This document shows, one piece after another, positions 1 to 64,000 of a stretch of DNA of 64,000 nucleotides. Source of the DNA: Nostocales cyanobacterium HT-58-2 (lineage in GTDB: Bacteria > Cyanobacteriota > Cyanobacteriia > Cyanobacteriales > Nostocaceae). Position 1 is the stretch's first letter; the number at the start of each line of letters is the position of its first letter. Made by a program: the position numbers and the translations under genes. Location: NCBI GenBank assembly GCA_002163975.1, contig CP019636.1, positions 4,963,501 to 5,027,500 on the forward strand, written 5' to 3'. The notes below the pieces were generated by a model. It ran no database searches. It was given only the letters and a program-made list of their open reading frames with translations, and was not told the origin of the DNA.

Positions 1-206
1 ACACGAATCATCTCCCTAGTTGACCAAGGGTTAATATTTAAAAATCGGCTTAATGAACTTGGGGATTTTATTTTACTATGTGCAGGTAATGGCTGTCCTT
101 GTGCCTCTAGGAATAACGCCAACATAGCTTCTAAATTATCTTTTTGATACTGCGTCGGCATCAATTCTTTTAGGCTGTAAACTAGTTCTTGGGCGTGGGC
201 AAGCAT
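1..206 (-). CDS. Transposase N-terminus, cut by window edge
   Basis: An open frame begins at an ATG on the minus strand (206-204) and runs out of the window without a stop, about 68 codons. It encodes MLAHAQELVYSLKELMP followed by a segment containing LSRFLN and WSTREMIR. The last two motifs resemble the N-terminal region of cyanobacterial DDE transposases of the IS4/IS701 type. The family assignment is by motif memory only. Whether the gene is complete cannot be judged here. Confidence 0.55.
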   Translation of the reverse strand, partial: MLAHAQELVYSLKELMPTQYQKDNLEAMLALFLEAQGQPLPAHSKIKSPSSLSRFLNINPWSTREMIR

Positions 207-705
207 TTTTCTTGCTTCTTATCGATCTACATTTCATGCCTTTTTTCTCATGTTTTAAGCTTCAAAAGCAAGCCTGACGATTTCATCTTGGTCATTTCCT
301 TGCTCATGACGCTCAAAGCATCATCCCAGCATTTTGTCATTCGCAAGTACGTAACAATGCTAGTTATTGAGTCTATTTAGCTACATATTTATTTTCCTCA
401 TACTTCTTCTGCTACTGTAACATTTTGCGCTGTTTATTCACTTTTTACGTGTTTACCCAACAAGGTGCAAGATATGAAAATACCCTTTTGGCATTGAGCC
501 GAGATTCTTGTAAAATCATGCAAGATGAGCTAAAAAAACTTACTCTGTCTAGGTTTCAAGCCTTCTCTTTCAAGAAACATTACATATTAGACTAGTAATT
601 TCACTATTGACATTAAATAAATTATCGAAAAAACCTTAAAACATATCATCTTTTGAGGGAGTCCCAAAATCTGCCTCTCAAATTTTGATACAAAGTAAAG
701 CCTCA
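207..705. other. Intergenic, no gene seen
   Basis: About 500 bp of AT-rich DNA between the partial transposase and the truncated ISAzo13-like gene. A short open frame on the plus strand has no ribosome binding site or recognisable product. Parts may be remnants of the flanking insertion sequences. Confidence 0.5.
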
Positions 706-1204
706 CTAATAACCTTGCATCCAATCAGCAGTTAATTTGGAAGAAACGAAGAATAAAAATAACTCGTTGTACTCAGGTATAAAAATGCCGTAGGGAATCA
801 GAGTCGTCTCGGTGGGAAAGTCGTGGTCTAATGAGGTAGTTGGCATTCGAGTTTTACCACCTCGGTCAAATTCTCCAATCTTGACTGCTACCTTCGCATC
901 AATGGATATCCGGAGAGTATGAGGGTCATTATCAGCTTCAGTATTAATTTGCTCGACTTGTTCAAAAATGGCTTCTGTTTCTGGAATCTTCTTGATAGGT
1001 TTGGTTTTAAGAACTCGTTTTAATGTATAACCCAAATCATTCAATCGTCGTCGAATTGTCTCTGATGAAGGTAGTTCTTTGTCACTGTAACCAAATTGTT
1101 CAATTAGTTGACGACGTACTTCACTGGCAGTCATGCGCGTATATAAGCGTGTACTCTTAAAGCTGGGGTCAGTTTGAGTTTGTGGATCTACTAATACCAT
1201 TTCT

Positions 1205-1756
1205 TTATAAAGCTGCGCTAAATAAAGCTTCAAGAATAAAGTCGTAAGAAGTGAGAGAGGAAATCATGGAAGGTGTAATTGCTTTGAGGACATCAGTTAA
1301 CTTCTGCTGTAGTTGTGTGAGGGTTTGACAATTTTCCCATTGGAGTTGAGATTTGAGAAATTCCCAAAACCGCTCAATTGGGTTGAGTTGAGGAGAGTGA
1401 GGAGGTTGAAAAATAGGGATAATGTTATCTGGATAATCGAGAGCTTTCGCTTTGTGAAAAGACCCTTGGTCGAACTGGATAACCGCGATATCATCACCAA
1501 GGTCAGCAGAGAGCAACTCCAAAAAGTTTTGAAAACAATCACTATTGAGGTAGGGGAACTCATAGAAAAAGCTGTATCCACTTAGGGGTTCTACGACTCC
1601 GTATAAATAAAAATTTTCACGTTGCCATTGGCTTAAACCCACGGGTTTAACTCCTTTAGCCGTAATTAAACGTCCTGCAATTGTCTTTAATCCTAAACGT
1701 GTTTCATCCTGGCACAAGTACCTCAATCGTTTACCCTCTCCAAACTCTTCCTGCAA
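1205..1756 (-). CDS. IS630 transposase, catalytic ORF B
   Basis: DDE transposase half of the IS630 element. The expected acidic residues appear in CQDETRLGL, VIQFDQGSFHKA and LNPIERFWEFLK, the canonical D-D-E order with the PIERFW signature. No normal start with a Shine-Dalgarno sequence is evident. The frame extends upstream to the A8 run at about 1777-1784 of ORF A, so this half is probably made by -1 frameshifting from ORF A. The stop codon TAA overlaps the duplicated TA target at the element edge. Confidence 0.85.
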   Translation of the reverse strand: MQEEFGEGKRLRYLCQDETRLGLKTIAGRLITAKGVKPVGLSQWQRENFYLYGVVEPLSGYSFFYEFPYLNSDCFQNFLELLSADLGDDIAVIQFDQGSFHKAKALDYPDNIIPIFQPPHSPQLNPIERFWEFLKSQLQWENCQTLTQLQQKLTDVLKAITPSMISSLTSYDFILEALFSAAL

Positions 1757-2318
1757 GAATTTGAATGCTAGAGGCAGTTTTTTTTAAAGTGAGATAGGCT
1801 TTCTGGGTGTTGTTTGGTGCTTTGAGGACGAGGCACTTTCAATTTCGCACCCAAACGCTTGCGAACAATTTCATAGACTGTTTTGTAGGCAAGTGAAAGT
1901 CCTAATTCGCTCTTGAGCCATTGTTGAATTTGACTATAGCTTTGAAACCCAGATGGTTCCTGCAACTTCTGTTTCAACCGTTCTAAGTCTGAACCACTTA
2001 TGCTCAGAACTTTCCCTGGTGCATGTTTTACTTCAAGTAAGCCCCTTCGTCCTTCATCTTTATACTTTCTCACCCAACGAGTTATGGTTGCTTCATCACG
2101 CCCTAAACGTTCTGCCAGCGATCGCCTGCTGCTGACTTGACCACTCTTGAGCCAGTAGAGCATTTGCAATCTTTCTTTGCTGCTTGCTGCTGTGGCATGT
2201 TTGAGAGCTTTCTCCAATTCTTCTTGACTTTCTGAAATCTCGATTTGGAATGGACGACTCATAACAAAATTACTCAATGCACCCATCTATAAGTTTGACG
2301 CAGTTTGGCGCATCTTCA
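1208..2318 (-). mobile_element. IS630-family insertion sequence
   Basis: A roughly 1.1-kb element with two overlapping-frame transposase ORFs, inserted in the ISAzo13-like gene. Its ends are imperfect inverted repeats: TAAAGCTGCGCTAAA on the left and, on the other strand at the right, TGAAGATGCGCCAAA. It is flanked by TA at 1206-1207 and 2319-2320, the expected IS630/Tc1 target duplication. The boundaries are supported because excision restores the interrupted reading frame perfectly. The intact ends and ORFs suggest a recent and possibly still mobile copy. Confidence 0.85.
1768..2286 (-). CDS. IS630 transposase, helix-turn-helix ORF A
   Basis: DNA-binding half of the IS630 transposase: SSRRSLAERLGRDEATITRW is a helix-turn-helix, followed by a second winged-helix-like segment with LSLAYKTVYEIVRKRLGAK. 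It ends at LSHFKKNCL. The mRNA there reads TTT AAA AAA AAC, an eight-A slippery run, and a -1 slip reads on as KKLPLAFKFLQEEF into ORF B. The start may be the first ATG (2286) or the downstream ATG giving MSRPFQIEIS (2262). Confidence 0.8.
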   Translation of the reverse strand: MGALSNFVMSRPFQIEISESQEELEKALKHATAASSKERLQMLYWLKSGQVSSRRSLAERLGRDEATITRWVRKYKDEGRRGLLEVKHAPGKVLSISGSDLERLKQKLQEPSGFQSYSQIQQWLKSELGLSLAYKTVYEIVRKRLGAKLKVPRPQSTKQHPESLSHFKKNCL

Positions 2319-2625
2319 TACAGAATTGGTATAACGATTTAATATCCTCCAGCAAGTTTGGTAATTTTGTTTCCACCCGCTTATGTCCACTACGCTCAAA
2401 ACCATCAATAAAAGGCTTACCACTCTCCAACTCCTGCATCCCTTTACGGATAGTGCGCCTATTCCATCCCAACTCACGTTCTACTAAAGTCTGCCCACCA
2501 ATTCCCAAACCTTTGACCACTTCTGCCATGAATTGTCGTCGGTCGCTTCCCTTGAGTTTTTTCGCTGTTTTGATGTAAAGAGATTTTAGGTTCTCGGTGA
2601 GTTGAATGACAGATTTTAGAGACAT

Positions 2626-2878
2626 GAGGTAGGCTGCACACTGAAATTATCTTTCTCTGATCATAGGATCAATCATTCTGTGGAGTTCTCTAGATGAATG
2701 TTCTGATTTTTCGTGCAGAATCTTACCATATAAATGCTACGTTTAGAATGAAATAGCCCTGTAATTTATAGGGTGCGTTACGGCTTAGATATCACGCACC
2801 CGAATGGACTACATTTTGAAGACTCTTATTCTTCACTGGATGACATCAAAATGTAAAAACTCTCACTTCAGCAGTGTA
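2626..2878. other. Intergenic with palindromic repeat
   Basis: Contains a copy of the dispersed palindromic repeat with arms GGTGCGTTA and TCACGCACC around 2769-2801. No gene is seen. Confidence 0.4.
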
Positions 2879-3355
2879 TTAGAATAACCCAGGAGTAATA
2901 GATCTAATGATTGCTGTGTATTCATCTAGCGTTAGGTTGTTGTTAAGTAGTTTACTACCTATTGCGGCTTGAACAGAATTAGCTGCTGCTTCTGGGAGTG
3001 GTAATGTTGGACCAGCAAAGAGTACTATAATTGGGGCTGAAAAATGAGTTATGGGATCTATATATGCAGATCCTTGAACTACATAAGTACCGTTCCCGTC
3101 TATTCCGGCTAAATATGTTCCTGATGGCGAAACTTTTTCAGCAGCAATAGAACTAACATAAGCACTAGGAGTAATATATGTAATTACACCTGAAAATCCT
3201 CCTCGTTCTACTGTGAATGTAGGTACCTGTGGTGCTACTTGTGCTGTTTGTGCTGATGCTGGAGTTATTCTATAAGTTGTAAAGCTAATGAAGCCGATGA
3301 AACAAAGACTTGCCTTTAAAAAAACACCAGCATAATGAGACAGTATGTTCCTCAT
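2879..3355 (-). CDS. Secreted protein of unknown function
   Basis: 158 residues. The N-terminus has a hydrophobic segment (VFLKASLCFIGFISF) followed by TPASAQTAQ, a good signal peptidase I site, so the mature protein of about 125 residues is exported. The mature part is rich in V, T, S and G, with no motif I recognise. Its last 20 or so codons (LTLDEYTAIIRSITPGLF) are duplicated at 3707-3772 at the end of a dead ABC-exporter gene. It may once have had a paralogue next to that exporter. Family unknown. Confidence 0.6.
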   Translation of the reverse strand: MRNILSHYAGVFLKASLCFIGFISFTTYRITPASAQTAQVAPQVPTFTVERGGFSGVITYITPSAYVSSIAAEKVSPSGTYLAGIDGNGTYVVQGSAYIDPITHFSAPIIVLFAGPTLPLPEAAANSVQAAIGSKLLNNNLTLDEYTAIIRSITPGLF

Positions 3356-3706
3356 AGAAAACCCTATGTCTTGATTAATTTATTGTTTTTTAGATGTTAT
3401 TTACGTAACCTTAGATAAACGGATTTTTAAGCTGTTGGCATGATTTTTATTATATAAGATATCTTGACAATAAAGGTATTTTTTTTGTCAAGATAAGTAC
3501 AATGAAAAAGACATAAATCTAGTAGTATAAAAGACCAAAGACTTGCAATAGTTATCTGTAATTAATGAAACACCAGGAATCTTTTTGCTCAAATTAATAC
3601 ACATAATTACACCTAATCGATTACCAAGTAATCGCAGATACTCAGAGCATAGCAAGTAAAATATCTTGATTTTGTTCTCCTGAGAAAATCAAAATCGAAA
3701 AGAAAT

Positions 3707-3772
3707 GTGCATTAGAATAACCCAGAAGTAATAGATCTAATGATTGCCGTGTATTCATCTAGTGTTAGGTTG
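3707..3772 (-). repeat. Partial duplicate of the secreted-protein gene 3' end
   Basis: This 66-bp stretch matches 2874-2939 with only about six differences. It encodes the same C-terminal residues (LTLDEYTAIIRSIT, then GLF and a stop). It abuts the broken ABC-exporter gene, so a deletion or recombination joined the two. It is a fossil, not a gene. Confidence 0.8.
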
Positions 3773-4145
3773 CCGTAGATAGTTTGATATTTATCTGGTA
3801 ATTGGGTGATAAATTTGTCTGCATCAGTAATTTGACAGGCTCAAACAATCTCTTCAAAACTAATATACTAATATGGGGATAACTAAATTGGAAATTCTCT
3901 AAAGTAGAGCGACTCCAAAAATTGGCTTATTGTGGTAATAAGACAACTTGTTGTCGCAAACATTCTAAAGATATATCTTGCTGATTATAATAACCATAGC
4001 AAATATTTCCTAATTGAGTTTTATATAAACCAGTTATCAATTTAGCTAAGGTACTTTTACCACAGCCAGATTTGCCAATCAAAGCAATTACTTGACCACC
4101 AGGGATAGTTACAGAAAAATCTTGTAATAAGAGGCTATTTATCAA
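3773..4145 (-). pseudogene. ABC exporter ATPase domain fragment
   Basis: The open part (3927-4145) encodes an ATP-binding domain start with the Walker A motif GKSGCGKST and Q-loop-like segment RQQVVLLPQ, then a stop. Similarity continues beyond it through stops and frameshifts: STLENFQFSYPHIS, then FEEIV-stop-ACQITDADKFITQLPDKY. This order matches the ATPase of peptidase-containing or HlyB-like exporters. The transmembrane part is missing upstream, replaced by the end of the collagen-like gene (4-bp overlap), and the ABC signature and Walker B are lost. It is non-functional. Confidence 0.8.
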
Positions 4146-6103
4146 GTATCAGCATCAGCCCCAATTTCACGGATACGTGGACGACGGGTGAAATCCTTGC
4201 CGTAAGGATGCGTAGTATCTGTTATCCCCGGCAGAGAAATAAATCCTTGTTCTACCTCTTCTAGAAATGTATCCCACGAACTGCGATGATCTGAGGAGGA
4301 ATTGTCCATATCATTGGCAAGTTGCCCTCCACCACGTTTGAGCAGTTCCCGCAACGCTCCAACAGCACCTGGCGGAATATGACGGAAATTAGCTGCTTTC
4401 CACATAGCAGCCAGTTCAAGGAGCGGCGCTAGATGATCATTGAGGTCCTGATTGTCATCATTCTCCCAGCCACGGTACTTAATGGTAGCTTCCTTGAGGA
4501 CTTTATCGAGCTGTTCCTCACCGGGAGTGAATGCCATTGATAGTTCTTGCTCAACCTGCCTGCCTTTGTATCCTAAGTATTCGGCGTTGGCTTTGGCGTA
4601 TTCGTATGCTAGTGTAGCGGTTTGCTTGGTCGCTCCTGCCTCAATCATTCCCCGAATTGTTGCTGACAGAGTGGCATCGCTTTCAGTACGAAGTATCATC
4701 AAAAGCCCAACAATTTCAGCCAAAGTTTCTGCGATATTTGGCAGTTTAATTCGTTCCCTTTGCTGACCCTCTTGAGTTAAATCAGCGTCTTCGATTTCAA
4801 TTTCAATTGGATATTTACCGCATAACGCATCTATTTGCTTGACCAAGTAAGACAAAAATCTTGGTTGATTGTGTATTCTAATTTTCCCACCCTCAGGATG
4901 AGTGAGAGTTCTCGGAACTTTGATAGGGTAGTCATCTATGCCGATGACATAATTGAATCGGCATTTTTCGGCTTCTAATTGAGCAATTCTTTGGAAATAC
5001 AGAATTGCTTGTGATTCGGTACCTTTAATGACGCTTATACGCTGTGAACCAAATATTGGTTGAATCACAGGGTTTGGCTCATCTTCTGATGCGTCCCTAA
5101 TTTCACAACTGAGAAAAATTGGTACCGAAATATTGACTACTTCCATTTTTCCTCCTGCTTCACCTGGCACGCCTGGAATTCCTTGCGGTCCTGGTGCTCC
5201 TGCAATTCCTTGTGGGTCCCTGGGTCCTGGTGGACCAGAAACGCCGGCTGGACCTGGTGGTCCTTGTAGCCCTCGCTCACCCTGCCGACCCGGAGCACCC
5301 GCAGGTCCTGGCGGTCTTTGCTTTCCTGGTAATCCCTGTAAGCCACGCTCGCCTTGAGGTCCACGCAATCCCTGCAAACCGCGATCGCCTCGTGGTCCTT
5401 GAAGTCCTCGTAGTCCTTGAGGTCCTCGCAATCCTTGAAGTCTACGTGGTCCTTGCAGCCCTCGTTCGCCCCGTTGTCCTTGCACTCCGCGTTCACCTCT
5501 GAGTCCACGTTCACCCTGTGGTCCCCGCAACCGCCCTATTTCACTGCGTCTGACAAAAAGCCCTAAAAGACTCAGCACTCTTGATAAATCTGCACCAAGT
5601 CTGTCAACTCCGTTCTCTACAGCATCAATCCTGCCTCCAAGCACTCGTAAGGTCGCGATACTGGCTGCTAAGGCTGCAACAGATGCTGCCAAGGAAGCAA
5701 TTTTTGCTACTGCTTCAACTGCCGTTGTCAATGCATTTCCAGCTTTTGAGGATGCAGCTGTTGCTAAATCATGAGCACCTACACCCACACCGTAAGCTTT
5801 GTTAGCAAGACTTCTGGCAGATTTCGCCGCTCCATTTGCATTTTCCGCAACACCTTTAGCAGTATTAGCTACCCCTTCAGCAACTGCGGCTTTTCTAAAA
5901 GCAGAGGCGACAGCATCTCGCAAAGGTCCTACTTCTGCAACAACAATTCCATTTGCTATTGGAGAGATTTGAGGGACAATAGAAGCCTCAGAGCGTTTGA
6001 CAGCTTTGGCTATAATTTTTTCTTCATCAATTTTTTTGAGCTTAGCAATTTCCGCCCGTAGCGCTGCTAATTCTGCTCGTAATTCTGCACAGCAATCAGC
6101 CAT
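4142..6103 (-). CDS. Collagen-like repeat protein
   Basis: 653 residues in three parts. Residues 1 to about 190: a charged coiled coil ([18 protein letters not shown]) and a long Ala-rich helical stretch. About 195-325: roughly 40 Gly-X-Y triplets ([10 protein letters not shown] type, many GLQ/GPR/GER), a collagen-like triple helix. About 330-653: a globular C-terminal region without a motif I know. No signal peptide or lipobox is visible. It is the last gene of a five-gene operon, overlapping the previous gene by 8 bp. Collagen triplets with an N-terminal trimerising coil occur in phage tail fibres and surface adhesins; an appendage or fibre role is inference. Confidence 0.85.
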
Positions 6104-6749
6104 GATTTAAGCTCCTAATAGCATTAGTAGCAGCAACAATATTAGATTTAATTTCATTGCAAGGAACACAACAATACCCTGGATATTGAGATGTTTCGCA
6201 GCGAATATAACCAGATGGACAATCATCATTGCAAGATACATGAAAATGCACCGGACAAGTTCCAGAATCTACGAGTAACTTTTGACCAGATTGAGAGGAA
6301 GTAATGGTGATTTCACATCCTAACCATTTCCATAGAAGAGATAATCTCACGTAACATTCTGTACGCATTTCATTAACAACAGTGCCATTGATTGAATAGC
6401 CATCACCAATTTTTAAAGGTTCACCACTGTATCTTTTAACGATTCCATATCCAGTATCATAATTACCAATTGTACCGTGGTCATCCCAAATCCCTGACAA
6501 TAAATATATTCCTGGAGGAATTTTTAATCCTTTTGGCACTTCTGGAGGAGCGTCAACAATAAAATCATGAGAAATTAATTCTAGACCTGAGTAACTTTTT
6601 TCAAAGCTTTGATGAAAAGTTTGATATTTTTCATTGCTCGTATTAACGTCTATAGGAAGTTGATTGGCTTGCGCAACAAAAATTTGTTCTTTTTTATTAG
6701 AAAAAGTCCATCTGACCACGCCTTTCTCTTTTTGTGCACAATAGCTCAT
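6096..6749 (-). CDS. Hypothetical protein with Cys-rich C-terminus
   Basis: 217 residues, no signal peptide. The central part contains KIPPGIYLLSGIWDDHG. The C-terminal 60 residues carry many cysteines (GTCPVHFHVSCNDDCPSG, RCETSQYPGYCCVPC), suggesting disulfides or metal binding. The gene overlaps the upstream gene by 4 bp (ATGA) and the collagen-like gene by 8 bp, so it is translationally coupled. No family recognised. Because of the coupling it is probably a partner of the collagen-like protein. Confidence 0.7.
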   Translation of the reverse strand: MSYCAQKEKGVVRWTFSNKKEQIFVAQANQLPIDVNTSNEKYQTFHQSFEKSYSGLELISHDFIVDAPPEVPKGLKIPPGIYLLSGIWDDHGTIGNYDTGYGIVKRYSGEPLKIGDGYSINGTVVNEMRTECYVRLSLLWKWLGCEITITSSQSGQKLLVDSGTCPVHFHVSCNDDCPSGYIRCETSQYPGYCCVPCNEIKSNIVAATNAIRSLNHG

Positions 6750-7321
6750 ACTTTATCTCCAATGCTTTGTCGCTCTTGAATAACAAATAAATGTTTCACT
6801 TGATTCTGTTCAATCAAAGACTTCCATTGAAAAATCTCAAATTTATCTGTCATTGAAGAAACTTTATAGTTAGATAGCATTTGTAAGAAGATAGCAGTCA
6901 AAAGTTGTTCAGCCCGATTATTGTAATTTGGGGTTAAACTTGGTAAGTCTGATTTTTGAATAATGACAAAATCAATATTTTGATAAACGTTAATTCCGAA
7001 ACAAGCTTGTATTGCTAAAAGATAATTTTGATAATTCGATTCTGACCAAAGATTTCCCTGACTAAAAAGGCTTGCTAAAAGAGGATTTTCTGATTGGGTA
7101 ATAAATCCTTGATAAGGAATAATTCCTTGAAAGAAATTAGGGGAAGTGAAAAGAAAACCACTTCCTATAAGATATCCAATTGAGCAATCACTAAAAGAAG
7201 TAATGAATCCATTAGCTAACAATTCACCAATCACTAAATTGGGAGAAGTTAATACACTTCCACTTGCCAGTAATTGACCAATCACTAAATTACTAGAAGA
7301 TATTTCGCTCCCGTTTATCAT
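6746..7321 (-). CDS. Hypothetical protein with N-terminal repeats and KSDL motif
   Basis: 191 residues. The first 90 are about four imperfect repeats of roughly 19 residues (SNLVIGQLLASG, PNLVIGELLANG, CSIGYLIGSG, NFFQGIIPYQG), likely a short beta-repeat stack. The second half has IIQKSDLPSLTPNYNNRAEQ, matching the IKKSDLTGVGLTP..NTAES segment of the first gene of the operon (8098-8427). This points to a shared domain. Four-bp overlaps couple it to both neighbours. Function unknown. Confidence 0.7.
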   Translation of the reverse strand: MINGSEISSSNLVIGQLLASGSVLTSPNLVIGELLANGFITSFSDCSIGYLIGSGFLFTSPNFFQGIIPYQGFITQSENPLLASLFSQGNLWSESNYQNYLLAIQACFGINVYQNIDFVIIQKSDLPSLTPNYNNRAEQLLTAIFLQMLSNYKVSSMTDKFEIFQWKSLIEQNQVKHLFVIQERQSIGDKV

Positions 7322-8094
7322 GCAATTCTTACTCCCAGCCCTCCAGTTATAGGCTGCAGAACTAGATATTGATTATTTCCTACGGCGATAACTTCATTAC
7401 GTGCTATACCATTAGCACAGCAAACAACAATATCATCGGAAGTTTTAGCTCCAATGCCATAGTTACTTTGGGTATAAAGCAAAATTCCAGTTATGATATC
7501 TCGTTTATTGGTAGTAGGATTTGCGTTCGCCATGTTTCCGGCGCCTATATTAGAGTTATAGTTGGCGTTACCATAAGGATTCATATTACTACTTCGCCAT
7601 TGGCTATTATATGAATAATCAATAGGAATAAACCCATAGCTGAAGGAATTTAAATCCCACCAAGATGGACGTTTTTCTGGTGTTAGTAATCCCAGAATCC
7701 AAAAGTATGAATTAGATATTGTGACAAATTTATATTCATTTCCTCCATTAATACTTGTAAAAGAAACTGGAGAATTTGTGTTTAAAGTGTTGCTATTATA
7801 AGCATATTCAGCGCTTGCATTACTACCTGAATGATTAGATGTATTCCATGCTGTCAGAAGTTGTTGATAAATAACTAGCCCGGAAGTAATACGAATTCTG
7901 AGATAATTTGTACCGTAAGTTTTCGTATTGTCTACTGTTTGAGAGTAGACTAAAATTCTGTCAGTTCCACCCGTATAATCATCAATTGGATTAGAGAAAC
8001 CTGCATTTAGAAAGGCTTGCTTGAGTGCATCAACAAAGGTGGATTGAGTAAAGTTAGCCGATAAAGTGCTATCAGTTCGTGTTGCTATTGCCAT
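7318..8094 (-). CDS. Hypothetical protein, possibly virion-like
   Basis: 258 residues, no signal peptide. The N-terminus (STFVDALKQAFLNAGFSNP) is helical; the rest is rich in Asn, Ser, Tyr and Gly, predicted beta. Such composition, with a paired small protein and a collagen fibre gene downstream, is reminiscent of phage tail or baseplate accessory modules, but no known domain is identified. It starts 3 bp after the stop of the upstream gene and overlaps the next by 4 bp. Confidence 0.7.
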   Translation of the reverse strand: MAIATRTDSTLSANFTQSTFVDALKQAFLNAGFSNPIDDYTGGTDRILVYSQTVDNTKTYGTNYLRIRITSGLVIYQQLLTAWNTSNHSGSNASAEYAYNSNTLNTNSPVSFTSINGGNEYKFVTISNSYFWILGLLTPEKRPSWWDLNSFSYGFIPIDYSYNSQWRSSNMNPYGNANYNSNIGAGNMANANPTTNKRDIITGILLYTQSNYGIGAKTSDDIVVCCANGIARNEVIAVGNNQYLVLQPITGGLGVRIA

Positions 8095-8097
8095 AAT

Positions 8098-8427
8098 TTA
8101 GTAATCATCTGGGTCTAAATCAGTGGAGTTATCAACTTTTTGAAAAGCAATTGTTTTCGGATATTGACGATAGTTTGAATTGTTCCGAAAGACGATGGAA
8201 GGGAATCCATCCTCAATTGTTATCTGCTGTTCTGGGTTGGATTCCTGGTTGGTTGCTGTTAAGGTCTTTTCCCACAGCTTAACCAGTGCGACGACCAGCG
8301 ATTCTGCTGTGTTGGTTGCTGCTGGTGTTAGTCCCACTCCTGTAAGGTCCGATTTTTTAATGGTGAGAATGTTCGCGTCTTGAGTCGCGTTTGTGCCGAA
8401 CACTTGCTGTAAAGTTGGTTCTGCCAT
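8098..8427 (-). CDS. Small hypothetical protein, first gene of collagen operon
   Basis: 109 residues beginning MAEPTLQQVFG. Contains ILTIKKSDLTGVGLTP followed by NTAESLVVALVKLWEK, which parallels a segment of the third gene of this operon. The C-terminus is acidic (STDLDPDDY). No signal peptide. The operon promoter should lie in 8428-8639. Function unknown. Confidence 0.7.
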   Translation of the reverse strand: MAEPTLQQVFGTNATQDANILTIKKSDLTGVGLTPAATNTAESLVVALVKLWEKTLTATNQESNPEQQITIEDGFPSIVFRNNSNYRQYPKTIAFQKVDNSTDLDPDDY

Positions 8428-8639
8428 AAGAAAAATGGATTAGTACTTAATCCGTTTTATACCGCATTCGTGACAACGTCAAAAACCCGCCAGTTTTGTT
8501 GATACTTGCGGGTCGAAGCCAGCAGTCTTATAGCAATTTGATACTATGAATTTAAAAGGTGGGTCCTTTGCGCCATCACCTACGACCCAACTGACCTAAC
8601 TCGAGCGATCGCGATCTTTAGCAGGATTGCAAAAACACT

Positions 8640-9218
8640 ATGGCAAAGCGTAAAAAAAGCAATCTCCAGTGGATTAAAGAAACGCTTGAACTCAAACCTG
8701 ATCATCATTGGGAATCTCCTTCAGGCTACAAAATTTTTGTTGCAGATCGGGGAGCTGTTCGCTTGAATGTTCCTCAGAATTGGGTTTTTGAGCCACAAGA
8801 AAAATCCTTTAAGTTCCTCGATAAAAAACCACCCAATGATGATTGCTGCTTGGAAGTCTCTTTCAATCGCCTGCCACCTAATGACTGGAGCCAGTTTCCA
8901 CTGAAATCCACCTTGAAGAAAATGATAGAAGACGACAGCCGTAACGTCATTGCTAAGGGAGAAATTTTTACTGTCAAGCGCCAAACTGCCAAAATTGTCT
9001 GGGCAGAAATTAAGTTTATCGATACCCAGACAGAGCCACGCGAAGCTTTTTCGCGGACTTGCATTGGTTTGGGATCGAATGTTCAGTGCTTAATTACATT
9101 CGATTATTGGGCAGACCAAGCAGAGCAGCTAACACCCGTTTGGGATGAAGTGATGCGTAGTCTCACACTAGGATTGTATATCCGTGACCCAATGACTGGT
9201 GTGGCTTTCCCAGACTGA
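8640..9218 (+). CDS. Conserved hypothetical protein next to element edge
   Basis: 192 residues, soluble. It starts MAKRKKSNLQWIKETLEL and carries RLNVPQNWVFEP and WDEVMRSLTLGLYIRDPMTG near its end. No catalytic motif is apparent. It is the gene closest to the nifD junction within the element and is transcribed toward nifD, opposite to the collagen operon. Its coding quality is good and it has no frameshifts. Family not recognised. Confidence 0.65.
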   Translation: MAKRKKSNLQWIKETLELKPDHHWESPSGYKIFVADRGAVRLNVPQNWVFEPQEKSFKFLDKKPPNDDCCLEVSFNRLPPNDWSQFPLKSTLKKMIEDDSRNVIAKGEIFTVKRQTAKIVWAEIKFIDTQTEPREAFSRTCIGLGSNVQCLITFDYWADQAEQLTPVWDEVMRSLTLGLYIRDPMTGVAFPD

Positions 9219-9476
9219 ACCACAAGTAAGTTGGGGGGATGTTTACGACGGGCTATGCCTAATTTAATCTAAAAAATCGTCATTGAAAATAGTTTGTTAT
9301 TTAACAGTTTTTCTTTGAGCAAAATGCAATTAAAATTCAAAAACCAACTTTCATAGGAAATATAGTGTCTTAAGCATAAAAACAGATTGTTCCTACAAAC
9401 CTCTAAAACTTGCATTTAGGCTAAAAATAGGCTTTTTTTTGATCCTGCTACTAAAAAACCTTGCTTTACTTGACCT

Positions 9477-10883
9477 TTACGGGCGATCGCTAAGTCCGGA
9501 GTAGTCCCAAGAGTGCATTTGACGGAAGGGTAGACCCATCTTTTGGAAGACGTACTTCTCTTTCACACCAGAAGCGATGAGGTCGGGCTTGAGTGCTTTG
9601 ATAAACTCTTCAAACTCGTAAGCGGTTACGTCATCGTAAATGATGGTGCCGTTTTCAATGTAGTGGGTGGTGCGCTTGTAGTCGTCGTTGTGAGCGAACT
9701 CATAACCGGTACCAACCATCTTCATGCCCAGATCTTGGAATGCTGGTACAACGTGGCGAGGACGCAGACCACCAACCATCATGGCAACAGTCTTGCCTTC
9801 CAAGCCAGGACGATACTTGGCGATGATTTCATCCATTACTGGCTGATACTTGGCAATAATCTTCTCAGCGTTTTCTTGGATCTTGGAGTCAAATTTAGAA
9901 GCGATTTCCCGTAGGGATTCAGCAATCTTGGTAGGACCGAAGAAGTTGTATTCTAACCAGGGTATACCATAAGCTTCTTCCATGTGACGGCTGATGTAGT
10001 TCATCGACCGATAGCAGTGGATGAGGTTCATCTTGACGTTTGGTGTCTGCATCATCTCGTTGATGGTGCCATCACCTGACCACTGGGCGACTACGCGCAA
10101 GCCGAGTTCTTCTAAGAGGATACGGCTAGCCCAAGCATCACCACCGATGTTGTAGTCACCGATAATTGCCACATCGTAGGGAGTAGACTCGAATTGGAGC
10201 TTGCCTTCTTTTCTTTCCTTATCGGATCTGGTGAACACCCAGTCACGAACCATGTCGTTAGCAATGTGGTGTCCAAGGGACTGAGAAACACCCCGGAAGC
10301 CCTCGCAGCGTACGGGAACAACAGGCTTCTCGATTTCTTTGGATGATTTTCTGGCAACAGCTTCGATGTCATCCCCAATCAGACCGATGGGGCACTCAGA
10401 TTGAATGGAAACACCCCGGTTGAGGGGGAAGAGTTCTTCGAGTTCTTGGATTAACTTTAAGAGTTTTTTGTCACCACCGAAAACGATATCTCGTTCTTGG
10501 AAGTCGGAGGTGAAGTGCATGGTGCCAAAAGTGTCAACACCTGTGGTGCCGATGTAGTAGTTACGACGACCAGACCAAGACCAGTAACCGCAACCTACAG
10601 GACCATGGCTGATGTGAATCATATCCTTGATTGGACCCCAGACCACACCCTTAGAACCAGCATAGGCACAACCACGAGCGGTCATCACACCAGGAAGAGA
10701 TTTGATGTTAGACTTAACGCCGCAGTCGCTCTTGCCTTCTTCGTATACATTTAGGTGCTTTTCCCGCTTTTTCTTAGCTTTTTCGGGGTAAGCGTCTAAT
10801 ACTTCCTTAATGAGTTCTTTCCTTTCTTCTACGATCGCTTTTGGGTCTTCCGCAGAAGTTTTTTTGTCATCTATAAATGTCAT
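9477..10883 (-). CDS. nifD: Nitrogenase MoFe protein alpha chain, 5' part (element-interrupted)
   Basis: 468 residues here, against about 480-500 for an intact NifD. P-cluster cysteines are present at about C72, C98 ([10 protein letters not shown]) and C164 ([11 protein letters not shown]). The FeMo-cofactor ligands C290 ([10 protein letters not shown]) and H457 ([10 protein letters not shown]) are also present. The last five codons (LSDRP, then a stop) come from inserted DNA: the break is within GGACTACTCCG at WDYSG, as in the Anabaena nifD element. The missing C-terminal segment of about 35 residues should be restored when the element is excised in heterocysts. In vegetative cells this ORF would give no functional MoFe protein. 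nifH lies 125 bp upstream. Confidence 0.97.
9497..9507 (-). other. nifD-element recombination site
   Basis: The minus strand reads GGACTACTCCG across the codons for WDYSG. The known core site of the Anabaena nifD element is GGATTACTCCG; the single change is synonymous (GAT to GAC). A second copy is expected at the outer end of the element, outside the window. A HIP1 octamer GCGATCGC sits only seven bases away, on the element side. Confidence 0.85.
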
Positions 10884-10978
10884 AGTGTTCCTTGCTGGTG
10901 AATTACTGGTGAGAAAGAAGGGTCGAAGAGTGAAGAGTGAAGTATGTCTACTTCATTCTTTATTCTTCTGTCTTCAAA

Positions 10979-10997
10979 GGTGGGCTGCTTGCCCACC
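10979..10997. other. nifH-nifD intergenic hairpin
   Basis: Perfect 7-bp GC-rich stem GGTGGGC / GCCCACC with a 5-base loop, just 11 bp after the nifH stop codon. It is not followed by a T-run on the coding strand, so it is more likely a processing or mRNA-stability structure than a terminator. That would fit the usual excess of nifH message over nifD. Confidence 0.55.
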
Positions 10998-11008
10998 CTA
11001 GGGCATTA

Positions 11009-11971
<963 letters not shown>

Positions 11972-12107
11972 TTACAGCGATGACCGGTTGCAGAACGTCG
12001 CCGGGGGCGAACGCTCCACACTCGAAACATTTGGAGTTGAGAACATATTGTTGCTGATGAGTAAGTCTTTGGCTTGTTGTGGGCGCTTCAGCGCTGACTA
12101 CGAGCAA

Positions 12108-13016
12108 TTAGAAAGTGACTAATGGCTCAACTGCTTCAACCACAAGGTTTTGGCTAACGCGATCGCGCAATCTAGATTCAATCGCAATCTTGAGTGTTGC
12201 TGTGCTAGCAGAACACGAACCGCAAGCACCTTGTAGTAGGACTTTTACATGGTCGCCTTCTACGTCATAGAGTTCTACGTCTCCCCCGTCGGCAATGAGA
12301 ACGGGTCTGACTTCTTCATCTAAGACTTTTTGAATCAGTGCAATCTTTTGCACAGGGGTCAGCTGTTTTGCGGCTTGCTGACCAGCCGTATTCTGTTTTA
12401 GGGAATTACTTACAGAAGCAGCAGATTCTTTGCGCACAGATGCAATGATATCATCAATCGTTGCCAGACAAGATCCGCATCCGCCACCTGCTTTCACATA
12501 ATTTGTAACTTCTTCTGCGGTGGTGAGGTTATTTTCTATAATCACACGCCGGATTTTTGCATCGCTAATACCAAAGCAGCTACAAATAAGTGCTCCTTCA
12601 TCATCGTCTTCATGCACTTCGTGAGCAATACCTCGGTAATTATAAATAGCTGCTTCTAGGGCTTCTTGTCCCATCACCGAGCAATGCATCTTTGCTTGTG
12701 GCAATCCACCAAGAAAGTTGGCAATATCTTTGTTAGTGACTTTCAGGGCTTCGTCTAGGGTTAAACCCTGGATTAAATCCACTAAAGCTTCTGAAGATGC
12801 GATCGCACTGGTACAACCAAAGGTTTGATAGCGAGCTTCAAGAATTTTTTCGGTTTCTTCTTCAATTTTCAGGTGCAGTCTCAGGGCGTCTCCGCAAGCA
12901 ATGCTACCGACTTCGCCAACAGTAATTTTGATTCCTGGTTCGCTCTTGTCTTCTAACTCCCCTTGATTTTTGGGATTGTAGAAGAGATCCATGACTTTAT
13001 CTGTGTATTCCCACAT
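12108..13016 (-). CDS. nifU: Fe-S cluster scaffold NifU
   Basis: 302 residues with the three-domain NifU layout. The N-terminal IscU-like scaffold has cysteines in SIACGDALR, QTFGCTSAIAS and KMHCSVMG. The central [2Fe-2S] domain has CSCFGISD and GGGCGSCLATID. The C-terminal Nfu domain has CGSCSAS. It assembles clusters from sulfur delivered by NifS, for NifH and NifB. The gene follows nifS by 152 bp. Confidence 0.97.
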   Translation of the reverse strand: MWEYTDKVMDLFYNPKNQGELEDKSEPGIKITVGEVGSIACGDALRLHLKIEEETEKILEARYQTFGCTSAIASSEALVDLIQGLTLDEALKVTNKDIANFLGGLPQAKMHCSVMGQEALEAAIYNYRGIAHEVHEDDDEGALICSCFGISDAKIRRVIIENNLTTAEEVTNYVKAGGGCGSCLATIDDIIASVRKESAASVSNSLKQNTAGQQAAKQLTPVQKIALIQKVLDEEVRPVLIADGGDVELYDVEGDHVKVLLQGACGSCSASTATLKIAIESRLRDRVSQNLVVEAVEPLVTF

Positions 13017-13168
13017 AGCCGATTTCAGAAGATTTCAAATTTTGGATTAGGTCATTGGGAAGTAGGGGAGTATGAAGCAGGGAGCAACTTTACTGGGGAC
13101 ATGGGAGAGAGAATTCATGTTCATTAACTCTTCTTCTCCCCGTTTCCCTTCTCCTGGTGCTTCTTTCC

Positions 13169-14383
13169 TCATCTCCCTGCGCTAAGTACTGCTTTTTCTT
13201 GTTGTTGCAACCAAAGCGCGTTATCACTTTTGAAGGGAGAGAGGGCACGCAAACGTTCCACAATGCCAGGCATGACAGCTAGAACTGCATCAATTTCGGC
13301 TTCTGTGGTGTAACGGCAAAGGCTGAAGCGGATGGAACCATGCAAGATGGTGTAGGGTAAGCCCATTGCTCGCAGAACATGAGAGGGTTCCAGAGAGCCA
13401 GAACTGCAAGCAGAACCGGATGAGGCACAAATACCGTGCTTGTTCAAAGAGAGTAGAATTGCTTCGCCTTCAATATACTTAAAGCCAATATTGGTCGTAT
13501 TTGGCAATCTCTGCGTTGGATGACTATTGACTTCGCACTCAGGAATTGTAGTGATAATGGTTTGCTCTAGGCGATCGCGTAACCGCTTTTCTCTGGTTGT
13601 TGCTTCTTCTATATGCAATAATTCTAATTCAGCCGCTTTGCCCAATGCAACCACTCCAGGAACATTTTCTGTTCCCGCTCGTCTGCCGCGCTGTTGTCCT
13701 CCGCCAATAAGCATGGGACGGAACCGAACTCCGCGCCGCACATACAACGCGCCAATCCCTTTAGGTGCATGAATCTTATGACCGGAAAGAGTGAGCATAT
13801 CAATGGTGCTAGTCTTCATATTCATGGGGATTTTTCCCACAGCTTGCACCGCATCGACATGAAAGAGTGCGCCACTTTCTTTTACGCGTAACCCAATCTG
13901 CTCAATTGGGAAAACCACGCCGGTTTCGTTATTGGCATACATAATCGTCACAAGGGCTGTATTGCCTGTCAACGAGGCTTCCAGTTCATTTAAATCTAAT
14001 TGCCCTTGACGATTTACTGAAAGATAAGTAACAGAATAACCTTGGCTTTCCAACTGTTTGCAGACATTCAGTACTGCTGGGTGTTCAACTTGCGTAGTGA
14101 TGATATGTCGCTTTTCTGGTTGTGCCAAAAGTGCTGCACGAATGGCGGCGTTATCTCCCTCAGTTCCTCCACTGGTAAAGATAATTTCTGATTCATCGGC
14201 ACCTAAGAGAGCGGCGACTTGTTCGTGCGCTTGTCGAACCGCTTTGCCGACTTGCCCGCCAAAGGTATGCATACTGGAGGGGTTGCCGTAATAATCCGTC
14301 AAGTAGGGCAGCATTGCCTCTACAACTTCTGGGTCTACCTTGGTGGTGGCATTATTGTCGAGATATATGCACTCTTTTTGCAT
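13169..14383 (-). CDS. nifS: Cysteine desulfurase NifS
   Basis: PLP enzyme supplying sulfur for nitrogenase clusters, about 404 residues. Lys in LSGHKIHAPKG is the PLP Schiff-base lysine; the active Cys is in SSGSACSSGSLEPSH. The start at ATG 14383 (MQKECIYLDNNATTKV) matches the normal NifS beginning. A longer frame starting at a TTG 30 bp upstream adds ten unconserved residues. It lies 61 bp downstream of fdxN and before nifU. Confidence 0.96.
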   Translation of the reverse strand: MQKECIYLDNNATTKVDPEVVEAMLPYLTDYYGNPSSMHTFGGQVGKAVRQAHEQVAALLGADESEIIFTSGGTEGDNAAIRAALLAQPEKRHIITTQVEHPAVLNVCKQLESQGYSVTYLSVNRQGQLDLNELEASLTGNTALVTIMYANNETGVVFPIEQIGLRVKESGALFHVDAVQAVGKIPMNMKTSTIDMLTLSGHKIHAPKGIGALYVRRGVRFRPMLIGGGQQRGRRAGTENVPGVVALGKAAELELLHIEEATTREKRLRDRLEQTIITTIPECEVNSHPTQRLPNTTNIGFKYIEGEAILLSLNKHGICASSGSACSSGSLEPSHVLRAMGLPYTILHGSIRFSLCRYTTEAEIDAVLAVMPGIVERLRALSPFKSDNALWLQQQEKAVLSAGR

Positions 14384-14444
14384 TGGTTCCAATCTTAATT
14401 TGACTACAATCAAGAATTTATGAAATTGGGTATGGGGTGAGGGT

Positions 14445-14792
14445 TTAGGCTTCTACTCCCGATGCTTGATGCTTCTGCATTTGCTTGGAGAATTTCTGGG
14501 AATAGAGACTATACCAATTATCCCAATAATCTTGTTTTTTTGTTAACTTAGTTACGAGTTTATTGTAAGTGGCAAACCAGCCCTCCCAGTAGTCCCGATG
14601 CTCTTTGACGCAACCATCGCTAGTGGGACAACTAGCCACACACTGAGGGACACTGTAAACAGTACCATGACAGTTTGTGCAGAGGTTGGGGTCAATCCAG
14701 TGGCGATTATCAACTATCTTGATTGCGCCAGTAGGACATGCAGAGAGACACAATTTACAGGAAATGCACTTGCTGGTAATTTTGTAAGCCAT
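14445..14792 (-). CDS. fdxN: nif-specific bacterial-type ferredoxin FdxN
   Basis: 115 residues starting MAYKITSKCISCKLCLSACP. It is a 2[4Fe-4S] ferredoxin with CISCKLCLSACPTGAI and CTNCHG...CVASCP motifs, plus a C-terminal tail rich in aromatic residues (DYWEGWF, DYWDNWY). The open frame continues upstream into noncoding DNA, but the ATG at 14792 begins the conserved domain. In some heterocystous strains this gene is interrupted by the fdxN element; here it is intact. It lies between nifB and nifS and is thought to serve NifB. Confidence 0.95.
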   Translation of the reverse strand: MAYKITSKCISCKLCLSACPTGAIKIVDNRHWIDPNLCTNCHGTVYSVPQCVASCPTSDGCVKEHRDYWEGWFATYNKLVTKLTKKQDYWDNWYSLYSQKFSKQMQKHQASGVEA

Positions 14793-14934
14793 GACTATTC
14801 CCCTTGCTAAGTTGGAGATTGTGGATTGGGAAATGGGTACTGGGTGCTGGGTAAGGAATATGGGACAGAAAGTAGAAAGTGAAAAGTTAAAAACCAAAAC
14901 AATTTTTAACTTTTGACTTTCGACCTTCGACTTT

Positions 14935-16398
14935 TTACTTCTGTTGTTCTTGCACGTATTGCTGGTAAAATTCCAAAGCAACTGTCTCAATCACATCGTA
15001 GGCTTCAACCGTCTGAATTCCGAGTTTCTGCAATTTTTCCTTGGGACTGTCACCAATCTTAGAAACCAACACCGCTTTACAATCAGCGATCGTTTGGATG
15101 ATATTTTCTAGAGTGGCTTTCTCTCCATATCCACCTTGGCAATAGTGGTCTACTTTGCGATGTCCAACAAAGGAAACGCCATTGGCATCAACTTCATAAA
15201 TCTGGAATTCTTTGGCGTGACCAAAGTGCTGGTTAACCAATCCGCCGCCTTTAGTGGCTACAGCAACCAAGATTGGATTGATTTTTACAGATACTCCATT
15301 GGTCGTTTCTACAGCAGTGAGAGCCTTTTCTTTTGCTACTTTGAGTTCTTCTTTAAACTTCTCAATACCTGCATGAACTTCTTGGCGTTGTTGCAGGTCA
15401 TATTCTGGGGTCATTTCCATGAATTTAGCTTTAGTAAATTCCTGGCTGCGGTCTTCACCTAACAAACCGACTGCATCAGCACGACACTGGCGGCAATGAC
15501 GCATCATCTTCATATTACCAGCGCAGTTATCTTGCACTGTCTTTAGTTCTTTTGGTGTCGGACCACGCTGACCGGTTAAACCGAAATGGGTGCCGTGTTC
15601 CGGTGCAGAAATCAGCGGCATAATGTTGTGAAGGAATGCGCCTTTGGAGCGAATGACCTTATTCACCTCTATTAGGTGCTCATCATTAATCCCGGGAATC
15701 ATCACCGAGTTGACTTTGCACAAGATGTCGGCTTCCTTAAGAGCTTGTAGTCCTTCCATCTGCTTTTCATGCAGAATTTTGACCCCTTCAATGCCTCTAT
15801 AACGCTTGCGCTTGTAGTGAACCCAAGGATAAATCTTAGCCCCGATTTCTGGGTCCACCATGTTAATGGTGATAGTAACGTGGTCAATATTGAGTTGTTT
15901 TATGCGGTCTATATACTCGGGCAGCATTAAACCGTTGGTTGACAGACAAAGTTTGATATCTGGCGCTTTCTCTGCAATCAACTCAAAGGTGCGGAAAGTT
16001 TTTTCTGGATTTGCCAATGGATCGCCAGGACCTGCAATTCCCAAGACGGTCAATTGAGGAATCTTGCCTGCAATTACTAAAGCTTTGTGCGCTGCTTCTT
16101 CTGGGGTGAGTAATTCGCTCACAACTCCAGGACGGCTCTCATTTGCGCAATCGTATTTACGATTGCAATAGTTGCATTGAATGTTGCAAGCAGGAGCAAC
16201 TGCAACGTGCAATCTTGCGTAGTGATGATGAGCCTCTTCGCTGTAGCAGGGATGCGTAGCAATACGTTGTTTAAGTTTTTCGTCCATTTCCACAGTGGCG
16301 CTGCTGTCGCTATCGCATCCGCCGCAACCACTGGATTTTGCTTTGGTTGGTGTAGGTTCCGCAACTGGGGAGGTAACGAGTCCTGTAGACTGTGTCAT
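14935..16398 (-). CDS. nifB: FeMo-cofactor biosynthesis radical SAM protein NifB
   Basis: 487 residues from ATG 16398 ([10 protein letters not shown]); a TTG 12 bp upstream is a weaker start. The radical SAM motif CNIQCNYC is followed by [16 protein letters not shown], and [10 protein letters not shown] binds an accessory cluster. The C-terminal 110 residues form a NifX/NafY-like domain ([19 protein letters not shown]). It makes the NifB-co precursor of FeMo-co. It is the first gene of the nifB-fdxN-nifS-nifU-nifH-nifD run, with a composite promoter element at 16733-16936. Confidence 0.97.
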
Positions 16399-16410
16399 TG
16401 AATTTCGCAA

Positions 16411-17333
16411 GCGTGTCAGGTACGAACGTTGCCACTGTGGAAGATGCCATAGCCGCTCTGTTGAGTTAGGAATGGAAGCCGCGTCTTGTACTTGCGCTCT
16501 CTACCCCTTTTTCTCGGCTGGTGTGTGTCAACGCGCTTTGATTTGGGGGAAATTTGCGCGTAAAGCCGCGACTTCTGTTCACAGGGGCATGGTGCTATCT
16601 CATCCCTCCACTCACTCCGAAGCGCTGTTTTTGTTTGCGCTTTAAGTGTTGGCGATATAGGTTTTATATCAGTCGGCTTAAATTAGGGCAGCGTTTGTGT
16701 CCCGGATAGAATTTATTGGATTGATTAGATTTGTACTCAAAAATAAAAACCCTGACTCTTTGGGCATTGTAGGAATTACAAAACTTTTTTCTGGGTAGAG
16801 GTACTAGAATTTCTAGACTGGGGTTCTAGTATTTATGGAAATAGGGACAAGTATTTATGTACTCAAACAAAACCCAATCCACACAAGGGTTTGAGAAAAA
16901 TTTTAGCTTTCTTTTATCTTTTCTCTCTTGTACTCAAAGACCGATTTACAAACGTTTAGAGGACTAACTGAAGAGAGATTCTGGTTTTGGAAATCTGGAG
17001 CAGGTTACGGAGCGCTACTCCAGAAGTTTGCGAAATTCAATTCTGTATACAACATATCATTTTTTTTAATGGAAAAATGCAGTTTAAGTTTTTTTAATAT
17101 TTGCTATCTTCACAAATTTTAGATTTCCACAACACTTTTTCTCATTAACTGCTGCTGAAATTTAGATGCAGCAAGTAAGAATACAACGAGTTTTTCTTAT
17201 ATTTTATTCTATCTTAATGAGATTTTATCCTAATTTGTTGTCCTCGCTGTAGCGTGAACTCTTGCGATCGCCCAGAGCCCCGAGGGCAATAGTTCTCGCC
17301 GTAACGTAGTTGTTGCCTGACTAATACCGTTTC
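16411..17333. other. nifB upstream region
   Basis: More than 900 bp without a convincing gene. It holds the iteron/GTACTCA element (16733-16936). Between the element and nifB the minus strand reads AATCAATCCAATAAAT, also present downstream of the equivalent element before nifP. Several open frames here lack start signals and codon bias. Confidence 0.6.
16733..16936 (-). promoter_or_regulatory. Composite nif promoter element, copy A (nifB)
   Basis: On the plus strand: GTACTCA at 16733, iterons CTAGAATTT (16804), CTAGTATTT (16826) and CAAGTATTT (16848) spaced exactly 22 bp, GTACTCA at 16859 (11 bp after the last iteron start), and a third GTACTCA at 16930 (71 bp on). The same layout occurs before nifP and before cysK. 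The two-turn spacing implies a protein bound on one helix face. CnfR (PatB), the known activator of nifB in cyanobacteria, is the likely binder; that is inference. Confidence 0.8.
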
Positions 17334-17436
17334 ACTTTAAGGTTGATACAAATAGGCAGCAGGGGAGCAGGGAGTAGGGAGCAGGGGAAATAATTAAAGA
17401 CCAATCATTTGTATCAGGCATTTCGTGAAATGGTAT
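17334..17436. repeat. MITE-like inverted-repeat element
   Basis: 103 bp with ends ATACCGTTTCAC...TGATACAAAT and, inverted, ATACCATTTCAC...TGATACAAAT, about 33 bp of imperfect inverted repeat. The core is a purine-rich GGGAGCAGGG-type repeat. It has no ORF. Similar ATACC-ended elements are at 47963-48112 and 56899-57002. Confidence 0.7.
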
Positions 17437-17587
17437 AAGAAGCAGGGAGCCCAGAAGAGGGAGTTAACACCCATTAACTCTTTCTCCTCTGCTCAGGTGC
17501 TCCCTGCTCCCCTGCTTTCTCTCTCGCTACACTGAGAAAAATATTGTTTTCATTCAGCCAAAAAATCAGGGTACCCGGAGGAATGCT

Positions 17588-18535
17588 ATGAAAGCAGTTG
17601 TAATCCGTCAGTATGGCTCCCCTGAAGTGTTGCAGTATGAAGAAGTGGAGCCGCCGAAAATTAAACCCGATCAATTGCTTGTCAAAGTTCATGCTAGTTG
17701 CATTAATCCCGTTGATTGGAAAATCCGCCAGGGGATGTTGAGGTTTATTACGGGTAATAAGTTTCCAATGATGTTGGGGTTTGATTTGTCGGGAGAAGTT
17801 GTAGAAGTTGGTTCTCAAGTCACACGCTTTCAGCCAGGAGACCAAATCTACGCCTCTTTGAGTCCACCTGCAGGAGGAGCTTACGCAGAATTTGCAGCCG
17901 TCCCAGAAAAGAACGCTGCTCTCAAACCCACAAACATGACTTATGAAGAAGCAGCGTCTGTGCCCATAGCAGCACTCACAGCGCTACAAGCCTTGCGAGA
18001 CCAAGGGAACATTCAACCTGGACAAACCGTCCTCGTTAATGGTGCTTCTGGCGGTGTTGGTACTTTTGCGGTGCAAATTGCCAAGGCTTTAGGTGCACAA
18101 GTGACAGCAGTTTGCAGTACAAAAAACATTGAATTGGTGAAGTCTTTGGGAGCAGACCACGTCATCGACTACACTCAACAAGACTTTACCCAAGACACAG
18201 CGCAGTACAACATTATCTTTGATGCAGTTGCCAAGCAGTCATTTTCTGGTTCCAAAAAAGCCCTGAAACCCAAGGGAATCTACATTACTACGTTGCCTAC
18301 TCCCGAAACCCTCGTGCAAAGTTTCTTAACAGCACTCATTCCTGGTCAAAAAGCCAAAATCATCTTGGAAACACCTAAAAGCCAAGACTTGGTTTACCTC
18401 AAAGATTTCATTGAATCTGGCAAAATTCGTTCTGTGATTGATCGCACCTATCCCTTACAAGAACTAGCTGCTGCTCATGAATATAGTGAAACAGGGCGAG
18501 CAGCAGGCAAAATCGTCATTACCGTTGCAAGTTAA
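17588..18535 (+). CDS. NADP-dependent zinc-independent alcohol dehydrogenase / quinone oxidoreductase
   Basis: 315 residues of the medium-chain dehydrogenase family. A GroES-like domain (MKAVVIRQYGSPEVL, LGFDLSGEVVEVG) is followed by a Rossmann domain with NGASGGVGTFAVQIAKALGA. The catalytic zinc cysteine/histidine set and structural zinc cysteines are absent, as in quinone oxidoreductases. Substrate unknown. The gene starts after GGAGGAATGCT and ends before a hairpin terminator. It sits between nifB and nifP promoters but has no iteron element aimed at it. Confidence 0.9.
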   Translation: MKAVVIRQYGSPEVLQYEEVEPPKIKPDQLLVKVHASCINPVDWKIRQGMLRFITGNKFPMMLGFDLSGEVVEVGSQVTRFQPGDQIYASLSPPAGGAYAEFAAVPEKNAALKPTNMTYEEAASVPIAALTALQALRDQGNIQPGQTVLVNGASGGVGTFAVQIAKALGAQVTAVCSTKNIELVKSLGADHVIDYTQQDFTQDTAQYNIIFDAVAKQSFSGSKKALKPKGIYITTLPTPETLVQSFLTALIPGQKAKIILETPKSQDLVYLKDFIESGKIRSVIDRTYPLQELAAAHEYSETGRAAGKIVITVAS

Positions 18536-18585
18536 GGAATCAAACATTTGAAAAAACTATCAGGATAGAAGTCTCAAACTATACT

Positions 18586-18612
18586 AAAAAAGCCTGGGTT
18601 TACAGGCTTTTT
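18586..18612 (+). terminator. Rho-independent terminator
   Basis: Stem AAAAAAGCCTG / CAGGCTTTTT with a short GGTTTA-type loop, ending in a T-run, 50 bp after the oxidoreductase stop. The A-rich 5' arm makes it able to work in both directions. Confidence 0.8.
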
Positions 18613-18873
18613 CATTTCTTTTATATGCATTGAATGCATAAAATTTTTGCATTTTACTCATAAAAAAGAGTCAAGATTTCTGTCCAAGAGGATAAAATAG
18701 GTCTAACCGTTAATCAAACTACAATTAGACATATACAAAATAGTATCTATACTTACAGATAAAAACTCTCAAACAAAATAGCAAGACTTGTCTTTTCTAA
18801 ATTCTAGGAATACAATAAATAAGAGTAATTGGATATACAGATTTTTTGCTTCTTATCTAGTTCACCTCATCTT
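18613..18873. other. Intergenic, AT-rich
   Basis: Nothing beyond AT-rich DNA is seen between the terminator and the nifP promoter element. Confidence 0.4.
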
Positions 18874-19083
18874 TGAGTACAGATAGCTAGCTGTTAATTT
18901 ATGCAAAAATATCTTGCCTAAATCGCATAAAAGTCTTACAGGCAAGTGAGTTTCTATTGAGTACAGAAATACTTATCCCCCTCCCCCATAAATTCCAGTA
19001 CCCCAGCCCTAAAAATACTAGCACCCCTACCCCAACAAAGATTTTAAATTTCCATTAAATCAAAGTTTAGGGCTGGTGAGTAC
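18874..19083 (+). promoter_or_regulatory. Composite nif promoter element, copy B (nifP)
   Basis: Read on the minus strand: GTACTCA (19083-19077), 62 bp, then iterons CTAGTATTT (19021-19013), CTGGAATTT (18998-18990) and TAAGTATTT (18975-18967) spaced 23 bp, GTACTCA (18964-18958) exactly 11 bp after the last iteron start, and a distal GTACTCA (18880-18874). Relative to nifP it has the same orientation as copy A has to nifB. The gene-proximal flank AATCAATCCAATAAAT is shared with nifB. Distance to the nifP start is 112 bp. Confidence 0.8.
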
Positions 19084-19194
19084 AGCCTTAATCAATCCAA
19101 TAAATCCAATCGGCGTCGGATGTAAAGCTGTTTTTGCAAACACCTGATATAAGCAGAGAACATAGCACACGGCTATTTTCACCAAGCAGTACTG

Positions 19195-19962
19195 ATGCAA
19201 CAGCCCTTCGACCATATCAGGAATTCAAAGATTGTAAAAACGCTGGATGGTGGTCATTCCAACCAGCTTTCTACAATGCTTTCTGGCATTTCTCTTGAGC
19301 CACTATTGACTGATTTTCGCATCATATTTGAGCGAGATCCAGCAGCACGCAATTGGCTGGAGGTGCTGTTTTGTTACCCAGGATTTCATGCACTATGTTT
19401 GCATCGCATTGCTCATTGGTTACACCGTCGTGGAGTCACTTTTCTCCCCCGCTTCATTTCTCACTTGGGACGATTTTTTACAGGAATTGAAATTCACCCA
19501 GGTGCGCAGATTGGCAAGGGCGTGTTTATCGACCATGGTATGGGCGTTGTGATTGGCGAAACTGCAATTGTAGGAGACTATACACTGATTTACCAAGGTG
19601 TCACTCTTGGCGGAACGGGAAAAGAAAGTGGTAAACGCCATCCCACTCTGGGAAAAAACGTAGTTGTGGGGGCGGGTGCAAAAGTTTTAGGGAATATTCA
19701 AATTGGCGATCGCGTCCGTATTGGTGCAGGTTCAATTGTTTTGCGCAATGTCCCCTCAGATTCCACGGTTGTGGGAGTTCCTGGTCGAATTATTTCCCGT
19801 AAGCAAAACGAACAGCTCTCGCCTCTAGAACACGGAAAATTACCCGATTTAGAAGCGACTGTGATTCGCTCCTTGCTCGAACGTATTGAGCAACTTGAAC
19901 ACAAGCTACAAACTCTCACAAGTCAGAAGAAGGAAAAAGAATTGGTGACAAAGGAACGTTAA
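19195..19962 (+). CDS. nifP: Nif-specific serine O-acetyltransferase
   Basis: 255 residues. A CysE-type N-terminal helical region ([18 protein letters not shown]) precedes a left-handed beta-helix of hexapeptide repeats. Active-site motifs are [12 protein letters not shown] and [14 protein letters not shown]. It makes O-acetylserine for cysteine synthesis, meeting NifS demand for cysteine in nitrogen-fixing cells. The first 27 residues are unconserved, and an internal ATG gives [10 protein letters not shown] as a possible alternative start. The next gene follows after 2 bp, and a copy of the nifB-type element lies upstream. Confidence 0.93.
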
Positions 19963-19964
19963 CT

Positions 19965-20210
19965 ATGTTGCAATCTTGTAGTTTACAAGCCTCGGGCGAG
20001 CATATTGTGCAGATTCCGATGAGCGATCGCTGGCAAATTTATCACCGCTTAAAAGAGTTGATGATTAAGAGTAGATGTCTCCCCGATGGTTCTTTGCGAG
20101 TGCAAGTCAATAGTTGTCTAACAGCAATTCTTGTCCGCAGTACTGTACTGCAATTTATGGCAAGTCGCCAAGAATTGATCGATTGGCTAGAAAGATGTTG
20201 GCAGCTTTAA
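19965..20210 (+). CDS. Small nif-cluster conserved protein (Asr1405-like)
   Basis: 81 residues, soluble, beginning MLQSCSLQASGEHIVQIP. It contains DRWQIYHRLKELMI and ends in RQELIDWLERCWQL. Its start lies 2 bp after the nifP stop, so it is almost certainly cotranscribed. A small gene at this place, between nifP and a DUF2949 gene, is standard in heterocystous nif clusters. Biochemical function unknown. Confidence 0.8.
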   Translation: MLQSCSLQASGEHIVQIPMSDRWQIYHRLKELMIKSRCLPDGSLRVQVNSCLTAILVRSTVLQFMASRQELIDWLERCWQL

Positions 20211-20410
20211 ATTTTTGATTGCCTCAATTGAGGTAACTCTAAAATCAGCAAAAAGCATGAAAACCAGTATAAAAGGTAAAGTATGAAGTTTGAAATATAA
20301 AATTTTTCTTTTTCCCTATGGAAAGACGCCTGAGTGGCGTCTACATCCTTTCTTCTGAAATCTTTAATTTCATTCTTTTGCTTATTTTTATGGTTCATCA
20401 ACACAGTGAT

Positions 20411-20587
20411 ATGAAACTCATTGATTTTTTACAAAATGAACTTTCACTTTCAACTATGGATATTGCTATTGCACTACGCAAACATCAATTAGAAAATGGT
20501 CCCTTGGCAATGCTTCTTTGGCAGTATGGTTTAGTAGATATAGAACAGCTAGAACGGATTTTAGACTGGCTAGAAGATCAAATTTAA
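20411..20587 (+). CDS. DUF2949-like small protein
   Basis: About 58 residues from the ATG giving MKLIDFLQNELSLS; the open frame extends 31 codons upstream but that part looks non-conserved. It contains LRKHQLENGPLAMLLWQYGL and EQLERILDWLEDQI, typical of the small DUF2949 proteins of cyanobacteria. It lies between nifP and nifV and is likely part of the nifP operon or its read-through. Confidence 0.75.
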   Translation: MKLIDFLQNELSLSTMDIAIALRKHQLENGPLAMLLWQYGLVDIEQLERILDWLEDQI

Positions 20588-20730
20588 TTCATAAAAATAA
20601 AAGCATAATATGAAATATCATAATTTATGTTTTTATTCATTAAACAAAGGATATAGCTTATCAAAGAGTTTATTTTGTAGTTATTTTAACTGCATTCCTT
20701 AACAAGAAAAACTTAAAATAGGATGTCGCT

Positions 20731-20850
20731 ATGATTTCAACTTTAATTGCAGGATTAAGTATTCTATTTTTATCTGGTCTTGCTAATACCTATCTTAGCC
20801 ATATGCTATTTAGTGAGGCAGAAGGTTCGTCAGATAATAATAATTTGTAA
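20731..20850 (+). CDS. 39-residue membrane peptide
   Basis: Complete short ORF: MISTLIAGLSILFLSGLAN forms one transmembrane helix, then YLSHMLFSEAEG and an Asn/Ser-rich end. It is preceded by AATAGGATGTCGCT, a moderate ribosome-binding region. It lies in the otherwise empty 580-bp gap before nifV. The hydrophobic, coherent sequence supports a real gene, but no relative is recalled and function is unknown. Confidence 0.5.
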   Translation: MISTLIAGLSILFLSGLANTYLSHMLFSEAEGSSDNNNL

Positions 20851-21169
20851 TTGATACCGTTTTCTTGTTTTATACCATACAGATAAGGCAAGAATTATCA
20901 ATTATGAATAAGGAATTATAAATAGTGATATTTTTGATGAGAACTCAGAACACAAAAGTCAGAATTGGCGAATATTCCGACAAATTCATGAAATGGATTT
21001 GACAACGAAAGAGTTATTCATCTCCACGTAAATTTAGTTGCTTTGCATTTCGGCTTAATACTCAATCGCCAAAAACTATTCTGAGTTCTGACCGGAGTCT
21101 CCGGCTGTCCTCCCACAAATCTGAGTTCTTTGCTGGTGGTCATTCATCATTTCTCAAGAGGTTTTTAAG
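20851..21169. other. Intergenic before nifV
   Basis: About 320 bp with no gene. It contains short repeats of the type GAGTTCTGA / TCAGAACACA. No copy of the nif iteron element is seen here. Confidence 0.4.
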
Positions 21170-22306
21170 ATGAATCAAGTTCTTATAAATGACACGACAC
21201 TGCGGGACGGTGAACAAGCAGCAGGAGTCGCCTTTAACCAAGCGGAGAAAGTTGCGATCGCCAAATTTCTCGATGTGATCGGCGTCCATGAGTTGGAAGT
21301 TGGTATTCCGGCGATGGGTCAGGAAGAAACACGAGCAATATCGGCGATCGCTGAGTTGGATTTACAAGCTAAACTCCTTGGTTGGAACCGCGCAGTGATA
21401 TCTGATATTCAAGCTTCGATAGCTTGTGGTTTAAAGCGAGTGCATATCGCTATACCCGTCTCTGGAATCCAAATCGCTGCTAAATTTCATGGTCAGTGGC
21501 GGGTGACTCTGCAACAGCTTAGAGATAGCATTAGCTTTGCCGTTGATCAAGGTCTTTGGGTAGCCGTAGGAGGAGAAGATTCTTCTAGAGCTGATGAAAA
21601 CTTCCTTCTAGACGTAGCACAATATGCCCAAGAATGGGGTGCATCACGGTTTCGCTTCTGTGACACAGTAGGCGTTCTTGACCCCTTCACCACGTACGCC
21701 AAGGTGAGACGCTTGGTGATGGCTTTGTTGATTCCCGTGGAGGTACACACCCACAATGATTTTGGTCTAGCAACTGCAAACGCTCTTGCTGGTATCAAAG
21801 CTGGAGCTTTATCGGTGAATACAACGGTGAATGGGTTGGGAGAAAGAGCTGGTAATGCAGCTTTAGAAGAAGTTGTCATGGCTCTCAAACGCATATATGG
21901 CGTTAATGTGGGTATTGACACGCCTCGTCTGTTAGAACTGTCTCGACTTGTCGCGTCTGCATCAGGGTGTCATGTACCACCTTGGAAAGCAATTGTTGGT
22001 GAAAATACCTTTGCTCACGAAGCTGGTATTCATGCTCACGGCGTGCTGCAAAACCCCTTAACCTACGAGCCGTTTGCACCACAAGAGGTTGGGTGGGAAC
22101 GTCGTTTGGTCGTGGGTAAACATTCTGGTCGCCATTTGTTGTCTAGTATTTTGCAGCAGCACGGAATTGTTTTGAGCGCACAAGAAACTCAATCTGTCTT
22201 AGATGCAGTACGACAAGAGTCAGTACAGAAAAAACGCAGCTTAACTGTGCAGGAACTGTTGAGTTTAGTACAAGAACAACAGAGGTATTCTCATGCGGTC
22301 AGATGA
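21170..22306 (+). CDS. nifV: Homocitrate synthase
   Basis: 378 residues of the DRE-TIM metallolyase family: NDTTLRDGEQAAGVAF at the N-terminus, VHTHNDFGLATANALAG with the metal-binding HxH, and GERAGNAALEE. It condenses acetyl-CoA with 2-oxoglutarate to homocitrate, the organic ligand of FeMo-co. It starts after AGAGGTTTTTAAG. Its 3' end overlaps the nifZ start by 14 bp. Confidence 0.95.
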   Translation: MNQVLINDTTLRDGEQAAGVAFNQAEKVAIAKFLDVIGVHELEVGIPAMGQEETRAISAIAELDLQAKLLGWNRAVISDIQASIACGLKRVHIAIPVSGIQIAAKFHGQWRVTLQQLRDSISFAVDQGLWVAVGGEDSSRADENFLLDVAQYAQEWGASRFRFCDTVGVLDPFTTYAKVRRLVMALLIPVEVHTHNDFGLATANALAGIKAGALSVNTTVNGLGERAGNAALEEVVMALKRIYGVNVGIDTPRLLELSRLVASASGCHVPPWKAIVGENTFAHEAGIHAHGVLQNPLTYEPFAPQEVGWERRLVVGKHSGRHLLSSILQQHGIVLSAQETQSVLDAVRQESVQKKRSLTVQELLSLVQEQQRYSHAVR

Positions 22307-22580
22307 AATAGAACTTGAGCAGCCACCCGCCTTTAGTATCGGTGATAAAGTCCGGCTTCGCAAAATGATTAAGAATGACGGTACTTTTCCTGGTCAAGAA
22401 ATCGGGGTTATCTTAGCAAAAAAAGGAGATATCGGCTACATCTCCAGTATCGGCACGTATTTACAAAGATCCTATATCTATGCAGTCCATTTTTTGCATA
22501 CAGGATTTATCGTAGGTTGTCTCAAAAAAGAATTAGAACTTGTTGAGAAGGAACAAGAACTTGTTGAGGAACCCTCCTAA
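22293..22580 (+). CDS. nifZ: Nitrogenase P-cluster maturation protein NifZ
   Basis: 95 residues with the NifZ core: FSIGDKVRLRKMIKNDGTFPG, then GDIGYISSIGTYLQ and IYAVHFLHTGFIVGC. The final part repeats KELELVEKEQELVEE. NifZ helps form the second P-cluster of NifDK. The start codon is inside the end of nifV (14-bp overlap), indicating coupled translation. Confidence 0.93.
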   Translation: MRSDEIELEQPPAFSIGDKVRLRKMIKNDGTFPGQEIGVILAKKGDIGYISSIGTYLQRSYIYAVHFLHTGFIVGCLKKELELVEKEQELVEEPS

Positions 22581-22610
22581 ACTTCTTTTTCTAACAGGAA
22601 TTTTACCAAT

Positions 22611-22819
22611 AAGTAGGCGGACAGAATTTTTTGTAGGAGAGCCAGTGCGTTGCGCAGAGAAGTTGCGAGGAGGGTTTCCCTCCGGGCAAACTTCGGAGGG
22701 TTCCCCGCGTTGTAGCACCTGGCGTTGTGTTAGGCGTAGCCGTAACGCATCAATTGCAAAGGACAGCATGGGTACTCAAAGGCTAACCCATCATACATTG
22801 ATTCACATCGAGCGACTTA
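22611..22819. repeat. Dispersed repeat pair, copy 1 with nested repeat
   Basis: Begins AAGTAGGCGGACAGAAT and ends ATCGAGCGACTT, weak inverted repeats of each other. The distal half contains CAGCATGGGTACTCAAAGG. The same outer sequences occur at 62052-62169 around a shorter middle. Here the middle carries an extra segment of a second repeat family (CAGTGCGTTG, GGAGGGTTTCCCTCC). It fills the nifZ-nifT gap. Confidence 0.65.
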
Positions 22820-22854
22820 TATCAATCTCATCACCAAAAAGCGGGAAAGCTCTT

Positions 22855-23058
22855 ATGAAAGTTATGCTGCGTCAGAATGCTGCTGGAACTCTAGTTGTTT
22901 ATGTTGCGAAAAAAGACCTTGAAGAAGAAGTTGTTAAACAAACTGAAGGAGCCGAAGGCAAGATTTTTACTTTAGCCAATGGTTGGGAATTAGCATTTCC
23001 CAATTTACCAGATCCACTAGAGTTACCCCAAACTGTAGAGGCTAAACGGCTCTCTTAG
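22855..23058 (+). CDS. nifT: NifT/FixU protein
   Basis: 67 residues from the ATG giving MKVMLRQNAAGTLVVYVAKK; the frame is open much further upstream but only through repeat DNA. It ends with WELAFPNLPDPLELPQTVEA, typical of NifT. The role of NifT in nitrogenase maturation is not clear. The ribosome binding region is GGGAAAGC. A strong palindrome follows the gene. Confidence 0.9.
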   Translation: MKVMLRQNAAGTLVVYVAKKDLEEEVVKQTEGAEGKIFTLANGWELAFPNLPDPLELPQTVEAKRLS

Positions 23059-23097
23059 TAAACACTCGTCTCAATTGGATTTTTTCCATCAAAACAG

Positions 23098-23131
23098 TCA
23101 TAAGTCTTTTGTAGATACAAAAGACTTATGA
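23098..23131. terminator. Palindromic hairpin after nifT
   Basis: Perfect 16-bp stem: TCATAAGTCTTTTGTA, two-base loop, TACAAAAGACTTATGA. It lies 40 bp after nifT with no long T-run, so it is either a terminator or an mRNA 3' stabiliser for the nifV-nifZ-nifT transcript. Confidence 0.6.
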
Positions 23132-23179
23132 CAAAGGACAATCTACACAAAAAATATTAATGACACTAATCTAAAAAAC

Positions 23180-23788
23180 ATGGGTCATCATTACCTGAAA
23201 ATATCTAATTTTAACTTTGAGGGACAGTTCCTTGGCTTTGTTAGTGATTGTGATTCCCCAGGAAAATTGAAATATCTGCGATTGGCGTTAGAATCCGAGG
23301 ATGTACAAATTAAAATTCCTAAAGAATTGCGTCATTCACTCAGTTTATCACTCGTTCTTGGTGAAAAAATCCGTGTCCTTGGTATTAAAAAACTAGATAC
23401 GCTTACAGGCGAAATTAAATTAAAAGCTTTTAGAGTGATACCAAGTGGTGTTTGTCCCAACCAAACAATTCCCATTCAACAACAAAAGTGCCTTCCCAAA
23501 GCCAGAATTTTAGTATGTCAAAAATCTGGTTGTACAAAGCGGGGTGGAAAAGGGTTATTGTCAGAACTAGAAAAGATTTTGTGCGATCGCGGTTTGTCTG
23601 ACCAAGTCAAAATTGAGCATACTGGGTGTTTAAAATGTTGTAAAAGTGCACCTAATTATATTTTGCAGATTGGAAAAAAAGAATATAAAAAGATGCATAC
23701 AGAAGCTATTATTTCTTTACTGGAAAGTTATTTGGCTTCATCTCACTCAACAGCCAATCCATTAAACTGCCATATGAAAGACGAATAA
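23180..23788 (+). CDS. (2Fe-2S) thioredoxin-like ferredoxin domain protein
   Basis: 202 residues. The N-terminal 90 residues (GKLKYLRLALESEDVQIKIP) form a small OB-like domain without motif. The C-terminal domain, from RILVCQKSGCTKRGGKGL to HTGCLKCCKSAPNYIL, is the thioredoxin-like [2Fe-2S] ferredoxin fold with its four-cysteine set. Such a protein next to nifT is common in heterocystous nif clusters, suggesting electron transfer or Fe-S handling in nitrogen-fixing cells. Exact role unknown. Confidence 0.8.
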   Translation: MGHHYLKISNFNFEGQFLGFVSDCDSPGKLKYLRLALESEDVQIKIPKELRHSLSLSLVLGEKIRVLGIKKLDTLTGEIKLKAFRVIPSGVCPNQTIPIQQQKCLPKARILVCQKSGCTKRGGKGLLSELEKILCDRGLSDQVKIEHTGCLKCCKSAPNYILQIGKKEYKKMHTEAIISLLESYLASSHSTANPLNCHMKDE

Positions 23789-24282
23789 ATGATACTTAAT
23801 TAGTATCTTCCCATATTGCTATATCATCGGAAAACATTTTTTATATTTTCCATGAATAAATTCAGGGGCTTGCATCCTTTTTCTTTTTTTAACTTTGAAT
23901 TTTGAATTTTGAATGTTTGAGAAGCGAGGGTCATAATTACTCTGGTAGACTACTACTTAATTGCCGGCAAATATTGTAGTGGCGTGACCGGACTCATTTC
24001 GTGCAATAGAATTTCAGAGAATTGTAATGCACTATTTTAGCCCAGTTACGCCAGTAGGATGCGTTAGGATAAAATCCTAACGCAACGCCAGTTGCTACAA
24101 CGGAGGAAAACTCCCTCTGGGTTCACAGTCCCCTACGGCGGGAAACCCGCCTGCAGGGCTGGTTCACTGCAACGCACTGGCTCCCCTACCTATCTTTTAA
24201 AAAGAAAATCGTATTCCTATATAAAAATTTATCCTAGAAATCTCTTTATGATTTATAAACCATAGACTAGATTTATTTATTA
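23789..24282. repeat. Intergenic with dispersed palindromic repeat
   Basis: From about 24048 to 24195 lies a copy, in reverse orientation, of the repeat family with CGCCAGTTGC, GGCGGGAAACCCGCC and CAACGCACTGG. The first part has a short heptamer-type run (TTTGAATTTTGAATTTTGAA at about 23893). No gene is seen. Confidence 0.6.
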
Positions 24283-24534
24283 ATGTTTCCAAATTTTATT
24301 GTCACTGGTTCATCACTAGAATTGCTAAAAAAGGGAGAGAGAGGAATCGTCAAATTCTGCAACATTAAGGACGAAAAATTTCTCAAAGAACTGATATCAA
24401 TGGGGATAACACCAGAAATTACTATCACTTTAGAACAGCGATTTCCCTGTTTTGTCATCAGAGTGGGAGAAAAACGATTGACATTAACTCGGGAATTTGC
24501 TCAAAGAATTTATGTCCGCATTGATGATGAGTGA
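24283..24534 (+). CDS. FeoA-domain protein
   Basis: 83 residues: LKKGERGIVKFCNIKDEKFL and LISMGITPEITITLEQRFP match the SH3-like FeoA domain, a partner of the ferrous iron transporter FeoB. No feoB is adjacent. It lies 24 bp before ctaB and may be cotranscribed. A link to iron demand of the neighbouring nif genes is plausible but not shown. Confidence 0.8.
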   Translation: MFPNFIVTGSSLELLKKGERGIVKFCNIKDEKFLKELISMGITPEITITLEQRFPCFVIRVGEKRLTLTREFAQRIYVRIDDE

Positions 24535-24557
24535 ACAAATGAGGAATTTGTGAAATC

Positions 24558-25514
24558 ATGATTGAGAATACCGTCACACGCCAAAATCAAAACTTTCTAC
24601 AAGTTATTCACAGTTATTATCAACTCACAAAGCCTCGGATTATTCCTCTACTCCTCATGACGACTGCTGGTAGTATGTGGATTGCATCTGAAGGAAAAAT
24701 TAACCCGGTCTTATTACTGGTTACTCTCTGTGGTGGTACTTTTGCTGCTGCAAGCGCCCAGACAATTAACTGTATTTATGACCGTGACATTGATGACAAA
24801 ATGGAACGCACACGCCACCGACCATTGGTTGCTGGTCGTGTGCAGCCATCGCATGCTTTGATATTTGCGATCGCACTGGCTTGTCTTTCGTTCACTCTAC
24901 TTGCTTTATTTGTCAACTTGCTGAGTGCCCTATTAACAATGTCCGGTATTGTCTTTTATGTGGGCATCTACACTCACTTACTCAAACGTCATCATCCTGC
25001 AAACATTGTCATTGGTGGTGCAGCTGGAGGAATTCCAGCATTGGTTGGTTGGGCAGCTGTGACAAACACTTTAAGCTGGGCACCATGGTTGTTGTTTACA
25101 ATTGTATTTCTGTGGACTCCCCCTCATTTTTGGGCTTTGGCTTTGATGATTCGTGATGATTATGCCAAAGTAGGCATACCAATGCTCCCTGTTGTCGCTG
25201 GTAATGTGGCTGCTACTCGTCAGATTTGGGTGTATTCTCTACTTCTTGTCCCCAGTACATTTTTACTCTTCTATCCTCTTGACGTTACTGGTGCTGTTTA
25301 CGCTTGTATCGCTTTTGTATTAGGAGCTATTTTTATCAAAAAAGCTTGGACACTGTTACACAATCCAGATGATCAAAAACTAGCACGTTCTCTCTTTCTG
25401 TACTCAATTTTCTACATGATGTTGCTTTGCGCTGGGATGGTGATTGATAGCTTACCATTAACTCATCAACTAACTCATCAACTCATGGAAGCAATTTTAG
25501 ATTTGAGATTTTAA
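24558..25514 (+). CDS. ctaB: Protoheme IX farnesyltransferase (heme O synthase)
   Basis: 318 residues, UbiA-type prenyltransferase with about eight membrane helices. Motifs are YYQLTKPRIIPLLLMTT, NCIYDRDIDDKMERTRHRP (the prenyl-diphosphate Asp site) and WTPPHFWALALMIRDDYAK. It converts heme b to heme o for cytochrome oxidases. Placed right after nif genes, it could serve the heterocyst terminal oxidases that keep oxygen low; that is inference. ctaA and cox genes are not in the window. Confidence 0.93.
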   Translation: MIENTVTRQNQNFLQVIHSYYQLTKPRIIPLLLMTTAGSMWIASEGKINPVLLLVTLCGGTFAAASAQTINCIYDRDIDDKMERTRHRPLVAGRVQPSHALIFAIALACLSFTLLALFVNLLSALLTMSGIVFYVGIYTHLLKRHHPANIVIGGAAGGIPALVGWAAVTNTLSWAPWLLFTIVFLWTPPHFWALALMIRDDYAKVGIPMLPVVAGNVAATRQIWVYSLLLVPSTFLLFYPLDVTGAVYACIAFVLGAIFIKKAWTLLHNPDDQKLARSLFLYSIFYMMLLCAGMVIDSLPLTHQLTHQLMEAILDLRF

Positions 25515-25845
25515 ATAAAAAATGATGCGAAAAGAGAAGAAGGAAAAAGGTAAGAGCTACACCACCTTTTTCCTTTCACTTTTACCTAATTGCTCATCTC
25601 GCATCCAAAATCAAAGCTGAGTAATCTTTCGATACAGATAAGGAGTTGCAGAGAAAAGCCAGCACTTTCTCAAACAACAGCAACTATGATGTTAATAGTA
25701 GCTTAGAATAATCATTACCGTCCTCCGTAAATTTACTCATACAGTTAACGGTGGATTTTTTGTCATAAAAGTTAAGTTTACAGAACAAACAGTGGATGAT
25801 GTATAAATAACCTCTACATATTAGAAATCTAACATTGTATACAAT
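25515..25845. other. Intergenic
   Basis: 330 bp of AT-rich DNA. The last part (TAAATAACCTCTACATATTAG) may hold the promoter of the methyltransferase gene. Nothing else is seen. Confidence 0.35.
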
Positions 25846-26505
25846 ATGTCTGAACTAAATAATTATCAATCTCAGGATAAAGTTTTTAAGCGCGATTATT
25901 CTGCATATTACAATGCTGTGGTAGGTCGTCCACCACGAGACACCTTACTTGAAGCTTTGGCACGTTTTGACACTGAAAGTCTTAACCAAGATGGAACACC
26001 AGTTCAACACTCACGGTTTGCGGTTGACTTGGGCTGCGGCGAAGGGCGAGATACAGTAGAACTGTTACGTCGAGGTTGGCGGGTTTTGGCTATTGATGGT
26101 GAAGCTGAAGGCATTGCACGTTTATTAAATCGTTCAGATATCAACAATCATCAACTTTTAGACACTCAGGTTATTCTTTTTCAAGACGTAGTGTTACCTG
26201 AATTCGTAGATTTAGTCAATGCCAGCTTTTCACTACCATTTTGTCCGCCAAAGTCTTTTCCTACTTTATGGGAAAAGATTATTTCAACATTGCGTTCTGG
26301 CGGTCGTTTCTGTGGGCAGTTGTTTGGCGATCACGATTCTTGGGCAATTTATCCTTCCGTAAGTTACCATACGCGTCAACAAGTAGAAATGTTGCTGCAA
26401 CCTTTTGAAATAGAAATGTTACAGGAAGAAAACCATCCCGGAAAAACAGCTATAGGGGAAGAGAAACACTGGCATATTTTTCATATTGTTGCGCGGAAAA
26501 AGTAA
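25846..26505 (+). CDS. SAM-dependent methyltransferase, class I
   Basis: 219 residues. The SAM-binding motif is VDLGCGEGRDTVELLRRGW, followed by an acidic residue in LAIDGEAEG, and a later LRSGGRFCGQLFG strand. The N-terminal DYSAYYNAVVGRPPRDTL resembles tellurite-resistance TehB-like or thiopurine-type methyltransferases. Substrate unknown. It stands alone and ends before a hairpin shared with the converging DUF4142 gene. Confidence 0.85.
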   Translation: MSELNNYQSQDKVFKRDYSAYYNAVVGRPPRDTLLEALARFDTESLNQDGTPVQHSRFAVDLGCGEGRDTVELLRRGWRVLAIDGEAEGIARLLNRSDINNHQLLDTQVILFQDVVLPEFVDLVNASFSLPFCPPKSFPTLWEKIISTLRSGGRFCGQLFGDHDSWAIYPSVSYHTRQQVEMLLQPFEIEMLQEENHPGKTAIGEEKHWHIFHIVARKK

Positions 26506-26545
26506 GGTTTTGATGATACAAAACCTGTTGGGATGCCAATCTCTA

Positions 26546-26584
26546 GGTACTGTCTACCAATTCTTTCATTAAATAGACAGTACC
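26546..26584. terminator. Bidirectional hairpin between convergent genes
   Basis: 11-bp perfect inverted repeat GGTACTGTCTA / TAGACAGTACC with a 17-base loop, between two convergent genes. Confidence 0.65.
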
Positions 26585-26609
26585 CGCTGTATCTTTTCCT
26601 CGCTATTGG

Positions 26610-27320
26610 TTAACGTCCTGGACCAGGAGTACCTGTACCGGGTGTTCCCGTGCCAGAGGTTCCCGTACCTCCAACCATATTCTGTGCCATTTGTAAGTGC
26701 TCAGCAACAATTGGCTCAATCTTACCTGCAAACGCTCTTAAATCCGGATCTTGTCCCTGTTTGAGGTAATTTTGGTAATTACTCAGAGTCTTGGTATGAG
26801 CTTGAACTTGCCCTTGCAGATATGCTTTGTCAAAATTTGTACCCTTTGACTGAGTCAGTTTCGTCAATAAAGGTTTGTTGTCTTGACCAACATCTTTTGG
26901 TAGTGCAACACCCTTCTTCTTGGCTATTTGCGTCAATTCTTGAGTTGACTGGGTATGATCCTGAATCATGCGCTGTGCAAAGTTTTTTACTTCTTGGTTT
27001 TGAGATCGTTTCAGTGCCTGTTGGCTTGTTTGAATCTCAAACTGGTCACTTTGCGCTGCCTTCGTCATAAATTGTTTATCTAAAGCAGTCAACGAACGAT
27101 TAGGGGTTGTGGTGCGAGGAGAAGATGTTGTACCAGGAGAAGGGCTGATTGTTCCTGGCGTACTTTGTGAAAGCATGGTCTGACCAGAACTATTGGAAGA
27201 ACCAAAGTTCATGTTTGCTTGCACTATCCCTGGGAAAACAATTAAGCTACTGACGCCAGTCACTGCTACAAAGCTGTCAACAAAATGTTTTATTAACCGT
27301 GTGTAGTTGTGCATATTCAT
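26610..27320 (-). CDS. DUF4142 exported protein
   Basis: 236 residues. The N-terminal hydrophobic stretch (VAVTGVSSLIVFPGIVQA) is a signal peptide. The four-helix DUF4142 domain spans about residues 75-210: LDKQFMTKAAQSDQFEIQTS, KNFAQRMIQDHTQST and LRAFAGKIEPIVAEHLQM. The protein ends in a Gly/Thr/Pro tail of GTGTPG repeats. DUF4142 proteins are ferritin-like helical bundles of the periplasm, often stress-associated; the precise role is unknown. Confidence 0.88.
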   Translation of the reverse strand: MNMHNYTRLIKHFVDSFVAVTGVSSLIVFPGIVQANMNFGSSNSSGQTMLSQSTPGTISPSPGTTSSPRTTTPNRSLTALDKQFMTKAAQSDQFEIQTSQQALKRSQNQEVKNFAQRMIQDHTQSTQELTQIAKKKGVALPKDVGQDNKPLLTKLTQSKGTNFDKAYLQGQVQAHTKTLSNYQNYLKQGQDPDLRAFAGKIEPIVAEHLQMAQNMVGGTGTSGTGTPGTGTPGPGR

Positions 27321-28069
27321 TGATACCTGTGTTTAAATCTTTTAAAGATGGTTATGATTTCAATTGCTGAACACTCTTCAAGGTAATTCAGAGCAAGGAT
27401 ATGTTACAAAAATCGGTTTTAATAGTAACTTTCGCAATGCTATGTTTTTCATGGTATTCCTCCATAAAAACAGGTACATAGAGCATCACAATCAAGCATT
27501 CTTCCCATTGTGTAGTTAAGGCAGGCTTAAAGTTTTCTTGTCTCTTCTGAAAAGGTAACTACTGTAGTTTTTTCCAACTTCTATCTGAAGAATACCCTGC
27601 TCTTCCATCTATAGAGGTAGTTTATGGCTATTACAAGGTACGTTTTCCAGATTTTTACTTTTTATGATTCTGAGAAGCTTTGTCAAGATGGTTCATATAA
27701 GCTGTGAGCAAATCCATCTAGCGACACTCTCTGTCCTACTGAAGTTTACGTACAAATTCGAGGAATAGAGGGGATAGCCCATAGTATCTATCATCTAGAA
27801 ATTGCAAATGATTGTCTAATATTTTCTATGAATTAATTGATAATAGACTAAAGAGTTATATATTACCTACTAATCGTATCATTGGATTCTTTTTTAAAAT
27901 AAGGTGCGTTTATTATAAATCTAGTTGGAAATATAAAGAAAGGAGTGTGAGGTATTGCTTTTGAGATAGCGGACATCATCTAGGTGTTATTGCAGCCTCA
28001 ACTTATCTACACAATAGAGACAATACAATTTATTTTTGATTTTGATAAACTTGCTCTCAATGCTAATTA
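27321..28069. other. Intergenic, no gene seen
   Basis: About 750 bp of AT-rich DNA upstream of the DUF4142 gene. No ORF with coding character is visible on either strand. Confidence 0.4.
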
Positions 28070-28590
28070 AGGCTTTGAGAATAAAGAGTTTATTACTGCT
28101 TGTGCCATATCTGATGAGTTTCAAGAAAAGAAAGTCAGACGTTTAAGGCTGAAATTACCTTTCGTTTGTGGAACTGATAATTTTGAAGCTAATCAATTTA
28201 TTGAAGATGGCTATCAAGCAACTGCTACACAGCAAAGTTGCCAAAAACAACTAGAGTATCCGCAGTTTAACTTTGACAAGGGAAGATTTTACCAAACTTT
28301 TTGGAGAAGGCGCTTAGGCAGGCGTTTTCAGATAAAATCTATCTCCAAGATTTCTGGCATATCTTGCAGGAAGTAGAAAAACCGATACCAACAGAGAACT
28401 TTGAGCAAATAGAAGTTGACTCTGTGATTCATTGAGTAGAGGGAATATTGCCTGGATTTTATTAAGGAAAGCGTTTGGTTAAAGCAGGTAATTTTAGTGA
28501 TAAGGTAAGTTACTTGTATATTAATCAAGCCCTTGTTAGAGATAGTGCTATAACTTTATTTTTATTTCCAACTACAGCAATTGTGAAACG
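28070..28590 (+). pseudogene. Decayed coding region of unknown origin
   Basis: Reading the plus strand gives coherent protein-like text broken by a frameshift and stops: FENKEFITACAISDEFQEKK, then KGRFYQTFWRRRLG, then after a shift near 28317 AFSDKIYLQDFWHILQEVEK, ending FEQIEVDSVIH-stop. A further fragment reads YLYINQALVRDSAITLFLFP. The smooth continuation across the shift supports a dead gene. The family is not recognised. Confidence 0.4.
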
Positions 28591-28773
28591 GCAATGAAAA
28601 TTGCTTGTTTTGAGGAACAAAGGGTGTATCTATTTAGAAAATATTGGGATGTTTACTGTAGTGGTCTTGCTTCTTTCTATGATGATAAGACTTAATAATT
28701 TTTAGAAATAAAGCAAGACTGACTTTATGCAATGGAAATTGGAAATTAGTGAGAGCAATTGAGAGATAAGGAG

Positions 28774-29145
28774 ATGAAAAGGAAGTATTTCTTTTACGAA
28801 GAGGATTCACACCCTATTCAACTGACATCAGCAGATATTATCTTGCGACAGCAGCTTGAGTATTCTATCAGTAGATACTTTTATGAAGGGTGCGATCGCA
28901 ACATTCAAGATTTATTGTCTAATTGTCGGTGGTACACAACTACTCACGCAAGTGCTTTGACCTTGGTTATTGAATGTCCAGATCAAGTGACGAATTGGCG
29001 TGTGTTACAGCAACTTGTGCCGATGGCTGTATTGCTTCATCAAGTTGTCAGCAGTGCGAAAATTCGTGTCTGTCCTCCCAAAGGTCAGGGAATACCTTTT
29101 GAAATGAGAGTTGATGAACTTTCAGTTTACCGAGATTTGGCTTAG
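28774..29145 (+). CDS. Conserved hypothetical protein, paralogue of 44.1 kb gene
   Basis: About 123 residues from ATG 28774; a TTG start 15 bp upstream is possible and the AAGGAG lies unusually close to the ATG. Key segments are LRQQLEYSISRYFYEGCD, SNCRWYTT and SAKIRVCPP, ending EMRVDELSVYRDLA. It aligns along its whole length with 44096-44467. The two copies bracket the hup-hyp genes. It converges on hupW. Function unknown. Confidence 0.75.
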   Translation: MKRKYFFYEEDSHPIQLTSADIILRQQLEYSISRYFYEGCDRNIQDLLSNCRWYTTTHASALTLVIECPDQVTNWRVLQQLVPMAVLLHQVVSSAKIRVCPPKGQGIPFEMRVDELSVYRDLA

Positions 29146-29188
29146 GAAGTCTGTAGGCAACCGGCGTTGGTTTCCCTCCGGGCAAAGT

Positions 29189-29686
29189 TTACAAAGGTGT
29201 CTCAATATCCGAAAGCTGACCGTTATATTGTCTGATAATTGTGGTGACTTCTGCAAAAACCAAGTCCGCAGAAAGCTGGACAGTAAGACTTAACTCCAGT
29301 CCAAAACCAAGATTTTCTGCTTCAATTAAATAAACCGTCACCTCGTGGGGAAAATCTTCTTTAAAGATTTTCCTACCAGCTGCTAAAGCATTATCCCAGC
29401 GAAAATCATGCAAGTTATAACTGGGTTCTGGCAAAGCTTCGAGTTCTTTCCCTGGAACTTTAAAGACAGCGCCTGGTTCAGAACCCGTTGAACTTGCATC
29501 AATAATGATTAACTGTTGACTACCTCTTGCCTGAAACATCACCTCCATCCCTGCAGTGCCACAATCATAAACTCGCACACAAGGATGAGGATGTTGGGCA
29601 AGAAATTTTTGTAGGCGTTGGGCTATGAGTACACCCACAGCGTCGTCACTACGGTTGAGATTACCGCAACCAATGATTGTAAGCAT
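29189..29686 (-). CDS. hupW: Uptake hydrogenase maturation protease HupW
   Basis: 165 residues of the HyaD/HybD peptidase family. IIGCGNLNRSDDAVG holds the first metal-binding Asp, VYDCGTAGMEVMF and IIIDASSTGSEPGAV follow, and the His of YNLHDFRWDNALA completes the nickel site. It cleaves the C-terminal peptide of HupL after NiFe insertion. It lies downstream of hupL in the same direction, 270 bp away, separated by repeats. Confidence 0.93.
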   Translation of the reverse strand: MLTIIGCGNLNRSDDAVGVLIAQRLQKFLAQHPHPCVRVYDCGTAGMEVMFQARGSQQLIIIDASSTGSEPGAVFKVPGKELEALPEPSYNLHDFRWDNALAAGRKIFKEDFPHEVTVYLIEAENLGFGLELSLTVQLSADLVFAEVTTIIRQYNGQLSDIETPL

Positions 29687-29748
29687 GAAGTGATATCCTA
29701 AGTGTTTTTACTATAGGTGATATGGTTGTCTTACGGATACCTAGATAC

Positions 29749-29824
29749 GTAGGGTGGGCAATGCTTGTCAAAACCCAGCCAGATATCACTCAGATATAGT
29801 AGGCATTGCCCATGCCCACCCTAC
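29749..29824. repeat. Inverted-repeat element, copy 1
   Basis: 76 bp beginning GTAGGGTGGGCAATGC and ending GCCCACCCTAC, with GGCATTGCC inside. It folds into a long hairpin. A second, less complete copy is at 34445-34506. Confidence 0.7.
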
Positions 29825-29919
29825 AAATACTGTACTGTTATTAAAAAAATAGTTAGAGACAATAAGCCTTGATCAGTTGAACAAAATTTACAATCAAGTT
29901 GAAGCAATGATTGATAAGG

Positions 29920-29947
29920 TGGTGCGTTAGCGTCGAGTAACGCACCA
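29920..29947 (-). terminator. Hairpin directly after hupL
   Basis: 10-bp perfect stem TGGTGCGTTA / TAACGCACCA with an 8-base loop, 8 bp beyond the hupL stop. It is a member of the dispersed GTGCGTTA palindrome family and may act as the hupL terminator. Confidence 0.55.
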
Positions 29948-29955
29948 AAACAAAA

Positions 29956-31572
29956 TTATGCAGTGCGGAAACGCGCTAACTCCTCGCCCGTCTTCGCATC
30001 ATGGGCGTGAACTGTACAAACAAGACAAGAATCAAACGATCGCGCTACATGACCCACCTCTACCGGGTCGCTTGAATCGAAAATCGGTGTCCCAACTAAA
30101 GCTTCTTCAATGGGTCCGCGTATTCCTTCTGCGTCACGGGGTCCGATATTCCATGTACTGGGTGCCATAATTTGGTAATTTTTAATCTTACCGCCTTCAA
30201 TCTCTAGCCAGTGACACAGGGAACCCCGCGCTGCTTCTGTTGCGCCCCAACCACGTCCATCTTTTTCTTTGGGTTTGATATACCAGGGGTCATTAAGGCG
30301 GAACTCGCGTAAGCAGCGTTCAGCTTGGCGATATAACTTGACAATTTCGTGAACTCGTGCGAGTTGACGTAGATGGATACTTGCACCACCTAATTGTTTG
30401 AAAGCATCGAGGATAAACCCGTCGTAGTGCTGCCAAGATTCTCCATGTTTACCACCAGCCACTAACTGACGTGCCAGTGGTCCTGCTTCCAAACGTCCTA
30501 ACTCTTGGTGACGCACTGCTGTTGACCAAGAATATCGCCCTTTGAAGTCTTTGACATTATCTTGGCTGGGTTTTGTTGTACGGTCAAAGGGGTGAATGTC
30601 TGATGTCAGTTCCTCATACCAGGAGTGAGTTGTATTTTCCCGGACGAAGGTCTGATCCATCAGAGTGTGAGTGTCAGTAAAACTGTCGTACACGCCACTT
30701 TTCATAATGAGGGCGGCGTTTCGTCCTTCAATTGTCGGTTTCTGGTATTTTGCTTCATGAGGTAAGTATCCCCAACTGACATATCTACCAACACCAGCAC
30801 CATATTTATCTAGACCAATATCTAAACCCATGCGCCAATAAAAACCTAAGTCAGAATTGGCATGAGTTGGGCTTTCATCTAGCCACACTAAAAAGTCTTC
30901 ATAAGTTTTGATTTCTTCATAGCGTTCTAACGAACAACCCAACCATACGGGTTCTAACCAATTGGTACGGAAATATTCCAGAATTGACCAAGCACGGGTG
31001 ACGTCTGTTAAGGTGGGGGCGCACATCACACCACCAGGAACCATGTAGCTAGAATGAGGCCATTGACCTCCGAAGAGGGCGTAAATTTCTACAGGTTTGG
31101 CAGAAATGGTGACGCCAAGTTCGTAAGATTTGCCTGTGAAGGCGGCAAAGCGTCTGCAAGCTTCTGAATAAAAATGGCTGTAGCGATACTTTTTATTGGT
31201 CAAATCAATTGCAAAAAGACCATAAAAGTAGCGGGGTATGCTTTGGATTGTTTCGACAATTTGACCTAAATTTCTTGCCAAAATTGCATTGCGGGGAACC
31301 TCTGTTCCCCAAGCAGTATCTAAAGCCCAAGCAGCACTTGTGAGGTGAGAAGCGCCACAAATACCGCAAACACGAGGTGTGACAATTAATCCTGCTTGGG
31401 GGTCTTTCCCACGCAGGATAACTTCAAATCCTCGAAAAAGTTCGGCATGTGTCCAAGCATTAACGACGTGCCCATCTTCTATTTCCACTCGGACATCTAA
31501 ATCACCCTCTACTCTCCCCAGGGGCGATATATCCAATGTTTGAATTCCCATTTGTCTTTTGTCCTGTGTCAT
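29956..31572 (-). CDS. hupL: Uptake [NiFe] hydrogenase large subunit
   Basis: 538 residues. The N-terminal nickel motif is RVCGICGASH and the C-terminal one DSCLVCTVH, followed by a 15-residue tail (AHDAKTGEELARFRTA) to be removed by HupW. It oxidises H2 made by nitrogenase on thylakoid or cytoplasmic membranes. The gene is continuous, so the hupL excision element of some heterocystous strains is absent. An alternative start seven codons in gives MGIQTLDISPLG. hupS is 229 bp upstream. Confidence 0.97.
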   Translation of the reverse strand: MTQDKRQMGIQTLDISPLGRVEGDLDVRVEIEDGHVVNAWTHAELFRGFEVILRGKDPQAGLIVTPRVCGICGASHLTSAAWALDTAWGTEVPRNAILARNLGQIVETIQSIPRYFYGLFAIDLTNKKYRYSHFYSEACRRFAAFTGKSYELGVTISAKPVEIYALFGGQWPHSSYMVPGGVMCAPTLTDVTRAWSILEYFRTNWLEPVWLGCSLERYEEIKTYEDFLVWLDESPTHANSDLGFYWRMGLDIGLDKYGAGVGRYVSWGYLPHEAKYQKPTIEGRNAALIMKSGVYDSFTDTHTLMDQTFVRENTTHSWYEELTSDIHPFDRTTKPSQDNVKDFKGRYSWSTAVRHQELGRLEAGPLARQLVAGGKHGESWQHYDGFILDAFKQLGGASIHLRQLARVHEIVKLYRQAERCLREFRLNDPWYIKPKEKDGRGWGATEAARGSLCHWLEIEGGKIKNYQIMAPSTWNIGPRDAEGIRGPIEEALVGTPIFDSSDPVEVGHVARSFDSCLVCTVHAHDAKTGEELARFRTA

Positions 31573-31633
31573 TTGTCTTTGTTTATTTACAACTAATAGA
31601 TGTGTTACAAAAATCCAGTTTTAGAATATTTGG

Positions 31634-31699
31634 AACCACAAATACACGCAGATAAACACAGATGATTTATCTGTGTGCATCTGTGTTCATCTGTGGTTT
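31634..31699 (-). other. hupS-hupL intergenic hairpin
   Basis: Long inverted repeat between hupS and hupL: AACCACAAATACACGCAGAT pairs with the ATCTGTG...CATCTGTGGTTT side. A hairpin in this position is known for Nostoc hupSL, where it is thought to stabilise or coordinate the two-gene transcript. Confidence 0.65.
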
Positions 31700-31801
31700 A
31701 ATATTCAAAAAATTGACCTTTTCAAGATAGTTGGGTGTTGTGAAATTATCACCACCAATGAAAATTCCTCCCCTTGTCCAGTTTCATAAAAGGTCTAATG
31801 A

Positions 31802-32764
31802 CTAAACTGTAAAAAAGTCATCTTCTGCCCACTCGGGCATAGTGTCTTTAGCCACAATGGAGAGGAGGGCATAGTCTTTCTTGTTCACTCCTGCGGGCAA
31901 GTCTTTAGGAACTCCCATCACGGTTTGTGTCTTAAACACGGTTCCTGGTTTGAGGTCGTAGAAAGGAAATTCGGGTTCGGTGCAACCTAGACAAGGCATC
32001 CCAGCGCGGGTTTTGGAGGAGACACGGTTCCACAAAATGCGGTTGCAAGAGGAACGAGTCATAGGTCCACGACAACCCAAGTCGTAGAACAAGCATCCTT
32101 TACGTTGACCAAAATCGGTGGTTGATGCTTTGTAGGCAAAGTGGATGTTGCGGGTGCAACCTGTTTGAGTGTAGGTGTTGAAGAAGGTTTGTGGACGATG
32201 CAGTTCATCAAGGGCAATATCACCAATTCGACCTGTGGCGATCGCCACCAATATCTGCGTCATCCAGTCGGGATGGGCGGGACATCCAGGAATGTTAATA
32301 ACAGGCAATCCTGATTTTGACCGGAAATCTTTTCCTAAAAAGCCGCCTTCTTTGCGTTTGAGAAATTGCAATCCCTCAGATTCGCTAGGATTCGGTGCCA
32401 TTGCGGGGATTCCTCCCCAACTCGCACAGTCTCCCACTGCGACAATGTAGTTGGCAACTTGGGATAGGTCGCTTAACCAGTCTTTCATGGGGCGATCGGC
32501 AAAACGGTTCCATTCTCCAGTGCCTTTGGGCGCATTCACAACTGTACCTTCAAACACCAAAATGTCCAAGGGAATCTTGCCCAAAAGACATTCCCACAGC
32601 ATTGTCTGCAAGTTTGTACCGAGTTCCAGTCCTAAAGATGGATGCCAAAGGACGTTAATACCAAAGTCAGTCACCAAATCGCAAGCTGTCGGTTCTTCAG
32701 CATTAAGAAATGACATGGTGTTGCCCGAACAAGCACCACCTTGCAGCCATAGTAAGTTAGTCAT
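31802..32764 (-). CDS. hupS: Uptake [NiFe] hydrogenase small subunit
   Basis: 320 residues. The N-terminal LLWLQGGACSGNTMSFL holds the proximal-cluster cysteines, and GDCASWGGIPAM, NIPGCPAHPDWM and LGCTEPEFPF follow. There is no twin-arginine signal peptide, as usual for cyanobacterial HupS. It carries electrons from HupL through three Fe-S clusters. It starts the hupSL unit; the upstream 660 bp hold its promoter, and no nif iteron element is present there. Confidence 0.97.
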   Translation of the reverse strand: MTNLLWLQGGACSGNTMSFLNAEEPTACDLVTDFGINVLWHPSLGLELGTNLQTMLWECLLGKIPLDILVFEGTVVNAPKGTGEWNRFADRPMKDWLSDLSQVANYIVAVGDCASWGGIPAMAPNPSESEGLQFLKRKEGGFLGKDFRSKSGLPVINIPGCPAHPDWMTQILVAIATGRIGDIALDELHRPQTFFNTYTQTGCTRNIHFAYKASTTDFGQRKGCLFYDLGCRGPMTRSSCNRILWNRVSSKTRAGMPCLGCTEPEFPFYDLKPGTVFKTQTVMGVPKDLPAGVNKKDYALLSIVAKDTMPEWAEDDFFTV

Positions 32765-33435
32765 TGGCTATCTTTTTTCTATTGTTTACCCTGCATGATT
32801 CAGGTGCCGTTGTTTGTAGCGTTTCACCTGTTTTTCACCCTTTATTTCTAATATCATGTATTTTTTGATTCAATTGTTTATTATTTACACAAAAGTTTAT
32901 TTTTTTGAATGTAAGTTTAATCAAAGTTTAATAAAACAGTTAACCAATAACATTTTTACTCAATAGTTATAGATAAAATGACAAGAATATTATGTTAATC
33001 AAATTTTAATATGTCTAATGAATCTTGATAAATTATATATGCTATAAAAACAAGACTATGACAATAAAAAAATATAAAACGAATAGGAATTTTGCTCGAA
33101 GAATTTCTATATTAAAGATATATAAAAATAGATTTTCTTGAATTGAATTGTTCTATATTAAAAGAAAATAGACGAAAGAAATTCAAGGAGTATTCATCGG
33201 ACTTCCAGCCAAACGACTAAATGCTTAAAATAGTTGTACCTCCTTTTCTCTTCAAAACTTTCATCTCAAGGGAACTCAAGCGCCTAATTCTACATAGAAG
33301 GGATTTCCCAATAAGGAACTCACTATCTGCGTAAACAAATTTGGTTGGTACAGCGCAAAGACGCAAGGAATATGTGTCTTAAAGGTAAGCGGACTTGAAA
33401 GACTTCATTCTTCAACCTGCTAGAGGAAAGTGGTA
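32765..33435. other. hupS / hyp-operon divergent control region
   Basis: About 670 bp, very AT-rich, between divergent hupS and the first gene of the extended hyp operon. It must contain both promoters. I found no GTACTCA box or CTAGTATTT iteron and no convincing NtcA (GTA-N8-TAC) site by eye. Confidence 0.5.
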
Positions 33436-34410
33436 ATGATCCCCAGCGTGACAGATTCAGCGGTGAAGGCAGCAATGGATGTCATTGCCTCATCTCCAGC
33501 AACGACGCAAGAAAAAATCGAGATGCTGATTGAAATGGCGCAGGGTTTTCAGAAGAAGCCAAAAACTGCCCAAGATTTATGGAATGCAGTTTCACTGTGT
33601 CAGCAAGCGCATGATTTGTGTGGTGAGGATAACCTACTATGGAAAGCTAGGGCAAAGGTAGGAATAGCAGGGGCTTTGAAGGCAATTCCTAATGGTGGGG
33701 AACAACTGCTGTTGGAAGCAAAAACGGCTTATGAAGAAGCGCTACCGATTTTGCAACAGACACTTGCCCCAGCAGAAGAAGTGGCGGAAGCCCAAATGAA
33801 TTTTGGTTTAGTATTGCAGTCGCTTGTGCCATTCAATTTAGCACGAATAACAGATAGCATTCAGGCTTATCAGAAAGCTTTGCAGGTATTTACGTGGCAG
33901 AAATACCCGCAGGAATATGCAATTTTACACAACAATATTGCAATTGCTTACCTCTCTATGCCCCTGGCATCAGAGAGAGAGTACCTGCGTCAAGGGTTAG
34001 CAGTGCAGACATTTGAGGAAGCACTGAAGCATATTCGGTTAATTAACCATCCAAGGGAATATGCGATGTTGCAGAATAACCTGGGTAACGCTTTGCAATA
34101 TCTCCCAAGTTCCCATCCTTTAGAGAATATTGTGCGGGCGATCGCTGCTTATAACGAGGCGTTAAAAGTGCGTAACTCTAAAGATACACCGTTAGAATAC
34201 GCCAACACAATTTCTAACAAAGCTAACGCTTTATTTAATTTACCTGATGACCCAGAAAAACCAGAAGCTAGAAATCTCAAAAACCTCTTACAAGCGCGTG
34301 CTTACTATCAAGAAGCTTGGGAAATTTTTATGAGACATGAACAAATAGAACAAGCGCAAGTTGTAGCACAGGTACTGCAAGAAGTTGAGGCAGAAATAGG
34401 TAATGGTTAG
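33436..34410 (+). CDS. TPR protein of the extended hyp operon
   Basis: About 324 residues from ATG 33436 (MIPSVTDSAVKAAMD), preceded by AGAGGAAAG; a GTG two codons upstream is possible. It is all helical with tetratricopeptide-like units: AKTAYEEALPILQQTL, SIQAYQKALQVF, AIAAYNEALKVRN and ARAYYQEAWEIF. No signal peptide. Homologues at this position in Nostoc are part of the extended hyp operon and have been suggested to aid small-subunit maturation; here it is directly opposite hupS. Confidence 0.85.
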   Translation: MIPSVTDSAVKAAMDVIASSPATTQEKIEMLIEMAQGFQKKPKTAQDLWNAVSLCQQAHDLCGEDNLLWKARAKVGIAGALKAIPNGGEQLLLEAKTAYEEALPILQQTLAPAEEVAEAQMNFGLVLQSLVPFNLARITDSIQAYQKALQVFTWQKYPQEYAILHNNIAIAYLSMPLASEREYLRQGLAVQTFEEALKHIRLINHPREYAMLQNNLGNALQYLPSSHPLENIVRAIAAYNEALKVRNSKDTPLEYANTISNKANALFNLPDDPEKPEARNLKNLLQARAYYQEAWEIFMRHEQIEQAQVVAQVLQEVEAEIGNG

Positions 34411-34444
34411 TAAATACAGGGAATTTCAAGTTGGTGAAGTATTT

Positions 34445-34506
34445 GTAGGGTGGGCAATGCTCATTAAAACCCAGATATAACCCAGACATGGTAGGCATTG
34501 AGCACC
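34445..34506. repeat. Inverted-repeat element, copy 2
   Basis: GTAGGGTGGGCAATGC followed by sequence closely matching 29749-29824, but with a changed right end (GGCATTGAGCACC). The two copies bracket hupL-hupS. Confidence 0.6.
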
Positions 34507-34667
34507 TATATATCTTTCAAAACTTAAATAGAAATTCTATATGTAATTGACCCATTTAATCTATGAAAAATAATATTTTTGAATGGATCATAGAGAGAAT
34601 AAAGAGATATTTCTATGAATGACTTAGGATTGCTATAGCTAGTAATAATTTGAAAAAGGAGATGAGC

Positions 34668-34934
34668 ATGACAGATATTTTAACCAATCCTATTCTCAAA
34701 GATTTCTTTACAAGTTTAGTGGCTGGTGACCTTAATTTGATGACGGGATTTGTGTGGTTTTTAGTAGCAACAGCCTTATCTATGGTTGGTGGTGCTATTG
34801 GCGGCATGATTTTAGCAGGGAAAGATTTAGGTTATCAGTTAGCTGCGTTACTCGGTGGATTTTTTGGTCCAGCTGGTGTAATTCCTGGAATTATTTTAGG
34901 GTTAATAGTCCTAAATATGGTGAGAAATTTCTAG
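34668..34934 (+). CDS. Small membrane protein of the extended hyp operon
   Basis: 88 residues from ATG 34668 (MTDILTNPILKDFFTSL), with AAAGGAG placed six bases before it. It has two membrane helices (FVWFLVATALSMVGGAIGGM and LLGGFFGPAGVIPGIILGLI). Small genes of this kind precede hypF in Nostoc. Its stop overlaps the ribosome binding site of the next gene. Function unknown. Confidence 0.75.
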   Translation: MTDILTNPILKDFFTSLVAGDLNLMTGFVWFLVATALSMVGGAIGGMILAGKDLGYQLAALLGGFFGPAGVIPGIILGLIVLNMVRNF

Positions 34935-34942
34935 GAGGAATC

Positions 34943-35167
34943 ATGTTAGAGATAGGATGGTTTAGCGCTAGGCTATTTTTTAAGGGAAAGCTATTGCGTG
35001 ACCCCATGAATTTTGTCAGGCAAACTGCCATTGGTATTGGTATAAGTGCGCTACTGCTGTTTTTAATTGCACAAGCTGAAGTTAGCCTTTGGATACCAGT
35101 TGTCTTATCTAGCTTGTTCACTGGTATACTTATGCCTTTTCTACATAAAGATATCAAATTGAAGTAA
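34943..35167 (+). CDS. Second small membrane protein of the extended hyp operon
   Basis: 74 residues starting MLEIGWFSARLFFKGKLLRD after AGGAGGAATC, an ideal ribosome binding site. It has two membrane helices: TAIGIGISALLLFLIAQAEV and LWIPVVLSSLFTGILMP. The open frame runs far upstream but only as a shadow of the preceding gene. It is coupled to that gene by 8-bp spacing. Unknown function. Confidence 0.75.
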   Translation: MLEIGWFSARLFFKGKLLRDPMNFVRQTAIGIGISALLLFLIAQAEVSLWIPVVLSSLFTGILMPFLHKDIKLK

Positions 35168-35418
35168 CTTGTTAGTTTTATTAGGCTTGAAATCAATTTT
35201 AGGCTGAAAGCTAAGTTGATCGATGTAAATAAATGTAGGATGGGTTACGCTTCGCGCTTCCCATGCTGCCCAAACAAGTGATGCGTTACGGCTACGCCTA
35301 ACGCATTCTACAAAAAACTCCTGTCAGCCTACTTAACAGCTGTGAAAATAAATCTAACCAGTGAAGATTCAATTTGTTGAGGCTCATAAAAGCAGCATTC
35401 TTTATTCTAAATGAACTG
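35168..35418. other. Intergenic with GTGCGTTA-type repeat
   Basis: Holds GGGTTACGCTTCGCGCTTCCC and TGCGTTACGGCTACGCC with TAACGCA, members of the small palindrome family. No gene. Confidence 0.4.
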
Positions 35419-36627
35419 ATGAACACAACAACTAAAATGACTCTTACACCAATAGATGAAACAGAAGCGGCAAAAGTTCCCCAACTTTTACCTCTTTTCC
35501 CTCAAGGTGCAGAAGTCATTTTAGGAAAGACTCTGGAACTAGGACAATTAGCAATGCCTGTGCTACCTAGCAACAGAGAAATGTTTGGTCCTCGTGGTGC
35601 CTGTTTAATATCTGAAACTGGACCATTGTGGGTATCCGATACGGGACATCATCGTTTATTAGGATGGCGGAAGTTACCCACTCAAGATAGTCAACCAGCT
35701 GATTGGGTTATTGGACAACCAGACTTTCAGCATGAGGGACAAAATGCAAAAGGTCATCCTGGAAGAGCAACATTAAGTGTACCAACAGGAATTTGTGCTT
35801 GTGGTGAAGGTTTAGCAGTAGCAGACGCTTGGAATCACCGCGTTTTGATTTGGAAAAAATTGCCTGAAGACAGCAATGTACCTGCTGATTTAGTATTAGG
35901 TCAAACCCATTTTTCTGACAACGAACCAAACCGAGGAAACCAGGAAGCAGCCGCTAATACTTTGAACTGGTGTTACGGAGTTTTTTATCATCAAGGAAAG
36001 TTATTTGTTGCTGATACAGGAAATCGTCGGGTCTTAATTTGGCATCAATTACCTGAAGAAAATGGTCAACCTGCCGATGTTGTCTTGGGACAACCCGACA
36101 TGATATCCCGAAATGAAAATGGTGGTGGTACCCCCTCAGCATCAAGTATGCGTTGGTGTCATGACATAACTGTTTGGGGAGATAATTTAGTTGTCACTGA
36201 TGCGGGTAACAACCGAGTGATGATTTGGCAGGGAATTCCAACAGAAAATAATACTCCTTGCGCGGTGGTCTTAGGGCAAAAAACTTTTGATGCTGTCGAA
36301 ATGAATCAAGGAATTTATTTTCCCACCGCTGATAGTTTGAGTATGCCCTACAGCGTAGCTGCTGCTGGTGAGTGGCTGTTCGTTGCTGATACTGCTAATT
36401 CTAGGTTGTTAAGCTGGAAAAAGCCTGAATCAATTTTGTCTTTACAAGGGAGTAAAAGTCATGGACTCACCGGACAAATAGACTTCAAAAGTAAAGGTGA
36501 AAATCGTGATTTTGGACGACCAAAACGAGATAGTTTGAATTGGTCTTATGGAATAAAGGTGTGCGGAAATACTGCGGTAATAGCAGACTCAGGAAATAAC
36601 CGAGTTTTACTTTGGAAAATAACCTAA
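35419..36627 (+). CDS. NHL-repeat protein of the extended hyp operon
   Basis: About 402 residues from ATG 35419. Six NHL-type beta-propeller blades are seen: VSDTGHHRLLGWRKLP, VADAWNHRVLIWKKLP, VADTGNRRVLIWHQLP, VTDAGNNRVMIWQGIP, VADTANSRLLSW and IADSGNNRVLLW, each followed by a VLGQ/VIGQPDF-like segment. No signal peptide. It lies 70 bp before hypF, and a homologous gene precedes hypF in Nostoc. Likely a protein-interaction scaffold; role in hydrogenase maturation is inferred from position. Confidence 0.85.
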   Translation: MNTTTKMTLTPIDETEAAKVPQLLPLFPQGAEVILGKTLELGQLAMPVLPSNREMFGPRGACLISETGPLWVSDTGHHRLLGWRKLPTQDSQPADWVIGQPDFQHEGQNAKGHPGRATLSVPTGICACGEGLAVADAWNHRVLIWKKLPEDSNVPADLVLGQTHFSDNEPNRGNQEAAANTLNWCYGVFYHQGKLFVADTGNRRVLIWHQLPEENGQPADVVLGQPDMISRNENGGGTPSASSMRWCHDITVWGDNLVVTDAGNNRVMIWQGIPTENNTPCAVVLGQKTFDAVEMNQGIYFPTADSLSMPYSVAAAGEWLFVADTANSRLLSWKKPESILSLQGSKSHGLTGQIDFKSKGENRDFGRPKRDSLNWSYGIKVCGNTAVIADSGNNRVLLWKIT

Positions 36628-36697
36628 ATACATCCAACATTAACTTTGTGTTTTTTTTCTTTACTTGTTTCGCATCTACGTAATTCGTTAAAATCTT

Positions 36698-39142
36698 ATG
36701 TCTACCGAAGAAATCAGGGTTCGCGGTACTGTTCAAGGAGTGGGATTCCGCCCCACCGTGTATAGACTTGCAAAAGCCTACGGGTTGCAGGGTGAAGTTT
36801 GTAACGATGGTCAAGGTGTCTTAATTCGGGCATCGGGTTGTAAAGAATCTATAGACGAATTTGTCCAAAAATTACAGAAAGAGTGTCCCCCATTAGCGAG
36901 AATTGATGAAGTGACGCGCAAGCGTTACGAAGGCAAATCTACTTTTCAAGATTTTGTCATTTCTCACAGTGTCAGCAGCGCGGTAAAAACAGAAATTCCT
37001 CCCGATGCTGCCACTTGTCCAAAATGTAAAGCGGAAATCTTTGACCCCTTCAGTCGCTGGTACCGTTATCCCTTCACAAACTGTACTCATTGCGGTCCCC
37101 GCCTGAGTATCATTCGTGCAATTCCTTACGATCGCCACAACACAAGTATGGCTGCTTTTGCCATGTGTGCAGAGTGTGAAAAGGAATACAACGATGTCGA
37201 AAACCGACGTTTTCATGCCCAACCTGTAGCATGTCAGGTTTGTGGTCCTAAAGCTTGGTTAGAACGTTCTGATAGTAAACCAATTACGGCTCATATGTTT
37301 TCTATGCTAGACGATATTGATGCTGTTTGTACTCTGTTACAAAAAGGCGAGATTGTTGCCATAAAAGGACTAGGTGGATTTCATCTAGCTTGCGACGCCA
37401 CTCAAGAAACTGCTGTGCAAAAACTACGCCAACGTAAGCAGCGCAATCATAAGCCTTTTGCATTAATGGCGCGAGATATAGCAGTTATTGAACAGTACTG
37501 CACCCCCAGCGCCAAAGAAAGAGAATTACTGGAAAGTCCCACTGCGCCTGTTGTGTTAATTCAAGCGAAAGGCGGAGACGATGACGAAGAAAGGGGAAGT
37601 GGGAGAATACAATTCAAAATTCAAAATTCAAAATTCAAAATTCAAAATTCAAAACTCAAAACTCCTCCCCTAGCGCCTTCAGTCGCACCAGGGCAAAGCA
37701 CCTTAGGTTTCATGTTACCTTACACGCCGCTACATCACCTTATTCTCAGGCGCATGAATCACCCTGTTGTTTTCACAAGTGGCAATCTTTCTGATGAACC
37801 CCAATGTATTGATAATAATGAAGCACGTGAGAAGTTAGGAAAAATTGCTGACTATTTTCTTCTACACAATCGAGATATTGTTAACCGAGTTGATGATTCA
37901 GTCGTACGGGTTGTTGATGATAAAGTTCTAACAATCCGTCGTGCTAGAGGATATGCACCAACACCTATCAATTTACCACCTGGATTTGAAAGCGTTCCTT
38001 ACGTTTTAGCAATGGGCAGCGAGTTGAAAAATACTTTTTGTTTATTGCAACAGGGTAAAGCGATTTTGTCTCAACATATGGGAGATTTAGAAAGTGCAGA
38101 AACTTTCAAATCCTATCAAGATACCCTCAATTTATACTTAAATTTATTTGAGTATCAGCCAGAAGCTATTGCTATTGATTTACATCCTGAATATCTATCA
38201 ACAAAACTTGGTAAACAACTCGCAGATATCAATTGTCACGGTGACGGTAATACCGTGCCCATACTCCACATTCAACATCATCATGCCCATATTGCAGCCT
38301 GTATGGCAGAAAATGGTATACATATTAATTCACCACCTGTTTTAGGGATTGCATTAGATGGATTAGGTTATGGTGACGATGGAACACTGTGGGGCGGGGA
38401 ATTTTTACTAGCAGATTATCGCCATTTCAAGAGGTTAGCGACATTTAAACCAGTTGCAATGATTGGCGGAAAACAAGCAATGAAAGAACCTTGGCGTAAT
38501 ACCTATGCCCAATTAATATCTACCTTTGATTGGAATAACTTAAAACAGAAATACAAAGATTTAAAGATTTTAGAATTTCTAGAACAAAAGCCGCTTAAAC
38601 TTCTAAATCAGCTTATCGAAAAACAAATTAACTCTCCTCTATCTTCATCAGTAGGACGTTTATTTGATGCTGTTGCTGCAGCAATTGGTATTTGCCGAGA
38701 AGAATGTGGCTATGAAGGACAAGCAGCAATTGAAATGGAAGCTTTAGCTAATACCAGTATTTTAGATAATAAAGAAAATTTAAATTATTCTTTTAATTTT
38801 ATTATTTCAGATGATATTTATCATATAGATTCACATCCAATGTGGCAAGCCTTGCTCTATGATTTACAGCAGCGTACTCCTCAAGAAGTTATTGCTGCTA
38901 AATTTCATACAAGTTTAGCTCACGCCATTGTTGAAATGGTTGATAATCTACGTAAAAAAAATGATATTCATCAGGTTGTGCTAACAGGAGGAGTTTTTCA
39001 AAATAGTCTTCTGTTAGAACAAGTTACCAAACGTTTACAAGCATTAGGAATCAATGTACTAACTCACAATTTAGTTCCGCCCAATGATGGTGGTTTATCC
39101 TTGGGGCAAGCTGTTATTGCCGCTGCACAATTAATGAGTTAA
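36698..39142 (+). CDS. hypF: Carbamoyltransferase HypF (with heptamer-repeat insert)
   Basis: 814 residues, slightly longer than the usual 750-780. The acylphosphatase domain is at 1-90 (VRGTVQGVGFRPTVYRLA), then zinc fingers (CPKCKAEIFDP, CTHCGPR, CAECEKEY, CQVCGPK), a YrdC-like domain, and a Kae1-like domain (HHHAHIAACM, LALDGLGYGDDG, LTGGVFQN). It makes the thiocarbamate for the cyanide ligands on HypE. Around residues 305-322 a run of (ATTCAAA)n DNA is translated in frame as FKIQNSK repeats between conserved YrdC segments. The frame stays open, so the enzyme is probably functional. Confidence 0.95.
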   Translation: MSTEEIRVRGTVQGVGFRPTVYRLAKAYGLQGEVCNDGQGVLIRASGCKESIDEFVQKLQKECPPLARIDEVTRKRYEGKSTFQDFVISHSVSSAVKTEIPPDAATCPKCKAEIFDPFSRWYRYPFTNCTHCGPRLSIIRAIPYDRHNTSMAAFAMCAECEKEYNDVENRRFHAQPVACQVCGPKAWLERSDSKPITAHMFSMLDDIDAVCTLLQKGEIVAIKGLGGFHLACDATQETAVQKLRQRKQRNHKPFALMARDIAVIEQYCTPSAKERELLESPTAPVVLIQAKGGDDDEERGSGRIQFKIQNSKFKIQNSKLKTPPLAPSVAPGQSTLGFMLPYTPLHHLILRRMNHPVVFTSGNLSDEPQCIDNNEAREKLGKIADYFLLHNRDIVNRVDDSVVRVVDDKVLTIRRARGYAPTPINLPPGFESVPYVLAMGSELKNTFCLLQQGKAILSQHMGDLESAETFKSYQDTLNLYLNLFEYQPEAIAIDLHPEYLSTKLGKQLADINCHGDGNTVPILHIQHHHAHIAACMAENGIHINSPPVLGIALDGLGYGDDGTLWGGEFLLADYRHFKRLATFKPVAMIGGKQAMKEPWRNTYAQLISTFDWNNLKQKYKDLKILEFLEQKPLKLLNQLIEKQINSPLSSSVGRLFDAVAAAIGICREECGYEGQAAIEMEALANTSILDNKENLNYSFNFIISDDIYHIDSHPMWQALLYDLQQRTPQEVIAAKFHTSLAHAIVEMVDNLRKKNDIHQVVLTGGVFQNSLLLEQVTKRLQALGINVLTHNLVPPNDGGLSLGQAVIAAAQLMS
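37611..37663. repeat. Heptamer STRR inside hypF
   Basis: About seven copies of ATTCAAA, the last two changed to ACTCAAA. The 7-bp unit in groups of three gives a seven-residue peptide repeat (FKIQNSK). Such short tandemly repeated repetitive sequences are common in heterocystous cyanobacteria but mostly between genes. Confidence 0.9.
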
Positions 39143-39252
39143 TAACTACTATTTTTTAACTAATATTGGTTATTACTTATTAGTAAAAAATTGTTAGCAA
39201 AAAATAGTAATAATAGCTACTACAATAATATCAGAAAAAGAGAAAATTAGAA

Positions 39253-39510
39253 ATGTGTTTAGGAATTCCCGGTCAAATTATAGAAATAAGCAACGTTCAA
39301 CAAAAATTAGCTATTGTCAATGTTGGTGGTGTGAAACGTCAAATTAATATTGCTTGTATTGTTAATGAACAACATCCTGTTGAATCTTGTATAGGTGATT
39401 GGGTGTTAGTTCATGTTGGTTTTGCGATGAATCGAATTAACGAAAAAGAAGCTATAGAAACATTGCAACTCTTAGAAGAATTAGCAGAACTGGTTAGTCA
39501 TCAGCAGTAA
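39253..39510 (+). CDS. hypC: Hydrogenase maturation chaperone HypC
   Basis: 85 residues starting MCLGIPGQIIEI, with the essential N-terminal Cys2, followed by VNVGGVKRQINIACI and GDWVLVHVGFAMNRI. It carries the Fe(CN)2CO unit with HypD to HupL. It lies 110 bp after hypF and 45 bp before hypD. Confidence 0.96.
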   Translation: MCLGIPGQIIEISNVQQKLAIVNVGGVKRQINIACIVNEQHPVESCIGDWVLVHVGFAMNRINEKEAIETLQLLEELAELVSHQQ

Positions 39511-39555
39511 AAAGATTAACAATTAACAATTTAAAATTTTTCAGCATAATTTAAT

Positions 39556-40701
39556 ATGAAATACGTAGATGAATTTCGAGAACCTAGAAAAGCTGACACT
39601 TTACTTCGCGCCATTGATAAATTATCTCGACAGCTAAAAAAGCCTGTCAAAATCATGGAAGTGTGTGGCGGTCATACTCATTCTATTTTTAAGTATGGTA
39701 TTGAAGAAGTTTTACCCGAAGCAATTGAATTAATTCACGGTCCTGGTTGTCCCGTATGCGTCATGCCAAGGGGAAGGCTAGATGATGCCATCTCTATCTC
39801 TCAAAATCCTAACGTAATCTTTACCACCTTTGGGGATGCCATGCGAGTTCCTGGTTCTAAAACAAGCTTGTTGCAAGCCAAAGCACAAGGCGCGGACATT
39901 CGTATGGTTTATTCTCCTCTAGATAGCCTGCAAATTGCTAAGGAAAACCCTGATAAAGAAGTTGTATTCTTCGCTATAGGCTTTGAAACAACAGCCCCCA
40001 GCACAGCTTTAACTATCCTACAAGCAGCATCTGAAAAAATTCATAACTTCAGTATGTTTTGCAATCATGTCCTTGTGATTCCCGCCTTGCAAGCACTGTT
40101 AGAAAATCCAGATTTACAACTCGATGGATTTGTCGGTCCCGGTCATGTCAGCATAGTCATTGGTACTGAACCTTATAACTTTATCGCCCAAGAGTATCGA
40201 AAACCTATTGTAATTTCTGGCTTTGAACCTTTAGATATTATTCAATCTATTTGGATGGTATTGCAACAGATTGTAGAAAATCGTTGTGAAGTGGAAAATC
40301 AATATAACCGCTTGGTAGAGAAGCCAGGAAATCAGGTGGCGATCGCCGCGATGAATGAAGTTTTTGAACAGCGAGAAAGTTTTGAGTGGCGAGGTTTAGG
40401 GGAAATTCCCTATTCTGGATTCAAAATGCGTGCTGAATATGCGCAATTTGATGCAGAATTAAAATTTACCATTCCTAATCAAAAAGTCGCTGACCATAAA
40501 GCTTGTCAATGTGGAGAAATTCTCAAAGGAGTTTTAAAGCCTTGGCAATGCAAAGTCTTTGGGACAGCTTGCACTCCAGAAACACCGATTGGAACTTGTA
40601 TGGTTTCTTCTGAAGGTGCTTGTGCAGCTTACTACAAGTATGGTCGCTATTCTCACATTGCTAAAAATATGATACACGAGAAAGAAAAGGTAAGAGTATA
40701 A
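39556..40701 (+). CDS. hypD: Hydrogenase maturation Fe-S protein HypD
   Basis: 381 residues. MEVCGGHTHSIFKYGIEE and IHGPGCPVCVMPRGRLD are the conserved N-terminal motifs with the iron-binding Cys; FEPLDIIQSIWMVL follows. The C-terminal [4Fe-4S] cysteines lie in CQCGEILKG, KVFGTACTPETPIGTCMVS and EGACAAYY. It is the site where the Fe(CN)2CO moiety is assembled with HypC and HypE. Confidence 0.96.
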   Translation: MKYVDEFREPRKADTLLRAIDKLSRQLKKPVKIMEVCGGHTHSIFKYGIEEVLPEAIELIHGPGCPVCVMPRGRLDDAISISQNPNVIFTTFGDAMRVPGSKTSLLQAKAQGADIRMVYSPLDSLQIAKENPDKEVVFFAIGFETTAPSTALTILQAASEKIHNFSMFCNHVLVIPALQALLENPDLQLDGFVGPGHVSIVIGTEPYNFIAQEYRKPIVISGFEPLDIIQSIWMVLQQIVENRCEVENQYNRLVEKPGNQVAIAAMNEVFEQRESFEWRGLGEIPYSGFKMRAEYAQFDAELKFTIPNQKVADHKACQCGEILKGVLKPWQCKVFGTACTPETPIGTCMVSSEGACAAYYKYGRYSHIAKNMIHEKEKVRV

Positions 40702-40740
40702 AATATATCAAAAGCCTAACAAAATAATTGAGGAATTCAT

Positions 40741-40959
40741 ATGCCATGTGTCACTGTCCAAATTGCTAAGGGTGACTCTATTAAACTGAAGCGAAGACTG
40801 GCGCAAGCAGTCACTAACGCACTTGTTTCTACTTTGGAAACAAAGCCTGAATGGGTGACAGTTCACATTGATGAATTTGAACGGGAGAATTGGGCAGTTA
40901 AACGTGTACTCCATTCAGATAAGCATAGTGGTAAACATGATGAGAAAATACCAAGATAA
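40741..40959 (+). CDS. 4-oxalocrotonate tautomerase-like protein in hyp operon
   Basis: 72 residues. It begins MPCVTVQIAKGDS, with the Pro that becomes the catalytic N-terminal amine after Met removal, then KRRLAQAVTNALVSTL and WVTVHIDEF, the small tautomerase fold. It sits between hypD and hypE, as in Nostoc PCC 7120. Substrate unknown; conserved placement suggests a tie to hydrogenase maturation or a passenger gene. Confidence 0.85.
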   Translation: MPCVTVQIAKGDSIKLKRRLAQAVTNALVSTLETKPEWVTVHIDEFERENWAVKRVLHSDKHSGKHDEKIPR

Positions 40960-41108
40960 CGATTAGTTCATAGGAAAAACTCCGAAAAAAGTTGTCCAAC
41001 AGATCAAAGTGGCGGCAAAGGGATATCTATCAATAGTAAAAAGTCCATTTTAGTGCGTTACGCCGATGCTAACGCACTCATAAATACAATATCTAAATAA
41101 AATTTAGG

Positions 41109-42209
41109 ATGAATTCTTTCTCTAACTCAGCACAGAATTTTTTCTTTCAAAAAGTCGAACAAGTCCGCCGTCGTCGAGGTCAATTGCGAGATACTCATAT
41201 TACCCTTGCGCATGGTAGTGGTGGCAAAGCCATGCGTGATTTAATAGATGATATCTTTATCAAAAATTTTGACAATCCGACTCTTTCTCAATTAGAAGAC
41301 CAAGCCAGCTTTGATTTAGCAAGTCTTATGAAACAGGGAAATAGACTTGCTTTTACAACTGATTCTTATGTTGTAGACCCTTTATTTTTTCCAGGTGGTG
41401 ATATAGGAAAATTAGCCATCAATGGAACAGTAAATGATTTAGCAATGAGTGGTGCCAAACCGTTATATCTTAGCTGTAGTGTCATTTTAGAAGAAGGGCT
41501 GTCTGTAGAAAATTTGCGACGTGTTGCCGAAAGTATGCGCACAGCGACTCAAAAAGCTGGCGTACAAATTGTGACAGGTGACACGAAAGTTGTCCATCGC
41601 GGTGCGGCAGATAAATTGTTTATTAATACTTCTGGTATTGGTGTCATTCCAAAAGGAGTTGATATTGCTGCCCATAATATTCAACCAGGAGATGCAGTGA
41701 TTATTAATGGTGAATTGGGCAATCATGGCACAGCAATTTTAATTGCCCGTGGGGAATTAGCGTTAGAAACTGATATTGAAAGTGACTGTCAGCCGTTGAA
41801 TGATTTAGTTGAAACCATCCTCAATGTTTGTCCCAATATTCATGCTATGCGGGATGCAACACGCGGTGGTTTAGCCACAGTTTTAAATGAATTTGCTCTA
41901 AGTTCTAGTGTCGGAATTCGTTTAGATGAGGAGTCTATCCCAGTACGCGAAGAAGTCAAGGGTGTTTGCGAACTTTTAGGTTTAGATCCATTGTATCTGG
42001 CAAACGAAGGTAAATTTGTGGTCGTGGTAGGGCGCGAAAATGCTGACACTGTTTTATCAGCTATGAAATCTCACCCAGCCGGAAAAGATGCTTGTATTAT
42101 CGGTGAAGTTATTTCCTCACCTCCTGGCGTTGTCTTGTTAAAAACTATTTTTGGTGCTGAACGTATTGTTGATATGCTTGTTGGCGAACAGTTACCAAGA
42201 ATTTGTTAA
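41109..42209 (+). CDS. hypE: Hydrogenase maturation protein HypE
   Basis: 366 residues, PurM-like ATP-binding protein. ITLAHGSGGKAMRDLIDDIF near residue 35, FTTDSYVVDPLFFPGGDIGK and CDATRGG-like MRDATRGGLATVLNEFA are typical. It ends EQLPRIC, with the C-terminal Cys that accepts the carbamoyl group from HypF and is dehydrated to thiocyanate. A GTGCGTTA palindrome lies in the 150-bp gap before it. Confidence 0.96.
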   Translation: MNSFSNSAQNFFFQKVEQVRRRRGQLRDTHITLAHGSGGKAMRDLIDDIFIKNFDNPTLSQLEDQASFDLASLMKQGNRLAFTTDSYVVDPLFFPGGDIGKLAINGTVNDLAMSGAKPLYLSCSVILEEGLSVENLRRVAESMRTATQKAGVQIVTGDTKVVHRGAADKLFINTSGIGVIPKGVDIAAHNIQPGDAVIINGELGNHGTAILIARGELALETDIESDCQPLNDLVETILNVCPNIHAMRDATRGGLATVLNEFALSSSVGIRLDEESIPVREEVKGVCELLGLDPLYLANEGKFVVVVGRENADTVLSAMKSHPAGKDACIIGEVISSPPGVVLLKTIFGAERIVDMLVGEQLPRIC

Positions 42210-42230
42210 TACGAATTTATTATAAAATTT

Positions 42231-42572
42231 ATGCATGAATTAGGAATTACTCAAAATATTGTGGCAATTGTATCTGAATATGCCAATGGTATGAAAGTTA
42301 GAAGAGTATTATTAGAAATTGGTAAGCTTTCTGCTATTATGCCAGATGCAGTGAGATTTTGTTTTGATATTTGTACTCAAGGTACTGTTTTAGAAGGAGC
42401 AAATTTAGATATTTTGGAAATTTCAGGATTAGCAAAATGTCGTCAATGTGGTACTGAAATTCCTTTGGAAAAGCCTTTTGGAAGCTGTAAATGTGGTAGT
42501 GTGCGTTTGGATTTAGTCGCTGGAGAAGAACTGAAAATTAAGGAAATAGAACTAGAAGAAGTATGTGTGTAA
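42231..42572 (+). CDS. hypA: Nickel insertion protein HypA
   Basis: 113 residues starting MHELGITQNIV, with the nickel-binding MHE motif. A zinc site of CRQCG and CKCGS lies at about residues 73-90 (one CxxC pair is shortened to CKC). It delivers nickel to HupL with HypB. It begins 21 bp after hypE and overlaps hypB by 10 bp. Confidence 0.95.
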   Translation: MHELGITQNIVAIVSEYANGMKVRRVLLEIGKLSAIMPDAVRFCFDICTQGTVLEGANLDILEISGLAKCRQCGTEIPLEKPFGSCKCGSVRLDLVAGEELKIKEIELEEVCV

Positions 42573-43432
42573 CCTGTGGTTGTTCTGATGATGACGGAGT
42601 CAAAATTATCAATCCTCAAACCGATGAAGTTGCAACAATGAACTCTTCAAATGATACTCATCACCATCATACTCATACTTTACCGGATGGCACTGTCATC
42701 ACTCATTCCCATAGTCGAGACCATATCAGCGAAGCATCTCAAATTCATGCCAAGATGCATGGCACAACTCTTTCTTTAGAGCATGATATCTTGGCGAAAA
42801 ATAACCTGATAGCTGCTCAAAATCGAGGATGGTTCAAGGGTCGAAATATCCTCGCATTAAATCTTATGAGTTCTCCAGGGGCAGGAAAAACGACTCTTTT
42901 AACTCGAACTATCAATGATTTAAAGCATCAGTTGCCTATTAACGTTATTGAAGGCGACCAAGAAACCACGAACGATGCGAAAAAAATTCAAGAAACAGGT
43001 TGTAAGGTTGTCCAAATTAACACAGGAACAGGTTGTCATTTGGATGCAGCAATGGTGGAACGAGGGTTACAACAACTGAATCCACCCTTAGATTCTGTGG
43101 TGATGATTGAGAATGTTGGCAATCTTGTTTGTCCCGCTTTATTTGATTTAGGAGAACTTTTTAAAGTTGTCATTCTCTCTGTCACAGAAGGAGAAGATAA
43201 GCCAATCAAATACCCTCATATCTTCCGCAGTAGTCAGGTGATGATTCTGACGAAAATAGATTTGCTGCCTCACGTACAATTTGACGTTCAACATTGTATA
43301 GAATATGCCCAGCAGGTGAATCCCCAAATTCAAGTTTTTCAGGTTTCTGCACTAACAGGAACGGGATTAGAGAATTGGTATGAGTGGCTATCTAGCAAAG
43401 TAACGAATCTATCAACGTTAACTTCTGTATAG
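42563..43432 (+). CDS. hypB: Nickel incorporation GTPase HypB
   Basis: 289 residues. The N-terminal MCVTCGCSDDDG is the high-affinity metal motif. A His-rich stretch (HHHHTHTLPDGTVITHSHS) around residues 32-52 is a nickel store. The G domain has NLMSSPGAGKTTLLTR, VIEGDQETTNDA and ILTKIDLLPH. It is the last gene of the hyp operon, overlapping hypA. Confidence 0.96.
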   Translation: MCVTCGCSDDDGVKIINPQTDEVATMNSSNDTHHHHTHTLPDGTVITHSHSRDHISEASQIHAKMHGTTLSLEHDILAKNNLIAAQNRGWFKGRNILALNLMSSPGAGKTTLLTRTINDLKHQLPINVIEGDQETTNDAKKIQETGCKVVQINTGTGCHLDAAMVERGLQQLNPPLDSVVMIENVGNLVCPALFDLGELFKVVILSVTEGEDKPIKYPHIFRSSQVMILTKIDLLPHVQFDVQHCIEYAQQVNPQIQVFQVSALTGTGLENWYEWLSSKVTNLSTLTSV

Positions 43433-43459
43433 CTGGTATGCTAGTGCAAACAAAAGTTT

Positions 43460-44101
43460 TTGTACTTTCAATATCAGGAGCTGTTAGTAGCACAACGGCT
43501 TTACCCAAATCCTCGTGATTTTGAACAGGATACCCCAACACTTGAAGGGCAGGGTTTACCGCGAGTCTTTTGGATTTATCTGGGTGCTGTCGCACTTATT
43601 GCTACTGGGTATGCAGATTTTCCCCTCATTGCTTATCATCTCCAAAAAGAAGCCATAGCGACCGAGCAAACGATTCCCTTACTTTACGCTTTGGCTATGG
43701 GAGTTGATGCTATAGCCGCGTTGGTATTTGGGCGTCTTTTTGACCGTGCTGGCATTTCAATCCTCATCATTGCAGTTTTTCTGTCATTGATGTTTGCCCC
43801 GTTAGTTTTCTTAGGAAGTTCCAATCTTGCCCTTTTAGGAATGATTCTGTGGGGGATTGGTATGGGGGCACAGGAATCAATTTTGAAAGCTGCTGTCGCT
43901 GGGATGGTACCTATGGAAAAACGCGCTTCTGCTTACGGTACCTTCAGCGCTGGCTACGGTTTGGCTTGGTTTTTAGGGAGTGCCTTGATGGGGATATTAT
44001 ATGACCAATCAGTCAGCTTACTGGTTGTCTTTTCAGTCGTCATCCAATTTGCTGCTATTCCCATTTTATGGCTGGTAGGAAGGCACTCAAGAGCGTCATA
44101 A
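43460..44101 (+). pseudogene. MFS transporter, N-terminal half missing
   Basis: 213 residues corresponding only to the second half of a 12-helix major facilitator: about six membrane helices (VFWIYLGAVALIATGYADFP, LLGMILWGIGMGAQE) with RLFDRAGISIL between. The region before it has no helices and follows hypB by 28 bp, so the 5' half was probably deleted. Whether the fragment is still made is unknown. Confidence 0.7.
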
Positions 44102-44467
44102 CCAATCTCGATAAGCCGATATTTCATTCACGCTGATTTCAAACGGTGTCCCCTTACCAAATGGAGGATAGACGCGAATTCTGGCGCTACTGGCAAACCG
44201 TTCCAGCCTATTTCCAATTGGTGGAATATTGCTGACTATGTGCCAGTAGGTCACTATGTCAGGACAGTCAATGACCAGCATGAGATTGCCACCATCTGTC
44301 GTAATATACCACTGACAGCTAGATAACAATGCTCGCGTAATCTGGTCGCACGCTTCAAAAAAGCATCTGCCTGTGGAATGTTCGAGTTGCGATCGCAGTA
44401 TTCTATCAAGTTGCGTTGCCTCAGTTGAAGGCAAATCATCTGGAGGAAGAAAGGATCTATTTTTCAT
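44096..44467 (-). CDS. Conserved hypothetical protein, paralogue of 28.8 kb gene
   Basis: 123 residues starting MKNRSFLPPDD after GGAAGGGGTTGGT. The conserved text (LRSQLEHSTGRCFFEACD, SSCQWYIT, SSARIRVYPPFGKG, NEISAYRDWL) matches the gene at 28774-29145 throughout. It overlaps the end of the truncated MFS gene by 6 bp. No motif or membrane segment. Role unknown. Confidence 0.75.
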   Translation of the reverse strand: MKNRSFLPPDDLPSTEATQLDRILRSQLEHSTGRCFFEACDQITRALLSSCQWYITTDGGNLMLVIDCPDIVTYWHIVSNIPPIGNRLERFASSARIRVYPPFGKGTPFEISVNEISAYRDWL

Positions 44468-44523
44468 ACCAACCCCTTCCGGTTGTGGGTGAGTTTACAG
44501 GAAGTTTCGTTCACTACATATTC

Positions 44524-44889
44524 CTAAGTTGTGACCAATTGCAAATCCAACCATAGGCGCGGATATATGTGCTTAATCTTTGACATTGGATCGCGTAGTA
44601 GTCGCGTTGCATTAAGGAAAACAACTTGAACTAGCCCCATATTTTCTGCTATTTCTCTTAAAACTTCTTTGTGAGTTTGCAGATGGGGCATCATTTTTTC
44701 AGAGCAATAAATTCCTATGTATCGCAAGCGTTTAGGAGGTCGTCCCCAGTAAGAGGAAATAACTTTCACATAACAGTCGTCTAGTAATTCCCCTACTTTT
44801 GGGTAATAGTGATTGACGACCCTCATAAATTCTTTTGCTAGGATGTCTTCACTAATCATGACAAAAGATATTTTTGTAGGGATTGTCAC
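44524..44889 (-). CDS. Hypothetical protein
   Basis: 121 residues from a GTG, or 111 from the ATG giving MISEDILAKEFMRVVNHYY. It is soluble, with WGRPPKRLRYIGIYC in the middle and YPRLWLDLQLVTT at the end. No family recognised. It precedes the 44.1-kb gene by 56 bp and may be cotranscribed with it. Confidence 0.6.
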   Translation of the reverse strand: MTIPTKISFVMISEDILAKEFMRVVNHYYPKVGELLDDCYVKVISSYWGRPPKRLRYIGIYCSEKMMPHLQTHKEVLREIAENMGLVQVVFLNATRLLRDPMSKIKHIYPRLWLDLQLVTT

Positions 44890-45146
44890 ATGATTTAATA
44901 TAACATAAATTTGTTATATGAATATAACGATCTATCCTAAGTTATTATAAAATTAGGATTTAAATTTTGTATTTATATTCAAAAAAATAACTAAAAACGT
45001 AGAATAAGTCACATATATCCTACATTTTTAGTTATTTAGTAGATGCAAAAAATTAATGCTTAAAAGAAAATACAAATGACAATTAAAAAAAATTGCACTT
45101 CACTTGTATATATCCATTTGAGTTTTGAATTTCAACCTGTCATTCT

Positions 45147-45458
45147 TTATCGAGCATTACGCTCTGATACCAACACCTCTGCTACTAGGTGTGGTAAATC
45201 ACCAAGGTCAACATATCCGTCTGAACCACTTATCGGAGAAATAAATGTGTAATTTGGATCGCACGCTCCAGTATCGTAAACTTGGATATACCACCTATCA
45301 GGAAATCCTTCGACAGCCAGTTCCACAATATACCAACTTTGACCGATCAGGCTAGAGTTGACAATGACAAACCATTGTCTATCTTTTTCTAGGATATTCC
45401 AATCAGCCATGAGGAATTCTAACGCTATTTGTCCCGCGTCAGTTGCAGTCAATAACAT
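45147..45458 (-). CDS. Hypothetical protein, third gene of putative nif-linked operon
   Basis: 103 residues, soluble, with WFVIVNSSLIGQSWYIVELA and FPDRWYIQVYDTGACDP. A clear AAGGAG precedes the ATG and contains the stop region of the upstream gene, so the two are coupled. No known domain. The operon promoter region carries composite element C. Confidence 0.7.
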   Translation of the reverse strand: MLLTATDAGQIALEFLMADWNILEKDRQWFVIVNSSLIGQSWYIVELAVEGFPDRWYIQVYDTGACDPNYTFISPISGSDGYVDLGDLPHLVAEVLVSERNAR

Positions 45459-45461
45459 TAT

Positions 45462-45713
45462 TTACTCCTTTTTTGGAATCTCAGGATACAATCCCAATTG
45501 CTTAGATAGTTCACGTGCAATATGGATAAGAAACTGCGCACCATCTTGATTTCCTTGGTGTGCAAATCCAGTTGCTACTTGTAATACTGTCTGTATGAAG
45601 CCAGCATCAATTAATTCTGGTTGAGCTTCTAAAACTTCTGGTTCTTGACCATTGGGACAACGCAGTAGCTGGTCAATGAGATTGAAATACAAGTCTTGTC
45701 TTTGTTCTGTCAT
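45462..45713 (-). CDS. Small helical protein, second gene of putative nif-linked operon
   Basis: About 83 residues from ATG 45713 (MTEQRQDLYFNLIDQLLRC); a TTG six codons upstream overlaps the previous gene. The sequence (LRCPNGQEPEVLEAQPELID, FIQTVLQVATGFAHQGNQDG, AQFLIHIARELSKQLGL) looks like the helical N-terminal segment that precedes TPR/CHAT regions in larger cyanobacterial proteins, here standing alone. Function unknown. Confidence 0.7.
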   Translation of the reverse strand: MTEQRQDLYFNLIDQLLRCPNGQEPEVLEAQPELIDAGFIQTVLQVATGFAHQGNQDGAQFLIHIARELSKQLGLYPEIPKKE

Positions 45714-45720
45714 GGTTAGT

Positions 45721-46128
45721 TTATTGTTCAATACCCTGTTGCCAAAGCCGTTCTAGCATTTCTACTTGTTTTTGAAAAACAGTAGCACGATAAATGAGAT
45801 ATCTGTCATAGAAAAAAATGAGTATTCCCAGAAAAATAGGGAATAACAAAAAAGACCAATGTAATATTTGGACAATTTTATGTTTTTTCGTTATTGCTAA
45901 AGATTCCTTCAGAAAATGAGTGGTAGAAAAGTTTACCTCAGAACTTTCTTGTTTTGATTCTGATTTAACTGGACTGGTAACATTTTGAGGAGTTTGACAA
46001 GCTAAAGTCTTTGTTTGTTTTAACTCTAGATGTTGCTCCCAAACTATACTAAAGACGACCAACTCAGGAGAAAAGACCAAGACTGTGACTAAAGAAACTG
46101 TCAGTAATTGAACAACTTTAAATTTCAT
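45721..46128 (-). CDS. Two-helix membrane protein, first gene of putative nif-linked operon
   Basis: 135 residues. Helix 1 is at the N-terminus (VVQLLTVSLVTVLVFSPELV), then a polar loop, then helix 2 (ILHWSFLLFPIFLGILIFFY) and a charged tail (FQKQVEMLERLWQQG). No family recognised. It heads the 46.1-45.1 kb operon, and element C at 46329-46523 lies 201 bp upstream in the orientation used by nifB and nifP. Confidence 0.7.
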   Translation of the reverse strand: MKFKVVQLLTVSLVTVLVFSPELVVFSIVWEQHLELKQTKTLACQTPQNVTSPVKSESKQESSEVNFSTTHFLKESLAITKKHKIVQILHWSFLLFPIFLGILIFFYDRYLIYRATVFQKQVEMLERLWQQGIEQ

Positions 46129-46328
46129 TCAACTATTACTGTTAACTGTTAGCTGTTAACTGTTAACTGTTCAAGGGCTAAGAAGTCCCCCCTCATTCAT
46201 CGGCTTTCACCTTGGAATTTCGGGGGGTAGAGGGGAATCTCTGCGTAAATCCTATATGATTTATATCATCTGTCTTAAGAGAGAATAATTGACTGCACTA
46301 GATCAAGATTATTAGAATAATTGTGATT
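46129..46328. repeat. Heptamer repeat and upstream region
   Basis: At 46138-46170 there are about four units of TTAACTG, a heptamer STRR, immediately before the membrane-protein gene. The remainder has no gene. Confidence 0.6.
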
Positions 46329-46523
46329 GTACTCAAACCCTGGAATTGTTATCATGTAAAGGTTTTGAAAATTTCTTGAGGTATGGGTACTAGACTTTTG
46401 AGGTAGGGGTCCTAGTATTTACGAAATAGGGTTCTAGCATTTCTGTACTCAATATCAAAGCTCTATACACTTTGGTCTTGGCAAGGTTTTTCAATATTCA
46501 TTTCAAGAGAAAGCTTGTACTCA
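46329..46523. promoter_or_regulatory. Composite nif promoter element, copy C (cysK / unknown operon)
   Basis: Plus strand: GTACTCA at 46329; iterons CTAGACTTT (46390), CTAGTATTT (46412) and CTAGCATTT (46434), spaced exactly 22 bp; GTACTCA at 46445, 11 bp after the last iteron start; GTACTCA at 46517, 72 bp on. It lies between divergent genes: cysK starts 194 bp to the right, the unknown operon 201 bp to the left. Its orientation matches nifB and nifP for the left operon, but it may serve both. Confidence 0.8.
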
Positions 46524-46716
46524 AAAAATGTATTACCATGCAAATATATAGTTTCTGAATTTCACAGTTCATAAAAACTTTTAAAATTTTCAACTTTGTT
46601 CAAGACTAACAGCACAGAAAACATTTTATAAAAACTCTCTAAAATCAACTTTTTTGACTTGAATTTCTTAATTTCCCCACACCTTGATGAAAAGATATCT
46701 TTCTAGGAGATAATTC

Positions 46717-47676
46717 ATGCGGATTGCTCAAGACATTACAGAACTTATTGGACGAACTCCTTTAGTTGAGCTGAACAAGATTCCTCAAGCTGAGGGATGT
46801 GTGGGAAAAATTGTTGTGAAATTAGAAGGAATGAACCCAGCAGCTTCAGTCAAAGACCGCATTGCTGCAAGTATGGTGAAAGAGGCAGAGGAAGCAGGGC
46901 TGATTCACCCAGGAAAAAGCATTTTAGTTGAACCAACCTCCGGTAATACAGGAATTGGACTGGCAATGGTAGCGGCGGCGCGTGGCTACCGTTTGATTTT
47001 GACAATGCCCGAAACTATGAGTTTAGAACGACGCGCTATGTTACGAGCATATGGCGCTTCTTTGGAATTAACACCAGGGCTTGAGGGAATGCGGGGTGCC
47101 ATTCGTGCAGCAGAAGAAATCGTCGCCAACACTCCTGATGCTTTTATGTTGCAACAATTTCGCAACTCAGCGAATCCCAAAATTCATCGAGAAACCACAG
47201 CCGAGGAGATTTGGGCAGATACCGATGGGCAAGTCGATATCGTCATTGCAGGTGTCGGTACTGGTGGAACAATTACTGGAATTGCGGAAGCCCTCAAAGG
47301 GCGCAAACCATCGTTCAAAGCGATCGCCGTAGAACCAAGCAATAGTTCCGTCCTTTCAGGAGGTCAACCAGGATCGCATAAAATCCAAGGTATTGGTGCT
47401 GGATTCATTCCAGAGGTGCTTCGCATGGATTTGATAGATGAAGTAATAACCGTCAGCGATGAAGAGGCGATCGCCTACGGACGGCGCTTAGCAAGGGAAG
47501 AAGGTTTATTATCTGGGATTTCCTCTGGCGCAGCTTTGTATGCTGCAGTTCAAGTTGCGAAACGCCCACAAAATTCAGGTCGTCTAATCGTGATGATTCA
47601 ACCTTCCTACGGCGAACGTTACCTCAGCACTCCAATGTTTCAATTCGCCCAGAAGGCTGCGCAGTTGTCAGGGTAA
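46717..47676 (+). CDS. cysK: Cysteine synthase A (O-acetylserine sulfhydrylase)
   Basis: 319 residues, PLP fold II. The PLP lysine is in [29 protein letters not shown] and [15 protein letters not shown] bind the cofactor phosphate and substrate; [12 protein letters not shown] is near the C-terminus. It makes cysteine from O-acetylserine (product of NifP) and sulfide. Sharing the composite promoter element with nifP suggests a dedicated cysteine branch for nitrogenase assembly. It starts after TAGGAGATAATTC. Confidence 0.95.
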
Positions 47677-47962
47677 GCAAAGAGATTAGGGACAATTGTT
47701 CTGAACAAAAAGACAACACGCCCACCTCCCCTTACAAAGAATAGGCGCTCTTGCAAACATCACATCTGTTGATATAAACAAGATGATTCCCATCAATTAC
47801 GTATAGCTTTACCTAAAAAACAATAAACCGCTTTGGATCTGTTCTACTCCCTAGCGGTCCTTTTAGTCCCTATTTATTATTTTGTTGTCTAGCAATAATG
47901 CACGAAGGACGATTGTTCAAAGCCCACTGCCCTTTGGGCAATGACACTCAGTTCTCAGAATC

Positions 47963-48112
47963 ATACCAAATCTGCCTCTATAGCCCCCTTTTAGCCTTCG
48001 CTACTGAAAGCTGTGGTGACGTAGGTATAAAATTTACCCATGTGCTAGCTCCTTAGCCCCTATAAAAAAGCAGAATACTAAAAAAGGTGGGTTTTTACCC
48101 AAGATTTGGTAT
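47963..48112. repeat. MITE-like inverted-repeat element
   Basis: 150 bp flanked by ATACCAAATCT and its inverse AGATTTGGTAT. It has no ORF and belongs with the ATACC-ended elements at 17334 and 56899. Confidence 0.65.
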
Positions 48113-48137
48113 TATCCTGTTTGATACGTTACAGCCT

Positions 48138-48163
48138 AGCCCCATCCTAAATGGGGCTTTTTT
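48138..48163 (+). terminator. Rho-independent terminator
   Basis: AGCCCCAT, five-base loop, ATGGGGCT, then a run of T: a textbook terminator. It lies 460 bp after cysK, so it may end either a long cysK message or an unrecognised small RNA. Confidence 0.8.
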
Positions 48164-48360
48164 AATCTCCTCAATACCATACTCTTGAGCCTTTTGGTGT
48201 TTTTAGCTCAGTACGAGTCGAGATTAGCAAAAAATAATGAGGAAATTATGAGGTTATCATCTACCTGGTTGTAAACCGCATCAACGCAAGCTGTATCAAT
48301 TGACCCAGAAGACGCACCAGACGCGGAGGCTCGGCTTTAACCCTGAGTGAAGTCGAAGAG

Positions 48361-49989
48361 TTAAATTTTCTTCAGCAGTTCCATGAGACTCACTTTTTGT
48401 ACAGTACCAAGAATCCGATAAGGTTGAGATACATTTGCCACCTGTTTGACAGAAACCCAAGCATAACCAGAGGTTGGCAGTTCAGAAACTTGCTCTAGGC
48501 GCTTGCCATGATGAGGAGTATAAAATTTGAGTAACACGTCAGTTTTGCCTCCTACATCCAGAAAATTGATAGGATATGATTGTAAAACTTGAGCGATCGC
48601 AGGTTGTTGAATAAAAGCTTTTATATCAGGGTTGTAGTTACTCAAAAAGCCACTGCTACCAGCAGCAGCCAAAGATATCCAAGCAGCGATTAACCAACCT
48701 GCTAACCAGTAACGAGAAGTGAGTGACTTTTTACCAAGGTGGTAGCGATTTATCCATACCAAAGGTAAGATTAACCAGCTTAATCCCGATACAAATGCCA
48801 AAATAGCGTACTTACGAACTTCCGCATCACCCCAAATAAAAGCGAATATTCCGGCTATTGCTAGTAAAACACCCAGTAATCCAAAGGCATAACTGAGATT
48901 GCGAGGGATTTTGTGTAAAGACTTACTCTGAGGCGTCTCTACATCCTGGTAAATTTTTCCAAGCCAGTTCAATCCCACAGCCGCAAGCAGCGCGATGAAA
49001 GGATACAACGCCAGACTATAGTGAGAGACACGTGTGGAGAAAAGACTTAATTCAACGAACAAGATGAAGGGATAGCCAACCAATATCAACTGGTAGTAAC
49101 GAATGGGACGACGAATAACCAAAAAAGAGCCTAAAAGACTGAAAAAAAACCAAGGAAATGCTTTTAATGGTAAATTCCAAAGATAAAATTCCAACCCGTT
49201 GTGATCGCGTTCACCAGAGCCCAAATTAATTACAAAATCAACTAATTGCTCCACACTCGCGTTACCATATCGTAACCAGTTTAGCCACAGCCAAACAAAA
49301 GTGGGAATCAAACCGACGACAAACCCGAAATACAACATTGGATTTGCAAGATGACGATGACGGCGATGCTCCCAAATGAGGTAGGGTAATAAGGCGATAA
49401 TTGGCAAAACAATCATAAAGCTTCTGACTAAGAAGCCCAAGCCAAAACTCAAACCGACGAGAAAGCACCAAGCAGCGCGATATTTAGGATGTAATTCAGC
49501 CTTTAATAAAGACCAAATAGCCAAGAGTACCAGGAAAATCATAGGCACATCAGGTGTACCTAGGCGACTGTATTGCAGCCAAAGAAATTCCACACTCAAA
49601 ATTGCCCCAGCCAGCCAAGCAACTTTTTTCCCAAAAAGAATTTTGCCTATTTCATACAGAAGTAGTACGCTCAAAATACCAGCAATCATACTTGGCAATC
49701 GTCCACTCGCTTCACTGATGCCAAACAGCGTGTAGGAACTGGCGATTAACCAATAGGGACCAGGAGTTTTATGATGAGGAGTTGACCAAGGATGTATCCA
49801 ATCATCCGACTCTATCATGAAGCGCGATCGCCAAGCGTAAAGCCCTTCATCATGTGCCATTAGGCTATCCTGCCCAGAACTAAACAGCAATAATGAAAGT
49901 GCCCAAAGTAACAAGCTTGTATGGGGAGAGGTACTCAAACCCCCGACAAAAACCCTAATTGGATGAAAAATTTGTTGTTTGAATAACAT
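48361..49989 (-). CDS. Membrane glycosyltransferase, family 39 (ArnT/PMT-like)
   Basis: About 542 residues from ATG 49989 (MLFKQQIFHPIRVF); the frame opens 27 codons upstream at a TTG. The first loop has SLMAHDEGLYAWRSRFMI, the conserved acidic DE of GT39 enzymes, then TPGPYWLIASSYTLFG and LQYSRLGTPDVPM. About 11 membrane helices are followed by a soluble C-terminal part. It likely transfers a sugar from a polyprenyl phosphate to lipid or protein. Acceptor unknown. Confidence 0.88.
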   Translation of the reverse strand: MLFKQQIFHPIRVFVGGLSTSPHTSLLLWALSLLLFSSGQDSLMAHDEGLYAWRSRFMIESDDWIHPWSTPHHKTPGPYWLIASSYTLFGISEASGRLPSMIAGILSVLLLYEIGKILFGKKVAWLAGAILSVEFLWLQYSRLGTPDVPMIFLVLLAIWSLLKAELHPKYRAAWCFLVGLSFGLGFLVRSFMIVLPIIALLPYLIWEHRRHRHLANPMLYFGFVVGLIPTFVWLWLNWLRYGNASVEQLVDFVINLGSGERDHNGLEFYLWNLPLKAFPWFFFSLLGSFLVIRRPIRYYQLILVGYPFILFVELSLFSTRVSHYSLALYPFIALLAAVGLNWLGKIYQDVETPQSKSLHKIPRNLSYAFGLLGVLLAIAGIFAFIWGDAEVRKYAILAFVSGLSWLILPLVWINRYHLGKKSLTSRYWLAGWLIAAWISLAAAGSSGFLSNYNPDIKAFIQQPAIAQVLQSYPINFLDVGGKTDVLLKFYTPHHGKRLEQVSELPTSGYAWVSVKQVANVSQPYRILGTVQKVSLMELLKKI

Positions 49990-50129
49990 TGAGTTGAGAC
50001 TCGCCAAATTCTTCGTTTGGCTGCTTATATTTTTGTATCTATTTTTAGAATACGTATGGTGGTATATCAATTGTTTCCGCCAGACGGTACTTAACTTGAC
50101 AAAATTTTGGAAAAACTTGTTTTCAAAAG

Positions 50130-50783
50130 ATGTTTATGCCCCTAAGACCAGAGCAACGCAATAAGCTAGATGATACAAACGACAAGTTATTTTACGAATA
50201 TCCCCGCTTCGTCACCCATGTAGACGAAGGTTTTATTCAACAACTTACAGATTTATATCGCGATCGCCTCAAACCCAACACCCGCATTTTGGACATGATG
50301 AGCAGTTGGGTTTCGCATCTACCGCAAGAGATAGCTTTTGCCCATGTTGAGGGACACGGACTCAATGCAGAGGAACTCGCACGTAATCCTCAGTTAAATC
50401 ATTACTTTGTGCAGAATCTCAACGAAAATCCACAGCTACCCCTCAAAGACCAAGATTTTGATGCTGTTCTCAACTGCGTTTCTGTGCAGTATTTGCAATA
50501 TCCAGAGGCAGTATTTTCAGAAATTCATCGGATTCTCAAACCTGGTGGAATAGCAATTATCAGCTTTTCCAACCGAATGTTTTTTCAAAAAGCGATTCAA
50601 GCGTGGCGAGATGGTACGGAATCCAGTAGAGTTGAATTGGTAAAAAGTTACTTTTCTTCTGTTCCCGGCTTTACACCCCCAGAAGTCATAGCCCGTCAGT
50701 CAAGCCTTCCTAATTTCTTACAGTGGATGGGTGTTCCTGGAGGAGATCCGTTCTATGCTGTTATAGCCGCCCGCGAGCACTAA
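50130..50783 (+). CDS. SAM-dependent methyltransferase, UbiE-like
   Basis: 217 residues. RILDMMSSWVSHLP takes the place of the glycine-rich SAM motif (degenerate, DMMSSW instead of DxGxGxG); FDAVLNCVSVQYLQYPE and EIHRILKPGGIAIISFSNR are the usual later motifs. The degenerate motif I is typical of a cyanobacterial and plastid subfamily. Substrate unknown. The start could also be the ATG two codons in. Confidence 0.82.
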   Translation: MFMPLRPEQRNKLDDTNDKLFYEYPRFVTHVDEGFIQQLTDLYRDRLKPNTRILDMMSSWVSHLPQEIAFAHVEGHGLNAEELARNPQLNHYFVQNLNENPQLPLKDQDFDAVLNCVSVQYLQYPEAVFSEIHRILKPGGIAIISFSNRMFFQKAIQAWRDGTESSRVELVKSYFSSVPGFTPPEVIARQSSLPNFLQWMGVPGGDPFYAVIAAREH

Positions 50784-50887
50784 CCAATTGATAGTTGCGG
50801 AAAACAATTATTAAAAAGTAAATTTCCGAGTGTAAACCGAAAGAAGCATTGATAATTTCCAAGAAAGTCAAGTATTAGGAGGCAAAC

Positions 50888-51421
50888 ATGATGTTCCCCC
50901 ATCGTGCCCGTAGAATTTTCGCTGCTTTATTGTTATGTTTGTTACTGTTTACCACAGCATGCGCTCCGAAAACACCCGGTCGGTTTGACCAGGTACAACA
51001 GGAAAGCAGCAGACAAAGAAGCGGTCAATCAGTTGCCCGAGAAGGGACGCAGGGTGCTGAATTTAATAAATTTTTCCCAAGTCCTCAAGCTGGTTACCAA
51101 CGCGTCTATACTCAGGAGAAAAAAGGTTTTTCTGAAGCGAAGTTGAAAAAAGACGGCAAAGACCTGGCTGTACTTTCAATTTCTGATACACAAGCAGTCA
51201 AAGGAAGTGCAAACCCAGCGGCAAAATTCGTGAATAGCCCCAAGACAATAGCAGGATATCCAGCTGTCAGCCAAGGCACCACCGGTACTGCCATTTTAGT
51301 TGGTAATCGCTACCAGGTAAAAGTGCAATCCCGTGATCCGTCATTTACAGAAGCGGATCGCCAAGCTTGGTTAGAGAAATTTAACCTTGATGGTCTGACA
51401 CGACTGGCTAAAGCCCAATAG
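50888..51421 (+). CDS. Lipoprotein of unknown function
   Basis: 177 residues. The signal peptide (FAALLLCLLLFTTAC) ends in a lipobox with Cys at about residue 25. The mature part has FNKFFPSPQAGYQRVYTQEK and later YPAVSQGTTGTAILVGNRYQ. A good AGGAGG lies before the ATG. Probably anchored to the inner or outer membrane. Function not recognised. Confidence 0.85.
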   Translation: MMFPHRARRIFAALLLCLLLFTTACAPKTPGRFDQVQQESSRQRSGQSVAREGTQGAEFNKFFPSPQAGYQRVYTQEKKGFSEAKLKKDGKDLAVLSISDTQAVKGSANPAAKFVNSPKTIAGYPAVSQGTTGTAILVGNRYQVKVQSRDPSFTEADRQAWLEKFNLDGLTRLAKAQ

Positions 51422-51684
51422 GGAAAAAAAGAGAATAGGCACCTAAACAAAATTAATCACACATTCTCTGTGCTGTTCCCTTTCGGGTGACGCTCCTGAC
51501 GTCGCTACCGCTGCGAAGAGCGCAGTCGCCTGCGGCAGGGTTACCCCTTCGGGTTCGCCAGTTGCCTACGGAGGGAAACCCTCCTGCAGCACTGGTCTCA
51601 CCTCCTGCAGCGCTGTCTCACCTGTTCCCTGTTCCCTACTTCCACTGAAATCTGAACTCACTAGAAAACTATGAGGAGAAAACT
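51422..51684. repeat. Dispersed GC-rich repeat
   Basis: 51480-51630 carries a copy of the repeat with GCCAGTTGCC and GGAGGGAAACCCTCC, followed by CTGCAGCACTGG. Related copies are near 22640, 24048-24195 and 29155. No gene. Confidence 0.6.
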
Positions 51685-52572
51685 GTGAGCAAACCAATTT
51701 TTGAGTTGGTTGACGAACTACCGACCAACAACTTGACTGTTTCTGCGTTGCGATCGCTCGATTTTATCGCTCCTGGTGAGTGGCAAAACGTCGTTGGCTT
51801 TGTCAACACCATCAAAACTGTAACTGGCGAAACCGACGAAGACCTCATTCAGCAAATTGGCGAACGAGCGATTTATCTCTACAATGATCGCTCTCAGGGA
51901 TATCAACGTGCCATGTGGCTTTACCAAACTGTAGATAGCACAGATAGAGCACTGGGTGCAGCAGCTTTAGCGAACAAAGTGGGGGAAAAAGTTCCCCTTT
52001 TGGGCTTTTTAAACCGAGTGACTCCCAAACCTGAAAAAGCCCAAACGATCGATTTGACACTGAAATTAGTTGCTGAGTTATTAGCCTTCTGTCAAATTAA
52101 CGGTATTCCTGGCGACAGCATTGGGGATTTTGTCGCATCTTTGGGTGAATATAGCGGGGAGTCTTTTATCCGCATGGCTGCATTAGTTAGCTTTGATGGT
52201 TTGATACCTCTTGGTTCAGGCTTCATCTCTCGAGCATTATCTACAATTAGTCAAACAAATCCACAAGAGTTAGAGCAAAATTCAACTTTCCAAAACATTC
52301 AAAACGAAATTCCTGGTCAAAATGCTGCCAGCAAACTGAACTTTATCGGCGAAAGCTTTGACTCAGTCAAAGGTTGGATGAGCAATTTAGTAGCGTCGAA
52401 TGATTTAACACCGCAAAAGGTCGCTAACAACTTGCAAAACTTTATTGACTTTGCTGATGACAAGTTAGATTACCTAGCCGCATTCCTAGATGTATCGACA
52501 AATTACTACGAACACACAGGGACGCAAACTTTGGCACGTCGCCTGATTGAGCGCGCTGCGGCAGAAATTTAA
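51685..52572 (+). CDS. Conserved cyanobacterial hypothetical protein
   Basis: 295 residues starting from GTG, with GAGGAG 10 bp upstream. It is mainly helical: VSALRSLDFIAPGEWQNVVG, DEDLIQQIGERAIYLYNDRS and RAMWLYQTVDSTDRALGAAA. No signal peptide or catalytic motif. It ends with QTLARRLIERAAAEI. Function unknown. Confidence 0.8.
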   Translation: MSKPIFELVDELPTNNLTVSALRSLDFIAPGEWQNVVGFVNTIKTVTGETDEDLIQQIGERAIYLYNDRSQGYQRAMWLYQTVDSTDRALGAAALANKVGEKVPLLGFLNRVTPKPEKAQTIDLTLKLVAELLAFCQINGIPGDSIGDFVASLGEYSGESFIRMAALVSFDGLIPLGSGFISRALSTISQTNPQELEQNSTFQNIQNEIPGQNAASKLNFIGESFDSVKGWMSNLVASNDLTPQKVANNLQNFIDFADDKLDYLAAFLDVSTNYYEHTGTQTLARRLIERAAAEI

Positions 52573-52660
52573 GCACCCACACGGAAATCAACCTAATGGT
52601 TGGTTTTATGAACCTGGTAGTTACGTATATTAAATCAAGTGATGTGCTTGTTTTTTCCGT

Positions 52661-52685
52661 AAAAGCACGGCACTGCCGTGCTTTT
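52661..52685. terminator. Bidirectional terminator
   Basis: 12-bp stem AAAAGCACGGCA / TGCCGTGCTTTT with a one-base centre, between two convergent genes, with T-runs on both sides. Confidence 0.85.
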
Positions 52686-52686
52686 C

Positions 52687-53463
52687 CTACCTGGGTAAAT
52701 TCATGCCCTGCACAGTGATAAATAGGAAGGGTTCAAAGCGTTGGAAATTTTCCAGTTGATCGAACTTACCTGTTTCAGAAGCTGGGTCAAAAGCAGTGGT
52801 AATCACATAAAGTGCTTTACCATCAAAAGCAACATAACCAAGATGTTGCTCTTGCAATCCACCTTTTCGCTTAATTCCTGAAAACCCATAGCGCATTCCC
52901 TGAAGTTTTCCAACAGGTGCTTGTTGTGGGGATTGAGCAGAGAAAACAATACTATCACCATACACATTCCTACGGTCTTTCTCCAAAACACCGTAGTGGT
53001 CAGCCACCCAAAGTTTTAGTGCAGATGCCAATTGGGTTTGATAGCTGGGACTTTGGTAATTTACATTGAAATTGGGCGAAATGCCAGCTTTGTTCAACAT
53101 TTGTTGAAAATTCGGCAAGTTTTCTAGTGGGTAAACACCCATCTCAACTGTACCCAAAATCTTTTTATCTGAGGACACACACAATAGGGGTGTATTCCCA
53201 TCACAAGCAGCAACACGCCAACCAGGAGGAACAGCAGTTTTTCCCAAGATATTTTTCCAGATGTTTCCTTCATTTGGTTGAAGGTTGCTAGATGTCGTCT
53301 GAGTTTGCTTTTGAGCAGTATTTGCTTGTGCTTGAGTTAACTGTAATTTATTATTTGAAGAATTATTTGAAGACAAGTAGGGAAGAGCATATTTTACAAA
53401 TCCCAGTGGTGTTAACACTGCCAGCAAAATAACACCAAGTAAGACATGATAGAGTCGCAACAT
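52687..53463 (-). CDS. Membrane-anchored hypothetical protein
   Basis: 258 residues with one N-terminal membrane helix (VLLGVILLAVLTPLGFVKYA), a Gln/Asn/Thr-rich linker, then a globular part (PPGWRVAACDGNTPLLCVSS, VGVYPLENLPNFQQML-like, VADHYGVLEKDR). Probably exposed to the periplasm. No family recognised. Confidence 0.78.
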   Translation of the reverse strand: MLRLYHVLLGVILLAVLTPLGFVKYALPYLSSNNSSNNKLQLTQAQANTAQKQTQTTSSNLQPNEGNIWKNILGKTAVPPGWRVAACDGNTPLLCVSSDKKILGTVEMGVYPLENLPNFQQMLNKAGISPNFNVNYQSPSYQTQLASALKLWVADHYGVLEKDRRNVYGDSIVFSAQSPQQAPVGKLQGMRYGFSGIKRKGGLQEQHLGYVAFDGKALYVITTAFDPASETGKFDQLENFQRFEPFLFITVQGMNLPR

Positions 53464-54082
53464 TTTTTAAATAGAGCCTGAGATAGTGAGGTAAATAGTA
53501 TGCATAAAATTTGTGGCTATATTGTGAGGAGATTTCTTCTCTAGCTTGTATGTCCTGATACTGATATGCCCCTACAACATACATCCTAGGTCGATAACTT
53601 TCCGGAAATGTCATAGACAAAGAAAAAGTACTCCCATACTCACAGTTGCTCCTATCTCAATACTGTTCAGTTAACAGTAGTCATCACCCACGCATGGTGC
53701 AGCTACACGAACCGAATTGGCTCTTATCTTACTTTCGTTTGTTTTGGAACTTAATTGATACTGAGTTAGTCAACAGCTATCAATGGCTATATTCTTTAGC
53801 CAAGTCTTTCTCTATTTGGTTGGAAATCGTTTAAACTTGCACAGAGTGCTCAAATGGTTTGGCTTTATGTGTATCAAATATTTCTCTTTCGCTGCGTCTA
53901 CCCCTTTTTCCTCAAGCCTCACTCTGGACGTTGATAATCTCCTTTGAGTTTAATGCTGCCCCATTTATATCTACTACTTGACAACCAAGAGAGCAACTTT
54001 GCACAAAATTTACTGAAGACCAACCAAAAAATGTGAAAACATTAAATCCATATCTTGTGTAGTCACAGACGTTTTTGAGCAG
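53464..54082. other. Intergenic, no supported gene
   Basis: About 620 bp. One 62-codon plus-strand frame (53646-53834) lacks a ribosome binding site and recognisable features. Otherwise AT-rich. Confidence 0.45.
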
Positions 54083-54448
54083 ATGAACAGAAAATTTGTC
54101 CTCACCTTGCTTTCCAGTCCTGTGCTGTTTGCTTCTATGCTATCTTTGGCGATGATGACCCAACCAGCTAGAGCAAATCAAACAGTCAATCCAGCAGCAA
54201 ATAGTCCTTCTTGCGTACGTTCCCCTCACCAAGCAACCCCACGCCTTGTATGTACAAGAGTGAACAAGACTGCTGCTTCGTCTGTCGTAGAATTTGCAGC
54301 CCCACCAGCTGATCCAAATCAAGTCAATGGGGAACTGGAGTTCACGGACGAGGAAAGCGAGACTGCTATAGCTATGTATGGCTGTGATTGCGTAGCTTGC
54401 ATCAATGCTATTCGTCAAATGCGAGGCTTGGCTCCTTTAGCAGGATAA
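54083..54448 (+). CDS. Small exported protein with C-terminal cysteines
   Basis: 121 residues. The signal peptide (VLTLLSSPVLFASMLSLAMM) has a likely cleavage at ARANQT. The mature protein has a Cys pair region (SPSCVRSPHQ, RLVCTRVN) and ends with GCDCVACINAIRQMRGLAPL, a CxCxxC-like motif. Periplasmic; function unknown. Confidence 0.75.
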   Translation: MNRKFVLTLLSSPVLFASMLSLAMMTQPARANQTVNPAANSPSCVRSPHQATPRLVCTRVNKTAASSVVEFAAPPADPNQVNGELEFTDEESETAIAMYGCDCVACINAIRQMRGLAPLAG

Positions 54449-54476
54449 GTGAACAAGAGAGAAAAATAAACATAAA

Positions 54477-54504
54477 AGAGCCAGGAAGTCTGTTCTCTGG
54501 CTCT
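54477..54504. terminator. Bidirectional hairpin
   Basis: AGAGCCAG / CTGGCTCT with a 12-base loop between convergent genes (small exported protein and psaK). Confidence 0.7.
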
Positions 54505-54550
54505 ATATTTGGATGTAAAAAACAATCAAGCGAATGAGTTCAGCAAATAC

Positions 54551-54814
54551 TTAGAGCCTACCGAGGTTATGCAGCCCTAGGATGATACCGGCACCTAGAA
54601 TATGACCAAAGGAGGTCGTTGCCAAAAGCCCGGGTAAACCAAAACCACCAAACAAGTTGGATGAAGGAAGTTCTGGCCCTTGGTTAGGATAACTGATAGT
54701 AGATTTACCAAAGGCAATAGCAACAATGTTGCTAATAACCATTATTAGCCCAACTGTAGGGCTCCATTGCAAGGGTGTTGTAGCGAAAGTGGCTAGTAAA
54801 GTAGATGTGAACAA
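54551..54814 (-). CDS. psaK: Photosystem I subunit PsaK
   Basis: 87 residues, two membrane helices (VGLIMVISNIVAIAFGKSTI and FGHILGAGIILGLHNLGRL). TFATTPLQWSPTVGLIM and SYPNQGP are typical of PsaK, a peripheral photosystem I subunit near the antenna edge. The start is a TTG with GAAGGAG nine bases upstream. Single gene with its own promoter. Confidence 0.93.
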   Translation of the reverse strand: MFTSTLLATFATTPLQWSPTVGLIMVISNIVAIAFGKSTISYPNQGPELPSSNLFGGFGLPGLLATTSFGHILGAGIILGLHNLGRL

Positions 54815-55347
54815 CTGCCTTTCTCCTTCAGATTGTTAATGGGTGAAATGAAAATATCATGTGAATTTAATTATCAAAAAAAAACAATGTTGCGTTTAAT
54901 TTTGCAGCAATAATTAATATTTATTTTTAATACTTCATAATTAGGTATTGTAGGGGAGCCAGTACTGTAGGGTGCGTTAGGATGAAATCCGTAACGCACC
55001 ATGATCTAAGCTTTGGTGCGTTACGAATCACGCTAATGCACCTTACGTGTCGATGTATCTTTTGAAAAATAAAACCGGATTTCTATACACCGAAAAATTT
55101 ATTTAAAAATTAGATTAAGACTAATCAATAACACAAAAAATAAAATTTTATATCCTTAAAATTTGTTGCTTAGAAAAAGGTCAGCCAAGATACGCTTATA
55201 ACTTAAATACTTGAATGATCTAGAGTTGACAACATATCAGAAATAGCAAACGTTACGGCAAGCTGATACTTTAGAAACAGAGAAAGCAGCAATGACGCTA
55301 AAGATAATCTAAACTCAAAGTGTAGATAATTATCTTGTGCTGTTGTT
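54815..55347. other. psaK upstream region with palindromic repeats
   Basis: 530 bp holding two GTGCGTTA-type palindromes at about 54969-55045 (GGTGCGTTAGG, CGTAACGCACC, GGTGCGTTACG). No gene. Confidence 0.5.
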
Positions 55348-55788
55348 ATGTCCTCAACTATTGATTCCTTGCCACAAAATCTTGCTAAAATAGTCCAACG
55401 CTTCCAACGTGCTTCTGAGCCGAAGCGACGTTATGAACAGCTCATTTGGTATGGTCAGCGACTCAACGAGTTTCCAGAAGCTGATAAAGTCCCAGAAAAC
55501 AAAGTTTCAGGCTGTGTTTCCCAAGTTTATATCACAGCGACTCTGGAGGACGGGAAAGTGCTCTTTCAGGGTGATTCTGATTCTCAATTAACCAAAGGAT
55601 TAGTCGGTCTGTTAGTCGAAGGGTTAAATGGGCTATCCCCCAGTCAAATTGTGCAACTGACTCCAGATTTTATTCAAGCAACTGGTTTAAATGTCAGTCT
55701 GACCCCTTCTCGCGCCAATGGATTTTACAATATTTTTAAAACAATGCAAAAAAAAGCCCTGGAATGTCAGTTAACAGCTAATGGTTAA
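55348..55788 (+). CDS. sufE: Cysteine desulfurase activator SufE
   Basis: 146 residues. The sulfur-accepting Cys is in ENKVSGCVSQVYITATLED; PKRRYEQLIWYGQRLNEFP and RANGFYNIFKTMQKKA are typical SufE text. It takes sulfur from SufS for general Fe-S assembly. No other suf genes are adjacent in the window. Confidence 0.94.
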   Translation: MSSTIDSLPQNLAKIVQRFQRASEPKRRYEQLIWYGQRLNEFPEADKVPENKVSGCVSQVYITATLEDGKVLFQGDSDSQLTKGLVGLLVEGLNGLSPSQIVQLTPDFIQATGLNVSLTPSRANGFYNIFKTMQKKALECQLTANG

Positions 55789-55794
55789 CATATA

Positions 55795-55821
55795 GTCAAT
55801 AGTCAATAGTCAATAGTTAAA
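55795..55821. repeat. Heptamer STRR
   Basis: Between sufE and the hydrolase gene: about three units of AGTCAAT plus a degenerate one. Confidence 0.75.
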
Positions 55822-55891
55822 AACTATGGATTATGGACTATAGACTGACAAAACTGAAATCATCAAATTTAATTAAGAAAATTTTTATATC

Positions 55892-56800
55892 ATGTCAACC
55901 AATTTATTCTCTACATCTACCCACAGCGAGATAGGTGGAGTTGTTCAAGAATATTTTTGGAAGTGGGAAAACCAGCAATTGCGCATTGTCTATGAAAATT
56001 TAGGTCAAGGTTCGCAGCTTTTGCTACTTCCAGCTTTCAGTACCGTTTCTATGCGTTCAGAAATGGGCGAAATAGGCAAGTTGCTGTCTCCAAACTTTCA
56101 AGTCGTAGCAGTGGATTGGCCTGGTTTTGGAGAATCTTCACGTCTGGCGGTCAATTACGGACCAGCTTTATATCAACAATTTTTGGAAGATTTTGTCACA
56201 TCTAAATTAAAGACGCCAGTCCCCGTGGTTGCGGCTGGTCATAGTGCAGCTTATGTTCTACAACTTGCTAATAAAATACCATCAGCCTTTTCGCGGATAG
56301 TTTTGGTAGCTCCGACTTGGCGTGGTCCTCTACGGGTCATGGGGCTTAATCAGCAAATCACTGGAACAGTCAGAGAGTTGGTGCGATCGCCCTTTGTTGG
56401 GCAACTTCTCTACAAGCTCAACACCTTACCATCTTTCCTTAGGTTTATGTATCGTCGCCACGTCTATGTAGATCAAGCAAAACTCACACCCGACTTCATC
56501 CAGCACAAATGGCGCAATACTCAACAGCCAGGGGGAAGATATGCTCCTGCTGCGTTTGTTACTGGGACTCTAGATGCTGTAGACAACCAAGCTGATTTTC
56601 TAGCCCTTGTTCGGGGTTTGTCTGTACCGTTGATGGTGGTGATTGGAGAATCTAGCCCTTCTAAATCTCGTGCGGAAATGGACGCTGTGACAGCTTTACC
56701 GGGAGTACAAAGAGTCGTTCTTCCTGGTTCGTTGGGAATGCATGAGGAGTACCCACAGGCTGTGGTTGAGGCGGTTCAAGATTTTTTATTGAATAAATAA
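55892..56800 (+). CDS. Alpha/beta hydrolase
   Basis: 302 residues of the alpha/beta hydrolase fold. The oxyanion region is LLLPAFSTVSMRSEM, VDWPGFGESSRL follows, and the nucleophile elbow is AAGHSAAYVLQLA (Ser). LMVVIGESSPSKSR and the His in LGMHEEYPQ may complete the triad. Substrate unknown; common in cyanobacteria. Confidence 0.87.
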   Translation: MSTNLFSTSTHSEIGGVVQEYFWKWENQQLRIVYENLGQGSQLLLLPAFSTVSMRSEMGEIGKLLSPNFQVVAVDWPGFGESSRLAVNYGPALYQQFLEDFVTSKLKTPVPVVAAGHSAAYVLQLANKIPSAFSRIVLVAPTWRGPLRVMGLNQQITGTVRELVRSPFVGQLLYKLNTLPSFLRFMYRRHVYVDQAKLTPDFIQHKWRNTQQPGGRYAPAAFVTGTLDAVDNQADFLALVRGLSVPLMVVIGESSPSKSRAEMDAVTALPGVQRVVLPGSLGMHEEYPQAVVEAVQDFLLNK

Positions 56801-57201
56801 AATTAGAGCCCGGTTTGAAGTTGCAACAGATGGTGTAGCGGATGAGTTACTGGTGAGACTTATAAGTGACTCTATCCGTTACATCTGTTTACCTATTCAT
56901 ACCAAGTTGCGTTCATAGGTGTCACCTCACCCCCGCCCCTCTCCTTGCTAAGGAGAGGGGTGTCCGGAGGGCGGGGTGAGGTTTTTGAATGCAACTTAGT
57001 ATCAATATGATTTTTAGTTTTTGAAAATGATTATAATTATTTTTAGTATAAGCACTAAAAATTTATAGAAACTACTTTATTAAGATTTTTTAAATTATCC
57101 AGATAAAACATGAAGTGTTTTGAACTGCAATTGTATGGTGATTTTTCTAGAATCTCATTCACCTACAAGTCGTCGTAAAAATATAAAACGATTAAGATAG
57201 G
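56801..57201. other. Upstream region of COG0523 gene
   Basis: Contains the MITE-like repeat 56899-57002 and a Fur/Zur-like palindrome AAAATGATTATAATTATTTT at 57025-57044. Confidence 0.5.
56899..57002. repeat. MITE-like inverted-repeat element
   Basis: Ends ATACCAAGTTGCGTTCA and, inverted, ATACTAAGTTGCATTCA; the core is a GC-rich hairpin (CCCCTCTCCTTGC / GAGAGGGG). It has no ORF. Confidence 0.75.
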
Positions 57202-57216
57202 CGATAATGATTATCT
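57202..57216. promoter_or_regulatory. Zur-like box before COG0523 gene
   Basis: CGATAATGATTATCT matches the cyanobacterial Zur palindrome TGATAATNATTATCA at 12 of 14 defined positions. It ends 21 bp before the start codon, overlapping the leader, so binding would block transcription. Confidence 0.7.
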
Positions 57217-57237
57217 ATACAAAAAAGAGGCTAGGGC

Positions 57238-58209
57238 ATGGTAGCTGACGCAATCACAGATTCAGTTCCCGTTACTGTTCTGACCGGCTATCTGGGAGCA
57301 GGCAAAACAACACTTCTCAATCACATCCTGACATATGAACATGGCAAGAAAGTTGCTGTGATTGTTAATGAGTTTGGAGAAGTGGGTATTGATAACCAGT
57401 TGGTTATTGATGCAGATGAAGAAATCTTTGAGATGAACAACGGCTGTATCTGTTGTACAGTGCGCGGCGACTTGATTCGCATCATTGGAAATTTGATGAA
57501 ACGCCGTAATAAATTTGACCACTTAGTCATAGAAACCACGGGCTTAGCTGACCCCGCGCCAGTCATTCAGACCTTTTTCATGGATGAAGATATGCGGGAC
57601 AAGCTGGAGTTAGATGCTGTAGTGACCGTGGTGGATGCCAAGCATATATGGCAGCACTGGGATGCAGATGAAGCACAAGAACAGATTGCCTTTGCTGATG
57701 TGATTCTACTCAATAAAACTGATTTAGTAACACCAGAACAACTCGATGAGCTAGAAAAGCGGATTCGCTCGATGAATGCAATGGCTAAAATATACCGTAC
57801 CCGCAATTCTGAGGTATCAATGGAGTTTTTGTTGGGTGTGAAAGCTTTTGACCTCAACCGCGCCTTGGAAGTTGACCCAGAATTCTTGGGAGAGGATGCT
57901 CATGAACATGATGAAAGCGTGTATTCTGTGGCTTTGGTAGCAGAAGGCGCACTGGATGGCGATAAGTTAAATAACTGGATGGGAAACTTACTGCAAACCC
58001 AAGGACCAGATATCTTCCGTATGAAGGGAATTTTGAATATTGCCGGGGAAGATAACCGTTTTGTGTTTCAAGGAGTGCATATGTTGTTTGACGGTAAACC
58101 TGATCGCCCTTGGAAACCCAGCGAAACCCGCAAAAACGAACTGGTTTTCATCGGTCGTAACCTAGATGAAGCCAAACTCAAACAAGATTTCCTCGCTTGC
58201 TTGGCATGA
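57238..58209 (+). CDS. COG0523 GTPase (CobW/ZNG1-type metallochaperone)
   Basis: 323 residues. The P-loop GYLGAGKTTLLNHIL, the metal motif NNGCICCTVRGDL (CxCC) and ETTGLADPAPV mark the family, with LLNKTDLV for guanine specificity. A His/Asp segment (EDAHEHDESVYS) and the CobW C-terminal domain (FRMKGILNIAGEDNRFVFQG) follow. Together with a Zur-like box it probably delivers zinc to client enzymes when zinc is scarce. A WD40 gene follows by 83 bp. Confidence 0.9.
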   Translation: MVADAITDSVPVTVLTGYLGAGKTTLLNHILTYEHGKKVAVIVNEFGEVGIDNQLVIDADEEIFEMNNGCICCTVRGDLIRIIGNLMKRRNKFDHLVIETTGLADPAPVIQTFFMDEDMRDKLELDAVVTVVDAKHIWQHWDADEAQEQIAFADVILLNKTDLVTPEQLDELEKRIRSMNAMAKIYRTRNSEVSMEFLLGVKAFDLNRALEVDPEFLGEDAHEHDESVYSVALVAEGALDGDKLNNWMGNLLQTQGPDIFRMKGILNIAGEDNRFVFQGVHMLFDGKPDRPWKPSETRKNELVFIGRNLDEAKLKQDFLACLA

Positions 58210-58292
58210 ACTATACAAATGGGGAAGATGAGGAAGAAAACAATAATTCCCCTCCTCATCTTCCTCATCCTCTTCATCTTCTCTAGACAACC

Positions 58293-59372
58293 ATGAACCC
58301 TCCAACCCTCAACTCTCAGGAATTTACACAGTATTATTCGGAGACACTTTCAGATTATGTGACTGCGATCGCATGGTCCCCAGACGGTAAAACCCTAACA
58401 GCAACTTCTGCTGCTGGTGAGGTTGTGCTGTGGCAAAATAGTGACCTCACAACTTTACAGAATGGAACAGGTGAATCAGTAGACTGTGTTGCCTTTTCTA
58501 AAGATGGGCAATTTTTAGCCGTTGGGGGACAGGATGGAAAGGTGAAAATTTGGCGAGAAAATGAATTCATCGCCACTTTGGAAAATGCCCCTGCCTGGGT
58601 TGATAAGCTTGCGTGGAGTCCCAGCAGTCATTTACTTGCTTTCAGCTTAGGGCGTTACGTCCAAGTGTGGGATGCTGATACTCAAGAGATTGTCGTTACA
58701 TTGAATTTTGACAACTCTTCGGTATTAGGAATCGATTGGCGTTGTGATGGAGAGTACTTAGCCATTGGTGGTTACCAGGGAGTTAAGGTATGGAACTGCC
58801 AAAACTGGGATGACGAACCATACATCTTGAATATACCTTCTGTCAGTTTGGCGATCGCCTGGTCGCCAGACGGCAAATTCCTTGCTTCTGGTAATATGGA
58901 CCGCACTATTACTGTTGTGGAATCGCACCAATTATGCTCTGGCGGAGAAGCCCAACCCTGGATCATGCGAGGCTTTCCTGGTAAAATTCGCCAACTTGCA
59001 TGGTCAGAACCTGCGACCCAACAAGGTGCACCTCTACTAGCATGTTGCAGCGTTGACGGGATTGTGGTGTGGGAAAAGCAGGCTGATGACTCTTTAGGGT
59101 GGGAAGCCACAATATTAACGAATCATGTAGATATCATTCAGGCGATCACCTTTGCGCCTCAAAGCTTCCTTCTTGCTTCCGCTGCTGCTGATGGCTGGAT
59201 TTGTTTGTGGAAAGAAGCAAAGCAAGTCTGTCAAATTCTTACAGGTGTTTCATCTGGGTTTTCTTGCCTCGCTTGGCATCCTCAAGGTCACAAACTTGCT
59301 GCAGGTGGTGAGAATGGAGAATTATTCGTTTGGTCAAAATTGACGCAGGATCAGGGCTTTGGGCGTACATAA
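58293..59372 (+). CDS. WD40-repeat protein linked to COG0523 GTPase
   Basis: 359 residues forming a seven-bladed propeller: VTAIAWSPDGKTLTATSAAG, VDCVAFSKDGQFLAVGGQDG, VDKLAWSPSSHLLAFSLG, AIAWSPDGKFLASGNMDRTI and FSCLAWHPQGHKLAAGGENG. No signal peptide. It follows the COG0523 gene, so it is probably cotranscribed and may interact with it or a client. Function unknown. Confidence 0.88.
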   Translation: MNPPTLNSQEFTQYYSETLSDYVTAIAWSPDGKTLTATSAAGEVVLWQNSDLTTLQNGTGESVDCVAFSKDGQFLAVGGQDGKVKIWRENEFIATLENAPAWVDKLAWSPSSHLLAFSLGRYVQVWDADTQEIVVTLNFDNSSVLGIDWRCDGEYLAIGGYQGVKVWNCQNWDDEPYILNIPSVSLAIAWSPDGKFLASGNMDRTITVVESHQLCSGGEAQPWIMRGFPGKIRQLAWSEPATQQGAPLLACCSVDGIVVWEKQADDSLGWEATILTNHVDIIQAITFAPQSFLLASAAADGWICLWKEAKQVCQILTGVSSGFSCLAWHPQGHKLAAGGENGELFVWSKLTQDQGFGRT

Positions 59373-59968
59373 TATTTTGGGAAATTGGCACTTTCCAGTA
59401 GTTTATAATTATTATTTTGTAACTATAAAGTTATGAATTTTAAATTATGAATTATGAATCTTTCTAAAATCGGTAATTTATATATTTATTCTCAACATTT
59501 CTTCATAAGTTTTATACCATAACATATTCGATAGATCTGCTCACCCATTGACGCTCTTCCTATTTAGGAGAGTCGTAAAGTTAATTCACCGAACTTAGTA
59601 TTAACTTAAAATTGACCAAAGGTTGACAAAAATGTTGTTATACCCATCTTTCAATTATTCTTTAATTTAGTTGACAATATTAAGTTTTTTATTAATTTTA
59701 TGAAGATTTTTAGTGAAATATTGTTTTGATTTATAAAATTAAAAATTATTTTGTTGATAATGATTATTATATTTCTAAATTAGGTTATGTTTGACCCGAA
59801 TTTTTCTGATCTGGCTTTGAGACAAAGCTTAATGTACTTTACCAACATGAAATCCACTGTATGATAATTTTTCTATAATTGCCTAAAGATGCACAATATA
59901 GCTGGCGAAAACAACACCCTGAAGCAATAGACGCCTTTATTATTGTGTTTGGGCTCATAAAAGTTGTT
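59373..59968. other. Intergenic with Zur-like box
   Basis: About 600 bp, AT-rich, no gene. It contains the Zur-like site at 59755-59769. Confidence 0.5.
59755..59769. promoter_or_regulatory. Zur-like box before metal-binding protein gene
   Basis: TGATAATGATTATTA matches TGATAATNATTATCA at 13 of 14 defined positions, 200 bp before the start codon at 59969. Confidence 0.65.
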
Positions 59969-60988
59969 ATGACAAAAAAGTTACAATTAACTCAACCCTT
60001 ACGCGCTGCTCTCGTCACTCTTACCATTGGATTGTTTGGGTGTAATAATCTAGGTAGTGTAGCCAATACTTCTACGACTACTGTCACATCTTCTGGACTG
60101 AACAACAATCTTCCCAGAGTAGTAGCAACAACAAGTGTCTTATGTGACTTAACTAAACAGATTGCACAAGAGACAATAAATCTTACTTGTTTAATTCTCC
60201 CTGATACAAACCCCTATTTTTATCAGCCAAAACCAGAAGATCGCAAAGCCATTCAGCAAGCGAAATTAATTCTTTATAGTGGGTATAATTTAGAACCCGG
60301 ATTTCTTAAGTTTATCAAAGCAAGTCAAAATAGAGCGCCTAAAATTGCAGTTGCTCAACGTGCTGTTCCTAATCCACTAAGGTTTCAAGGCAATGACGAG
60401 GCACTACCGGATCCTTATGTTTGGCACAACGTCAAAAATAGTACCAGGATGGTAGAGATTATTAGCCTTAACCTAGGTAAAGTAGTACCAGAAAATGCGT
60501 CACTCTATAAAAGCAACGCGCAAAAAGTCAAAAATGAACTTAGCAAATTGGATGGTTGGATTAAGTCAAGAATTGCTAGCGTTCCTACTAAACAACGTGA
60601 ACTAGTCACAACTTATGATGCAATGGGTTATTACGCCAAGGCTTATGGTCTTTCATATGCACCTGCTTTAGTAGGGATGAGTGATGAAGCAAAACTAAAG
60701 ACGACAAGAGTAAAAGCACTGGCAAGATATATTAGACGATCTGGGATTCCAACACTTTTTGCAGAAACAACAGATAACTCAAATTTGATTAAGTCTGTCG
60801 CGAAAAACACAAAAGTACAAGTATCCGAAAGAAAACTATTTGCTGATAGCTTGGGTGCGCCAGGAGGCGAAGCAGACACTTACCAAAAAATGATGGTTGC
60901 CAATACACGCACAATTGTAGAAGGGTTGGGAGGAACGTATCTGATATTTGAACCGATTATCTCACAGTATCCGAAATCGGGAAAATGA
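59969..60988 (+). CDS. Metal ABC transporter substrate-binding lipoprotein (ZnuA/MntC-like, altered ligands)
   Basis: 339 residues from ATG 59969; a TTG frame 30 codons upstream adds an unlikely leader. The signal (AALVTLTIGLFGC) ends in a lipobox. The cluster A-I binding-protein fold shows VVATTSVLCDLTKQIA, LILYSGYNLEPGFLKF and TYDAMGYYAKAYGL. Where relatives have His ligands (DPHxYEP and DPHxW) this protein has NPYFYQP and DPYVW, both Tyr; FAETTDNS and FADSLG keep the Glu and Asp. No permease or ATPase gene adjoins. A Zur-like box lies upstream. Confidence 0.82.
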   Translation: MTKKLQLTQPLRAALVTLTIGLFGCNNLGSVANTSTTTVTSSGLNNNLPRVVATTSVLCDLTKQIAQETINLTCLILPDTNPYFYQPKPEDRKAIQQAKLILYSGYNLEPGFLKFIKASQNRAPKIAVAQRAVPNPLRFQGNDEALPDPYVWHNVKNSTRMVEIISLNLGKVVPENASLYKSNAQKVKNELSKLDGWIKSRIASVPTKQRELVTTYDAMGYYAKAYGLSYAPALVGMSDEAKLKTTRVKALARYIRRSGIPTLFAETTDNSNLIKSVAKNTKVQVSERKLFADSLGAPGGEADTYQKMMVANTRTIVEGLGGTYLIFEPIISQYPKSGK

Positions 60989-61144
60989 AAAGAGCAGAGA
61001 AAGAAAAATGAGTTAAAAATTAGTTCATATTCATGAGTGTTGATGATTCGGTAATCGGTAATAGGTCATGGGAAAATAACCCACTACTCACAACTGAGTA
61101 GTAGGTAATAATACAAATAGTATCAGTCACATTAGGTCAGCAGC

Positions 61145-61414
61145 ATGACTTGTGAGTTGTGTGCAAGAGAAGTGCAGCCATTGACGGTTCATCATTTGAT
61201 CCCTCGGCAGAAAAAAGGTCATCATGGACCGAAGATAAATATCTGTTCTGCCTGCCATAAACAGATTCACACGCTGTACGATAACACTCGTCTCGCACAG
61301 GAATTAAATTCGCTAGAGAAGCTAAAGAACGAACCACAAATGCACAAATTCCTCTCGTGGGTGAGCAAACAAGACCCCTATAAACGGGTTAAGGTACATC
61401 GTAAAAGAGCTTGA
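61145..61414 (+). CDS. HNH-type nuclease domain protein
   Basis: 89 residues: CELCAREVQPLTVHHLIPRQ and ICSACHKQIHTLY show the two CxxC zinc pairs and the HH...H of an HNH nuclease. It is a stand-alone small HNH, common in cyanobacteria; whether it cuts DNA is unknown. It lies upstream of infC. Confidence 0.85.
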   Translation: MTCELCAREVQPLTVHHLIPRQKKGHHGPKINICSACHKQIHTLYDNTRLAQELNSLEKLKNEPQMHKFLSWVSKQDPYKRVKVHRKRA

Positions 61415-61533
61415 ATGAACCTCTTATTTTGTGTTTACTCGATTTTCTGCCAGATGACCGACGAAAGATAGATACCACTGTGTTACCTTAGTGATACTTG
61501 CAAGGAAAAGTGCTGAATAATTGAGAGGAAATA

Positions 61534-62025
61534 ATTATCGTAGTCCAAAAACAAATCATTAACTCGCAAATCAAGTCACCTCAAGTCTACTTGATTGATC
61601 ATGAGAATAACAATCGTGGTCTGATCGACACCTATGAAGCTCTACAATTAGCTGAGAGCGTAGAACTTGACCTAGTCGTAGTCTCCCAAAACGGAGATAT
61701 CCCAGTAGCGAAGATTCTTAACTACGGCAAGCTTCAATATCAAAAGAAAAAACGCCAAGGTCAGAGTGCTAGACCTACTGTAAAAGAAGTTCGCTTTCGT
61801 CCAAACGTCGGCACAGGTGATTATAATTTACGCATTAATCAAGCACTTCAGTGGTTGAACAAAGGCGATTCTGTGAAATTTGCTATTCGTTTACGAGGTC
61901 GAGAAAATCAGTATCGCCAGCAAGCAGGAGAAATGCTTGACCGTATTGTGGCTGATATAGGACAGGTAGGTAAAGTACAGTCGCTCGATAGACGCTCACT
62001 GATTGTTCAAATTATGCCTGCGTAA
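61534..62025 (+). CDS. infC: Translation initiation factor IF-3 (AUU start)
   Basis: 163 residues if read from ATT 61534. The in-frame TGA at 61522 and the absence of ATG, GTG or TTG until TTG 61591 mean the conserved N-terminus (VQKQIINSQIKSPQVYLIDH) must start at a non-standard codon. GAGAGG precedes ATT with a 5-base spacer. E. coli infC also starts with AUU, which IF-3 itself discriminates against. Domains: N-terminal IF-3 domain (ENNNRGLIDTYEALQLAESV), then C-terminal (KEVRFRPNVGTGDYNLRINQ). Confidence 0.9.
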   Translation: MIVVQKQIINSQIKSPQVYLIDHENNNRGLIDTYEALQLAESVELDLVVVSQNGDIPVAKILNYGKLQYQKKKRQGQSARPTVKEVRFRPNVGTGDYNLRINQALQWLNKGDSVKFAIRLRGRENQYRQQAGEMLDRIVADIGQVGKVQSLDRRSLIVQIMPA

Positions 62026-62051
62026 AATACTCTCTTTGACTCTAAATATCT

Positions 62052-62169
62052 AAGTAGGCAGACAGAACTTTTTGTAGGATGCGGTCTTCCTTTGAGTACA
62101 GTATCAATCGCTCAGACAGCATGGGTACTCAAAGGCTACACATCCTACATTTTTTCACGTCGAGCTACT
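62052..62169. repeat. Dispersed repeat pair, copy 2
   Basis: AAGTAGGCAGACAGAACTTT at the left, CAGCATGGGTACTCAAAGG internally and GAGCTACTT at the right: the same frame as 22611-22819 but without the nested GC-rich repeat. It lies between infC and hyuB. Confidence 0.65.
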
Positions 62170-62296
62170 TATCAAACACTGCATGGGCGATGGCGCAGAG
62201 CGCCCGCCGTAGGCGATCGCAACCACCCACTTGTCGCTAAAACCACAGCTGAGTAAAAGAGCGATCGCTCTTCTTCAATATGTGTTCATCCAAAAC

Positions 62297-63847
62297 TCAA
62301 GAAACTTGACCAAATCCTCCTCCCCCAGGGGTTTCTATCACAAAAACATCTCCTGGTTTCATCTCTACTGTTGCTGTGCTGTCTAAATTCTCTTGGGTTC
62401 CATTCTGACGTTGTATCCAGTTGCGTCCTACAAGTCCGGCTTCCCCACCATTTAATCCAAAAGGACGAACAAACCGATGATTTGAGAGAATATTCGCTGT
62501 CATGGGTTCATTAAACCGGATGCGGCGGATAACCCCATCACCACCTGAATATTTTCCTTTACCTCCGCTATCGGGACGAAGACTAAAGCTTTCTACTTGT
62601 ACAGGATACCGGGTTTCTAAAACTTCGGGATCAGTCAAGCGGGAGTTCGTCATATGGGTATGGACTGCATCAGTACCATCAAAATTAGTTCCTGCCCCAG
62701 AACCACCGCAAATGGTTTCATAATATTGATATCGCTCATTACCAAAGGTAAAGTTATTCATTGTTCCTTGGGAAGCAGCCATGACACCCAAAGCGCCATA
62801 TAAAGCATCAACAATAGCTTGAGATGTTTCTACATTACCCGCTACCACTGCAGCTGGATAAGTTGGGTTAAGCATACAGCCAGAAGGCATAATAATTTCT
62901 AGAGGTTTAAGACACCCAGCATTGAGGGGAATATTATCATCAACTAGAGTCCGGAAGACATATAAGACTGCTGCTTGAGTGACTGCTTTAGGCGCATTGA
63001 AATTACTATTGAGTTGCGCAGAAGTTCCAGTAAAATCAATGGTTGCACTGCGATTTTCTCGATGAATAGTCACTTTAACTTGAATTCGTGCTCCGTTATC
63101 CATTTCATAAATAAACGAGCCATCTTTAAGAACATCTATTGCCCGTCTAACTGACTCCTCAGCATTGTCTTGCACGAATTTCATATAAGCTTGGACTGTT
63201 TCGAGCCCGTATTGAGCAACCATTTTATGGAGTTCAAGAACTCCCCTTTCATTGGCGGCAATTTGTGCCTTGAAATCTGCTATATTTTGGTCAGGGTTAC
63301 GGGCAGGATAGAGATAATTTAAGAGTAAGTCTCTTACTTGGTTTTCCCGAAATACGCCTTGTTCAACCAAAAGAAAATTATCAAAGAGAATTCCTTCTTC
63401 TTCTACATTGGTACTGTGGGGAGGCATTGAACCAGGAGTGATTCCACCGATGTCGGCTTGGTGTCCGCGAGAAGCAACATAGAAAATAATTTGTTTTCCG
63501 TCTTCGTGAAAAACAGGGGTAATCGCCGTCACATCAGGAAGATGTGTTCCCCCATTATAAGGATTGTTGGATAAATACACTTGACCAGGTTTTATGGTGC
63601 CGCCTTTATCATTTATTAAACTGCGGACACTTTCACTCATTGAACCTAAATGTACAGGAATGTGCGGAGCATTAGCGACTAATAATCCAGAGGCATCAAA
63701 GATAGCACAGGAGAAATCTAGGCGTTCTTTGATGTTTACCGATGCAGATGTATTTTGGAGAACAATCCCCATTTGTTCGGCAATAAATTGATAGAGATTT
63801 TTGAAAATTTCTAAGCGGACGGGATCGGGTTGAAATATGGTGTGCAT
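62297..63847 (-). CDS. hyuB: Hydantoinase B / oxoprolinase family protein
   Basis: 516 residues, HyuB family. SASVNIKERLDFSCAIFDA, GQVYLSNNPYNGGTHLPDV, FYVASRGHQADIGG and ERYQYYETICGGSGAG are conserved signatures; it ends in a Gly-rich GDVFVIETPGGGGFGQV. It is the partner of HyuA in ATP-dependent cleavage of 5-oxoproline or hydantoins. HyuA is expected upstream on the same strand, beyond the window end, or fused elsewhere. Confidence 0.92.
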   Translation of the reverse strand: MHTIFQPDPVRLEIFKNLYQFIAEQMGIVLQNTSASVNIKERLDFSCAIFDASGLLVANAPHIPVHLGSMSESVRSLINDKGGTIKPGQVYLSNNPYNGGTHLPDVTAITPVFHEDGKQIIFYVASRGHQADIGGITPGSMPPHSTNVEEEGILFDNFLLVEQGVFRENQVRDLLLNYLYPARNPDQNIADFKAQIAANERGVLELHKMVAQYGLETVQAYMKFVQDNAEESVRRAIDVLKDGSFIYEMDNGARIQVKVTIHRENRSATIDFTGTSAQLNSNFNAPKAVTQAAVLYVFRTLVDDNIPLNAGCLKPLEIIMPSGCMLNPTYPAAVVAGNVETSQAIVDALYGALGVMAASQGTMNNFTFGNERYQYYETICGGSGAGTNFDGTDAVHTHMTNSRLTDPEVLETRYPVQVESFSLRPDSGGKGKYSGGDGVIRRIRFNEPMTANILSNHRFVRPFGLNGGEAGLVGRNWIQRQNGTQENLDSTATVEMKPGDVFVIETPGGGGFGQVS

Positions 63848-63948
63848 TTTTGGTTTATATTTGTGTTTAAATTCGATGAATTAGACTTGTTTAAGAAATA
63901 TTTATCTCAGGCAAAGACGCAAAGAAGAGTCTACCCAACATACAAGCT

Positions 63949-64000
63949 AAACCAGCGTTTCTCCAACACGACGACAATCATCCAGAAGTGCGTTGAGTTG
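63949..64000 (-). CDS. Possible 3' end of a gene entering from the right
   Basis: The minus strand reads QLNALLDDCRRVGETLV then stop, a plausible helical C-terminus. With 17 codons only, it may be chance. If real, it would be the gene upstream of hyuB. Confidence 0.3.

Follow-up and report, generated by a model that had tools for sequence, protein, structure and literature searches.

Predicted CnfR activation sites upstream of nifB, nifP and a putative small-protein operon with a conserved leader RNA in the cyanobacterium HT-58-2

Layout and orientation of the composite elements

The window, a stretch of 64,000 nucleotides from Nostocales cyanobacterium HT-58-2, contains three copies of a composite element, of which one lies upstream of nifB, one upstream of nifP and the third between five small minus-strand reading frames and the plus-strand gene cysK, with a conserved leader RNA on the side of the small frames (Table 1). 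The first-pass annotation of this DNA had described three loci with a single architecture, and its positions and spacings were all confirmed. The first GTACTCA box is followed by the first of three iterons after 71 (nifB), 62 (nifP) and 61 bp (third copy), the iterons are spaced by 22/22, 23/23 and 22/22 bp, the third iteron is followed by a second GTACTCA after 11 bp in all three copies, and the distance from there to a third box is 71, 84 and 72 bp, three GTACTCA boxes being present in 3/3 copies. An extra box, overlooked in that annotation, is furthermore found about 20 bp ahead of the first GTACTCA and reads TTATTGGATTGATTA with the same letters at nifB and nifP, and TTATTAGAATAATTG at the third copy.

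Table 1. Features of the window, in window coordinates. R1 is the element profile; its E values are for the whole genome and the three copies belong to its training set.
Feature	Position	Strand	Details
nifB	14935-16410	-	served by the nifB element
Extended -10 TGATATAA of nifB	16664..16671	-	68 bp from proximal TGAGTAC
CnfR-type composite element of nifB	16704..16941	+	R1 131.9 bits, E 7.1e-38
Parts of the nifB element	16713-16727; 16733/16859/16930; 16804/16826/16848	+	extra box; GTACTCA boxes; iterons
CnfR-type composite element of nifP	18874..19113	-	R1 E 1.5e-48; profile match 18877-19113
Parts of the nifP element	19089-19103; 19077/18958/18874	-	extra box; GTACTCA boxes (distal one 18874-18880)
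Extended -10 TGATATAA of nifP	19145..19152	+	68 bp from proximal TGAGTAC
nifP	19195-19962	+	served by the nifP element
Five small reading frames, taken as an operon	44096..46128	-	135, 89, 103, 121 and 123 aa; downstream of the third promoter
Conserved leader RNA (about 75 nt)	46179..46253	-	5' AGGATTTACGCAGAGATTCCCCTCTA, C6:G6 hairpin with covarying tip, 3' ACTTCTTA
Extended -10 TGATATAA of third promoter	46261..46268	-	67 bp from proximal TGAGTAC
Third CnfR-type composite element	46299..46527	+	R1 E 2.4e-35
Parts of the third element	46309-46323; 46329/46445/46517	+	extra box; GTACTCA boxes
cysK (TIGR01139)	46717..47676	+	divergent neighbour, judged not the target

Each element points away from its gene, being in plus orientation before the minus-strand nifB and in minus orientation before the plus-strand nifP, and on the gene side an extended -10 is found at an almost fixed distance from the start of the proximal TGAGTAC (Table 1). 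The same TGATATAA is present at 67-68 bp in all 20 fetched sites of the third type. Counted over 54 of 57 nifB elements of other genomes, the three weakest (L162, L174, L179) being left out, a proximal box can be recognised in 53, every one of which carries TGnTAnn[AT] 66-68 bp from it. The extra box and the extended -10 complete the predicted promoter.

The spacings were also compared in 27 distinct cores, which were found by one core pattern in the fetched loci and are related copies and not independent ones. Here the distance between the first and second box is 115-119 (23 cores) or 126-129 (4 cores) and never 120-125, and among the 25 cores with one clear third box the second and third box are 70-74 (23) or 84 (2) apart. 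These values fit steps of about one helical turn, as had been proposed from the window, and would be compatible with a multimer assembled along one helix face. Possibly the distal box is not needed, since in locus L010 of genome G044 (1416-1657) the element lacks its distal third, where a GC-rich palindromic stretch is found instead, and since in six further third sites (L190, L191, L195, L205, L211, L220) the profile matched over roughly the proximal two thirds only; L010, with other DNA in place of the distal box, was left out of alignment A1.

The GTACTCA box is over-represented in the window (18 occurrences against 5.6 expected, a number reached in 0 of 100 shuffles). The iteron alone, with one mismatch allowed, is not enriched (22 against 19.7 expected), and it is therefore the layout that carries the signal. 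A regular expression for the full layout, composed after the three copies had been seen, matches the window 3 times and none of 200 dinucleotide shuffles. The first pass had not seen the layout before nifH, nifV, hupS or hypF, and the rest of the window does lack it, there being just three strong profile matches. A pair of GTACTCA boxes at 62093 (-) and 62125 (+) was rejected as an element part, as it belongs to an unrelated inverted repeat at 62062-62152 that looks like a small palindromic repeat.

Distribution of the element and its predicted reader

In the whole 7.9 Mb genome the exact core pattern occurs in three places and its reversed control in none. A search of 84,980 species genomes with the reverse complement of the pattern gave 27 places, each under a cyanobacterial title, and these stretches comprise 18 with nifB and/or nifP, 7 third-type loci with the leader and 2 with neither. 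A sequence-only profile, R1, was trained on 17 elements of one group, the window's three included, and in the window's genome it returns three strong matches (all from the training set), one weak match with an E value of 1.4e-3 and two with E above 1.

Across a sample of 388 genomes of the class, R1 matches 138 at E<=0.01 and nifB scores over its cut-off in 127. At E<=1e-6 the element is found in 123 genomes, 114 of which have nifB, and thus in 114 of the 127 nifB genomes, the exceptions being 13 nifB genomes without the element and 9 element genomes without nifB over the cut-off, two of which (G384 and G404) hold nifB fragments below it. The corresponding Fisher value is 3e-71, which ignores kinship among genomes that are related to each other. 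In a sample consisting of the first 60 nifB genes listed, the window's excluded, with up to 2 kb upstream of each (684 bp in one case), 57 have the element upstream in the expected orientation. A farther, divergent element accompanies 43 of these and 14 have one alone, and where both orientations occur the nearest element is never the wrong way round. The remaining 3 regions have no element in the expected orientation, and among them L171 shows a single weak opposite match (12.6 bits). The layout exceeds chance expectation, and the 7.9 Mb genome has only three strong copies. In genome G020 the nearest listed element (C1:3886918-3887155) lies about 6 kb upstream of nifB (C1:3893250) and none is found within 2 kb, perhaps after an insertion.

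A cis-element of CnfR (PatB) at nifB and nifP has been described by Tsujimoto 2016 (Mol Microbiol 101:411), as cited in PMC8510180 and PMC5943405. According to the excerpts of PMC8510180 used here, three conserved cis elements (CS1-CS3) upstream of Anabaena variabilis nifB1 and nifB2 and of Leptolyngbya boryana nifB are regarded as binding sites of CnfR, nifB1 is transcribed less when the first two are missing, and the promoters of these genes have an extended -10 and no -35, and the corresponding part of PMC5943405 describes divergent nifB and nifP genes activated by CnfR, with motifs I to IX. The window's elements share with these systems, as far as described there, the position upstream of nifB and nifP, the three conserved blocks, the divergent gene pair and the extended -10. 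In view of these descriptions and of the single CnfR gene found in the window's genome (G000:C1:254034-255611), we equate the copies at nifB and nifP with the known CnfR element, with the three GTACTCA boxes probably corresponding to CS1-CS3. The proposal of a CnfR operator made in the first pass is accordingly well supported, but for nifB and nifP it was already published and this part is not new. The encoded CnfR is 58% identical to a CnfR-like protein of another genome and has a 4Fe-4S-type match at 43-101 and a helix-turn-helix-type match at 511-564, both under the families' own cut-offs. CnfR is active at low oxygen by way of its Fe-S sites.

Expression of nif genes in heterocysts indirectly requires NtcA and HetR, and one of these, or some other activator of nitrogen metabolism, might be thought to read the element in place of CnfR. 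We find this very improbable, since none of the 12 GTAN8TAC matches in the window, a number near chance (9.4), falls inside any of the three elements, so that NtcA was rejected as the reader, since the element co-occurs with nifB in other families too, and since the same upstream regions have been published as CnfR sites (PMC8510180, PMC5943405, in the parts used here).

The third copy, its putative operon and its leader RNA

The first-pass annotation, which holds with respect to the layout and the CnfR reading, had tied the third copy to cysK or an unknown operon, and the cysK half of this assignment is not supported. As the elements point away from the gene they serve, the partner of the third copy would be the leftward small-protein operon, and the orientation of the element, its extended -10 and the conserved leader are all directed to that side. 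At 20 third sites of the window's family, picked by coordinate among the matches listed, the element, its orientation and the operon are kept throughout, with the element upstream of orthologues of the 135-, 89-, 103- and 121-aa frames, and cysK is found on the other side at 18. The remaining two (L067 and L073) keep element and operon and have no cysK in the approximately 3.3-3.4 kb seen on that side. As the target, cysK was rejected on the grounds of orientation, -10 position and gene loss.

A variant of the cysK assignment, by which the element works in both directions and cysK is a further or even the main target of the third copy, would link the O-acetylserine made by NifP to cysteine synthase, and it draws on the frequent divergent neighbourhood as well as on the consecutive action of NifP and CysK (PMC6428710, in the part used here). 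It is nonetheless unlikely, since both orientation and the fixed-distance -10 face the operon at 20/20 sites as well as in the window, since no TGnTA-type -10 is found on the cysK side of the window as far as printed, and since orthologues of the operon occur under weaker elements in other families with no cysK in the approximately 6 kb fetched. The co-occurrence of the element with operon orthologues, together with the overlap of orf89-like sequences with nifB (found at about E<=2e-18 in 92 of 388 genomes, 82 of the 92 with nifB), likewise ties the operon rather than cysK to CnfR-type control.

In family searches that each covered some or all of its frames, the operon gave no match in NCBIfam, PADLOC or PHROGs and none above cut-off in Pfam. 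AlphaFold models of the 103- and 121-aa proteins have a mean pLDDT of 87 (8 sequences) and 84 (6 sequences, the alignment leaving out L104 and L116, whose stretches held stops), and neither has a PDB match at E<=0.001; an OsmC/Ohr-like identity of the 121-aa protein, suggested by weak structural matches with a best E of 0.011, was not relied on. In PCC 7120, asr0701 and alr0702 are described as lying downstream of hypB (PMC2408588, in the part used here), and the gene order of the window is therefore not transferable to that strain.

The start of the leader is predicted from the -10, and the sequence directly behind this -10, AGGATTTACGCAGAGATTCCCCTCTACCCCCC, is common to all 20 third sites, which had been selected for the element and not for the leader. 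A search for a 32-base core of the leader that tolerated up to 3 mismatches gave a single occurrence in each of 46 among 48 genomes of the window's family, of which 43 are perfect and 3 have one mismatch, and none in 32 genomes of other families of the order, the control also giving 0. A 28-base piece of the core occurs once in each of the 13 genomes of one genus of the family. Together with the window and the 20 third sites, 36 more loci found by the core itself make up a set of 57, in which TGnTATAA is present at -15/-16 from the leader in 57/57 and TGAGTA at -82 to -84 in 49/57. All 36 core-found loci carry the element in the same orientation, and orf135 follows the leader in 55 of 56 loci, with 78-513 nt between the two starts. 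Within the class sample a structure model, R2, recovers every one of the 24 genomes that belong to the family, at E<=1.2e-12, and outside them it gives only E>=1.7e-3, and the leader RNA has so far been found only in the heterocyst-forming family. Its presence does not track nifB within the family, as it is found in 3 of 4 genomes without nifB over the cut-off and is absent from 1 of 44 with nifB. An origin as a dispersed repeat was rejected on account of the single copy in each of the 46 genomes having the core, and a leader peptide on account of a core free of ATG, GTG, TTG and CTG and of hairpin length changes that do not come in threes.

In all 57 loci GGGGGG[AG]CTTCTT closes a hairpin with a loop of 7-31 nt. 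In the distal helix 7 of 9 pairs have changes on both sides, and in the whole structure 37 cells are changed on both sides, a score reached by 0 of 500 shuffles and compared with at most 19 in slid versions. Alignment A2 left out 12 of 56 distinct leaders (9 with short loops and 3 near-duplicates), all of which are back in A3, and a model-fitted alignment of all 57 leaders has 7 pairs with 49 cells changed on both sides. RNAalifold alone reported no covariation and left out the distal helix. The helices AGGA:UCUU, AGAG:CUCU and C6:G6 hardly vary, for which reason they prove nothing on pairing and are only compatible with it, and the folding energies of four leaders are just 1.7-2.9 sd better than those of shuffles. 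Behind the C6:G6 hairpin comes the weak U tract CUUCUU, and a simple scan found no intrinsic (Rho-independent) terminator after the leader in the window. Rfam gave 0 matches in the window at the gathering score, and only two sub-threshold matches (E 0.16 and 0.8) on 901 bases around the leader.

The conserved block could alternatively be a DNA site, bound by a protein downstream of the start, a notion compatible with the near-invariant helices, which cannot show covariation. Conservation does begin at the predicted start, as such a site would allow, but the C6 and G6 arms stay complementary while the intervening stretch varies from 7 to 31 nt, a spacing hardly tolerable for a pair of half-sites, and the tip helix covaries, so that we regard a DNA site as quite unlikely.

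From the observed sequence, spacing, orientation and conservation of the elements and the one CnfR gene, we estimate with a probability of roughly 85% that all three elements are CnfR (PatB) activation sites and that the predicted operon with its leader is under control of the third. CnfR carries 4Fe-4S sites at its N-terminus and an XRE-type helix-turn-helix at its C-terminus. At low oxygen it would occupy the phased array of GTACTCA boxes and iterons and bring RNA polymerase to the extended -10 promoter, which is placed at 66-68 bp from the proximal box and leads away from the array. In the window's genome it would thereby switch on nifB, nifP and the small-protein operon, the third transcript presumably beginning with the structured leader that the heterocyst-forming family has in common. 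The element as such was known already; what is new is the predicted third target operon and probably also the family-wide conserved RNA, and a small-ORF operon with a leader RNA is not among the targets in the excerpts of the L. boryana and A. variabilis descriptions used here.

With an AUUCCC loop present and no terminator detected, the leader might regulate its operon, be processed into a free RNA, or both. Most probably it either controls the operon behind it in cis or is set free from that operon, and it may also work in trans. We tentatively suggest, at somewhat less than even odds, that the leader is a switch, or that it acts in trans on ribosome-binding sites through the C-rich loop AUUCCC, so that CnfR control would be post-transcriptional as well; the leader could in this way add a further layer to oxygen-controlled nitrogen fixation. 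With riboswitch-type leaders it shares a compact multi-helix form, invariant unpaired stretches, one variable arm and a position upstream of an operon, but it has no Rfam match, no expression platform was seen and the distance to the orf135 start is widely variable. A trans target sought in the window as a near-complement of the 5' part of the leader was rejected, only the leader itself being found.

The leader might also be one of the heterocystous-only sRNAs already catalogued in Nostoc PCC 7120 (PMC4734099, in the part used here), namely NsiR9 (4451847f, 122 nt) or 4408600f (236 nt). Both are confined to heterocyst formers, as are NsiR8 and the window leader, and their reads go up under nitrogen deficiency in the wild type, an increase that a hetR mutant does not show (Table 1 of PMC4734099; the loss of induction applies to NsiR8 too). 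This is what would be expected of a CnfR-driven RNA. Their lengths exceed the conserved 75 nt, however, and the window leader fronts a protein operon with no terminator detected behind it, and we consider this identity less likely than not, though far from remote. A text search of the literature with pieces of the leader sequence returned only unrelated papers (on chickens, by title).

Further candidate targets

The orientation rule, the extra box and the -10 at 66-68 bp should turn the element into a predictor of the CnfR regulon. Weaker, shorter matches were sampled in 20 loci (L074-L093, one from the window's own genome), of which a local search recovered 19. A share of the weak matches may be due to chance, given that L086 was not recovered and that the first downstream frames of L083, L085 and L089 suggest no nif link. 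Operon orthologues are found under weaker elements in other families, with orf121 as the first gene behind the element in L074 and L092, orf89/orf103 behind one or two other genes in L076, L088 and L091, and orf123 behind an ArsC-like gene in L084 and L090. A weaker element also lies ahead of an ArsC-like gene in L080 and in L074, where it is the second gene and its product matches TIGR01616, nitrogenase-associated. In L075, L081 and L091, and similarly in L079, a weaker element is found upstream of a ParB-like gene beside CnfR-like frames, and the L075 protein, the one such protein run against families, is ParB_N.

The new regulon candidates would thus be the conserved operon of nif-linked proteins, ArsC-like nitrogenase-associated genes, ParB-like genes near cnfR-like genes and, weakly, nifJ, and elements at orf121, orf89/orf103 and the ArsC-like and ParB-like genes are absent from the excerpts of the L. 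boryana and A. variabilis descriptions used here. In L075 two CnfR-like frames flank the ParB-domain gene. The weak fourth element of the window's genome (G000:C1:1417356-1417448, E 1.4e-3; about 2957-3048 of L093) ends 582 bp before a frame read by eye as nifJ (pyruvate:ferredoxin oxidoreductase).
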